In this document: one piece after another, positions 1 through 35,524 of the stretch
How positions within the stretch are numbered: the stretch's first letter is position 1
Layout: every line of letters begins with the position of its first letter
Source of the DNA: a virus
Reading direction: 5' to 3' (one strand)
IMG/VR virus record: IMGVR_UViG_3300031629_000028
Location: 1 to 35,524 of that record
Length of the DNA: 35,524 nucleotides
Notes under the pieces: generated by a model
Told to the model about the DNA's origin: nothing
Databases searched by the model: none
The model's input: the letters and a program-made list of their open reading frames with translations, nothing else
Translations under genes and position numbers: made by a program

Positions 1-127
1 CGACGCTTGACGCAGTTATCTGGTCTAGTGCAGATGGCACTGTCTGGATCAGCCACACGGCCTTCACGCAGGCCACAGGCGCGACTACAGCCCTTAAATC
101 ACTAGCTAACTTCGGACGCTTTATCAG
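1..127. repeat. terminal direct repeat, left copy (circular contig overlap)
   Basis: Bases 1-127 are identical to bases 35398-35524. The repeat lies inside a coding sequence that is completed only when the two ends are joined. An odd length of 127 matches a common assembler k-mer size, so it is best read as the overlap of a circular assembly and not as a biological terminal repeat. The non-redundant genome length is 35,397 bp. Confidence 0.95.
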
Positions 128-197
128 AGTTGTCGCCACTATCGGCGGATCGTCTACCCCGACTGTTACCTTTACACTCAAGGCTGTTGCCAAGTGA
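1..197 (+). CDS. small virion-type protein, 3' part (continues from 35259)
   Basis: This is the C-terminal part of a 111-aa protein whose start is at 35259 at the other end of the window. The frame enters at base 3 and stops with TGA at 195-197. The full product is rich in Ala, Thr, Val and Ser with no Cys, and reads as a beta-rich structural protein (for example a segment SADGTVWISHTAFTQA). It lies between the capsid block and the adaptor gene, so a head decoration or head-tail junction role is likely, but I do not recognise the family. Its stop codon overlaps the GTG start of the next gene. Confidence 0.8.
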   Translation, partial: TLDAVIWSSADGTVWISHTAFTQATGATTALKSLANFGRFIRVVATIGGSSTPTVTFTLKAVAK

Positions 198-721
198 GAG
201 AGATTGCAATAGTCGGTCTTGGTGGAGGAATGGGCGATGCCCCGACCCACATTGAACGGTGGGGCCTACCTTGGTCCGGCGATAGTAGTTATGACCTGTA
301 TTTTGAGATTCACGCTGATAACGTCCGACCTTATACTCAGTCGTACAAGGACAAGCTGGCAGGCTTAGAAGTGCCGGTGATGATGCAGAAAGAGATGGAA
401 GGCATACCCAACAGTGAATGCTTTCCGACTGCCGCAATCGGTATGATAGGGAGTTATCTTGAGAGTAGTATCGCGTATATGTTGGCTTTCGCTATTTTCG
501 AGGAAGTCGATAAGATTAACATCTATGGTGTTGGTGCGCCGTTTGACAGCCACTATGTCGCGCAGCGTTCTAACCTTGAGTATCTAATAGGCTTCGCTCG
601 CGCAAGCGGCATCGAGGTCGAGGTCCAAGATTGTAGCGAACTGCTACAATCACACTGGGATGCCGAGATTTACGGCTTTGATAAGGCCAATTTAAGGCCG
701 GGAACTGAACATGTCACTTAG
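194..721 (+). CDS. Rossmann-like phage protein of unknown function
   Basis: A 175-aa protein starting at GTG 194, overlapping the previous stop codon. It opens with a beta strand and Gly-rich turn (IAIVGLGGGMGDAP, residues 4-17), which looks like a nucleotide-binding Rossmann start. Two further alternating strand-helix blocks follow, including SSIAYMLAFAIFEEVDKINIYGVG (quoted in part; about residues 91-114). Similar short proteins occur beside head-tail genes of marine podoviruses; that comparison is from memory. Its place between a small head protein and the adaptor makes it part of the structural operon, yet the fold looks enzymatic or ligand-binding rather than structural. No catalytic motif could be assigned. 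Confidence 0.7.
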   Translation: MREIAIVGLGGGMGDAPTHIERWGLPWSGDSSYDLYFEIHADNVRPYTQSYKDKLAGLEVPVMMQKEMEGIPNSECFPTAAIGMIGSYLESSIAYMLAFAIFEEVDKINIYGVGAPFDSHYVAQRSNLEYLIGFARASGIEVEVQDCSELLQSHWDAEIYGFDKANLRPGTEHVT

Positions 722-1343
722 CACCTATTCGGAACTTCAAAGTTCTATCACAAACTGGCTCCGGCGCGATGGCGACACAAACCTTGTGGCCACTGCCCCT
801 GACTTGATCCTGTTGCTTGAGGCGCAGCTTAATCGTGACCTGCGGCATCGTCGCATGGAAACGAATACAACACTCACGTTGTCCACCAGCACAGACCTTG
901 TGGCCCTGCCGTCTGACTACATTGAAACCAAGACGTTGACAGTGCAGACAAGCCCGCTAACGCCTATGACGTTCGTGTCGCAGTCTCAGCTAATCCAGAA
1001 CCACAGGGACGGCTCTACAGGCATCCCGACTGAGTACACTATTGTAGGTGACAACATTAAGGTTGGTGAGTCTCCTGATAGCGGATACAGCGTTGAGCTA
1101 GTCTACTTCCAGCAAGTGCCAGACCTTGCCACCAACCTAACAAACTGGGTTTTAACACATCATCCTGACATTTACCTGTTCGGCTCACTGCTACAGGCAT
1201 CCCCATTTCTTGGAGACGATGAGCGTGTGCCAGTATGGGCCGCCTACTATGAACGCGCACGCGAGGGTCTAAAGAATGACGCCGCACGGTCTTCCTACTC
1301 CGGCGGTCCGCTTTACTCACGGGTAGGGGTTACAGTCGCATGA
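711..1343 (+). CDS. head-tail adaptor (SU10 adaptor-like)
   Basis: A 210-aa protein starting at ATG 711 with GGGA seven bases upstream, overlapping the previous gene by 11 bp. The N-terminal pattern TYSELQSSITNWLRRDG, an acidic helix (DLILLLEAQLNRDLRHRRME) and the segment LPSDYIETKTL are typical of the podovirus adaptor that docks on the portal ring (SU10_adaptor family). The C-terminal part is helical, as expected for the ring interface (YYERAREGLKNDAARSS). The following gene starts in an ATGA overlap, consistent with coupled synthesis of neck proteins. The assignment rests on residue pattern and position before the nozzle gene. Confidence 0.75.
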   Translation: MSLSTYSELQSSITNWLRRDGDTNLVATAPDLILLLEAQLNRDLRHRRMETNTTLTLSTSTDLVALPSDYIETKTLTVQTSPLTPMTFVSQSQLIQNHRDGSTGIPTEYTIVGDNIKVGESPDSGYSVELVYFQQVPDLATNLTNWVLTHHPDIYLFGSLLQASPFLGDDERVPVWAAYYERAREGLKNDAARSSYSGGPLYSRVGVTVA

Positions 1344-2794
1344 TTTTTGAGAATGGCGAATGGATGCCGGATCAGCCAGCACTAGGCAACCCCGGCTCAA
1401 CTATTGCAGAAAACTGCTACCCGTCGCCTCGTGGCTATAGGCCATTCGGGGGTCTGGTGAACATCTCAGACGCCATTGACGCCACACCTAAAGGCGCTAC
1501 ATCGTTCACATCTGATGATGGCACTAGCAAGGTGTATTCCGGCAACGCGACCAAGGTGTACAGCATGGAAACTGGCACTGTGGAAGACCGCAGCAAGGCT
1601 GGCGGCTACACTAGCAGCGCGACCTTCTGGGACTTCGCACAGTTCGGCGACCAGTGCATTGCCACTAACTTTGCCGACAGCCCGCAGCAGATCACAATGA
1701 GCGCGGCATCCGGCACTAACTTTGCCGACCTAACAACAGACTTTAAAGCACGGACAGTCGCCACGGTCAGAGATTTCGTGATGTTCGGCAACACCTATGA
1801 CTCTACTGATGGCAATGTTCCTAACCGCCTTAGATGGTCGTCAATCACGGATCACACTGACTATACGATTTCAGCCACAACGCAGTCAGATTTTCAGGAC
1901 ACTCCGGGCGGCGGCGTTATCCAGCGCGTATTCGGCGGCGAGTATGCTACGATCCTGTTTGAGAATAGTATCTACCGTGGCAACTATGTCGGAAGCCCTA
2001 ACGTCTGGGACTTTGACCAGATAGAGCCTGAGATTGGCCTATGGTCTATCGGTGCCGCAGCACAGCACGGTAGCATGGTCTACCTGCTTGATGGGTCGGG
2101 CTTCTATGCCTTCGACGGCAATCAGGTGCAGCCTATCGGTAATGAGCGCGTAGACAACTGGTTCTGGAATGAATTCGATGCCAGTTACCCTGAGCGCCTG
2201 TCTTGCGCCATCGACCACGATAACAAGTGCGTCTGCTGGTCTTTTCCCTCGCAGATCAACAATTCGGGTAAGCCTAACCGCATCCTGATGTTCAATTTTG
2301 AGATCAACCGCTGGTCCTATGCAGAGATCGACCACGATATTATCCTGCCATATTTGACTTCAAACTTCACACTAGAGACATTGGATTCGTTCCAGTCGGA
2401 TGTTGACCTGATTGATATGAGCGTTGATAGCCGTATGCTGTTTGAGGGTGCGCGGCTTCTGGGCATCATGGATCAGAACATCCTGACGTCAAACCAAGGC
2501 GCTCCGCTGACCGCCAAGGTCGAGAGCAAAGAGATGCAACCGACCCAAGGCCGACGCACTTACATGAGTGAAGTTTGGCCTATCAATGACGGCGGCACAA
2601 CAACCATCCAGATTGGCAGCAGAGACAGGCAGCAGGACACATACGCATGGTCTGGCGCTGTTGCGGTCAATAGCACTGGGTTTGCGCCTGTGGACGTCGA
2701 GGGGCGCTATATGCGCGTCCGTATGAACATATCAGGCGAGTGGTCCGACAGCCAAGGCGCTGACGCCACAGTTAAGCCTAGAGGGCGCTTCTAA
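1340..2794 (+). CDS. tail nozzle / packaged-DNA stabilisation protein (P22 gp10-like)
   Basis: A 484-aa protein that starts in an ATGA overlap with the adaptor gene. It is beta-rich, with many short Trp/Tyr/Gly strands such as WSSITDHTDY, GLWSIGAAAQHGSMVYLL and FEINRWSYAEID, the look of the beta-propeller nozzle proteins that close the portal channel (P22 gp10 and relatives). Its length is close to that family's usual 470-500 residues. The order adaptor then nozzle is the standard podovirus order. It should form a hexameric tube below the adaptor, holding DNA in the head and joining the fibres. The fold assignment is an inference from composition and order. Confidence 0.65.
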   Translation: MIFENGEWMPDQPALGNPGSTIAENCYPSPRGYRPFGGLVNISDAIDATPKGATSFTSDDGTSKVYSGNATKVYSMETGTVEDRSKAGGYTSSATFWDFAQFGDQCIATNFADSPQQITMSAASGTNFADLTTDFKARTVATVRDFVMFGNTYDSTDGNVPNRLRWSSITDHTDYTISATTQSDFQDTPGGGVIQRVFGGEYATILFENSIYRGNYVGSPNVWDFDQIEPEIGLWSIGAAAQHGSMVYLLDGSGFYAFDGNQVQPIGNERVDNWFWNEFDASYPERLSCAIDHDNKCVCWSFPSQINNSGKPNRILMFNFEINRWSYAEIDHDIILPYLTSNFTLETLDSFQSDVDLIDMSVDSRMLFEGARLLGIMDQNILTSNQGAPLTAKVESKEMQPTQGRRTYMSEVWPINDGGTTTIQIGSRDRQQDTYAWSGAVAVNSTGFAPVDVEGRYMRVRMNISGEWSDSQGADATVKPRGRF

Positions 2795-3108
2795 TGGCTT
2801 TTAGGTCACTTGCGCCAAACGAAACGAGCCTCAGAAGGATCGTCGAGGTCGTCCGTGGGGCGATGCAGGGCAAGACTAATAACACTAATACATTTACAAT
2901 AACAGCAAGCGCAGCAACGACGGTAATAACTGATTTACTTGTGGGCGGTACTAGTGTTATAATACCTTCACCAACAACCGCCTCTGCTGCAACGGAATGG
3001 GCCTCTGGTGGGATGTATATCTCATCTATAGGTAAACAGACATTTACAGTGACGCACAATAACTCCGCGCCTACTGATCGTGTCTTCACATATGCAGTAA
3101 TCAGCTAA
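2794..3108 (+). CDS. small structural-operon protein, unknown
   Basis: A 104-aa protein starting in a TAATG overlap with the nozzle gene. Residues 1-25 are polar and may be helical; the rest is a beta-rich Thr/Ser/Ala segment (TFTITASAATTVITDLLVGG, then KQTFTVTHNNSAPTDRVFTY). No enzymatic motif, signal peptide or membrane segment is visible. The composition resembles small head or tail decoration proteins. Position between the nozzle and the internal virion proteins suggests a minor virion component. Confidence 0.7.
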   Translation: MAFRSLAPNETSLRRIVEVVRGAMQGKTNNTNTFTITASAATTVITDLLVGGTSVIIPSPTTASAATEWASGGMYISSIGKQTFTVTHNNSAPTDRVFTYAVIS

Positions 3109-3121
3109 AGGCGGTTTTCTC

Positions 3122-4012
3122 ATGGGTTTTTTAGATGGCGGTTTTCTAGGTGGATTTGGTGGTGGCTCTCAGCCGTCAGCAGTCCAAACAACAACTCAGA
3201 ACACTGAGCCTTGGACTGAACAAAAGCCACACTTGCAGAACATCATGGAAGGCGCGGAACAAGCCTTCACTGGTGCGCCGCAACAATACTTTCCCGGTAG
3301 TTCTGTCGTCGGCTTTAGTCCACAGACAGAGGCATCACTTGGTGGCATTGAGCAACGCGCACTTGCCGGATCAGCATTGCAGAATGCAGGTCAGCAACAG
3401 GCCCTTGATACCGTCCAGGGTAACTACCTAAACAACAACCCATTCTTGCAAGGCGCATACGATGCAGCGGCACAGCCTGTAGTTCAGCAGTGGCAGCAGC
3501 AGATCGCTCCCGGCATTGACAGTTCCTTTGCTGGCGCTGGACGTCTAGGCTCTGGCTTGTACGCACAGGCGCGGAACACTAGCGAAGAAACATTGGGCCG
3601 CAACCTGACTGATATGTCGTCAAAGATGGCGTACTCTAATTACGCACAAGAGCGCCAGAACCAGTTGAACATGGCACAGCAAGCTGGTTCAATGGCCCAG
3701 CAGGACTATACAGACCTGAATAAGCTAATGGCTGTCGGTGGCGCTCGCGAAGGCCAACAGCAAGCACAATTGCAGGATTCCATATCGCGTTTTAATTACG
3801 AGCAAGCACAACCTTGGGATCAACTTGCACGATACTCTGGACTTGTTAAGGGCGGCTACGGCGGCACTCAAACGACTAACACGCCACTATATTCAAACCC
3901 CGGTGCTAACTTCCTCTCTGGTGCGCTTGGCGGGGCTGCCCTTGGTTCGTCTTCTGGCTTCGGTGCCGGTGTCGGCGCTATCGGTGGCGGCATCCTCGGA
4001 TTGATGGGATAA
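3122..4012 (+). CDS. putative internal/ejection virion protein (Gln/Ala/Gly-rich)
   Basis: A 296-aa protein preceded by AAAGGCGG. The first 16 residues are Gly/Phe-rich (MGFLDGGFLGGFGGG). The middle (about 90-220) is Gln- and Ala-rich and probably helical. The last 35 residues form a Gly/Ala-rich hydrophobic stretch (FLSGALGGAALGSSSGFGAG onward) ending GGGILGLMG, which could insert into a membrane. Short-tailed phages often carry two or three such proteins after the tail genes; they are packaged and ejected to build a conduit across the envelope. The role is inferred from composition and place; no lytic transglycosylase motif is seen. Confidence 0.65.
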   Translation: MGFLDGGFLGGFGGGSQPSAVQTTTQNTEPWTEQKPHLQNIMEGAEQAFTGAPQQYFPGSSVVGFSPQTEASLGGIEQRALAGSALQNAGQQQALDTVQGNYLNNNPFLQGAYDAAAQPVVQQWQQQIAPGIDSSFAGAGRLGSGLYAQARNTSEETLGRNLTDMSSKMAYSNYAQERQNQLNMAQQAGSMAQQDYTDLNKLMAVGGAREGQQQAQLQDSISRFNYEQAQPWDQLARYSGLVKGGYGGTQTTNTPLYSNPGANFLSGALGGAALGSSSGFGAGVGAIGGGILGLMG

Positions 4013-4016
4013 ACAG

Positions 4017-5336
4017 ATGGTATATAAACCCCCGCAAATGCAAAACCCCGCACAGTCGCAGGGCGCTCAAGGCCAAGACTACCAGCAAATGCTGAAAGGT
4101 CTTTTAGGCTCCGGCTATCAGGACCCGATGCAGGGTGGCCTGCTGGGAGCCGCACAGGCTATCGGTGGCATGTCTGGGTACACCAAGACCCCAGTAAGCA
4201 TGGGACAGGTTCTGGGTGCCGCAGGGGCCGGTATGGGGCAAGGTCGCCAGCAAGCTATGGCACGTAATGCCGCAATGGGTGGTCAGCAACAGCAAATGCA
4301 GCAGCGCAACATGCAGATTCAGCAGATGCAGGCCCAAATGGGTGCGGCAACACTCGCGGCCAAGCGTGCGCAAGAACAGCGTGACATAGTTAAAAAATTA
4401 CGTACTAACGAAAAGTATGAGTCGATCTCAGGTCTCCCCGATACCCAATTCATGGCTGCGGCTATGGAGATGAATAAGCCTATGTACGGCAAGGTCATCA
4501 AGAAGCCGGGAGAAAAACTAGTTAACATCAAAGCATTCGGCGAAAAGGAAGATGGCGAGGTTGATTATTACGCCCGCGCTGGTTCTGCGTTGTCTCCTAA
4601 ACAAAGGCAGGATGCAGGTTTAGTGGGGGATGCCGTTTGGGTTTGGGACAAAAACGGTATAGTGCCTAAGAAACTATCCGGTGACACTCCTATGGAGATC
4701 GAAAAAAGTCTTATCACTGCCATCAAGCCATATCGCAACGCAGCTACCGCGCTTCTGACAAAAGCACAGACTGTTTCGTCATCACTTGCGCAAGGCACAG
4801 GTTCAGGTGACATTGCAGCAATCAAGAGCTTTGAGCGTATGATTGAAGACGCCGTAACGCGCAAAGACGATATTGATATGCAGAACGCTGCACAGAGTGC
4901 TCTTGGACGTTTCGGTGCGTTTATTGCCAACTTCAAAGAGGGCGACATTCTTACGCCTCAAAAGAGGTCCGAGATTCAAGATATGGCTAACCAAATGCTA
5001 CGTGTCGGCATGACTGGTAATGTTATGACGAATATCAATGAGCTTCACGAGCGAGCTGGGACGTATAAAGGCGTCAAAGTCGAACGTATGATGTCGTCTA
5101 AAATGTATGAAGACCTTTCAAACTGGAAGCAGTATCTCGGCGACTCAAAAGCTCTGTTGTCTGGCGTTATTACACAGCCCAAGAAGGGTTCTCCTAAAAA
5201 GTTCCCAGCGGCTACATTCATTGCAGACGGAAAGTCTGCTTGGCAGAAGAACCAAGGCAACCCTGCTGCAATGGCTGAAATTGAAAAGCTGTGGATAGCC
5301 AAAGGGCTTAACCCTGCAATGTTGAGGAATCCATAA
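4017..5336 (+). CDS. putative internal virion protein
   Basis: A 439-aa protein starting five bases after the previous stop, with GGGA upstream. Residues 1-125 are Gln/Met/Gly-rich with an extended glutamine-methionine helix (QQQQMQQRNMQIQQMQAQMG). The rest is a charged helical region without recognised catalytic residues. The Gln/Met-rich N terminus and the position between two other Gly-rich proteins fit a protein carried in the head and ejected with DNA. Its stop overlaps the next start (TAATG), so the set is translationally coupled. Confidence 0.65.
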   Translation: MVYKPPQMQNPAQSQGAQGQDYQQMLKGLLGSGYQDPMQGGLLGAAQAIGGMSGYTKTPVSMGQVLGAAGAGMGQGRQQAMARNAAMGGQQQQMQQRNMQIQQMQAQMGAATLAAKRAQEQRDIVKKLRTNEKYESISGLPDTQFMAAAMEMNKPMYGKVIKKPGEKLVNIKAFGEKEDGEVDYYARAGSALSPKQRQDAGLVGDAVWVWDKNGIVPKKLSGDTPMEIEKSLITAIKPYRNAATALLTKAQTVSSSLAQGTGSGDIAAIKSFERMIEDAVTRKDDIDMQNAAQSALGRFGAFIANFKEGDILTPQKRSEIQDMANQMLRVGMTGNVMTNINELHERAGTYKGVKVERMMSSKMYEDLSNWKQYLGDSKALLSGVITQPKKGSPKKFPAATFIADGKSAWQKNQGNPAAMAEIEKLWIAKGLNPAMLRNP

Positions 5337-6652
5337 TGGGTGCATTTGATGAATTTTTAGGCGGCGATGACGATGTAGGTCCGTCCGTATTCGATAAATA
5401 CAAAACACCCGTCCAAACTCCCGCGCCAACGCTTCAAGAACGTGTTGGTTTCGATCCTGACGTTCAGCGCCTTGGCCTGTTGCCGTATCCAAAGGGTGCG
5501 TTGAAAGGTCAAGAGGGGCCTGCCGATTGGACTGATTGGGTCGCGCCAGAGGCGTTGGTTGGCGCTGTTGAAGCTGCTGCACTTCCGGGGCATGTGTATC
5601 AGGGTGGTCAATACACTGGTGAAGACGCCCTGAATCTGGCAGGTTCCTTTGTTGCGCCTTTGGGTGCAAATGTTAAGCGCGGCGCTGTTACTAAAAGCAG
5701 GTTTATGAAAGACGCGCCGACAGAGAATCAGCTAAAAATCAGAGAAAACGGTTTGTGGGATGATGTTAGAAAATCTGACATAACCGCGTCAAATGACGAT
5801 TATTCGGATTTTATACTAGGACTTGACGACACCCTTTATAATGAGGGGTACAGCCCTGACTTGCACAAGAAGATTAAAAAAACCATAAAAAGCATAACAA
5901 AATATCAAAATGACACATTAGACCCTAAGAAGCTGCAAGTCATAAGAGAACTTATTAAGGATGCTGCGGCTAGCAAGGTTTCAAAAGAGCGCCGTTTGGT
6001 TTCCCTTGTTCTTGAGAAATCTTTTGACGATTTTGTTGAAAAGTCCACCCCGGAGGCATTTGTAGAAAAATGGAAGGCTGCAAGGCGGTCCACATTCTTG
6101 CACAGACGGACGCAGACTATCCAAGATGTTATCGACAAAGCACATAACTCTGCTTCTGGTTTCGAAAATGGATTGAGAAACGGGTTCAGGTCTATATTGA
6201 ATAGTGACACTTCAATGAGGCTTAACAAGTTCACGCCTGACGAAGTTCGCCTGATGGAGAGCATTGTTCAAGGAACATCTGGCGGCAAAATAATCAGGTT
6301 TTTGGGTAAGTTCGGTCTTGGAGCAAATCGTGGTCTTGGTTCATGGCTTGGCGGCATGGCCGGAAACGTAGCTGGTGGCCCTGTTGGCGCTGGCGTGGCA
6401 CTGGCCGCAGGTACGGCTTCCAATTTAGCATCTGGCATGAATACAGCGAAGGCAGCAGAAATGCTCCGCGCTCTTTCATCGAGTGGCGGCAAGTCGCCTG
6501 CTATACGAGGGATGATTAGCCCTGCTGCCAAGCCTTTTATGGCTATGCCAATGGTCAACGGCCTGTTAGGCCCGACGAATGAAGCAGCCGCACAGAAGCG
6601 GTCCCAAGACGAAGAAATCAACCGCCGCATTCAATCCGGCAACTTGATTTAA
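5336..6652 (+). CDS. putative internal virion protein with membrane-type C-terminal segment
   Basis: A 438-aa protein starting in a TAATG overlap. The N-terminal 110 residues are acidic and Pro-rich. The middle (about 110-300) is highly charged and helical (Lys/Asp/Glu). Residues about 320-370 form a Gly/Ala-rich hydrophobic block (LGKFGLGANRGLGSWLGGMA, then GPVGAGVALAAGTASNLASG), a likely membrane-active segment. The C terminus ends NGLLGPTNEAAAQKR and a short charged tail. It is the third member of the 3122-6652 trio, ahead of the fibre gene, as expected for podovirus ejection proteins. There is no homology proof. Confidence 0.65.
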   Translation: MGAFDEFLGGDDDVGPSVFDKYKTPVQTPAPTLQERVGFDPDVQRLGLLPYPKGALKGQEGPADWTDWVAPEALVGAVEAAALPGHVYQGGQYTGEDALNLAGSFVAPLGANVKRGAVTKSRFMKDAPTENQLKIRENGLWDDVRKSDITASNDDYSDFILGLDDTLYNEGYSPDLHKKIKKTIKSITKYQNDTLDPKKLQVIRELIKDAAASKVSKERRLVSLVLEKSFDDFVEKSTPEAFVEKWKAARRSTFLHRRTQTIQDVIDKAHNSASGFENGLRNGFRSILNSDTSMRLNKFTPDEVRLMESIVQGTSGGKIIRFLGKFGLGANRGLGSWLGGMAGNVAGGPVGAGVALAAGTASNLASGMNTAKAAEMLRALSSSGGKSPAIRGMISPAAKPFMAMPMVNGLLGPTNEAAAQKRSQDEEINRRIQSGNLI

Positions 6653-6665
6653 AGGATTACTAAAA

Positions 6666-9125
6666 ATGGCTGAATTTAAAGACTTATCCGCAACTGATGC
6701 TAGTAACGTAGCACGCTTCCCCGAAGGAATGCGCACCAATGCGGTCAATAACAGCGCGAGGGCTTTGGAGGGCATGGTCGCCCGTGAGTTTAAGGACCGC
6801 AACGGCTCTCTAAACTCTACCGGCTCCGCTAACGCATACATACTGGCCGCAAACGCTACTCTGACTGCATACGCGCAGGGTGATGAGTTTAGCTTTAAAG
6901 CTAATTTCGGCAACACCTCTGCCGCAACTATCAACGTCGATTCGGTGGGCGTTAAGTCCATCAAAAAGCACCACAACATTGCACTGGCATCTGGTGACAT
7001 TGAGAGTGGCGCGCTTGTGACCGTTGTATATGACGGCACGAACTTCCAGTTAATGTCTCCGACTGCCGCCGATGCATCTGTATCTGCCGCAGCAGCACTT
7101 GTGAGCGAGAACGCCGCCGCAGCAGACTTGGTTCTGACTAACGCTGATGTCGTTAGTACAAACGCTGATGTCGTTAGTACGACCGCAGACGCTGCCGCCA
7201 CGGCCTTAGATAAGATAGCCACTAACGCAGACGTTGTACTTACTGCCGCAGACGTTGTATCGACTGCCGCTGACCTCGTATTGACCGATGCAGACCAAGT
7301 ATCTGCCGCCGCCTCTGCCTCTACGGCTACGGCTAAAGAAATCCTGACAAATGCAGATGCCGTAGCTACCGCCGCAGACGCTGTGGCAACTGGCAACGAC
7401 AAGACGGCTACCAATGCGGATGCTGTTAGTACGGCTGCTGATGCAGTAGCTACTGGTAATGACAAGACGGCTACCAATGCAGATGTGGTTCTGACTAACG
7501 CAGACGTTGTCAGTGCAGAGGCAGCCAAGGTTGCCGCTGAACTAGCCTTGGATAGCTTCGATGACAGATACCTTGGCACAAAGTCTTCTGACCCGTCGTT
7601 AGACAATGATGGGGCGGCGCTGATCGACGGCGCTATGTATTACAACACCACATCAAACGTGATGAAGGTGTATGACTTAGGCACTACGTCTTGGCTGACT
7701 TTCAACGTTGCTAGTTCGTCAGCAACAACAACATCAGAGGGTATTGTCGAACTACTGACAACAGCCGAAGCCATCACAGGCACAGACACAACACGGGCCA
7801 TGACAGCCGCTGCCATGCACGGCGCACTGGCTGGTCTTGCCGATACGACCATTGTTGCCGGTGATGCCATCGTGTTCTCTGACGCATCTGATAGCGGCGC
7901 ACTAAAAGAAGATACTGTTCAGGGTATTCTTGACCTAGTTCCTGCTGCATCATCAGCTACTACCACCGCCGAAGGCATTGTTGAACGATCCACCAGCGGA
8001 GAGAATGTCGCTGGTACAAGTGACACAGTTTATCCGACTGTCCTTGGTGCAAAAGAGATGATCGACACACATGCTAGTGGTGGTTCAAACCCTAATTTGA
8101 TTATCAACGGCGGCATGACTGTATCACAGCGTGGTACATCTTTTGTATCGCCAGTTAATGCTGCCTATACGATTGACAGGTGGCGTTACAGTACAGCAAC
8201 AACTGGCGCAAGAGTTACGATCACTCAAGACACTACATCAAATGTATTCTCAGCACTGGGTGCCGACACTTGTATGAAAATTGATTGCACAACGGCAGAC
8301 GCTTTTGCTGGATCAGCCGATACTGCGTTTGTAGTTCAGAAGATTGAAGGCCAGAATTGTCAAGATATAAGGGCGGGAACAGCTGGCGCTCAGGAGGTCA
8401 CATTATCATTCCTGTTCCAATCACCAAAGGCTGGTACGCACTGCGTGGCCCTTTACACCTCTGCGAACAGGGCTTGTCCAACTGAGTTCACGGTTGCAAG
8501 TGCAAATACACCCGAATTGATTTCTGTAACATTCCCTGCCGACACTGCGAATAGCATCGTCAACTCATCGGCTGACGGTCTGCATGTGGTGTTTCCACTT
8601 ATGCTAGGAGATAGCTTTGAAGGTACCGCTGACAGCTGGTCGAACACTGGTGAGAAGTACATCACCAGTAATCAACAAGAGCTGCTAGATAATGTAGCAA
8701 ACAATATCTACATCGGTAATATCAAACTCGAAACAGGCTCATCCGCCACAGCCTTCCAGCATGAGAGTTATGGGGATACGCTGCTGAAATGCTACAGGTA
8801 CTACAGGTCCCATACCATTCCCGCCACTAACTATGCTTTCATAGTATGGCCTAGCACAACAAAGGTAGGCCGCTCCGCTATGCGGCCCGACGTTCCAATG
8901 CGGGGTACACCATCTGTTGTGTTCACCGCATCAGATTGGCGTATGCAATTTAATCTTAGTGCGACAACGGTTGACCTTACAAATTGGACAATTGGTGCAG
9001 GTGATGGTGGACGTAACTGGATAATGACATTCACTATGACTGCGGGTACGTTCACAGACGGTTCTGTTATGGTTCTAGCTGACGCTACTGCTGACAGAAC
9101 ATATGCATTTAATGCGGAGCTATAA
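6666..9125 (+). CDS. tail fibre / receptor-binding protein with heptad-repeat shaft
   Basis: An 819-aa protein preceded by AAAGGAT. The N terminus (1-130) carries an AEFKDLSATDASNVARFPEG start and a beta-rich virion-attachment part. Residues about 135-290 are a repetitive Ala/Thr/Asn/Asp/Val shaft built of TNADVVS-type heptads. This is followed by the common fibre motif DDRYLGTKSSDPSLDNDG (about 299-316) and two ATTTSEGIVE-type repeats. From about residue 475 a beta-rich C-terminal domain begins (NPNLIINGGMTVSQRGTSF), a type seen in marine phage fibres and probably the host-binding head. It would trimerise around the nozzle. Confidence 0.85.
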   Translation: MAEFKDLSATDASNVARFPEGMRTNAVNNSARALEGMVAREFKDRNGSLNSTGSANAYILAANATLTAYAQGDEFSFKANFGNTSAATINVDSVGVKSIKKHHNIALASGDIESGALVTVVYDGTNFQLMSPTAADASVSAAAALVSENAAAADLVLTNADVVSTNADVVSTTADAAATALDKIATNADVVLTAADVVSTAADLVLTDADQVSAAASASTATAKEILTNADAVATAADAVATGNDKTATNADAVSTAADAVATGNDKTATNADVVLTNADVVSAEAAKVAAELALDSFDDRYLGTKSSDPSLDNDGAALIDGAMYYNTTSNVMKVYDLGTTSWLTFNVASSSATTTSEGIVELLTTAEAITGTDTTRAMTAAAMHGALAGLADTTIVAGDAIVFSDASDSGALKEDTVQGILDLVPAASSATTTAEGIVERSTSGENVAGTSDTVYPTVLGAKEMIDTHASGGSNPNLIINGGMTVSQRGTSFVSPVNAAYTIDRWRYSTATTGARVTITQDTTSNVFSALGADTCMKIDCTTADAFAGSADTAFVVQKIEGQNCQDIRAGTAGAQEVTLSFLFQSPKAGTHCVALYTSANRACPTEFTVASANTPELISVTFPADTANSIVNSSADGLHVVFPLMLGDSFEGTADSWSNTGEKYITSNQQELLDNVANNIYIGNIKLETGSSATAFQHESYGDTLLKCYRYYRSHTIPATNYAFIVWPSTTKVGRSAMRPDVPMRGTPSVVFTASDWRMQFNLSATTVDLTNWTIGAGDGGRNWIMTFTMTAGTFTDGSVMVLADATADRTYAFNAEL
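7132..7530 (+). repeat. tandem heptad repeats in the fibre shaft
   Basis: The DNA encodes many copies of a 7-residue unit close to TNADVVS. A 20-bp block (GACAAGACGGCTACCAATGC) occurs exactly at 7398-7417 and 7461-7480, a spacing of 63 bp or three heptads. The repeats probably form a trimeric coiled or collagen-like shaft, and the identical blocks could let the shaft change length by recombination. Confidence 0.85.
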
Positions 9126-9126
9126 G

Positions 9127-9432
9127 ATGAAGAACTACAAGCGATTAATTATGGATGGCGAAATCCTCGGTATTTGCGGTGAAGGCTTCTCATTTCCTGA
9201 TGACCCTAGTCACTCCTGCTATACCACTATGGAGCAAGAGATTACAGATGGTCTTGCAAACCCTCTGGTGGACAGCGACGAGAGCCATATCCCAACCGTC
9301 GATGAGCTACGCATCACAGCTTACGGATCAATCGGGGATCAACAGGACATGCAGTACTGGGATGCAGTGAACAGCACAACCACATGGGTCGATCACATTG
9401 CAGCCGTGAAGCTGGCTAATCCCAAGGCATGA
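9127..9432 (+). CDS. small protein after the fibre gene, possible fibre chaperone
   Basis: A 101-aa acidic protein. I take ATG 9127 as start because GGAG lies seven bases upstream and it begins just after the fibre stop; an in-frame ATG at 9103 would overlap the fibre gene. The sequence (MKNYKRLIMDGEILGICGEG, then PTVDELRITAYG) has no recognised domain, membrane segment or signal peptide. Small acidic proteins encoded straight after a fibre often assist its folding or assembly; that role is only inferred from place. Confidence 0.75.
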   Translation: MKNYKRLIMDGEILGICGEGFSFPDDPSHSCYTTMEQEITDGLANPLVDSDESHIPTVDELRITAYGSIGDQQDMQYWDAVNSTTTWVDHIAAVKLANPKA

Positions 9433-9465
9433 TACATTAGCCCCACCTGAAACTGGAGCAAGACG

Positions 9466-9780
9466 ATGAAAGCTGCAATCCTGACATTTGTATTATCACT
9501 GATCCTTGCAAGCCCTGTGGCGGCTAAGGTCGTTAATATACCTTTGGATTGTTATGCGGCATCTGATGTTCTTGAGTATCTTGCTAAGAATAAGTTCGCG
9601 CCGGTTGGCTGGGGTGGATCACCAGATGGTGGCGCTGTTATGCACATCTGGAAAACTCAAGATGGCAAGTTTTTTGCTGCCGTTGTCACCACAGTAACTG
9701 GTAACAGTTGCTTCGCTTTCAAAGGCTCAGAATGGACACCGCTGATCTGGAAGCTAAAACCCACAGGGCCTAAAACGTGA
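9466..9780 (+). CDS. small exported protein with signal peptide
   Basis: A 104-aa protein with a classical Sec signal: MKAAILTFVLSLILASPVAA (residues 1-20), with likely cleavage after ASPVAA. The mature part is about 84 residues and has two Cys (near residues 28 and 85) that could form a disulfide, and aromatic-rich strands (GWGGSPDGG, MHIWKTQDGKFFAAVV). It would act in the periplasm or at the outer membrane. It opens the lysis region, so a role in envelope remodelling or superinfection exclusion is possible; no family was identified. GGAG lies eight bases before the start. Confidence 0.8.
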   Translation: MKAAILTFVLSLILASPVAAKVVNIPLDCYAASDVLEYLAKNKFAPVGWGGSPDGGAVMHIWKTQDGKFFAAVVTTVTGNSCFAFKGSEWTPLIWKLKPTGPKT

Positions 9781-9986
9781 AGAATACATTTATGAATCAA
9801 GCTAAAGATATGGACAGCGTATTCGCTGTTGCCGCCAGTGGGTTGTTCGGGTACTTGGCTGCGTTAAGTCTTGATGGATGGTTGAGTCTCGGCACTAACA
9901 TCCTTGGTCTAGTCGGCGGTGCGCTTGGTGTTATCCTGCTGATCATTCGTATACGTCTGAGCAATCGCGATCTCAAATCTAAATAG
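9777..9986 (+). CDS. two-TM membrane protein, holin candidate
   Basis: A 69-aa protein starting at GTG 9777 inside the previous stop codon; ATG 9792 is a possible alternative start. A polar N terminus (KNTFMNQAKDMD) is followed by two hydrophobic segments (VFAVAASGLFGYLAALSL and NILGLVGGALGVILLIIRI) and a basic tail (RIRLSNRDLKSK). Size, two transmembrane helices, charged C terminus and location in the endolysin region fit a class II holin. Another small membrane protein (11748-11942) is an alternative holin, so the assignment is open. Confidence 0.65.
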   Translation: MKNTFMNQAKDMDSVFAVAASGLFGYLAALSLDGWLSLGTNILGLVGGALGVILLIIRIRLSNRDLKSK

Positions 9987-9993
9987 GTCACTT

Positions 9994-11169
9994 ATGGTTG
10001 ATCCCGAACTTCGTCAGTTCTGCACTGATAGGCAGTGGCAAGTCCTTGAGGCTCTTGGCCAAGAGGGTTCACATCGCAAGGCTGCTATAGCCCTTGGCTG
10101 CGCTAGGAATGTTGTTAGTCAGGTCGTCAAGTCTGTAAACATCAAGGCTGCTGCCAGAGGATATTCACCCGATCATGACATGAGCCACCAGACTGCTCCG
10201 GGCTTCGTTGTCAAAGGCACCTCGACCCTGTACGGAGACGATGGCCAAGTTAAGTCTCAGTGGGTCAAGACTAATCAAGATCAAGAGTCACAGCTTGAGG
10301 CTCTTAGAGACGCAGTAGAGGCTATGACTGCTGACGTTCCTCGCATGAAACCTGTTGCTGCACCTAAGTCTACCGACGCTTCTCTGCTGAACCTGTACGT
10401 TATCACAGACTTTCACATGGGTATGTTGGCTTGGCGTAAAGAAGGTGGTGAAGACTGGGATGTTAAGATAGCCACAAGTGTTCTAACCAAAACATTCAGC
10501 CAGATGATGGCACAAAGCCCAGACGCTGAGACAGGCTTTATCTGCCAGCTAGGTGACTTCCTGCATAGTGACTACCCAGGCATGGTGGGAATTACTCCAA
10601 TGTCAGGGCATAGCCTTGATACTGACGGTAGGCCTCACAAGGTCATACAGGCCACTATAGACATACTGCGGTCACTGGTAGACATGGCCCTTACCAAGCA
10701 CAAGAAGGTCATTGTGCTGATGGCAGAGGGTAATCACGACATGGTGTCGTCCATCTGGTTGCAGATACTATTCGCTGCGCTGTATGAGAAAGACAAACGT
10801 GTCGAAGTTATCAAGTCACCCTTACCTTACTATTGTTACCAGCATGGCAAAGTCGGGCTGTTCTTCCATCATGGTCACTTGAAGAAGTTACCAAGTATGC
10901 CTGGGGTATTTGCAGCTCAATTCCCTGAAATATGGGGACAGACTAAGTTCCGCTACGGGCATGCAGGCCATTACCATCACAAGATCAGGATGGACGAAAA
11001 GGAAGATATGGGTGTAACTGTCACTCAGCATAGAACACTATCTGCCAAGGACGCCTACTCAAGCAGAGGTGGCTATTTCTCAGAGCAGAAGGCAGAGTGC
11101 CTGACCTACAAAAAGGACGAGGGCATTGTCTCGTCTGTTCATGTCTCACCAGCTATGATTATCGGATGA
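9994..11169 (+). CDS. HTH-calcineurin-like metallophosphatase fusion
   Basis: A 391-aa protein. Residues about 11-50 form a helix-turn-helix (RQWQVLEAL, then SHRKAAIALGCARNVVSQVV). After a linker, residues 133-335 hold a metallophosphoesterase with all metal-binding motifs: D139 and H141 in TDFHMG, G187-D188 in LGDFLH, GNHD at 246-249, histidines at 292-295 and GHAGHYHH at 322-329. The family hydrolyses phosphodiesters or phosphomonoesters, including DNA ends. The fused HTH suggests that it acts on nucleic acid. It sits among lysis genes on the late strand, which is odd for a DNA enzyme. Start: ATG with AGGT six bases upstream. Confidence 0.85.
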   Translation: MVDPELRQFCTDRQWQVLEALGQEGSHRKAAIALGCARNVVSQVVKSVNIKAAARGYSPDHDMSHQTAPGFVVKGTSTLYGDDGQVKSQWVKTNQDQESQLEALRDAVEAMTADVPRMKPVAAPKSTDASLLNLYVITDFHMGMLAWRKEGGEDWDVKIATSVLTKTFSQMMAQSPDAETGFICQLGDFLHSDYPGMVGITPMSGHSLDTDGRPHKVIQATIDILRSLVDMALTKHKKVIVLMAEGNHDMVSSIWLQILFAALYEKDKRVEVIKSPLPYYCYQHGKVGLFFHHGHLKKLPSMPGVFAAQFPEIWGQTKFRYGHAGHYHHKIRMDEKEDMGVTVTQHRTLSAKDAYSSRGGYFSEQKAECLTYKKDEGIVSSVHVSPAMIIG

Positions 11170-11173
11170 TATT

Positions 11174-11326
11174 ATGGATCAGATGGATACCTTCATTAGC
11201 CTGTGGCCACTACTGGTAAGCATAGTCATGCTCATTATAGTGCTGGCTAAGATACATGCCGCCGTTGGTGTGCTGGAAGACAAAGTGAGAACTCTATTTG
11301 ATTTGTTTAACAAGGACGACAGGTGA
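11174..11326 (+). CDS. 50-aa single-TM protein with C-terminal amphipathic helix
   Basis: A 50-codon gene starting at ATG 11174, four bases after the metallophosphatase stop. A short acidic N terminus (MDQMDTF) precedes one transmembrane helix (about residues 9-26, WPLLVSIVMLIIVLAKI), then a charged helix (VLEDKVRTLFDLFNKDDR). Its stop overlaps the endolysin start (TGATG), so the pair is probably translated together. Size, topology and coupling suggest a holin-accessory or antiholin/pinholin-like protein, or a truncated i-spanin-like protein; sequence alone does not decide. Confidence 0.7.
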   Translation: MDQMDTFISLWPLLVSIVMLIIVLAKIHAAVGVLEDKVRTLFDLFNKDDR

Positions 11327-11748
11327 TGTACAGCTTTGGAGCCAAAAGTAAAGAACGCTTCGCTCAATGCCATCCTAAGTTACAGGTGGTGTTGACCCAG
11401 GCCATAAAGCATGTGGACTTCAGTATCACTTGTGCCACGCGCGATGAGGCCGCGCAGATGAAGGCTTACAATTCTGTGCCGAAATTAACCCGCGCCAAGT
11501 ACGGTCAGAGTCCACACAACTTCGCTATGAGTAGGGCTGTTGACATTGTGCCATACCCTGTAGACTGGACAGACATGCAACGGTTCTGCTACCTTGGTGG
11601 TCTTATGAAGGGTATCGCCAGTGCTAATGGTATTCACTTGACATGGGGCTACGACTGGAACAACAACGGTGTTCTAGGTAAAGACGACTCGGCGGAAAGT
11701 CTCATGGATGCTCCGCACTTTGAACTAACCAACTGGAGAGAAATGTAA
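11326..11748 (+). CDS. endolysin, M15-type peptidase
   Basis: A 140-aa protein. I take ATG 11326 as start because of the TGATG overlap; a GTG one codon earlier is possible. The zinc ligands of the peptidase M15 (VanY/L-alanyl-D-glutamate peptidase-like) family are visible: H64 and D73 in [17 protein letters not shown] (62-78) and H131 in DAPHFEL (128-134), plus the [11 protein letters not shown] segment. The spacing with SRAVDxxPYP is the variant common in marine phages. The enzyme should cut peptide cross-links of peptidoglycan. It has no signal peptide, so it needs a holin; the neighbouring small membrane proteins fit. Confidence 0.88.
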
Positions 11749-11942
11749 TGGAAACCTTAACCGCTATTGTTGCTTCAATGCCTGTTTGGCTTACCGCTGT
11801 TACCGCATTGGTAACTGCTGCTGCTGGTATTGCTGCTATCACACCAACCAAGTCTGATGATAAGATCATCGGTATTATCTTGAACATCATCAACGTCATC
11901 GGCCTGAACTTCGGTAAGGCTAAAAATGCTGACGATACTTAA
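11748..11942 (+). CDS. small membrane protein, possible holin or antiholin
   Basis: A 64-aa protein starting in a TAATG overlap with the endolysin. Residues 5-31 are strongly hydrophobic ([20 protein letters not shown] onward), then a polar turn (TPTKSDD) and a second amphipathic or hydrophobic helix ([18 protein letters not shown]), with a charged tail. This small protein type is frequent beside endolysins in aquatic phages (from memory). It is a second holin candidate next to 9777-9986. Confidence 0.7.
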
Positions 11943-12150
11943 GTCCATCAACCTGCTCATGTCTGTGGCCGAGATGGTCATGGGCATGTTCAGGGATGAG
12001 AGCCTACGTGAGGCTGGTCGTAACGAAGTTGCGGCTAAGAACGCTACCAGAGCTATCAAAGCTAGGGATCAAGCCTATGAGAAAGTTAAAACCTTTGATG
12101 CTGCTGTCGCTCTTGCTGTTAGCAAGCTGCCAGACGGTGGTAATAAGTAG
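11926..12150 (+). CDS. i-spanin-like (Rz-like) protein
   Basis: A 74-aa protein starting at ATG 11926, 17 bases inside the previous gene. A hydrophobic N-terminal helix ([20 protein letters not shown]) is followed by a long charged, Ala-rich helix ([20 protein letters not shown] onward), the layout of inner-membrane spanins: N-terminal anchor plus periplasmic coiled coil. The gene is overlapped in another frame by a lipoprotein gene (12077-12298), the typical Rz/Rz1 arrangement. It is short for Rz (often above 100 aa), so the function rests largely on the overlap. Confidence 0.65.
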
Positions 12151-12298
12151 CTGTCCCACGTTCCCTTGGCCTGACTCTACTGTCATTCGTGGTATTCAGA
12201 ACACGGTCAAAGAGACGCCAGCAGTGGGCTATTGGTTCCGCGATGTCATACGCCACGGGGCAGAGTGTGATCTGCTACATGCGCCTACTACCACGTAG
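12077..12298 (+). CDS. o-spanin-like (Rz1-like) lipoprotein, overlapping in another frame
   Basis: A 73-aa protein starting at ATG 12077, with 74 bp lying inside the preceding gene in a different frame. The N terminus [18 protein letters not shown] is a lipoprotein signal with lipobox LLASC, giving a lipidated Cys at residue 18. The mature part includes a second Cys and Pro residues ([11 protein letters not shown]). With the i-spanin-like gene it would form the two-component spanin that fuses inner and outer membranes in Gram-negative hosts. The longer frame starting at 11996 is not needed. The 3' end overlaps the convergent gene 12288-12485 by 11 bp. Confidence 0.75.
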   Translation: MRKLKPLMLLSLLLLASCQTVVISSCPTFPWPDSTVIRGIQNTVKETPAVGYWFRDVIRHGAECDLLHAPTTT

Positions 12299-12485
12299 TC
12301 TCAAGCTTCTTAACAGCTGCATAAATATCACTGACAGACGGTGGGCTAACCCTATCGTCATTCCAAGCCTTGGCTGCTTGCACAACCGTTGCAATAGCTT
12401 CGCGGTCTGGATGCAGCAACTTAACTTCGGCTTCCAGCTTCCTGATCTTGTCGGTGTAGACCCTGCGTTCATGGTCCGTCATCAT
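12288..12485 (-). CDS. small helical protein, last gene of the early strand
   Basis: A 65-aa protein read leftward (a second ATG lies one codon on). It is charged and helical (DHERRVYTDKIRKLEAEVKL, then AIATVVQAAKAW and SVSDIYAAVKKLE), without a known domain; the N-terminal half could be a coiled coil. A good ribosome site (AGGAG) lies five bases upstream, immediately after the T-tract of a strong terminator, so expression may depend on readthrough. Its 3' end overlaps the late-strand spanin gene, a tail-to-tail junction where the two transcription units meet. Confidence 0.7.
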   Translation of the reverse strand: MMTDHERRVYTDKIRKLEAEVKLLHPDREAIATVVQAAKAWNDDRVSPPSVSDIYAAVKKLETTW

Positions 12486-12495
12486 TCAAGCTCCT

Positions 12496-12552
12496 AAAAA
12501 ATCCCCACCGCAAGCAGGTGCCGCCAAGTTCGGATCACGAGTTGCAGTGGGG
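12496..12552 (-). terminator. strong intrinsic terminator of the minus-strand operon
   Basis: Read on the minus strand, CCCCACTGCAA (complement of 12542-12552) pairs with TTGCGGTGGGG (complement of 12503-12513) through 11 base pairs including one G-U. A single A and six T follow (complement of 12496-12501). The loop is 28 nt and GC-rich, with room for internal pairing. It lies between the zinc-finger gene at 12591 and the last small gene. Confidence 0.8.
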
Positions 12553-12590
12553 GAGTGGCCGACATGCTGGGAGGCATACAGTCGGAGTTT

Positions 12591-12812
12591 CTATGTTCGG
12601 CCCCATCCTACTTGGACGAGGTGTCTTTGGTACTTAGGCTTAGGTGCAGACCCTACCTGATAGCATATGGCATAGTGTTGTTCACAATAGCTTCTCTTGG
12701 TGGCGTCTTCCTTGCAGCCTGTCTTGTATCTGCCGATCCATTGACACTTCCCATGGTGGTCATTACCTTTAGAATGTGCCACGTGGTTTTTCAATGAGGT
12801 CAATTTATTCAT
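12591..12812 (-). CDS. small zinc-finger protein, GcrA C-terminal-like
   Basis: A 73-aa protein. Four probable zinc ligands occur as C23, C33, C43 and H46 in KCQWIGRYKTGC and RSYCEQHYAICYQ. The CxW start and YCxxH-x-x-x-Y end resemble the C-terminal region of GcrA, an alphaproteobacterial cell-cycle regulator, and small phage proteins of the same pattern. The N-terminal GcrA helix-turn-helix is absent. It may bind DNA or a host protein. Its ATG overlaps the stop of a 17-codon gene (ATGA), and the operon terminator follows. Confidence 0.7.
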   Translation of the reverse strand: MNKLTSLKNHVAHSKGNDHHGKCQWIGRYKTGCKEDATKRSYCEQHYAICYQVGSAPKPKYQRHLVQVGWGRT

Positions 12813-12862
12813 AACAAGTTCAGTATGATTTTGATGATTAATCCAATAAAACCACCATCCAT
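12809..12862 (-). CDS. 17-aa hydrophobic mini-protein
   Basis: A 17-codon frame encoding MDGGFIGLIIKIILNLL. It starts two bases after the stop of the 32-aa gene, has a GGGGG ribosome-binding stretch about six bases upstream, and its stop overlaps the next start as ATGA. This gap-free packing supports translation. The product would be a very short hydrophobic peptide with one Lys. Alternatively it is only a leader frame that couples translation of the zinc-finger gene. Confidence 0.45.
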   Translation of the reverse strand: MDGGFIGLIIKIILNLL

Positions 12863-12863
12863 G

Positions 12864-12962
12864 TCAACCCCCTATGGCGTAAACAACGCCAAATAATATC
12901 CACATTGCAGCTGCGAAAACAACGCTTTGAAAAATATATTTGATCACCTTATTCTCCAACAT
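12864..12962 (-). CDS. 32-aa single-TM mini-protein
   Basis: A 32-codon frame. A charged N terminus (MLENKVIKY) leads into a transmembrane helix (residues 10-31, IFQSVVFAAAMWILFGVVYA onward). AAAGGA lies five bases before the ATG. It overlaps the 3' end of the DUF7303-like gene by 19 bp and is followed after one base by the start region of a 17-codon frame. Early phage genes often include such tiny membrane peptides acting on the host; the function is unknown. Confidence 0.55.
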   Translation of the reverse strand: MLENKVIKYIFQSVVFAAAMWILFGVVYAIGG

Positions 12963-13180
12963 CTGTGTCCTTTGAGTGTATCACGGACTGTGAAATACCT
13001 ATCGCCTTTGGCGTTAATACAACCAGCTGCGACACGAACTTTGTTGACCATATGGATTGGAACGGCAAAGCTATTCATCACCTGCATATCGTTCCAAGGA
13101 TATAGAACAGAGCCAGCAGTATATCGACCCCTATACACTTTCTCTGGGAGGGGGATGTCTTTTTCAACTTTGAACGTCAT
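12944..13180 (-). CDS. DUF7303-like small phage protein
   Basis: A 78-aa protein. I use ATG 13180 because it forms an ATGA overlap with the upstream gene; a longer frame to 13276 overlaps that gene too far. The pattern VEKDIPLPE, YPWNDMQVMNSF and GDRYFTVRDTLKGHRCWRI matches small phage proteins with a compact alpha/beta fold (P-L-P start, YPF-x-M-x-x-x-DSF middle, F-T-V/S-R-x end); the name DUF7303 is from memory. The molecular role is unknown; the basic C-terminal part suggests nucleic-acid contact. Confidence 0.7.
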   Translation of the reverse strand: MTFKVEKDIPLPEKVYRGRYTAGSVLYPWNDMQVMNSFAVPIHMVNKVRVAAGCINAKGDRYFTVRDTLKGHRCWRIR

Positions 13181-13395
13181 GGTGCGCGCTCCCAAATAGC
13201 GCGCTCGACCCAGTCTTGAACCGGCGTGTTGTCTTCTTCCAGACCAGCAAGATGGAATGTCGGTAGATCGCGGCACTTACCGTCATCATACAATAGCTTG
13301 GTGGTATACTGCTGGATGCAACCTTCGTCGAATGTGGCTTCAACGAAAACGTTGTTCATGCCAATACGCATGGTGAACTCTATATAATTTCTCAT
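13177..13395 (-). CDS. unknown small protein, first gene of the distal early cluster
   Basis: A 72-aa acidic protein (MRNYIEFTMRIGMNNVFVEA, then YTTKLLYDDGKCRDLP) with predicted beta strands and a Trp-containing C terminus (DWVERAIWERAP). No known family, signal or membrane segment was recognised. Its leader holds a 13-bp sequence also found before the gene at 21220-21450, and a GTTTACA element lies about 60 bp upstream, so it may head its own transcript. Confidence 0.65.
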   Translation of the reverse strand: MRNYIEFTMRIGMNNVFVEATFDEGCIQQYTTKLLYDDGKCRDLPTFHLAGLEEDNTPVQDWVERAIWERAP

Positions 13396-13402
13396 TTTAT
13401 TT

Positions 13403-13415
13403 TATCTTTCTAAGT
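13403..13415 (-). repeat. repeated leader element, copy 1
   Basis: On the minus strand this reads ACTTAGAAAGATA and lies just upstream of the start at 13395. The same 13 bases occur at 21455-21467 before the gene at 21450. In both places a GGTACCA lies a few bases further upstream. Confidence 0.6.
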
Positions 13416-13453
13416 TTGTACCTGGTACCATTTAGGCACTGTATTTCAAACAT

Positions 13454-13460
13454 TGTAAAC
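13454..13460 (-). promoter_or_regulatory. GTTTACA element, possible promoter -35 or operator
   Basis: On the minus strand the sequence reads GTTTACAATGTTTGAAA, nearly the same as the ssb promoter region at 20084-20102. It lies between the SNF2 helicase stop and the gene at 13395. A matching -10 hexamer is poor here (CCTAAA at 17-bp spacing), so it could be a protein-binding site and not a promoter. Confidence 0.4.
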
Positions 13461-13468
13461 ATAATTAT

Positions 13469-14806
13469 TCATTGATTTGCGTTTTTAATAAAATTAAGTA
13501 AATCGGCTTGAGTTTGGGCCTTGTCACCGATAGCGTCTAGGACACGCTCGTCGATAGTTCCTGCAGCTACGAGATGGACTATCTTGACAGGCTTTGTCTG
13601 ACCTTGACGATGAATCCTGGCGTTGAACTGTTGATATAATTCAAGGCTCCAGTTCAGGCCGTACCACACTATAACATTACCACCATGTTGAGCATTCAAA
13701 CCGTGACCTGCTGAAGCAGGATGAGCCAGTAGCATAGAGATTTCGCCGCGATTCCAAGCATCTAGCTCAATACCAGACTTGGATAAAGTCTTCGCGTTAG
13801 GGAACGCCATTTGTAGTCGTTCGAGATCTGACTTGTAGTTATATGCAACCAACAGGTTCTCAGTCGGGTTGTCGTCAACGATCTGCTGCAAGGCATCTAG
13901 CTTATCCTTGTGGATGTAATGTGTTTCACCTTCAGCATCGTACATAGCTCCATTGGCCAACTGAAGCAGCTTGTTAGCAAGGACACCGGCAGACATTGCG
14001 GTAATAGTACCTTCTTCAAGCTCTATCATAAATTCTTTTTCGAGCTCGTTGTAGACGTCATAAGCACTGTCTGATAAGATAACACGTTCTGTCAAGTCCA
14101 TGCGATCAGGAAGATCTAGATAATCCTCAGATGACATGGACAGACATACATCTTTGATTAGTTCGTTAATCTTATCGGCAGAACCTGGAGCGATAGTGTA
14201 CGAATACCCACCGAATCCTGCTTGATTAAAGAACCTCTGTCTAAAGCCTGTGATAGTCTTGCCCAGGCGTTCACCACGGTCAATTAGAAACATCTGTGAC
14301 CATAAGTCCATCTGACCGTTAGGTGCTGGTGTGCCAGTCAGTAGGACAGTCTTGGTGACGTTCTTCATGACACGTCTCAGTGCGCGAAACCGTTTTGACT
14401 TAGCCGACTTGAAGCTAGAGCTCTCGTCGATAACCACCATGTCCCATTTCCATTTATGGTTATCTACCAACCATTGGACATTCTCGCGGTTGATGACCAT
14501 TACCTCAGCATCTGACATAACGGCTATACGTCTATCTCTAGACGACCCAGTGCAGACAGACACAACCAGGTTTGATGTGTGAGACCACGCTGCAGCTTCC
14601 TGTCGCCATACAGTGTTAGCCACGCGTAAGGGTGTAATGACAAGCACCCTGCTGACGATAAACTCATCCAGCATATCAACAACCGCGGTCAGAGTCGAAA
14701 CTGTTTTACCCAACCCCATGTCGAGGAACAGGGCGCAATTAGACTTCTCTTTGATGAAGTCTACCGCCTTATCCTGGTATGGATGCAGGTCATTTCGTGT
14801 ACGCAT
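13469..14806 (-). CDS. SNF2-family DNA helicase/translocase
   Basis: A 445-aa superfamily 2 ATPase. Motif Q-like YQDKAVDFI (10-18), Walker A LDMGLGKT (28-35), Walker B VVIDESS (124-130), motif III LLTGTPAPNG (155-164), and C-terminal motifs HPASAGHGLNAQHGG and QQFNARIHRQGQTKPV, with the arginine finger in the last. The compact size without extra domains is typical of phage SNF2 proteins. It follows a VRR-NUC gene, as in many phage replication modules, and probably remodels forks or branched DNA with that nuclease. It overlaps the upstream gene by 17 bp. Confidence 0.9.
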   Translation of the reverse strand: MRTRNDLHPYQDKAVDFIKEKSNCALFLDMGLGKTVSTLTAVVDMLDEFIVSRVLVITPLRVANTVWRQEAAAWSHTSNLVVSVCTGSSRDRRIAVMSDAEVMVINRENVQWLVDNHKWKWDMVVIDESSSFKSAKSKRFRALRRVMKNVTKTVLLTGTPAPNGQMDLWSQMFLIDRGERLGKTITGFRQRFFNQAGFGGYSYTIAPGSADKINELIKDVCLSMSSEDYLDLPDRMDLTERVILSDSAYDVYNELEKEFMIELEEGTITAMSAGVLANKLLQLANGAMYDAEGETHYIHKDKLDALQQIVDDNPTENLLVAYNYKSDLERLQMAFPNAKTLSKSGIELDAWNRGEISMLLAHPASAGHGLNAQHGGNVIVWYGLNWSLELYQQFNARIHRQGQTKPVKIVHLVAAGTIDERVLDAIGDKAQTQADLLNFIKNANQ

Positions 14807-15065
14807 CTATAATACCCTTTCCTTGATCGACGTTGTCCACAACGAAAACTTCAAACCCAGTCTTGCTAATAGTTTGAGCTACCAGGTTCTGCAGATTTGT
14901 AGGTTTCTTACCCTTAGCTTTAAATTCTATGAACATCATCTTATGTTGCCGCATAAAAATACGGTCGGGAACACCACGGTTTGATGGACTGACGAATTTA
15001 AACGTCACCCAATCAAATTTCTTAGCGTAGTCACAGACTTTTTTTTCAATTTCTTTTTCTAACAT
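14790..15065 (-). CDS. VRR-NUC domain nuclease
   Basis: A 91-aa stand-alone VRR-NUC protein. I take ATG 15065 as start since it overlaps the previous stop and has AGGT upstream; ATG 15086 would add seven residues. The fold motifs are present: E3/E6 in the N-terminal helix, GVPDRIF (about 35-41) with the catalytic Asp, and FIEFKAKGKKPTNLQ (about 49-63) with the E-x-K pair. Such nucleases cut branched DNA and are usually encoded next to SNF2 helicases in phages, as here. Confidence 0.88.
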   Translation of the reverse strand: MLEKEIEKKVCDYAKKFDWVTFKFVSPSNRGVPDRIFMRQHKMMFIEFKAKGKKPTNLQNLVAQTISKTGFEVFVVDNVDQGKGIIDAYTK

Positions 15066-15481
15066 GTCAATACCTGTATCCCGCATTTATTCAAAAGGTC
15101 TACTGCTTTCTGATCGTAAATGGTGCGACACACCACTTTGATGCAGCTGCTATTGGCAATCAATTTAGCGCAACTCATGCACGGAGATGTGCTGACGAAA
15201 ATGGTGTCAACGTCATTAGGTCTACGACACTGGATCAAAGCATTCTGCTCTGCATGAGTAGACAGACACGCGTCAAGACCTTCACCAGTATCGTATCCCT
15301 CCCCACCACATGGAGTGTCTGTGCAGTGGGGATAACCTTTAGGAACGCCATTAAATCCTGTGGCAATGATGTGGCTAACGTCGTCTACGATAACGCAACC
15401 AACTTGACGCCTAGAACACGTAGCCCGTGTTGCTATAACATCGACGATTTTCATCATGTATTCGTTAAACGATTCTCTCAC
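15059..15481 (-). CDS. deoxycytidylate (dCMP) deaminase
   Basis: A 140-aa zinc deaminase that converts dCMP to dUMP. Zinc ligands and catalytic Glu are H76 and E78 in STHAEQNAL and C101/C104 in SPCMSC. The N terminus FNEYMMKIVDVIATRATCSR and the FNGVPKGY loop are characteristic of dCMP deaminases. It starts at GTG 15481 in a GTGA overlap; the family's N-terminal helix supports this over the inner ATG at 15457. Together with the pyrophosphohydrolase and the thymidylate-synthase-fold enzyme it controls the pyrimidine nucleotide supply. Confidence 0.92.
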   Translation of the reverse strand: MRESFNEYMMKIVDVIATRATCSRRQVGCVIVDDVSHIIATGFNGVPKGYPHCTDTPCGGEGYDTGEGLDACLSTHAEQNALIQCRRPNDVDTIFVSTSPCMSCAKLIANSSCIKVVCRTIYDQKAVDLLNKCGIQVLTC

Positions 15482-16329
15482 AGCTCACCCCCAAGATCCT
15501 GCCAGTTATCACTAGACGTCCATTGTCCTTCCAGGTCATCCAGAGGAATAAATTTACGTTCATATCCAGGCTTAGCTACACTGATCTGCCATAGGTTGTT
15601 ACGAGATCCCTGTGGGAACAGAGGAGCAAACATGATAGCCAACACGTTGGTATCGTAGTACTCTCTCAGGCTGTTGAATATAGTCAATTGATGTTCATCC
15701 ATCAAATCTTTGTAGTCACGAATTGATGCAAACGTACCCCAGTTGCCATCAATTTGAAAACCTAGGTCCTCAATAAGACCACCTAGAGCATCCCGAGTGA
15801 TTTCATTGGGGTGATTACCAGCAGAACCGACCCTCTCGTCATAGCAGGGAGTTGAGATGAATGTGGTTGTAGTCTCTTTTGATATATCGAGCATCCCTTC
15901 GAGCATATACCTGGTCACACTTGGCTCAACATGCTCAAGGACTTCGAAGCTCGTGATGACATCAGGCTTGTCGTACACCTTACCACCGACCTCGTATTGA
16001 TCGTCTGTGATTGTGAAGCTAGATGGAAACAGGGTAGAACCATGTAGATCAGCCGGCATCTTACCGAAATTGAAGTCCTTAAATTCTTTGTTAGCGTCAA
16101 CACCGACGTACTGTTTAACAACGAGACGGTTTGAAAATAGTGTCCTGCCCATTGGGGTTTCTTTACCACAACCAACATCTAGGACGCTGCATTCTTTATA
16201 CCGACCTTTGACATGCAACCACTTAGCCACGTGGGACCAACGGAAGCAGTGGGCAATATAGTCGCGATGGATTAGACCACGCTCTTCGGCGAGATTTATA
16301 GACAGGTGGGTCTTATCGACTTTTGTCAT
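15478..16329 (-). CDS. class I SAM-dependent methyltransferase
   Basis: A 283-aa Rossmann methyltransferase. Motif I VLDVGCGKE (49-57), acidic motif II VGVDAN (75-80) and the post-motif segment VITSFEVLEHVEPS (124-137) are clear. There is no NPPY/DPPY-type motif, so it is not a conventional adenine or C4-cytosine DNA methylase, nor does it show the PC motif of C5 enzymes. The substrate is unknown. Its place between a hydroxymethylase-like enzyme and dCMP deaminase suggests work on nucleotides or on modified bases. A good AAGGAT ribosome site precedes the ATG. Confidence 0.85.
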   Translation of the reverse strand: MTKVDKTHLSINLAEERGLIHRDYIAHCFRWSHVAKWLHVKGRYKECSVLDVGCGKETPMGRTLFSNRLVVKQYVGVDANKEFKDFNFGKMPADLHGSTLFPSSFTITDDQYEVGGKVYDKPDVITSFEVLEHVEPSVTRYMLEGMLDISKETTTTFISTPCYDERVGSAGNHPNEITRDALGGLIEDLGFQIDGNWGTFASIRDYKDLMDEHQLTIFNSLREYYDTNVLAIMFAPLFPQGSRNNLWQISVAKPGYERKFIPLDDLEGQWTSSDNWQDLGGEL

Positions 16330-16330
16330 T

Positions 16331-16987
16331 TTAGCTATCCTTTATAAGATTGAAGTGTCTTGCGTAGACATGAATTGAAGCGGCGTTCCAGTAAAGGTTG
16401 CCCAGTTTAAGCTCTGGGTATTCCATTTTTAAACTGGCCAAGCATTTCTTATGAACGTGATCATGCCAGAACCTGTCATTTTTATACCCAAAAACAGCAT
16501 CAGACGAGCGCATATACACCATGTAGTGGAGTTGACTATCGCGAATTAGGAGCTGTGTAGACATCGTGCACATGAAATCGTGCATGCCGTTTTTGTTGGC
16601 ATCCTCATGCATCGTGGGTCTAGTATATATCATCTGAGCTTGCCTGGAGAACTTGTCTGATCTTAAGGTATCCACAGCAGAATGTAATTGGTTATGATTT
16701 TCGTCTGAGAAAATACACCAACCGTAGTTGCTGTTTATTAGACCATGTTCGTCTGACACATCCTGCCAGATTTTAGGGATAGGATCCCCTAGACCGTTGA
16801 CATTAAGATTTTGAGAATAGTACCACTGTAATTCTCTCATAGCGTATTTAGAATTTAATGTTCCGAATATGGTTTTCTCATCAGCGATAAAACTGGCGTT
16901 GATGATTTCAATAGTCGCGTTCTCAGCAAACGTCTTAGATGCAAACTTCAAACGAAACTCGTCGCGGATGTCAGCTGTTTTTTGCAT
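16331..16987 (-). CDS. thymidylate-synthase-fold enzyme, probable dCMP hydroxymethylase
   Basis: A 218-aa protein. ATG 16987 is chosen: GAGA upstream and only 17 bp overlap with the previous gene (ATG 17044 would overlap by 74 bp). Family signatures are ELQWYYSQNLNV (52-63), SRQAQMIYTRPTMHED (114-129), nucleophile Cys140, and QLHYMVYMRSSDAVFGYKND (152-171). The C140-to-R160 spacing equals C146-to-R166 in E. coli ThyA. The position equivalent to ThyA Asn177 is Asp171. Asp at that position marks dCMP-using enzymes such as T4 gp42 dCMP hydroxymethylase. It probably makes hydroxymethyl-dCMP; plain dTMP synthesis is not excluded. Confidence 0.8.
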   Translation of the reverse strand: MQKTADIRDEFRLKFASKTFAENATIEIINASFIADEKTIFGTLNSKYAMRELQWYYSQNLNVNGLGDPIPKIWQDVSDEHGLINSNYGWCIFSDENHNQLHSAVDTLRSDKFSRQAQMIYTRPTMHEDANKNGMHDFMCTMSTQLLIRDSQLHYMVYMRSSDAVFGYKNDRFWHDHVHKKCLASLKMEYPELKLGNLYWNAASIHVYARHFNLIKDS

Positions 16988-17249
16988 TTTTGTTCTCAAT
17001 ATATTCTTTGAGTAAACGGGAGTAACCTTCCATATCGACAGCATTGTCTACATACATGGGATCTCCGCAAACCATACGAGAGATCTTGTGGAAGATCATG
17101 TGGATGCATTCAATGTGAGAGCTCGAAAGATTGTCGTAGCTAGGAGTATTTTTTATCACACGCATCAGAGCCTGGGTGGTCATCGCATTGATTTCCATGG
17201 AGCCATACCGACTTCCACGTTCTTCAAGAATCTTTTCAACGTTGTCCAT
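16971..17249 (-). CDS. DUF6378-like phage protein
   Basis: A 92-aa helical protein. The pattern ILEERGSRYGSMEINAMTTQ (7-26), then SSSHIECIHMIFHKISRMVCGDPMYVDNAVDMEGYSRLL, is that of small phage proteins grouped as DUF6378 (name from memory), which often sit with nucleotide-metabolism genes. The invariant-looking H-x-I-F-x-K-x-x-R and GDP-x-Y-x-DN segments suggest a metal or ligand site. It starts in a TAATG overlap with the MazG-like gene. The biochemical role is unknown. Confidence 0.75.
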   Translation of the reverse strand: MDNVEKILEERGSRYGSMEINAMTTQALMRVIKNTPSYDNLSSSHIECIHMIFHKISRMVCGDPMYVDNAVDMEGYSRLLKEYIENKNAKNS

Positions 17250-17623
17250 TAGAACATCTCCAATTGATTGTTTACGAGATCAGAATGGTCAGGAGCTTCC
17301 CAACCTTCAGGCTTAACGAGATCAATGGCAAAAGAACCGCGTTTGCTGTTGGGTCCAATTTCTTTTTTCATGTTAGCATTCATAACGCGTTCAAAAGCAA
17401 CTGCAAACACTGGCATCAAACCCTGGCGCTCAGCTGTACCGAGAGCGAAAACAACAAGGTCTACCAAAGCATCGAGCTCGTCTTCAAGAGTTGTGGATGC
17501 TTGATATTCATACAGCTCTTCTTGCAAGCAGTCAATACGGAACACTTTCTCTTCGGCTGACCATTTAATGTCACCGGTACTAATATCGAAGTGGTTATGC
17601 ATGGTGAGTATCTGGTTAATCAT
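17249..17623 (-). CDS. MazG/PRA-PH-like nucleotide pyrophosphohydrolase
   Basis: A 124-aa all-alpha NTP pyrophosphatase. The metal-binding helix pair is seen in CLQEELYEY (E35, E36, E39) and LEDELDALVDLVVFALGT (E49, D51, D55). The C-terminal part (VMNANMKKEIGPNSKRGSFA) carries the Lys/Arg-rich substrate loop typical of the phage group. These enzymes cut NTPs or dNTPs to monophosphates. Next to dCMP deaminase and a hydroxymethylase-like enzyme, dCTP or dUTP are the likely substrates, comparable in role to T4 gp56 (an inference). It starts in an ATGA overlap with the polymerase gene. Confidence 0.82.
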   Translation of the reverse strand: MINQILTMHNHFDISTGDIKWSAEEKVFRIDCLQEELYEYQASTTLEDELDALVDLVVFALGTAERQGLMPVFAVAFERVMNANMKKEIGPNSKRGSFAIDLVKPEGWEAPDHSDLVNNQLEMF

Positions 17624-19416
17624 AATCCTAATCCTCCTAAGATTTCATCGGATAAGTGGTTGTAGTGGTCGTAGTTAATATCGTCAGGGAAGCTACCCAA
17701 TTCCATTATCGGTCTAGCGCCGTCAGAGTTGGCGACCTTATTACCTGTTTTCTTGTAGGTAATCTTGTCGCCAGATGTTGAGAAAATCCATCGAACAACT
17801 CGTCCTAGATATTCTCCTTTCCACACTGCCCCTCCGTTTACAGTCCGGACAGATAGGAATTTCGTAAGGTCTTCACAGTTGTGAATTGTTTCCCGTATAG
17901 GAATGTTATCCACAAGTAATTTTTCAACTGCCTCGATACAAATAGGAGCAACAGGATTTTTTGCTAAAGGATTTTGTGAGAAAATACCTTTTCCTTTTAC
18001 TCCGTCGTCTGTGACAGCCATATAGTTATTGACATCGCGGCTGTATAGAGCCTTATATTGGGTTTCTTCAAGCTCAAATGCTGTGTCCAATTCCCAGTCA
18101 AAACAGATATTGTCGTACATCTTGTAGTCAAGCGGTTGTATGAGAGACACAAAGCCGTCGGTGTTGGCCGATACGACCTGGATACCGTCATCCTCAAGAC
18201 GTTCGATCAACATAAGCAGAGCTAGCTGACCTGTCAACGTCACGGTCATCATAAGGTCAGGGCTGTATAGTACTGAGTACTTGTTGCCGAGCTTACCGAA
18301 GCTCCCGTTGACGACAATCTTAAGACTTTCCGCAATAATCTTTTGACCTGCAGACTTAGCAGCAAGGCGCCTATTCACGATGTCTTCATACACCGTTAGA
18401 AACTCAGGACCCAGGTGTCTAGGTGTCAAGCCGAGGTTCAGTATTATCCTTGGGTAGTATGACGCAACGTCACGATCGGCCAGCACTTGGTTCTTATTAG
18501 GGATGATGGTTTGACTTTTTTCTTTCGAATGCAAACCACCTATCCCTAATTGATACACTGAATTGCCGATTTTGATTTTCATCTGCTTAAGTTCTTTAGG
18601 TAACTCAATAGAACCCTTGTCATTTAGCTCGAAATCAGCACCTAGGATGAGTTCTAGCGTGTGTCTGAGTACATCTGATTTGAATTCTATATAAGCTGGT
18701 GCGGTATACTTGAAAGACACCCCAGTCATCATATTTGGAGCCTTATATCTGCCTCTAGGATTACGTTTTTGCAGCTCCCGTTTGATAACAGCCTCAGCAA
18801 TCTGGGCGTCTGATTTACTCATCAGGTCCATGCCGTATTCTTCTGACATGTCGACGCGTAGTTGCATTTGAGGCTTGATACGGTTATACAGGTCAATGTT
18901 GGTATTCAGATCATTGATACAATACTCTTTGATGTCGTCCATCTGAGCCTCTGTCAACATAGTTCCTGGCTCTATGGGCAAATCCTGCAGTCTCTTGCTG
19001 TGCATCCTGCCACCGTATAACTTCAGACTGACCTTAACACCTGGAGCAGGCTCTTGAATGTCAAAGTGTTTCCACTCGCGTGGTAAATGAAGAGAGAATT
19101 TCTGAAGTGTTTGCCACCCGTGTGAGTTGCCTGTGATGATATACTCGGAAATTCTGTAGATGTCGTTGCAAGTCTTGCTCTGCTCAGCTGCGATAATAAC
19201 AGGGATGTCGTAGTTCCTAGAATTGAAACCAAACGTTGTTCGCTTGTACATGAGTGAGTTTAGACGTTTACGGTCTTCTATAGATATATGGGTATTCTTA
19301 CCACGGGTCTCAATGGTGACAATCTTACCATCGGACAACCGTTTGAATGCAACTAAGAAGTAGTTGGGGTAGACTTCGCAGTCTAAGGTAACCGGATCAT
19401 CAAGGGAAAATTGCAT
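17620..19416 (-). CDS. family B DNA polymerase with 3'-5' exonuclease
   Basis: A 598-aa polymerase. Exonuclease motifs are ExoI D12/E14 (LDCEVYP), ExoII N65-x4-D70 (FNSRNYD) and ExoIII Y165/D169 (YCIND). Polymerase motif A is D316-x-x-S-x-Y-P (DVASYYP), motif B K366-x3-N370-x3-G374 (KIVVNGSFG), motif C SANTDG with catalytic D420. The usual first Asp of motif C is Asn418, which spares the metal-binding Asp. A GGLHS loop (293-297) lies between the exo and pol domains. It is compact and shows no obvious TPR insertions of protein-primed enzymes. It should be the replicative polymerase, working with the DUF2815 protein and the primase-helicase. Confidence 0.9.
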   Translation of the reverse strand: MQFSLDDPVTLDCEVYPNYFLVAFKRLSDGKIVTIETRGKNTHISIEDRKRLNSLMYKRTTFGFNSRNYDIPVIIAAEQSKTCNDIYRISEYIITGNSHGWQTLQKFSLHLPREWKHFDIQEPAPGVKVSLKLYGGRMHSKRLQDLPIEPGTMLTEAQMDDIKEYCINDLNTNIDLYNRIKPQMQLRVDMSEEYGMDLMSKSDAQIAEAVIKRELQKRNPRGRYKAPNMMTGVSFKYTAPAYIEFKSDVLRHTLELILGADFELNDKGSIELPKELKQMKIKIGNSVYQLGIGGLHSKEKSQTIIPNKNQVLADRDVASYYPRIILNLGLTPRHLGPEFLTVYEDIVNRRLAAKSAGQKIIAESLKIVVNGSFGKLGNKYSVLYSPDLMMTVTLTGQLALLMLIERLEDDGIQVVSANTDGFVSLIQPLDYKMYDNICFDWELDTAFELEETQYKALYSRDVNNYMAVTDDGVKGKGIFSQNPLAKNPVAPICIEAVEKLLVDNIPIRETIHNCEDLTKFLSVRTVNGGAVWKGEYLGRVVRWIFSTSGDKITYKKTGNKVANSDGARPIMELGSFPDDINYDHYNHLSDEILGGLGL

Positions 19417-19426
19417 TTTATCGTTC

Positions 19427-19469
19427 CAATTTTAAGAAAATGCCGGGGAAGTCGGGCCACAGCCCCGGC
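19427..19469 (-). terminator. hairpin between ssb and polymerase genes (terminator or attenuator)
   Basis: GCCGGGG at 19442-19448 pairs with CCCCGGC at 19463-19469 (seven GC-only pairs, 14-nt loop). In the minus direction it is followed by ATTTTCTTAAAATT. It lies in the 100-bp gap between the ssDNA-binding protein stop and the polymerase start. It probably lets only part of transcription from the ssb promoter reach the polymerase. Confidence 0.55.
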
Positions 19470-19516
19470 TCTGTGTCTCACGGAGGGAATCGAAAAACTC
19501 CGCTGCCCTATAGAAC

Positions 19517-20020
19517 CTAAAGGTCGTCGTCGAGATCGTCGAAGTCGTCACTGACATCGACAGGACCTTGACCAAACGCGTCGCCATCTTTCACGAATTG
19601 TACTCCGTAAAGATTTGCATTTGCACGCTTGCCATAGGTATTGTTTTGGATCCAAATATCAACAATCGCGTTGACGTAACACCCAGCGTAAAGGACGTTG
19701 TCGTCTTCTACAAGAGGGGTTTTGTCACGATTGATAAGGGTTGGACGTTTGTTGTTAGCAGCCTTGATAGACCACACGTTTTCGTAACCGTCATATTCAC
19801 TTTCGTCTCCGTCTTTCAGGCAACGCTTGTCCGAAGGAACCTTGACGTTAGCAACCTTGATAGCCTCAGCAATGGCATCGTCGACAGCTTTTTTGGTAGT
19901 GGTATCAGATTTGTCCAGAAGCAGAGTTGCTTCGAATTTACCTTCTTTACCGTCAAACACAGAGCGCTTGAAGATAGATGGGAAGGACAACCGGACGTTC
20001 TTAAGATGGATTTTAGACAT
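19517..20020 (-). CDS. DUF2815-type single-stranded DNA-binding protein
   Basis: A 167-aa protein. The start SKIHLKNVRLSFPSIFKRSV and the later KFEATLLLDKSD and DGYENVWSIKAANNKRP patterns are typical of DUF2815, an OB-fold phage ssDNA-binding protein. The acidic tail DVSDDFDDLDDDL (155-167) is the usual protein-interaction tail of SSBs. It has its own sigma70-like promoter at 20073-20101 and a GC hairpin behind it, matching the need for large amounts. It lies between DUF2800 and polymerase genes, the standard module order. Confidence 0.9.
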   Translation of the reverse strand: MSKIHLKNVRLSFPSIFKRSVFDGKEGKFEATLLLDKSDTTTKKAVDDAIAEAIKVANVKVPSDKRCLKDGDESEYDGYENVWSIKAANNKRPTLINRDKTPLVEDDNVLYAGCYVNAIVDIWIQNNTYGKRANANLYGVQFVKDGDAFGQGPVDVSDDFDDLDDDL

Positions 20021-20072
20021 TTGACTTCTTTCATTTTAGGTTTGTATTAGACCGTCTTTCCGATCTGTCACC

Positions 20073-20101
20073 ACAATACCCTGGTTTCAAAGTATTGTAA
20101 A
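20073..20101 (-). promoter_or_regulatory. sigma70-type promoter for ssb
   Basis: On the minus strand -35 TTTACA (complement of 20096-20101) and -10 TATTGT (complement of 20073-20078) are separated by exactly 17 bp. It lies in the 87-bp gap upstream of the ssDNA-binding protein gene. The -35 is part of a GTTTACA element found at three other intergenic sites. Confidence 0.6.
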
Positions 20102-20107
20102 CTAGTT

Positions 20108-21223
20108 TTAGATTTTATCGAAATCTTTTGTGACGTCGGTGCTGATAGCTACACGTCTGTCACTGTCACGAGCAAGGGTAGGCTTACCTTCTGGCTTGTG
20201 TGTTATAGCTTCCAATTCGTCTTTACCAAGCAGCTTCTCAGCGGCTCCGATACCAATCAATTTAGTATTGTAGGCTTTAGACTTAAGTGCTGACTTGAGA
20301 ACAGCCTCAGCGTCTTCAGTCCACTGACGATTTGATCTACCTTCGACAAGTTTATAACCTTCGAATTCTCCGCCGTTTAACATATCACTAAAGACAGAGT
20401 CCTCGACAGCATTCAAAAAATCCTCAATGAATTTTTTGTTATCGATGATGGCTTTTTTGCGAGCGTCAGATATACCGGGCACAGTAACATCGTCCAGGTC
20501 ATCGAACTCAGCACTGATAGTTTCTTCAACGAACGACGCAAGCTGCTCACAATCGCCTTTAGCCCTACACCACTGACATTGCTTCTCACCCGGTACCCGA
20601 GGAGCACCTGGAGCTAAAGCAATATTAGCTTGTTGGGTAGCGTACTGACCAAACTTTTCAAGGTCTTCTACGCTGATGTCCCAAGGGTCAGGTGTAACCT
20701 TGCGAGGCTGGACAATATGGATCCGGAAGCGTGTGATGACACCTAACCAACCATATTCGTTCAACATACCCAGACAATACAACTGGGCTTGGGTGTTGTC
20801 TTTAGAGTAAACTTGGACACCTCGACCATATTTAAGATCGAAAATATGGCAGATGCCTGTGTCGCTATCAACAACAGCTGCGTCAAGTGTTCCAAAGCCG
20901 CCGGGAACGATGTTAGAAAAATCAACACGCTCTTCTGTGTATAGGTCTGTTGTGGTAGACTCATGAGAGCTGACATAGTCTAGATATTGTTGAACATACC
21001 TAGCCATGTCTTTCTCAATCTTTTCACCCATGATCTTTTTACCAACAAAGGACACGGCCTCCTTATTTGTTTTCAGGCATTTGTCTGCGAGTTCATGTGC
21101 TCTTGTACCTTCAAGTGCGTAGATTGATGAACCTGTATCAGGATATTGCTCCTGAGCAGACACACTACCGGGACAGCCTAACCATCCTGGTGAACCACTG
21201 GCTGATAGTTTTGCATGTTTCAT
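20108..21223 (-). CDS. DUF2800-type PD-(D/E)XK nuclease
   Basis: A 371-aa protein of the Cas4/RecB-like nuclease superfamily. The opening LSASGSPGWLGCPGSVSAQE and the EGTRAHELADKCL helix (about 39-51) are characteristic of DUF2800. Nuclease core residues appear as GTLDAAVVD (Asp) and HIFDLKYGRG (D-x-K). A Cys motif KQCQWCRAKGDC (about 208-219) with an upstream Cys (near 17) could bind an iron-sulfur cluster, as in Cas4. It belongs to the phage recombination/replication module with DUF2815. It starts in an ATGA overlap with the upstream small gene. Confidence 0.88.
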   Translation of the reverse strand: MKHAKLSASGSPGWLGCPGSVSAQEQYPDTGSSIYALEGTRAHELADKCLKTNKEAVSFVGKKIMGEKIEKDMARYVQQYLDYVSSHESTTTDLYTEERVDFSNIVPGGFGTLDAAVVDSDTGICHIFDLKYGRGVQVYSKDNTQAQLYCLGMLNEYGWLGVITRFRIHIVQPRKVTPDPWDISVEDLEKFGQYATQQANIALAPGAPRVPGEKQCQWCRAKGDCEQLASFVEETISAEFDDLDDVTVPGISDARKKAIIDNKKFIEDFLNAVEDSVFSDMLNGGEFEGYKLVEGRSNRQWTEDAEAVLKSALKSKAYNTKLIGIGAAEKLLGKDELEAITHKPEGKPTLARDSDRRVAISTDVTKDFDKI

Positions 21224-21450
21224 TTGCCGTAGTCCTCATCAACCTGAAAATCACTCTTGTGAAAACGATGCCAGCCGAAACCTAGTCCTGTATCGATATT
21301 ATCAAACTGGACTTTGAAGTACTCAGAGTTGTCCAGAATCATCGGGATTTCTTTAAGTATGGCCGTCTTGTCAATGAGCTTTGTATTGGTACCGATGTAA
21401 ATACCATGCTTGTCGGGAGCGTTACGATCGAAGTATGGAGTTTTGGGCAT
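21220..21450 (-). CDS. unknown small early protein
   Basis: A 76-aa protein (MPKTPYFDRNAPDKHGIYIG, then KVQFDNIDTGLGFGWHRF), Gly/Asp/Phe-rich and probably beta-rich, without recognised motifs. It is coupled to the DUF2800 gene by an ATGA overlap, so a role in DNA processing is possible. Its leader holds a 13-bp element also found upstream of 13395. Confidence 0.7.
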   Translation of the reverse strand: MPKTPYFDRNAPDKHGIYIGTNTKLIDKTAILKEIPMILDNSEYFKVQFDNIDTGLGFGWHRFHKSDFQVDEDYGK

Positions 21451-21454
21451 TTTC

Positions 21455-21467
21455 TATCTTTCTAAGT
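21455..21467 (-). repeat. repeated leader element, copy 2
   Basis: Reads ACTTAGAAAGATA on the minus strand just before the ATG at 21450, with GGTACCA a few bases upstream. It is identical to 13403-13415. It could be an mRNA leader element or a protein-binding site shared by two early genes. Confidence 0.6.
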
Positions 21468-21552
21468 GTGGTACCGATGCACCGGATTTACCAAGTCTCT
21501 TGGGGAGGTTCTCTGCAGTGCACTCAGATCCAGGGACTTGACCACGGGTTAG

Positions 21553-21715
21553 TTAAGCTACAAGATCTTGAAGCTGTATATTCAAAGAGTTACGACCGGC
21601 CTGATCGAGGTCACCGATGCTTTTAGCATCCAGCTCTTCAATCATATCTTTGACCGTCTGCGTCAAAAAAAGATTTTCGAAGAGCCTTAAATGCCTCAAT
21701 AGCCAAATCGGTCAT
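21553..21715 (-). pseudogene. 53-codon early gene interrupted by a homopolymer frameshift
   Basis: The frame opens at ATG 21715 inside the end of the upstream gene and reads MTDLAIEAFKALRKSFF before drifting to an early stop after 25 residues. After the seven-T run (complement of 21665-21671) a frame shifted by one base continues as TQTVKDMIEELDAKS and ends in a well-formed tail (LNIQLQDLVA) at TAA 21553-21555. With six T instead of seven, a single 53-aa helical protein results. It is either a sequencing/assembly indel, a real inactivating mutation, or slippage-dependent expression. The function is unknown. Confidence 0.55.
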
Positions 21716-21926
21716 GTTCGCCGTACACAGTAGAGACGATAGTTTTTGGTGTATCTTGCACTGTCTCCTCTTCGACATCATCTCCTGGCAATTTAACTGT
21801 GATCGTAATAGGCTCATCGATAGGTCCTGTCGTCTCAGTACGGTACTCTGTATCGAACCTGTGATTAGCGTTAAGCGTCTCGATGGCAGCTGTTAGCCTT
21901 TTTATTTCATTTTCAAGTGACATCAT
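21696..21926 (-). CDS. unknown small protein, first gene of the early minus operon
   Basis: A 76-aa protein starting at ATG 21926 or the adjacent ATG 21923, with AAGGAT just upstream. The N-terminal third is a likely coiled-coil helix (SLENEIKRLTAAIETLNANH); the rest is acidic and beta-prone (EPITITVKLPGDDVEEETVQ). It may be a small dimeric adaptor or inhibitor. As the first gene behind the divergent control region it would be made earliest. Confidence 0.7.
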   Translation of the reverse strand: MMSLENEIKRLTAAIETLNANHRFDTEYRTETTGPIDEPITITVKLPGDDVEEETVQDTPKTIVSTVYGEHDRFGY

Positions 21927-21943
21927 TTTATCCTTTTGAATTG

Positions 21944-21960
21944 TGATGATGTTATCATCA
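21944..21960. promoter_or_regulatory. perfect 17-bp palindrome, candidate operator
   Basis: TGATGAT-GTT-ATCATCA is a perfect 7-bp inverted repeat with a 3-bp spacer. It lies in the divergent control region about 18 bp from the start of the minus-strand gene. The size and symmetry suit a dimeric HTH repressor such as the product of the gene at 22069. Confidence 0.55.
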
Positions 21961-21979
21961 GGCGCTGTTTAATCGCGTA

Positions 21980-22036
21980 TGTAAACAGTTATTTTTTAAA
22001 ATTTTATAGTTTACAGGGCCTTCTTAATAATATACC
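21980..22036. promoter_or_regulatory. divergent early promoter region with facing GTTTACA elements
   Basis: GTTTACA occurs on the minus strand at 21980-21986 and on the plus strand at 22009-22015, pointing away from each other across an AT-rich 22-bp centre. The plus element TTTACA (22010-22015) is followed by TATACC at 15 bp or TACCAT at 17 bp as possible -10. The minus element has no strong -10. The region starts both the regulator/primase arm and the early operon. Confidence 0.45.
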
Positions 22037-22068
22037 ATGAACAGATCTGAAATATTTAGGAGGACGTA

Positions 22069-22266
22069 ATGTCTCTTGATAACACTAAAATCCGCAACCT
22101 TGAAGAAATCAAGGAGGCATTGAACGGCGAGAGGTTATTGATTGTCGCAGACCAGACAGGTCTGTCGTACCCTACAGTCAACAAGCTGGCAACCGGCGAA
22201 GTCAATAACTACTCTTATGATACTGTAAAGAGAATTAGTATATGGCTAAATGACAAATCTGAGTGA
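22069..22266 (+). CDS. small HTH transcription regulator
   Basis: A 65-aa DNA-binding protein with a strong ribosome site (AGGAGG, six bases before ATG). Residues 9-60 form a Cro/CI-like helix-turn-helix: IKEALNGERLLIVADQTGLS then YPTVNKLATGEVNNYSYDTV. The sequence is all DNA-binding domain with no dimerisation domain. It lies directly next to a palindrome and the divergent promoters, so it probably controls the early-to-late switch or its own expression. No lysogeny genes were seen, so a lysogenic repressor role is unlikely. Confidence 0.82.
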   Translation: MSLDNTKIRNLEEIKEALNGERLLIVADQTGLSYPTVNKLATGEVNNYSYDTVKRISIWLNDKSE

Positions 22267-24583
22267 CGGGGTGGAACACATGTGCGACAATGAAATCATA
22301 AAAGAATACCTCTCAGCAGGTAAAAAGCTCACATTACTGAACGGAAAAATCCCTAAGTTAAAAGACTGGACGACTAAAGAAGTCTCCGAAGATAAGATAA
22401 TGGCGTGGAATGGTAATCTGGGTATGGTTATTGGTGACGGCGATCTTGTCATTGACGTGGATCCTAAGAACGGCGGTCAGGAGAGCTTTGATATTCTTTC
22501 CAATCTCTATGACTTGCCAGAACCAACTGTGATGACACCTTCGGGAGGCTTCCATATTTATATGTTCGATTTGCCTGAAGGCTCATATCGTAAGACCTTG
22601 CCAGAATACCCAGGAATTGATTTCCTGACAAAAGGGTCTCAATGTGTGATAGCATCCTCATCCACAGAGGTCGGTAAATACTCCTGGTATGACACAGACC
22701 TTGGTGGGTTTGACCAGGAAGCTGTTAGCAATGATGTGGTACAACTAATCACTAAAGGTGCTAAGGTTAGTCTGGCACGCGATATGGAGGACCTAGGTGA
22801 CTTCAGTGGTCTTATTGGTTCAGGTGTCTGGTCTCGTGACAAGGTTCTGTCGATGCTAGCCAAACTAGACCCATCGATGCCCAATGACCAGTGGGTCAAG
22901 GTTGGTATGGCGTTACATGACTGGGACCCTGTCGATGGTCTTGCATTCTGGGAGCATTGGTCAATCGGTGTAGACAGTTACATCGAAGGCGAGACAGAGA
23001 AAAGATGGCGTTCATTTAATAGTGGGGGTGGTGTAACCCTCGGGTCCATATCTTACATGGTCAAAGAGGTCGACTTCAACGAGGGAAGCGACAAGCTAGC
23101 AGGGTATCTTGATAGAATAGAGAACGCTGACGAGAAATCCTTGAACCTGGATGTCTGTCCAGCCATCAGACGTGACGACACCTTAGACCCTCTGGCCCGC
23201 GAGAGACTGGCTGTCACTATACAACGCCGATTTAAAGACATCACATCGGTCAAACCTCGTATCGCAGCCTGCCGAGACCTAGTCACAGCTGTAGGTCAGT
23301 TGATAAATGGTGATGATATACCAGATTGGTGCAATGAATGGGTGTATGTTAACAGCCACCGAGGGTATGTGGACTTCAAAACCCTTGAGGTACATAAGAC
23401 TGAGGCATTCAATCTGGTCAACACAGTTAACACACCTAAGAGTCCAGATGGTGGTGTGATACTAGCCTCTCAGTTCGTGACGATGACCGCAGCTGTCCAA
23501 AAGGTTGATGGTATGGCTTATCTACCTATGCAAAACGATCGTATTGGTGTGGTAGAAGGCCTCAAGGTTCTCAACAGCTTCAATGTAAGGACTGTTCCTG
23601 AAACAGCTGACGAGTATGATGACGACGGTCTTGCAGCCATAGAGAAGGTCAAGAGGCACATCAAATTTATATGCGCAACTGATGATAACGCTGACATGTT
23701 GACTCAGTGGATAGCCCATCAAGTTCAATACCCTGGCAAGCAAATGCTCTATGCACCTCTGATCCAATCGATCCAGGGGGTAGGTAAGTCGTTCTTCTCT
23801 GACCTCATGAGTGCTATTCTAGGTGATGCTAACGTGGGCACTGTGTCACCGTCGCAAGTGACCTCAGACTTCAACGGATGGGCAGCAAACGTATGCGTGA
23901 ACGTATTAGAAGAGCTGCAGATCAAGGGTCATAACAGATATGAAGTGGTCAATGCACTCAAACCATTGATCACAGACAGGATGATCCAGATCAATAGTAA
24001 GGGTGTGAAACCATACAGGACGTTGAATACAGCCAACTATATATGCTTCACAAACGCCAAAGACTCCATACCACTGGACAATAACGACCGTCGGTGGTGG
24101 GTGATGTTTGTCCCCATATCGTCACTAGATGAGCTAGAGGACCACGTTGGAGAGCCTGCTAAGACGTACTTTCCTGCGTTATTTGATGCTGTAAGATCTG
24201 AAGGGGCGGCACTCCGTAAGTGGTTTCTTGAGTATGAAATCACGGAAGACTTCAAGTCTATTAAGCAGGCACCGATGACTGAATACAAGAAAATGATGGC
24301 CGAAACTGAAGACGCTTCCATTGAGGGTCTGGCAGAAATACGCGAAATGATTGAAAAAGGTGGTCAATTTTACAACAAAAATATCGTCAGTACTGCCCAT
24401 TTGTTTGGAGAATTGCTGTTCGAATACACCGATTTGGACATAAAAACGTCCAAACAAGCGTGGCTTATGAAGCGTCTTGGGTTCCAAAAGGTAACAGGAC
24501 AAGTCAAGATTGGAGGAAAACCGCTGAGAATTTGGGTGAAGCAACCGATGAGTAATTCTGCCATTCGAGAGGCGTTTGAGTAA
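22250..24583 (+). CDS. primase-polymerase / SF3-type helicase
   Basis: A 777-aa bifunctional replication protein. N-terminal archaeo-eukaryotic primase (prim-pol) domain: DVD at 69-71 (VIDVDPKNGG), SGGFHIYM with the catalytic His (98-105), and PGIDFLTKGSQCVIAS. A PriCT-like helical domain follows (about 198-275; KLDPSMPNDQWVKVGMAL). The C-terminal D5/VapE-like ATPase has Walker A IQGVGKS (about 505-511), Walker B VLEELQ (about 552-557) and NDRRWWVMFVPI. It should unwind the origin and prime synthesis. Start 22250 overlaps the HTH gene by 17 bp; ATG 22280 is an alternative. Confidence 0.9.
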   Translation: MTNLSDGVEHMCDNEIIKEYLSAGKKLTLLNGKIPKLKDWTTKEVSEDKIMAWNGNLGMVIGDGDLVIDVDPKNGGQESFDILSNLYDLPEPTVMTPSGGFHIYMFDLPEGSYRKTLPEYPGIDFLTKGSQCVIASSSTEVGKYSWYDTDLGGFDQEAVSNDVVQLITKGAKVSLARDMEDLGDFSGLIGSGVWSRDKVLSMLAKLDPSMPNDQWVKVGMALHDWDPVDGLAFWEHWSIGVDSYIEGETEKRWRSFNSGGGVTLGSISYMVKEVDFNEGSDKLAGYLDRIENADEKSLNLDVCPAIRRDDTLDPLARERLAVTIQRRFKDITSVKPRIAACRDLVTAVGQLINGDDIPDWCNEWVYVNSHRGYVDFKTLEVHKTEAFNLVNTVNTPKSPDGGVILASQFVTMTAAVQKVDGMAYLPMQNDRIGVVEGLKVLNSFNVRTVPETADEYDDDGLAAIEKVKRHIKFICATDDNADMLTQWIAHQVQYPGKQMLYAPLIQSIQGVGKSFFSDLMSAILGDANVGTVSPSQVTSDFNGWAANVCVNVLEELQIKGHNRYEVVNALKPLITDRMIQINSKGVKPYRTLNTANYICFTNAKDSIPLDNNDRRWWVMFVPISSLDELEDHVGEPAKTYFPALFDAVRSEGAALRKWFLEYEITEDFKSIKQAPMTEYKKMMAETEDASIEGLAEIREMIEKGGQFYNKNIVSTAHLFGELLFEYTDLDIKTSKQAWLMKRLGFQKVTGQVKIGGKPLRIWVKQPMSNSAIREAFE

Positions 24584-24607
24584 AGTAACGAATAATATGT
24601 TACTTTT
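24582..24607 (+). terminator. 8-bp perfect inverted repeat at the primase stop codon
   Basis: AAAGTAAC (24582-24589) and GTTACTTT (24599-24606) are perfect complements with a 9-nt loop, followed by one more T. The stem overlaps the primase stop codon. It is AT-rich and therefore weak as a terminator; it may instead be the first pair of the GTTAC/GTAAC repeat set that follows. Confidence 0.4.
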
Positions 24608-24878
24608 CACGGCTAGTTACCCAGTTTGTTACCTAAAAAGGTTGTTTGTTTTCAATATCTTATTCTTTATAGTAACTAAGTAACTAATATATATTAAATA
24701 GAGATAGAATAGAAAATAGAAATAAGTTATATAGTAATAGAAATAATATATCTCTATAGAAACTAGCAATACTATCCTGTTACCTGTTACCTGTTACCTT
24801 TTGGAAAAGCTAAACTTTATGTTTCAATATGTTATTGAATATTGTATAATTTGATAGAATCTGAACAGGGTTGCCTAG
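24584..24878. other. AT-rich repeat region, candidate replication origin and late promoter
   Basis: This 295-bp non-coding stretch holds nine GTTAC or GTAAC pentamers, including a perfect triple tandem of CTGTTAC (24777-24797) and a double AGTAACTA (24671-24686). Between the clusters lies a tract made almost wholly of A and T with repeated TAGAA. Iterated short sites flanking an AT-rich tract, next to a primase-helicase gene, are features of phage origins. A TATAAT at 24845-24850 could be the -10 of the promoter for the packaging and structural genes; a good -35 is not obvious (TTTCAA at 17 bp). Confidence 0.55.
24777..24797 (+). repeat. three perfect tandem copies of CTGTTAC
   Basis: Three head-to-tail 7-bp units (24777-24783, 24784-24790, 24791-24797) are followed by CTTTT. 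Further single GTTAC sites lie at 24599, 24616 and 24628, and reverse-oriented GTAAC sites at 24585, 24672 and 24680. Confidence 0.85.
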
Positions 24879-25160
24879 ATGTCATGTATTAAGGGATCGA
24901 AGAAAACTGGAGGCCGCAAGACTGGCACTCCGAACAAGATGACGATGGTTGTCAAGGATGCTATTATCCAGGCTGCGATGGAGGCTGGTGGTGAAGGTGG
25001 CATGGTTGGTTATTTAACCACACAAGCTACTGAGAACCCTGCGCAGTTTATGGCATTACTTGGAAAGGTTATGCCTGTCCAGATACAAGGGTCTCCTGAT
25101 GGTGATCCTTTAGTGTTCAAGGTTTTCACTGGTGTACCAAGGGCTGATGAAATCAAATGA
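24879..25160 (+). CDS. terS: putative terminase small subunit
   Basis: A 93-aa protein starting at ATG 24879 with AGGG eight bases upstream. The N terminus KKTGGRKTGTPNK (9-21) is the basic start common to small terminase-like and DUF5681 proteins. A helical part follows (VVKDAIIQAAMEAGGEGGMV) and VGYLTTQATENPAQFMALLGKVMPVQIQG, a pattern frequent in short TerS proteins of aquatic phages. It would bind the packaging site and present DNA to TerL. It is separated from terL by the 677-aa gene, which is unusual. Its stop overlaps the next ATG. Confidence 0.7.
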   Translation: MSCIKGSKKTGGRKTGTPNKMTMVVKDAIIQAAMEAGGEGGMVGYLTTQATENPAQFMALLGKVMPVQIQGSPDGDPLVFKVFTGVPRADEIK

Positions 25161-27190
25161 ACCACGGAATGTATAATTTATTGAACCGGCAAGGTGCTAG
25201 ATCTCGTGGTCTGTTAGATACTGGTTCACTTATTCGTCAGAACGCAGGTCGCAGACCAATGGGAAGTCCTATTCCAACTGGTTTACTCGCCACAACAGCT
25301 GCCGGGTTCCTACCTGGAGCAGGTTTGGCGGAGCTCCCTCAGACCACAGAGAGCCTAGGTAACGCGTATGATAACATAGCCCAAGGGAATTATGGTCAAG
25401 GCATCGTAGACGCGACCTATGGAGTCCTAGGTGGTGTTGAGGCTGCAGGCGACGCTACAATGCTCGCCGGTGCTGCATTTCCTCCACTTATGGCTGTTGG
25501 AGCTATGGCTAAGGGTATTGGTCGAGCTGGTAAGATAGCCTCATCCCCATATATATCTCGTCTGTCCAAGGCCGTGGCTAACCTGCCTCAGGAGAAGATG
25601 TCAGGTCAGCAGGCTTCGGCTATGCTGGCTAAAACACCTGGTGGTGTGTCGGCCGATGAGATGGAGTTTAGTGGTATCAAGGGTCTCCTAGGCCAAGATA
25701 CAGTCACCAAGACTCAGCTGATGGACCAGGTAGAAGCTAATCCCCTTGAGATCACTGACGTGGTTAAACGAAAACCAGGTACAGGTATATCTAATAACGA
25801 CATAGAAGCGTTCAACGGAACAGATTATAATATAGAACTGAGTTCTGAAGATGGTGTCACTATAGAATTTGCCACACCAGAAAACAGTAGGTGGGGCGGG
25901 GGAAACGTTGAAGCATCTGCTTTTCTTATGGACCCCGACATTACACCTGAAATGAGAGCTGTTGCGCAAAGACATTTAAATCAAGAAGCTCAACCTTTGA
26001 ACGAAGAAGCATATATTCGTTCACTCGAAGATTTAAGCCGCAACGATTTGGTTGAAGAATACAGCAACCTGCTTAACGTGGATAGGGCTACAGCTATACA
26101 AGCTGTTGAGAACGACAACGCTATTCCAGATCTACACGAGTTGTATGCCGAGCGGGGAACAGACAACCCACAAGGTACCATGCATGAGGAGTACACTCTA
26201 CCCGGTGGTAAGAACTATCAGGAGGTTGAGCTAACACTACCATCTAACATAAAACAGTCGAACAATTTCCGCACACAAGCGCACACAAACACAGACAACG
26301 TCCTTGCCCATTACCGCTCAAATGAACGTGTTATGAACGGCGAGAATACCCTATTTATCGAAGAGATCCAATCTGACTGGCATCAAGCTGGCAGGAAGAA
26401 AGGATACAAGGGTGAGACACCTGAGCCAACACCTGAACAGGTAATAGAAACATTTAAGCTGTCTCCTGATCTCTGGTCAAATATGGGAGCCTCACAAAGA
26501 GAAATGTATATCGACGAGTATAAGAGTCGCACACCTAGTGGTAGTGGTGTTCCTGACGCTCCTTACAAGAAGAACTGGGATGACCTTACCTTCCGTCGTG
26601 CGTTGCATGATGCTGTATCTAAGGACATGAATCAGATCGGTTGGACTGATGGTCAGACACAAGGTGACAGGTATCCGGGTGATGAGAAGCGTACAGCAGG
26701 AATGAAGAAGTTCTATGACGAGATGCTTGTCAACCGCGCTAAGAAGATCGGCAAGAAGTATGGTGTCAAGCCTGAACTTGTTGACGGACCTGTTATGGGT
26801 AAGAAGGATCGACACACTAAAGTCAGAGACTACCGCGACCAGCTTGAAGCTATGAACACAGACCCCGGTGCTCTTGTCGAAGAACTCTCTAATGTATTTG
26901 ATATGAGTTACAATGCGTCGTTGTCCAGAGTCAACACAGACTTTGACTCTGTGGTAAACGATCTCGCATCTCAGATGAATACCTTGTTAAAGACACAAGG
27001 TAGCAAAGCCTGGACCATGAAGATCACCCCTGAGATGAAAGCCGATATGCTCGGCACATCTGGTCAGAGTAAAGGATCAGGCATCCTCAAAGGTGGTGTG
27101 GCTCTTGGAGCTACTGGCCTGGCTGTTAAGTCCGGTCTGTTAGCTGAGCCTGAACAGAAGCCCCAACAACAGTCTCAAGGTCTACTGTAA
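25157..27190 (+). CDS. large polyvalent-type protein between the terminase genes
   Basis: A 677-aa protein starting in an ATGA overlap with terS. Residues about 35-140 are Gly/Ala-rich and hydrophobic (LLATTAAGFLPGAGLAELPQ, then LAGAAFPPLMAVGAMAKGIG). Then come segments typical of phage polyvalent proteins: SADEMEFSGIKGLL (about 165-178), NTLFIEEIQSDWHQAGRKKG (about 397-416), and the region with IGWTDG, GDRYPGDEKRTAGMKKFYDE and KITPEMKADML. Polyvalent proteins are large multi-domain proteins delivered with phage DNA. A membrane-type N terminus and a second Gly-rich segment near the C terminus suit ejection into the host. No catalytic domain was recognised. Confidence 0.75.
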   Translation: MNHGMYNLLNRQGARSRGLLDTGSLIRQNAGRRPMGSPIPTGLLATTAAGFLPGAGLAELPQTTESLGNAYDNIAQGNYGQGIVDATYGVLGGVEAAGDATMLAGAAFPPLMAVGAMAKGIGRAGKIASSPYISRLSKAVANLPQEKMSGQQASAMLAKTPGGVSADEMEFSGIKGLLGQDTVTKTQLMDQVEANPLEITDVVKRKPGTGISNNDIEAFNGTDYNIELSSEDGVTIEFATPENSRWGGGNVEASAFLMDPDITPEMRAVAQRHLNQEAQPLNEEAYIRSLEDLSRNDLVEEYSNLLNVDRATAIQAVENDNAIPDLHELYAERGTDNPQGTMHEEYTLPGGKNYQEVELTLPSNIKQSNNFRTQAHTNTDNVLAHYRSNERVMNGENTLFIEEIQSDWHQAGRKKGYKGETPEPTPEQVIETFKLSPDLWSNMGASQREMYIDEYKSRTPSGSGVPDAPYKKNWDDLTFRRALHDAVSKDMNQIGWTDGQTQGDRYPGDEKRTAGMKKFYDEMLVNRAKKIGKKYGVKPELVDGPVMGKKDRHTKVRDYRDQLEAMNTDPGALVEELSNVFDMSYNASLSRVNTDFDSVVNDLASQMNTLLKTQGSKAWTMKITPEMKADMLGTSGQSKGSGILKGGVALGATGLAVKSGLLAEPEQKPQQQSQGLL

Positions 27191-28455
27191 TGCCTGAAAT
27201 CAACCTGGAGTATACTCCTAGAAAACAGTTTATTGATTTCCATATGCGTAAAGAACGTTGGGCCACTCTAGTATGCCACCGTCGCGCTGGTAAGACAGTC
27301 GCATGTATCCATGAACTTGTTGCAAGAGCTATTGAGTGTGACCTACCCAACCCACGTTTCATATACCTAGCCCCGTTCTTCAGACAGTCTAAAGATATTG
27401 CCTGGCAGATCTTGAAGGATATAGTACGTCCATTCGGCGATATAGTTAAGATCAATGAGAGTGAACTACGTGTCGACATTGGTGACAAACGCATTCGCCT
27501 ATATGGCGCAGACAATTACGACGCCCTACGTGGTATTTACGCTGATGGTATTGTTCTTGATGAGTATGGGGATATGGATCCTCGTGCTTGGCCTGAAGTT
27601 ATTCGTCCGGCTCTTGCAGACCGCAGAGGATGGGCGGTGTTTATTGGTACGCCTAAAGGTGAGAATGACTTCTTCGAAAAATACGAAGACGCCGTAGAAG
27701 ATCCAGATTGGTATTCATCCATCCTTAAGGCTAGTGAGACAGACATCATCGAGAAGACAGAGCTCGTTGAGATGCGTAAGTCTATGAGCCGTGAACAATA
27801 CAACCAAGAGCTTGAGTGTTCGTTTCAAGCTGCTATCGTTGGTTCGTATTACGGCACAGACATAGAGCTTGCAGCCTCAGAGGGTAGGATTTGTGGTGTC
27901 CCTATGGAGAGCGAGCTTGAGGTTCACACAAGCTGGGACCTTGGTGTTGCTGATTCTACAGTCATATGGGCCTATCAGCTCGTGGGTAAAGAGATACATA
28001 TCATTAATCATTACGAGGCGTCAGGTGAGGGATTAGGGCATTACGCTAAAGTCCTGTCGAAATGGCGAGACGAACTAAATTATAATTTCGGTTCGCATTT
28101 CCTCCCACATGATGTAAAGGTTAGAGAGCTTGGCACTGGTAGATCTCGAGAGGAAACACTCAGAGAACTCGGTATCAAGATCAAAATGGTTCCAAACTTA
28201 GGAGTAGAGGATGGGATCAATGCTGTAAGACGTATCTTGTCGCGTTGTTGGTTTGACAAGGAAAGAACGGCACAGGGAATGCGAGCGCTTCGACAGTATC
28301 GTACCGAATACGATGAAAGACGTAAGACGTTTCGCAACAACCCGCTGCACGATTGGGCCTCACACTCGAGTGACGCTTTTCGATACCTAGCGGTTAGCTT
28401 GCAAGATAAAAGCAAGTCACAACCACTCAAGTATGATAACAGCGGGATAATTTAA
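27190..28455 (+). CDS. terL: terminase large subunit
   Basis: A 421-aa DNA-packaging motor. ATPase motifs are Walker A CHRRAGKT (29-36), Walker B IVLDEYGD (121-128) and coupling motif FIGTPKG (151-157). The RNase H-like nuclease follows with D250 in SWDLGVADST, and the C-terminal HDWASHSSDAFRYLAV (about 393-408) holds the last catalytic Asp. Motif content and length are typical of podovirus terminases. The start codon overlaps the previous stop (TAATG), and its own stop overlaps the portal start. It cleaves concatemers and pumps DNA through the portal. Confidence 0.93.
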   Translation: MPEINLEYTPRKQFIDFHMRKERWATLVCHRRAGKTVACIHELVARAIECDLPNPRFIYLAPFFRQSKDIAWQILKDIVRPFGDIVKINESELRVDIGDKRIRLYGADNYDALRGIYADGIVLDEYGDMDPRAWPEVIRPALADRRGWAVFIGTPKGENDFFEKYEDAVEDPDWYSSILKASETDIIEKTELVEMRKSMSREQYNQELECSFQAAIVGSYYGTDIELAASEGRICGVPMESELEVHTSWDLGVADSTVIWAYQLVGKEIHIINHYEASGEGLGHYAKVLSKWRDELNYNFGSHFLPHDVKVRELGTGRSREETLRELGIKIKMVPNLGVEDGINAVRRILSRCWFDKERTAQGMRALRQYRTEYDERRKTFRNNPLHDWASHSSDAFRYLAVSLQDKSKSQPLKYDNSGII

Positions 28456-30611
28456 TGGCTAAGAACAAGAAGTTAACAGACCACGATATTCTGGCAATGT
28501 GTCGCAATGAGAGCGAGCAGGCCGAGAGTTATATCACATCTGAAATATCGCCGCAGCGTGAAGACGCTATGGAGCGTTATCTGGGTGAGCCGTATGGGAA
28601 CGAGCAAGCTGGCCGTAGCCGTGTGATCTCCAGAGATGTACTTGAGACAGTTGAGTGGATGATGCCAGCACTGCTTAGAATCTTCCTGTCCGGCGATGAT
28701 GTTGTCGAGTATGAGCCTGTCGGCCCAGAGGACGAAGACTTCGCCAAGCAGGCCACAGACCTAGCTAACGTGGTGTTCAACAAGGACAACAACGGCTTCC
28801 TGATCCTGTCTACGTACTTCAAAGACGCATTACTGCAAAAGATGGGCGTCCTAAAGACCGTCTGGACTGAGAAAGAAACCACCAAGACAACCGAATATAG
28901 CGGCCTAACAACGCCCGAGTTCATTAACCTAATGGACGACGACGACATCGAGGTCGACGAACACTCTGAGGTCTACGCAGACGGCTCTGAGGTGGACCCT
29001 GACACGTATGGCGGGCTGATTGAGACGTTCCACAACATCAAAGTCACAAAGACGACCATCAATGGTAAGATTGAAGTCCTGCCTATTCCACCAGAGGAAT
29101 ATTATCAGAGCTTTGATGACGCAGACCCCGACAACGCCCAATACCTAGAGCATCGGACGCTCAAGACCAAGACAGCACTCAAGATGGAGGGTTTCGACCC
29201 TGACCTTGTTGACAAGCTGTCAGGCAGTGACACGAATGATCCCACGGGTGAGCGCCAGACACGGATGGGCGAGAGCCACGAGTTTGACGAACACGCCGAC
29301 AAGACCATGCAGGAAGTCACCATCCACGATAGCTATCTGTGGGCCGACACAAACGGCGACGGTATCGCGGAGCGGATCAACGTAGTTTGGTCTGGTGAGC
29401 ATATTCTGGCCAACGAGGAAGTCGACAGTCAACCATTCAGCACAGTCACGCCCGTGCAGGTCCCTCATAGGGCCTACGGGCTATCTCTGGCTGATTTGGT
29501 ACTAGACATATCAAGCATCCGCACAACGCTCCTGCGTCAGACCCTGGACAGCTTATACCTAGCTAACAATCCTGAGCGTGAAGTCGATGTGAACAAGATC
29601 GTTGACATGGACGACTTCCTGACAACACGCCCCGGCGGCATTAAGCGCGTCAACGCTATCGGTGCCAGCCGTGAGATTAGCCACCCGTTTGTGGCTGAGA
29701 AGTCATATGCGATGCTCGACGGCCTCGACGGCATGGCGGCAAAGCGCACGGGCGTAAGTGACATGGCGGCAGCCGTTGACTCTGACGTATTGAACAACCA
29801 GACCGCGACGGCATCAAACAACCAGATGGCCCAGAAGAACCAGCGCGTTGAAATGATTGCCCGCATCTTCGCTGAAACGGGCATTAAACATATGTTCCGG
29901 CGCATCCTTAACCTACTGGTCACGCACCAAGACAAGCCCCGCACGATTAAGCTGCGCGGCGAGTGGGTCGAGATGGATGCAAGCAAGTGGAACCCAGAGA
30001 TGGATGTCAGCATCCAAGTCGGCTTGGGCCACGGCAACCGCGACCAACAAATCACACACCTGAACAATATCCTGATGTGGCAGAAAGAGATGCTTGCATC
30101 TGGTGGCGTCATGGGGCCAAAGGGTCCAATGGTTACGCCACAGCATGTCTACAACGTTATGACCAAGATGCTGACAACTGTCGGCTTTAAGAATAGCACG
30201 TTTGCCCTAGCTGATCCGGGTGAAGGACCTATGCCGCCTCCGCAGCAAGGCCCAGACCCACAGCAGGCGCTTATCCAAGCGCAGATGCAGATTGAACAAG
30301 GCAAGGCCCAAGCGTCTATGGCTAAAGCCCAGATGGAAAACCAATCTAGGGTCGAGGCTACTAAGCTGGACCATCATGCTGCAATGCAGAAGCTGGAGCT
30401 TGAGGCTGAAAAGATCGACGTTGAACGTGAGAAGATCGCTGCCAGCATGAACGAGACAGCAGCCAAGATCAGGTCAGACGAGGCTAAGGCAGCTGCGTCA
30501 CTAGACGCCAAGGCAGATATTGAACTGGCTAGGATCAATGACGGCGTAAACCAACGCCACGAGGCTAATGAGCCTACTGTTGAATGGTCGCTAGAAGGCC
30601 CAGAAACTTAG
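28455..30611 (+). CDS. portal protein (P22-type)
   Basis: A 718-aa portal. The start DHDILAMCRNESEQAESYIT and SRVISRDVLETVEWMMPALL (about 54-73), then RIFLSGDDVVEYEP, are hallmarks of the P22-type portal family; the family length is about 700-730. The middle (IPPEEYYQSFDDADPDNAQY) is the stem/wing region. The C-terminal 120 residues are a long Gln/Ala/Glu/Lys helix (QALIQAQMQIEQGKAQASMA onward), matching the coiled barrel of such portals. Twelve copies would form the DNA gate and bind the adaptor encoded at 711. Confidence 0.9.
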   Translation: MAKNKKLTDHDILAMCRNESEQAESYITSEISPQREDAMERYLGEPYGNEQAGRSRVISRDVLETVEWMMPALLRIFLSGDDVVEYEPVGPEDEDFAKQATDLANVVFNKDNNGFLILSTYFKDALLQKMGVLKTVWTEKETTKTTEYSGLTTPEFINLMDDDDIEVDEHSEVYADGSEVDPDTYGGLIETFHNIKVTKTTINGKIEVLPIPPEEYYQSFDDADPDNAQYLEHRTLKTKTALKMEGFDPDLVDKLSGSDTNDPTGERQTRMGESHEFDEHADKTMQEVTIHDSYLWADTNGDGIAERINVVWSGEHILANEEVDSQPFSTVTPVQVPHRAYGLSLADLVLDISSIRTTLLRQTLDSLYLANNPEREVDVNKIVDMDDFLTTRPGGIKRVNAIGASREISHPFVAEKSYAMLDGLDGMAAKRTGVSDMAAAVDSDVLNNQTATASNNQMAQKNQRVEMIARIFAETGIKHMFRRILNLLVTHQDKPRTIKLRGEWVEMDASKWNPEMDVSIQVGLGHGNRDQQITHLNNILMWQKEMLASGGVMGPKGPMVTPQHVYNVMTKMLTTVGFKNSTFALADPGEGPMPPPQQGPDPQQALIQAQMQIEQGKAQASMAKAQMENQSRVEATKLDHHAAMQKLELEAEKIDVEREKIAASMNETAAKIRSDEAKAAASLDAKADIELARINDGVNQRHEANEPTVEWSLEGPET

Positions 30612-30682
30612 GCATAAGTGGGCGTTATGATTAACATGTACAATTAACTCGATTTAAGTTAATATACGGACAGAGGTACCAA
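30612..30682 (+). promoter_or_regulatory. 71-bp gap with AT-rich inverted repeat
   Basis: ATTAACT (30643-30649) and AGTTAAT (30657-30663) are perfect 7-bp inverted repeats with a 7-nt loop, followed by ATACGGACAGAGG. This is the only sizeable gap between portal and capsid genes. It could carry a promoter (TATACG-like -10) or an mRNA processing hairpin; neither is clear. Confidence 0.35.
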
Positions 30683-31996
30683 ATGGCATACGGATTACTG
30701 CAAGAACAGGGCTACCAGCCGACCTATCAGGACGACAGCTTCGGTGCGCCTGCTGGTCCAGTCAATAACCCGTTTTTGCGGGGGTATGCTGACGACTACG
30801 CAGCCCGCGAGGCAGCGTTCCAAGAACCTCAAGGCAATTCATTCAATCGTTATACATGGGGCACCCCGCCTCCGCCTGCTCTAGTCGAGCAGCCCCGACA
30901 GATTCCAGAGCTATCTAACCCTGTAACTCCCCGCCGCACAGGCTTAGAAGGTGGGTTAGAGGGTAACAACGACGTTTTTAGCCCTAGAGGGTCGAACACA
31001 CCATCAACCGGCCCTAATTTCAGTATGCCGGATGGTGTCAACTTCGGTGTTAACAACCCGTTTAGCGGTGTTAACTTCGGAGATAACCCGTTTAGCGGTG
31101 TCGATCTAGGTTTTACAGGTGTTCTTGATGGTCTGTCAGATATACCCGGAACTGTTGAGAGCTATTTCACAGGAGTAGAACCCGGTTATATGGGTAACGT
31201 GGGTGTGGGCGCTAGGCAAGGCGGTAATATAATGGGTATAGGCTCTATGGGTGTGGCGACTGGCTTCGCCGTGCCAGAGGCTATGTTTGGCCTTGCGGAG
31301 CTAAGCGCGATAAACAACGAACTTTCAAGCCTCGGGATGCCTACTATCGGGATAATGGACGCTATCGCCATCGGCTTTGACCCTCGTGAGAGCCTGACTG
31401 ATCGCGGCAACGCCTTGGCTGCCCCTGCATACGACCTTGAAAACAAGGGCAAAAACTACTCACAGCAATTCAGCACGGAAACCGCCGCAACAGACACTAG
31501 GGGTTCTCATTACGGCGCTCCGGGGACTCTGGGTGCTGTTGGTCCTACAGCGACAAACACAGGCGCAATCGGCCCGACTAACCAGAACTTGCCTTCCTCG
31601 CCGCAAGGCCCACTAGGACCCCTTGCCGCACCACAGCAGTCTCTTAGCCCCGGCCAGACGGCATCACTCGCAAGCATGGGCTTACTCGGTCCTGTGGCGG
31701 CCAACTTAAATAACTCAATCTATTCTGCCCCGACAGGCGCGTCTTCTGCTCCGGGCGTGGGCCTTGGGCAAGGTCAGCAGGATGCACATAGCGCCGGAAT
31801 CGCCAGCATGGCGGCAAACGCAGCCGCACAGGGGATGGTCGGATATACAGGCACAGCATCAGATGTGGCTTCGTACAACGCTGGAGTTGACGCTCACAGT
31901 GGCGGCGGTGCAGGCGCTGGTGCAGGGTCGGGCGCTGGTTCTCCCGGTGGCGCAGGTGAATACGGCGGCAACCCCGGAGGTGGAGCAGATTGGTAG
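30683..31996 (+). CDS. Gly/Pro-rich virion protein of unknown function
   Basis: A 437-aa low-complexity protein preceded by GAGG. The N terminus (MAYGLLQEQGYQPTYQDDSF) is followed by Pro/Asn-rich spacers, a repeated NPFSGVNFG-type unit (about residues 120-140), a central hydrophobic helix region (MGIGSMGVATGFAVPEAMFG), a long Gly/Pro/Ala/Ser spacer, and a Gly-rich end (GGGAGAGAGSGAGSPGG). It lies between portal and scaffold, a place often used for internal or minor head proteins in marine podoviruses. No homologue was recognised; an ejected or head-internal protein is the best guess. Confidence 0.6.
   Translation: MAYGLLQEQGYQPTYQDDSFGAPAGPVNNPFLRGYADDYAAREAAFQEPQGNSFNRYTWGTPPPPALVEQPRQIPELSNPVTPRRTGLEGGLEGNNDVFSPRGSNTPSTGPNFSMPDGVNFGVNNPFSGVNFGDNPFSGVDLGFTGVLDGLSDIPGTVESYFTGVEPGYMGNVGVGARQGGNIMGIGSMGVATGFAVPEAMFGLAELSAINNELSSLGMPTIGIMDAIAIGFDPRESLTDRGNALAAPAYDLENKGKNYSQQFSTETAATDTRGSHYGAPGTLGAVGPTATNTGAIGPTNQNLPSSPQGPLGPLAAPQQSLSPGQTASLASMGLLGPVAANLNNSIYSAPTGASSAPGVGLGQGQQDAHSAGIASMAANAAAQGMVGYTGTASDVASYNAGVDAHSGGGAGAGAGSGAGSPGGAGEYGGNPGGGADW
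31055..31101 (+). repeat. 30-bp-period direct repeat in the Gly/Pro-rich gene
   Basis: AACCCGTTTAGCGGTGT occurs exactly at 31055-31071 and 31085-31101. It encodes two NPFSGV units. It shows recent duplication inside the low-complexity virion gene. Confidence 0.85.
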
Positions 31997-32283
31997 ACAA
32001 CGTTAGAGAGCTAAAGCTGAACGAGGCCAGCAACAAGGCGGGCCGCGCAGCACAGGCATTAGACAACGAAGAACTTAAAGCGGCTTTCAAGATCGTAGAG
32101 GCACAATACCTCGACGCCTTACTGACAGCCGATGAGAAAGATGACTTAGGACGGTTTCGCTACGGCGAGGCCATTAAGGTTGTCCGATTAGTAGCCCGAC
32201 AACTGAACATTGCGGTTCAGAACGGGAAATTAGCAAAGGCTGAACTGACCGAGATGGGACGGGAAGCCGCAAACAGGAGATAA
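31990..32283 (+). CDS. small helical protein upstream of scaffold
   Basis: A 97-aa protein whose best start is TTG 31990, overlapping the previous stop and preceded by GGAG. It is entirely helical and charged (ELKLNEASNKAGRAAQALDN, then LKAAFKIVEAQYLDALLTAD). Proteins of this size and look occur next to portal and scaffold in many podoviruses. A role in head assembly is likely from position only. No in-frame ATG gives a comparable length, so the rare TTG start is accepted. Confidence 0.65.
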   Translation: MVDNVRELKLNEASNKAGRAAQALDNEELKAAFKIVEAQYLDALLTADEKDDLGRFRYGEAIKVVRLVARQLNIAVQNGKLAKAELTEMGREAANRR

Positions 32284-32289
32284 GAAACA

Positions 32290-33261
32290 ATGAGTGGCAA
32301 TAACTCGCAAGAGAATGCCGAAGGCCCACTGTCAATGGATGACGCTGTGGCCACACTGCTTGGTGGATCAGATCAGGAACCCGATGGGACAACCGATGAA
32401 CCCGAAGGCGAAAACGTAGCCGATGACGAACAAGAGTTTGAAGCTACGTCCTCTGATGAGGAAGAAGTCTCGCAAGAGGCCGACGCCGACGACGAGGAAG
32501 TATACGAAGACGCTGACGAAGACGACGACGGAGAAGAGGAACTGCTGTTTGAGATTAAAGGCCAGCAGATAACCTTGGCAGAAGTCGAAAAGTCGATGAT
32601 GCAGCATCGTGATTATACTGAAAAGACGCAAGCTATAGCCAATGAGCGTAAGCAAATGGCCGAAATGCAATCGTCTATCGCTGCGGAGAGACAGCATCTT
32701 GCACAGATGCTTGCTATGCAACAACAGCAGCCGTCCGAAGAACCTGACTGGGTTCAGATGGCGACTGACGACCCTCTCGAATATACTCGGCAACGGGCTA
32801 TTTTCGAGGCCAATAAGGCGCAAAGTGACGTACAAAATGCGGAACGGCAACGCCTACAAGGAATTGACCAACAGGAACAGCAGCAGAACCTTCAACGGTT
32901 CGTACAAGACCAAGCTGCAAAGATGGTTGACGCAATCCCTGAATTGGCAGGTGAAAACGCTGTGCAGTATAAGACAAACGTGTCGAAGTACATGCAGAAC
33001 ATTGGATTTCAAAGGGCTGAACTGGATCAGCTATTTGACCATCGTATCGTCGTTGGTTTTGACAAGGCCCGTAAATGGGATGAACTTATGTCATCACAAT
33101 CAACTGCGAAAAAGAAGGTCAAGGGCAAAACCAGAGTTATCAAGCCCGGAACCACTAAGGGTAAAGCAATGAAGCAAGCAGACCGTCGTGCCAAGACTGC
33201 GGATCGCCTCCGTCAATCTGGTTCTAGTGATGACGCCGTTGCGTTGTTACTGGGTAAATAA
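32290..33261 (+). CDS. capsid scaffolding protein
   Basis: A 323-aa protein starting six bases after the preceding stop. Residues about 20-85 are extremely acidic (Asp/Glu runs such as ADDEEVYEDADEDDDGEEEL). A long Gln/Met-rich helix follows (about 110-230), then a basic C terminus (KKKVKGKTRVIKPGTTKGKA) that can bind the capsid protein. Acidic N terminus, coiled middle, basic end, and location directly upstream of the major capsid gene are the classic scaffold pattern. Confidence 0.82.
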   Translation: MSGNNSQENAEGPLSMDDAVATLLGGSDQEPDGTTDEPEGENVADDEQEFEATSSDEEEVSQEADADDEEVYEDADEDDDGEEELLFEIKGQQITLAEVEKSMMQHRDYTEKTQAIANERKQMAEMQSSIAAERQHLAQMLAMQQQQPSEEPDWVQMATDDPLEYTRQRAIFEANKAQSDVQNAERQRLQGIDQQEQQQNLQRFVQDQAAKMVDAIPELAGENAVQYKTNVSKYMQNIGFQRAELDQLFDHRIVVGFDKARKWDELMSSQSTAKKKVKGKTRVIKPGTTKGKAMKQADRRAKTADRLRQSGSSDDAVALLLGK

Positions 33262-33278
33262 AATAAGGAATTGCAACC

Positions 33279-34220
33279 ATGGCACAGCCTAGCAATAGTT
33301 TCTCGTCCTACGACGCAGTAGGAAATCGTGAAGACCTCTCTGACGTAATCTACAACGTCGCCCCGTGGGAAACCCCACTGCTCTCCAAGATGCCAAGCAA
33401 CAAAGCCACTGGCACCCTGCATGAGTTCACCACAGACACTCTGGGCGCTCCTGCACAGAACTGGGTGATTGAAGGCGACGACGCCACTACTGACGCTTCT
33501 GCCGCAACTGTTCGTCTGACGAACTACTGTGGTATTTCTGACAAGGTTGCTCGCGTAACCGGCACTCAGGAAGCCGTCGACAAGGCCGGTAAAAACGGCA
33601 CAGAAATGGCTTACCAGCTGGTCAAGCGTGGCCGTGAACTGAAAACCGACATCGAGTTGAGCATCTTCGCCAACAACATCAAGGTTGCAGGTAACGACAC
33701 TCTGGCCCGCGAAGTGGGTGGCCTTGAGTCTTGGATCGACACTAACTCCTCTGCCGGTTCTGGCGGCGGTGACGGCTCTCTGGGCGCTACTGCCCGCACA
33801 GACGGCACACAGCGTGCCTTCACTGAGAGCCTGTTGCTTGATGTCCATCAACTTGCATGGGACAACGGCGGCGACCCGTCTACTCTCTACGTTGGGTCTT
33901 TCAACAAGCGTGTTGCCTCTGGCTTCACTGGCGTTGCGACCAAGTTCAAGGATGTTGATGATAAGAAGATTGTCGCATCTGCTGACATTTATGTCTCCGA
34001 TTTTGGTGAGTTGCAAATCGTGCCATCTCGCCATATTCGGTCACGTACAGCTATCTTGATCGACCACAACATGGTGGCCTTTAGTACTCTGCGCAACATG
34101 GAAACTGTTAATCTTGCAAAAACTGGTGACAGTGAGCGCAAGCAGATTCTTTGTGAGTGGACACTGGAAATGCGTAACGAAAAGGCTCACGCCATCGTTG
34201 CCGACCTGACCACTAGCTAA
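33279..34220 (+). CDS. major capsid protein (SU10/DUF5309-type)
   Basis: A 313-aa protein preceded by AAGGA. The N-terminal YDAVGNREDLSDVIYNVAPWETPLLSKM (quoted in two parts: YDAVGNREDLSDVIY and NVAPWETPLLSKM) and the EFTTDTLGAPAQNWVIEGDD segment are characteristic of SU10-type capsid proteins (DUF5309), an HK97-fold family. Lengths in this family are about 300-350. The C-terminal part holds the P-domain strands (GELQIVPSRHIRSRTAILID). A stable hairpin follows the stop codon, as is common behind the most abundant late gene. Confidence 0.92.
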   Translation: MAQPSNSFSSYDAVGNREDLSDVIYNVAPWETPLLSKMPSNKATGTLHEFTTDTLGAPAQNWVIEGDDATTDASAATVRLTNYCGISDKVARVTGTQEAVDKAGKNGTEMAYQLVKRGRELKTDIELSIFANNIKVAGNDTLAREVGGLESWIDTNSSAGSGGGDGSLGATARTDGTQRAFTESLLLDVHQLAWDNGGDPSTLYVGSFNKRVASGFTGVATKFKDVDDKKIVASADIYVSDFGELQIVPSRHIRSRTAILIDHNMVAFSTLRNMETVNLAKTGDSERKQILCEWTLEMRNEKAHAIVADLTTS

Positions 34221-34229
34221 CTGACATAT

Positions 34230-34263
34230 GGGGGTCTCGCAAGAAAGTCTTTGCGCGACCCCC
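34230..34263 (+). terminator. strong hairpin behind the capsid gene
   Basis: GGGGGTC (34230-34236) pairs with GACCCCC (34257-34263). Inside, CGCAA pairs with TTGCG after one mismatch, giving about 12 pairs in all. No T-tract follows (TAATGTCC), so it is more likely a 3'-end stabiliser or pause hairpin for the capsid message than a full terminator. Confidence 0.6.
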
Positions 34264-34290
34264 TAATGTCCTCTGAAAAAGGAAAAAACA

Positions 34291-34653
34291 ATGTCAGTTA
34301 TGAGCATTGACCATTTCGTACTTAACGTCGAGGAAGCAGACATTTCCACAGCAGGTTCTGTGTTTGTTGTTGCTCCCTCAAACGGCAAGATCGTTACGGT
34401 CCATTCTGTTATTGATGGAGCAATCGGTACGGCACCTGCTGTGGCGACCATTAAGATCAACGGTACAGCCGTCACAGGCGGCAGCATCTCGGTCCTGCAT
34501 ACATCTTCTGCGGCTGGCGATGTAGATGTAGCTACAGCATCTGGCGCTAATCACTTTAACGCAGGCGACTATATCGAAGTTGCCAATGCGGGCGCTTCCA
34601 CCAACACGATCAAGGCCAACTACACAATCTTGTGCAAGTTGTCCACTAATTGA
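34291..34653 (+). CDS. small head protein, decoration-protein candidate
   Basis: A 120-aa beta-rich protein (DHFVLNVEEADISTAGSVFV, then KIVTVHSVIDGAIGTAPAVA), Ala/Thr/Val/Gly-rich with few charges. AGGA lies eight bases before the start. A protein of this size directly behind the major capsid gene is often a capsid decoration or stabilisation protein. There is no domain proof. It is framed by hairpins at 34230 and 34661. Confidence 0.7.
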   Translation: MSVMSIDHFVLNVEEADISTAGSVFVVAPSNGKIVTVHSVIDGAIGTAPAVATIKINGTAVTGGSISVLHTSSAAGDVDVATASGANHFNAGDYIEVANAGASTNTIKANYTILCKLSTN

Positions 34654-34660
34654 TAATGCA

Positions 34661-34684
34661 GGGGCGGTCTAAGCCGGTCGCCCC
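34661..34684 (+). terminator. intercistronic GC-rich hairpin
   Basis: GGGGCG (34661-34666) pairs with CGCCCC (34679-34684), with a 12-nt loop that allows some inner pairing. No T-tract follows. It lies between the decoration-type gene and the gene at 34706. Confidence 0.5.
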
Positions 34685-34705
34685 GACATTACGGAGAAAT
34701 TTAAC

Positions 34706-34933
34706 ATGGCTCGCAAGCCGCTTACAACTACAGTAACAGACCCATTGCCAGTGATGGTCAACGTGATGATCCGCGCAGGTAATATGTGGATGAACGACGT
34801 TAAATGGTTTCAGTATGACGTCATTGAGATGGCCGAATCAGACCTGTCCCACATCCCAGAAGGTTCCGCCAAGCAGACCAAGGATGACCCGACTGTCATC
34901 AAGGACGCTGACGGGAAGCGGGTAGTCCTGTGA
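34706..34933 (+). CDS. small protein of the head operon, unknown
   Basis: A 75-aa protein with GGAG upstream of its ATG. It reads ARKPLTTTVTDPLPVMVNVM, then WMNDVKWFQYDVIEMAESDL, with a Lys/Asp-rich end. No motif is recognised. It overlaps the next gene's GTG start by four bases, so the two are translated together. Confidence 0.65.
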   Translation: MARKPLTTTVTDPLPVMVNVMIRAGNMWMNDVKWFQYDVIEMAESDLSHIPEGSAKQTKDDPTVIKDADGKRVVL

Positions 34934-35247
34934 AAAAGTCTGAACTGCTAACATCAAGCCATGGCATCGACACATATGCCCACCTTGACCATGACGGCAG
35001 CCTTACGATTGAGAACAAGTTCGATGCCAGCCCTATCATCGAGGCGAACAAGATCGCGCAGAACGATGGCACAAATGGCTGGACCCCTAGCCGCGACATG
35101 AAGCGTGTTGCATCTGTGCCTCTGGTCCTGCTGCACTTGTGGGATAGCATGGGCATCAGCCCGACAAAAGACCCTGTTGCGTTTCGGCGCAAGCTGAACG
35201 ACCCAGACATTAGGGCGTTTAGAACTGATGACGCAAAAACTCTTTAA
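34930..35247 (+). CDS. small protein of the head operon, unknown
   Basis: A 105-aa protein starting at GTG 34930 in a GTGA overlap. It contains SHGIDTYAHLDHDGSLTIEN (about 9-28) and later RDMKRVASVPLVLLHLWDSM and DPVAFRRKLNDPDIRAFRT. A central helix and basic/acidic C terminus suggest a compact alpha/beta protein. The position suggests a head-completion or minor structural role; no family is identified. Confidence 0.65.
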   Translation: MKKSELLTSSHGIDTYAHLDHDGSLTIENKFDASPIIEANKIAQNDGTNGWTPSRDMKRVASVPLVLLHLWDSMGISPTKDPVAFRRKLNDPDIRAFRTDDAKTL

Positions 35248-35258
35248 GGATTAAACCA

Positions 35259-35524
35259 ATGGATAAAAACCAGCAATTCGATGTAATTACAAACGCCGCA
35301 GCCTTAGCCGCGACAGCAACCGGCAACGCCATTGACGTTGGTGGCGCAACTGTTCTGGACATCTACCTGTCCGTTACAGCGGTGTCAGGTACGTCTCCGA
35401 CGCTTGACGCAGTTATCTGGTCTAGTGCAGATGGCACTGTCTGGATCAGCCACACGGCCTTCACGCAGGCCACAGGCGCGACTACAGCCCTTAAATCACT
35501 AGCTAACTTCGGACGCTTTATCAG
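35259..35524 (+). CDS. small virion-type protein, 5' part (continues at position 1)
   Basis: Start ATG 35259, with AAGGA upstream. The frame is open to the window end and, because the last 127 bases repeat the first 127, continues at 128 to the stop at 195-197. The full product is 111 aa (MDKNQQFDVITNAAALAATA at the N terminus). It is beta-rich with low charge and probably structural. See the 1-197 entry. Confidence 0.85.
   Translation, partial: MDKNQQFDVITNAAALAATATGNAIDVGGATVLDIYLSVTAVSGTSPTLDAVIWSSADGTVWISHTAFTQATGATTALKSLANFGRFI
35398..35524. repeat. terminal direct repeat, right copy (circular contig overlap)
   Basis: This is the second copy of bases 1-127, ending at the last base of the window. 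Joining position 35397 to position 1 restores one continuous reading frame (35259 through 197), which supports circular closure. The true packaging ends of the virion DNA (cos, pac or terminal repeats) cannot be read from it. Confidence 0.95.

Follow-up and report, generated by a model that had tools for sequence, protein, structure and literature searches.

A predicted gp42-type deoxycytidylate hydroxymethylase and a linked methyltransferase in a small uncultivated phage

We found that a gene in the window, which is the whole stretch of 35,524 bases analysed here (IMG/VR virus record IMGVR_UViG_3300031629_000028), very probably encodes a deoxycytidylate 5-hydroxymethyltransferase of the gp42 type of phage T4, as judged from its sequence, active-site residues, modelled fold and gene context. 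The gene lies on the minus strand at 16331..16987 (ATG at 16987, stop at 16331) and encodes 218 aa; a plus-strand reading of the same interval was ruled out by the many stops throughout. By its sequence, the enzyme belongs to a known family, to which it adds a new member. A small uncultivated 35-kb phage, with no near-identical phages in GenBank, thereby joins the phages in which hydroxymethylcytosine is expected in place of cytosine. We infer hydroxymethylcytosine in the virion DNA of this phage, and the enzyme probably serves to shield that DNA from host restriction.

When the window enzyme was used in a PDB sequence search, the best match was T4 dCMP hydroxymethylase (E 1.1e-57), and thymidylate synthases were matched at E 2.3e-7 to ~1e-5; the Pfam family Thymidylat_synt was matched at E 1.5e-16. 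Identity to T4 gp42 was 44-46% (45.8% by tblastn), identity to E. coli ThyA was 20-21%, and the best matches among phage records by tblastn were the gp42 proteins of T4-like phages (44-52% identity). Single-sequence scans of viral contigs returned one relative each, and alignment queries were needed to recover relatives. An AlphaFold model built from 31 related sequences reached a pLDDT of 96, and Foldseek matched it to 1b49 (T4 dCMP hydroxymethylase) with a TM-score of 0.95 and an rmsd of 1.5 A, compared with TM-scores of 0.76 for MilA and ~0.7 for ThyA. Furthermore, a maximum-likelihood tree placed the window enzyme inside the gp42 clade (support 100/99) with an environmental protein, L008, as its sister, and placed ThyA, in a separate clade, and SPO1 gp29 well apart from it; the branches of SPO1 gp29 and of the Microbacterium protein are long, and the positions of these two are unsure. 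The earlier note had proposed a probable dCMP hydroxymethylase and a comparison of a structure model with T4 gp42 and ThyA; the model sides with the T4 enzyme, and the proposal is borne out by the nearest homologue (T4 gp42, not ThyA), the fold, the tree and the signature residues described below.

The same note had started from the spacing between Cys140 and Arg160, which it equated with that between ThyA C146 and R166, and had mapped ThyA Asn177 to Asp171. Both points hold: the spacing is 20 residues, and when the window enzyme was aligned with T4 gp42 and E. coli ThyA, Asp171 shared a column with T4 D179 and ThyA N177, and Cys140 shared one with C148/C146. No true Asn was found at ThyA position 177, where the window enzyme has Asp171; this is unambiguous despite the adjacent Asn170 because T4 has the same Asn-Asp pair (R177-N-D179). 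The Asp at the T4-179 column was invariant in 86 of the 86 gp42-like relatives examined, and Asn occurred only in ThyA. As calculated from the ORF start, the minus-strand codons lie at 16475..16477 for Asp171 (T4 Asp179, ThyA Asn177), the base-selecting residue, at 16568..16570 for Cys140 (T4 Cys148), the catalytic nucleophile, and at 16577..16579 for Asp137 (T4 Asp145), the reported water-activating residue of the hydroxymethylase signature (PMC6400193). Further aligned pairs with T4 gp42 are S86=S94, Y88=Y96, T141=T149, E52=E60, R115=R123 and S161=S169, and H206 and Y208 are also matched. The sole departure among the phosphate ligands is Gln116, which replaces T4 Arg124, a second phosphate ligand; Gln is the commonest residue in this column among the relatives (54/87).

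The presence of a dCMP deaminase gene two genes downstream, and the label 'thymidylate synthase' that annotation pipelines give to relatives, would suit an ordinary thymidylate synthase that converts dUMP to dTMP with the deaminase supplying dUMP. This is extremely improbable, as the window enzyme has Asp171 and not Asn, Asp137 and not Leu, and Thr141 and not His, shares only the low identity with ThyA given above, and falls outside the ThyA clade. It lacks both ThyA Asn177 and the ThyA-like C-terminal tail that closes over the folate, and the protein ends 12 residues past His206. In addition, the D179N mutation in T4 gp42 lowered kcat on dCMP ~3600-fold (PMC6400193), which ties the Asp to the use of dCMP.

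Asp alone says only that the enzyme is of the dCMP type and leaves the product unsettled, because the single Asn-to-Asp change N177D turns ThyA into a dCMP methylase, according to work cited within PMC8670742. An enzyme with such an Xp12-type activity would have the same fold and the same Asp, with hydride transfer ending the reaction to give 5-methyl-dCMP and 5-methylcytosine in DNA. We consider a methylase unlikely, since among characterised proteins the window enzyme is closest to the T4 hydroxymethylase. In the study of the T4 ternary complex, Asp145 (at Cys-3), Ser94 and Tyr96, together with the missing C-terminal tail, were described as the signature of hydroxymethylation, and D145N abolished 5hm-dCMP production (PMC6400193). 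The counterparts of Asp137, Ser86 and Tyr88 are invariant across the gp42-like set, whereas ThyA has Leu and Pro/Tyr at these positions; these three residues argue for hydroxymethylation. A CMP (ribonucleotide) hydroxymethylase like MilA, with a role outside DNA metabolism, was also considered: MilA carries the base-selecting Asp (PMC5175136) and ranks second as a fold match. However, deoxy-specific enzymes carry Arg and Ser at two positions that are Lys and Ala in the MilA type (PMC5175136), and the window enzyme has Arg115 and Ser161 as in T4. These two residues argue for a deoxy substrate, and we give the MilA-like reading hardly any weight.

As a dCMP hydroxymethylase, the enzyme would use Cys140 to attack C6 of dCMP, with Asp171 holding the cytosine ring at N3 and protonating it. 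The one-carbon unit would come from methylene-tetrahydrofolate, and water activated by Asp137 would add to the exocyclic methylene to yield 5-hydroxymethyl-dCMP. This nucleotide would then be phosphorylated by a host kinase or by one not recognised in the window, and the phage DNA polymerase would incorporate it, so that cytosine in the genome may be partly or fully 5-hydroxymethylcytosine and the DNA resistant to many restriction enzymes.

The gene context agrees in several respects with such a pathway. The window ends in identical 127-bp direct repeats (1..127 and 35398..35524), and the gene list is therefore probably complete for a genome of ~35.4 kb. A minus-strand run comprises genes for a DNA polymerase, a MazG-like protein, a DUF6378-like protein, the hydroxymethylase, a methyltransferase, a dCMP deaminase, a VRR nuclease and an SNF2 helicase, and is tight around the hydroxymethylase (intergenic gaps of -28 to +1 nt). 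The predicted polymerase (17620..19416, minus strand; phrog_1252, E 7.5e-189) would have to accept hm-dCTP. The MazG-like nucleotide pyrophosphohydrolase (17249..17623, minus strand; 124 aa; phrog_671/18404) has the EELYE...ELD family motif and a weak PDB match to MazG-like enzymes; as a candidate dCTPase in the role of T4 gp56, it may reduce the pool of dCTP and provide dCMP. The dCMP deaminase gene (15059..15481, minus strand; PF00383, E 7.6e-20; phrog_174, E 4.9e-40) has a 4-nt overlap with the methyltransferase gene. In the set of loci retrieved with the closest hydroxymethylases, the MazG-like gene was present in 70, the deaminase in 51 and DUF6378 in 33, and the operon context of MazG-like and dCMP deaminase genes recurs in most relatives. 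The gene for the DUF6378-like small protein (16971..17249, minus strand) shares 17 nt with the start of the hydroxymethylase gene, and its conservation directly upstream of the hydroxymethylase was observed in about 30 loci.

T4 requires gp1 for hm-dCMP. We detected neither a T4 gp1-type nor a thymidylate kinase in the window (phrog_139, phrog_761 and PF02223), and a pattern search gave no Walker A motif; phosphorylation of hm-dCMP would thus be left to the host or to an unrecognised kinase, because the window shows no nucleotide kinase of these families. Likewise, no match to the T4 glucosyltransferase families PF09198 or PF11440 was obtained in the window, other glycosyltransferase types falling outside these families, and no carbamoyltransferase was found in it; most of the remaining window frames were scanned with Pfam. 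The head genes are podovirus-like (SU10-type capsid and adaptor families), and Pseudomonas phage tf and EBPR podovirus 2 are examples of podoviruses among the relatives of the portal; judged by these genes, a podovirus morphology is plausible. Between the structural genes, a 175-aa protein encoded at 194-721 on the plus strand had no Pfam or PHROG match.

A class I SAM-dependent methyltransferase of 283 aa (METHYLTRANSFERASE) is encoded on the minus strand at 15478..16329, beginning 1 nt past the hydroxymethylase stop, and was recognised by Pfam Methyltransf_23. In a phage collection, five records matched the methyltransferase, corresponding to four phages (AXL3 is listed twice); in all of them a gene annotated as TS or pyrimidine hydroxymethylase lies close by, and Asp was present in 3/3 of the TS proteins aligned. 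An alignment-based scan of IMG/VR recovered 286 methyltransferase relatives, and the best 80 of these 286 were analysed for context. A TS-fold gene lay within 5.7 kb of the methyltransferase in 68 of these best 80, and at 66 of those 68 loci the best TS-fold match had Asp both at position 177 and at Cys-3. The other 12 of the 80 were all near a contig end, and the order methyltransferase, NTPase, kinase-like gene is still seen in the truncated block of most of these. A search of 84,980 genomes of bacteria and archaea yielded no more than four methyltransferase relatives. The first is followed directly downstream by an Asp-type gene, the second by the beginning of such a gene, cut off by the contig end; the contig of the third stops 0.2 kb past the methyltransferase, and the fourth is L177, described below. 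We found that, where enough sequence is available, the methyltransferase is confined to viruses with a dCMP-type hydroxymethylase, the association being one in related, unevenly sampled contigs.

Three loci were taken up as exceptions and rejected. L092 and L094, the remaining two of the 68 loci, have a ThyA near the methyltransferase, but both have an additional gene beside the block, with 282 bits for the Asp-type profile versus 54-57 for ThyA. L177 has no hydroxymethylase within 8 kb of the methyltransferase, but an Asp-type TS lies 58 kb from it on the same 306-kb contig. This contig (NHDW01000006, 306 kb), assigned to a Methylococcaceae bin, looks like a large phage, with repeated 'LREYIR' protein starts and an HNH gene.

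The hydroxymethylases linked to the methyltransferase fall in several separate clades of the tree, including a distant SPO1-gp29-like Asp-type clade, which indicates that the partner hydroxymethylase changed while the methyltransferase, about 45-70% identical across those clades, stayed. This linkage suggests a methylated derivative of hydroxymethylcytosine. The methyltransferase would probably belong to the hydroxymethylcytosine pathway as a tailoring enzyme, perhaps acting on the new hydroxymethyl group. A more specific proposal, which we put forward tentatively and hold to be possible rather than probable, is that the family is dedicated to pathways with a dCMP hydroxymethylase and that its substrate is hm-dCMP or hydroxymethylcytosine in DNA, methylated on the hydroxymethyl group or at another site, yielding for example 5-methoxymethylcytosine; a literature search for this base in phage DNA gave nothing relevant. 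The methylated atom is a guess, because the methyltransferase model (pLDDT 92) matched only generic class I methyltransferases in a fold search.

That generic fold match, together with the lack of a functional PHROGs match for the methyltransferase, would suit an enzyme that is unrelated to hydroxymethylcytosine (acting, for example, in host takeover or on RNA or glycan) and whose linkage reflects only common descent of a nucleotide-metabolism block, which we regard as a serious possibility, though somewhat short of an even chance. The converse of the association fails as well: the methyltransferase was present in only three loci near the closest hydroxymethylases, and the many hydroxymethylase loci that lack it imply that it is not needed for hydroxymethylcytosine. 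Against an unrelated function, the methyltransferase adjoins several separate hydroxymethylase clades while itself keeping the identity given above, and each replicon with context has a dCMP-type hydroxymethylase, once 58 kb off on a 306-kb contig. If the methyltransferase does act on hydroxymethylcytosine, it would add a further cap beside glucosyl, arabinosyl and carbamoyl groups, which would bear on restriction, Type IV restriction and CRISPR escape, and the enzyme might provide a new reagent for the detection of hydroxymethylcytosine.

Other genes were observed in the slot held by the methyltransferase in the window. Three clusters (L009:4772-5746, L039:4258-4996 and L037:6007-7170) start there, downstream of gp42-like hydroxymethylases, in 36/84, 32/84 and 27/84 loci, respectively. 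No Pfam family was found for them and their PHROG names were uninformative; they are candidates for further hydroxymethylcytosine-tailoring enzymes.

The search for relatives also showed that modification of cytosine is probable for many small phages in which a 'thymidylate synthase' is annotated. About 190 Microbacterium phage records (including OR253907; L006) matched the hydroxymethylase at E < 1e-8; the genomes listed are ~40 kb, the gene is annotated 'thymidylate synthase', and the one enzyme of this group that was aligned has both the base-selecting Asp and the Asp at Cys-3. In the SPO1-gp29-like TS clade (L088-L090, L171, L172 and L091-L169), each of the 50 members that were checked has Asp and not Asn at position 177, and the members of this Asp-type clade are, by this residue, probably dCMP hydroxymethylases. 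The cultured pelagiphages HTVC200P and HTVC119P carry genes related to this clade that are annotated as thymidylate synthase.

Among known systems, T4 gp42 (PDB 1b49, 1b5d and 6a9a) is closest to the window enzyme in identity (44-46%), fold (TM 0.95), catalytic and signature residues and the absence of the ThyA tail. The window enzyme differs in its shorter C-terminus (218 aa versus 246 aa in T4) and in having Gln116 for T4 Arg124 and Lys169 for T4 Arg177. Furthermore, the T4 pathway includes a kinase and glucosyltransferases, whereas in the window genome of ~35 kb neither T4 type was detected and a hydroxymethylase-linked methyltransferase is present instead. In the MetaGPA study, TS genes of the Asp177 type, together with the PRA-PH and dCMP-deaminase domains that co-occur with them, were associated with metavirome contigs whose cytosine was experimentally found to be modified (PMC8670742). 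The window shares with these contigs the base-selecting Asp and the PRA-PH/MazG-like and dCMP deaminase neighbours, but has a SAM methyltransferase and no carbamoyltransferase. The Kojivirus phages of Microbacterium (e.g. Guetzie, 39.8 kb) likewise have small genomes, which encode a gp42-like Asp-type enzyme under the label 'thymidylate synthase' and also carry MazG-like and thymidylate kinase genes; their enzyme differs in belonging to a long-branched lineage with 32-34% identity to the window enzyme.

The DNA of Stenotrophomonas phage AXL3 resisted 35 of 37 restriction enzymes, the two that cut having A/T-only sites (PMC7504290), a pattern that fits cytosine modification and fits modified guanine too. 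The authors of that work read AXL3 gp28 as a thymidylate synthase (PMC7504290); in our alignment gp28 carries the Asp, and AXL3 also has a separate ThyX-type gene. The AXL3 block gp27-gp31 resembles that of the window in containing a related methyltransferase (about 31%), an NTP pyrophosphohydrolase, the Asp-type TS homologue and a dCMP deaminase. It differs in that the TS homologue belongs to the SPO1-gp29-like clade (26-27% to the window enzyme) and in that AXL3 carries ThyX as well as a predicted thymidylate-kinase-like gene. With its restriction-resistant DNA and related gene block, the cultured AXL3 makes the proposed action of the methyltransferase on hydroxymethylcytosine directly testable.
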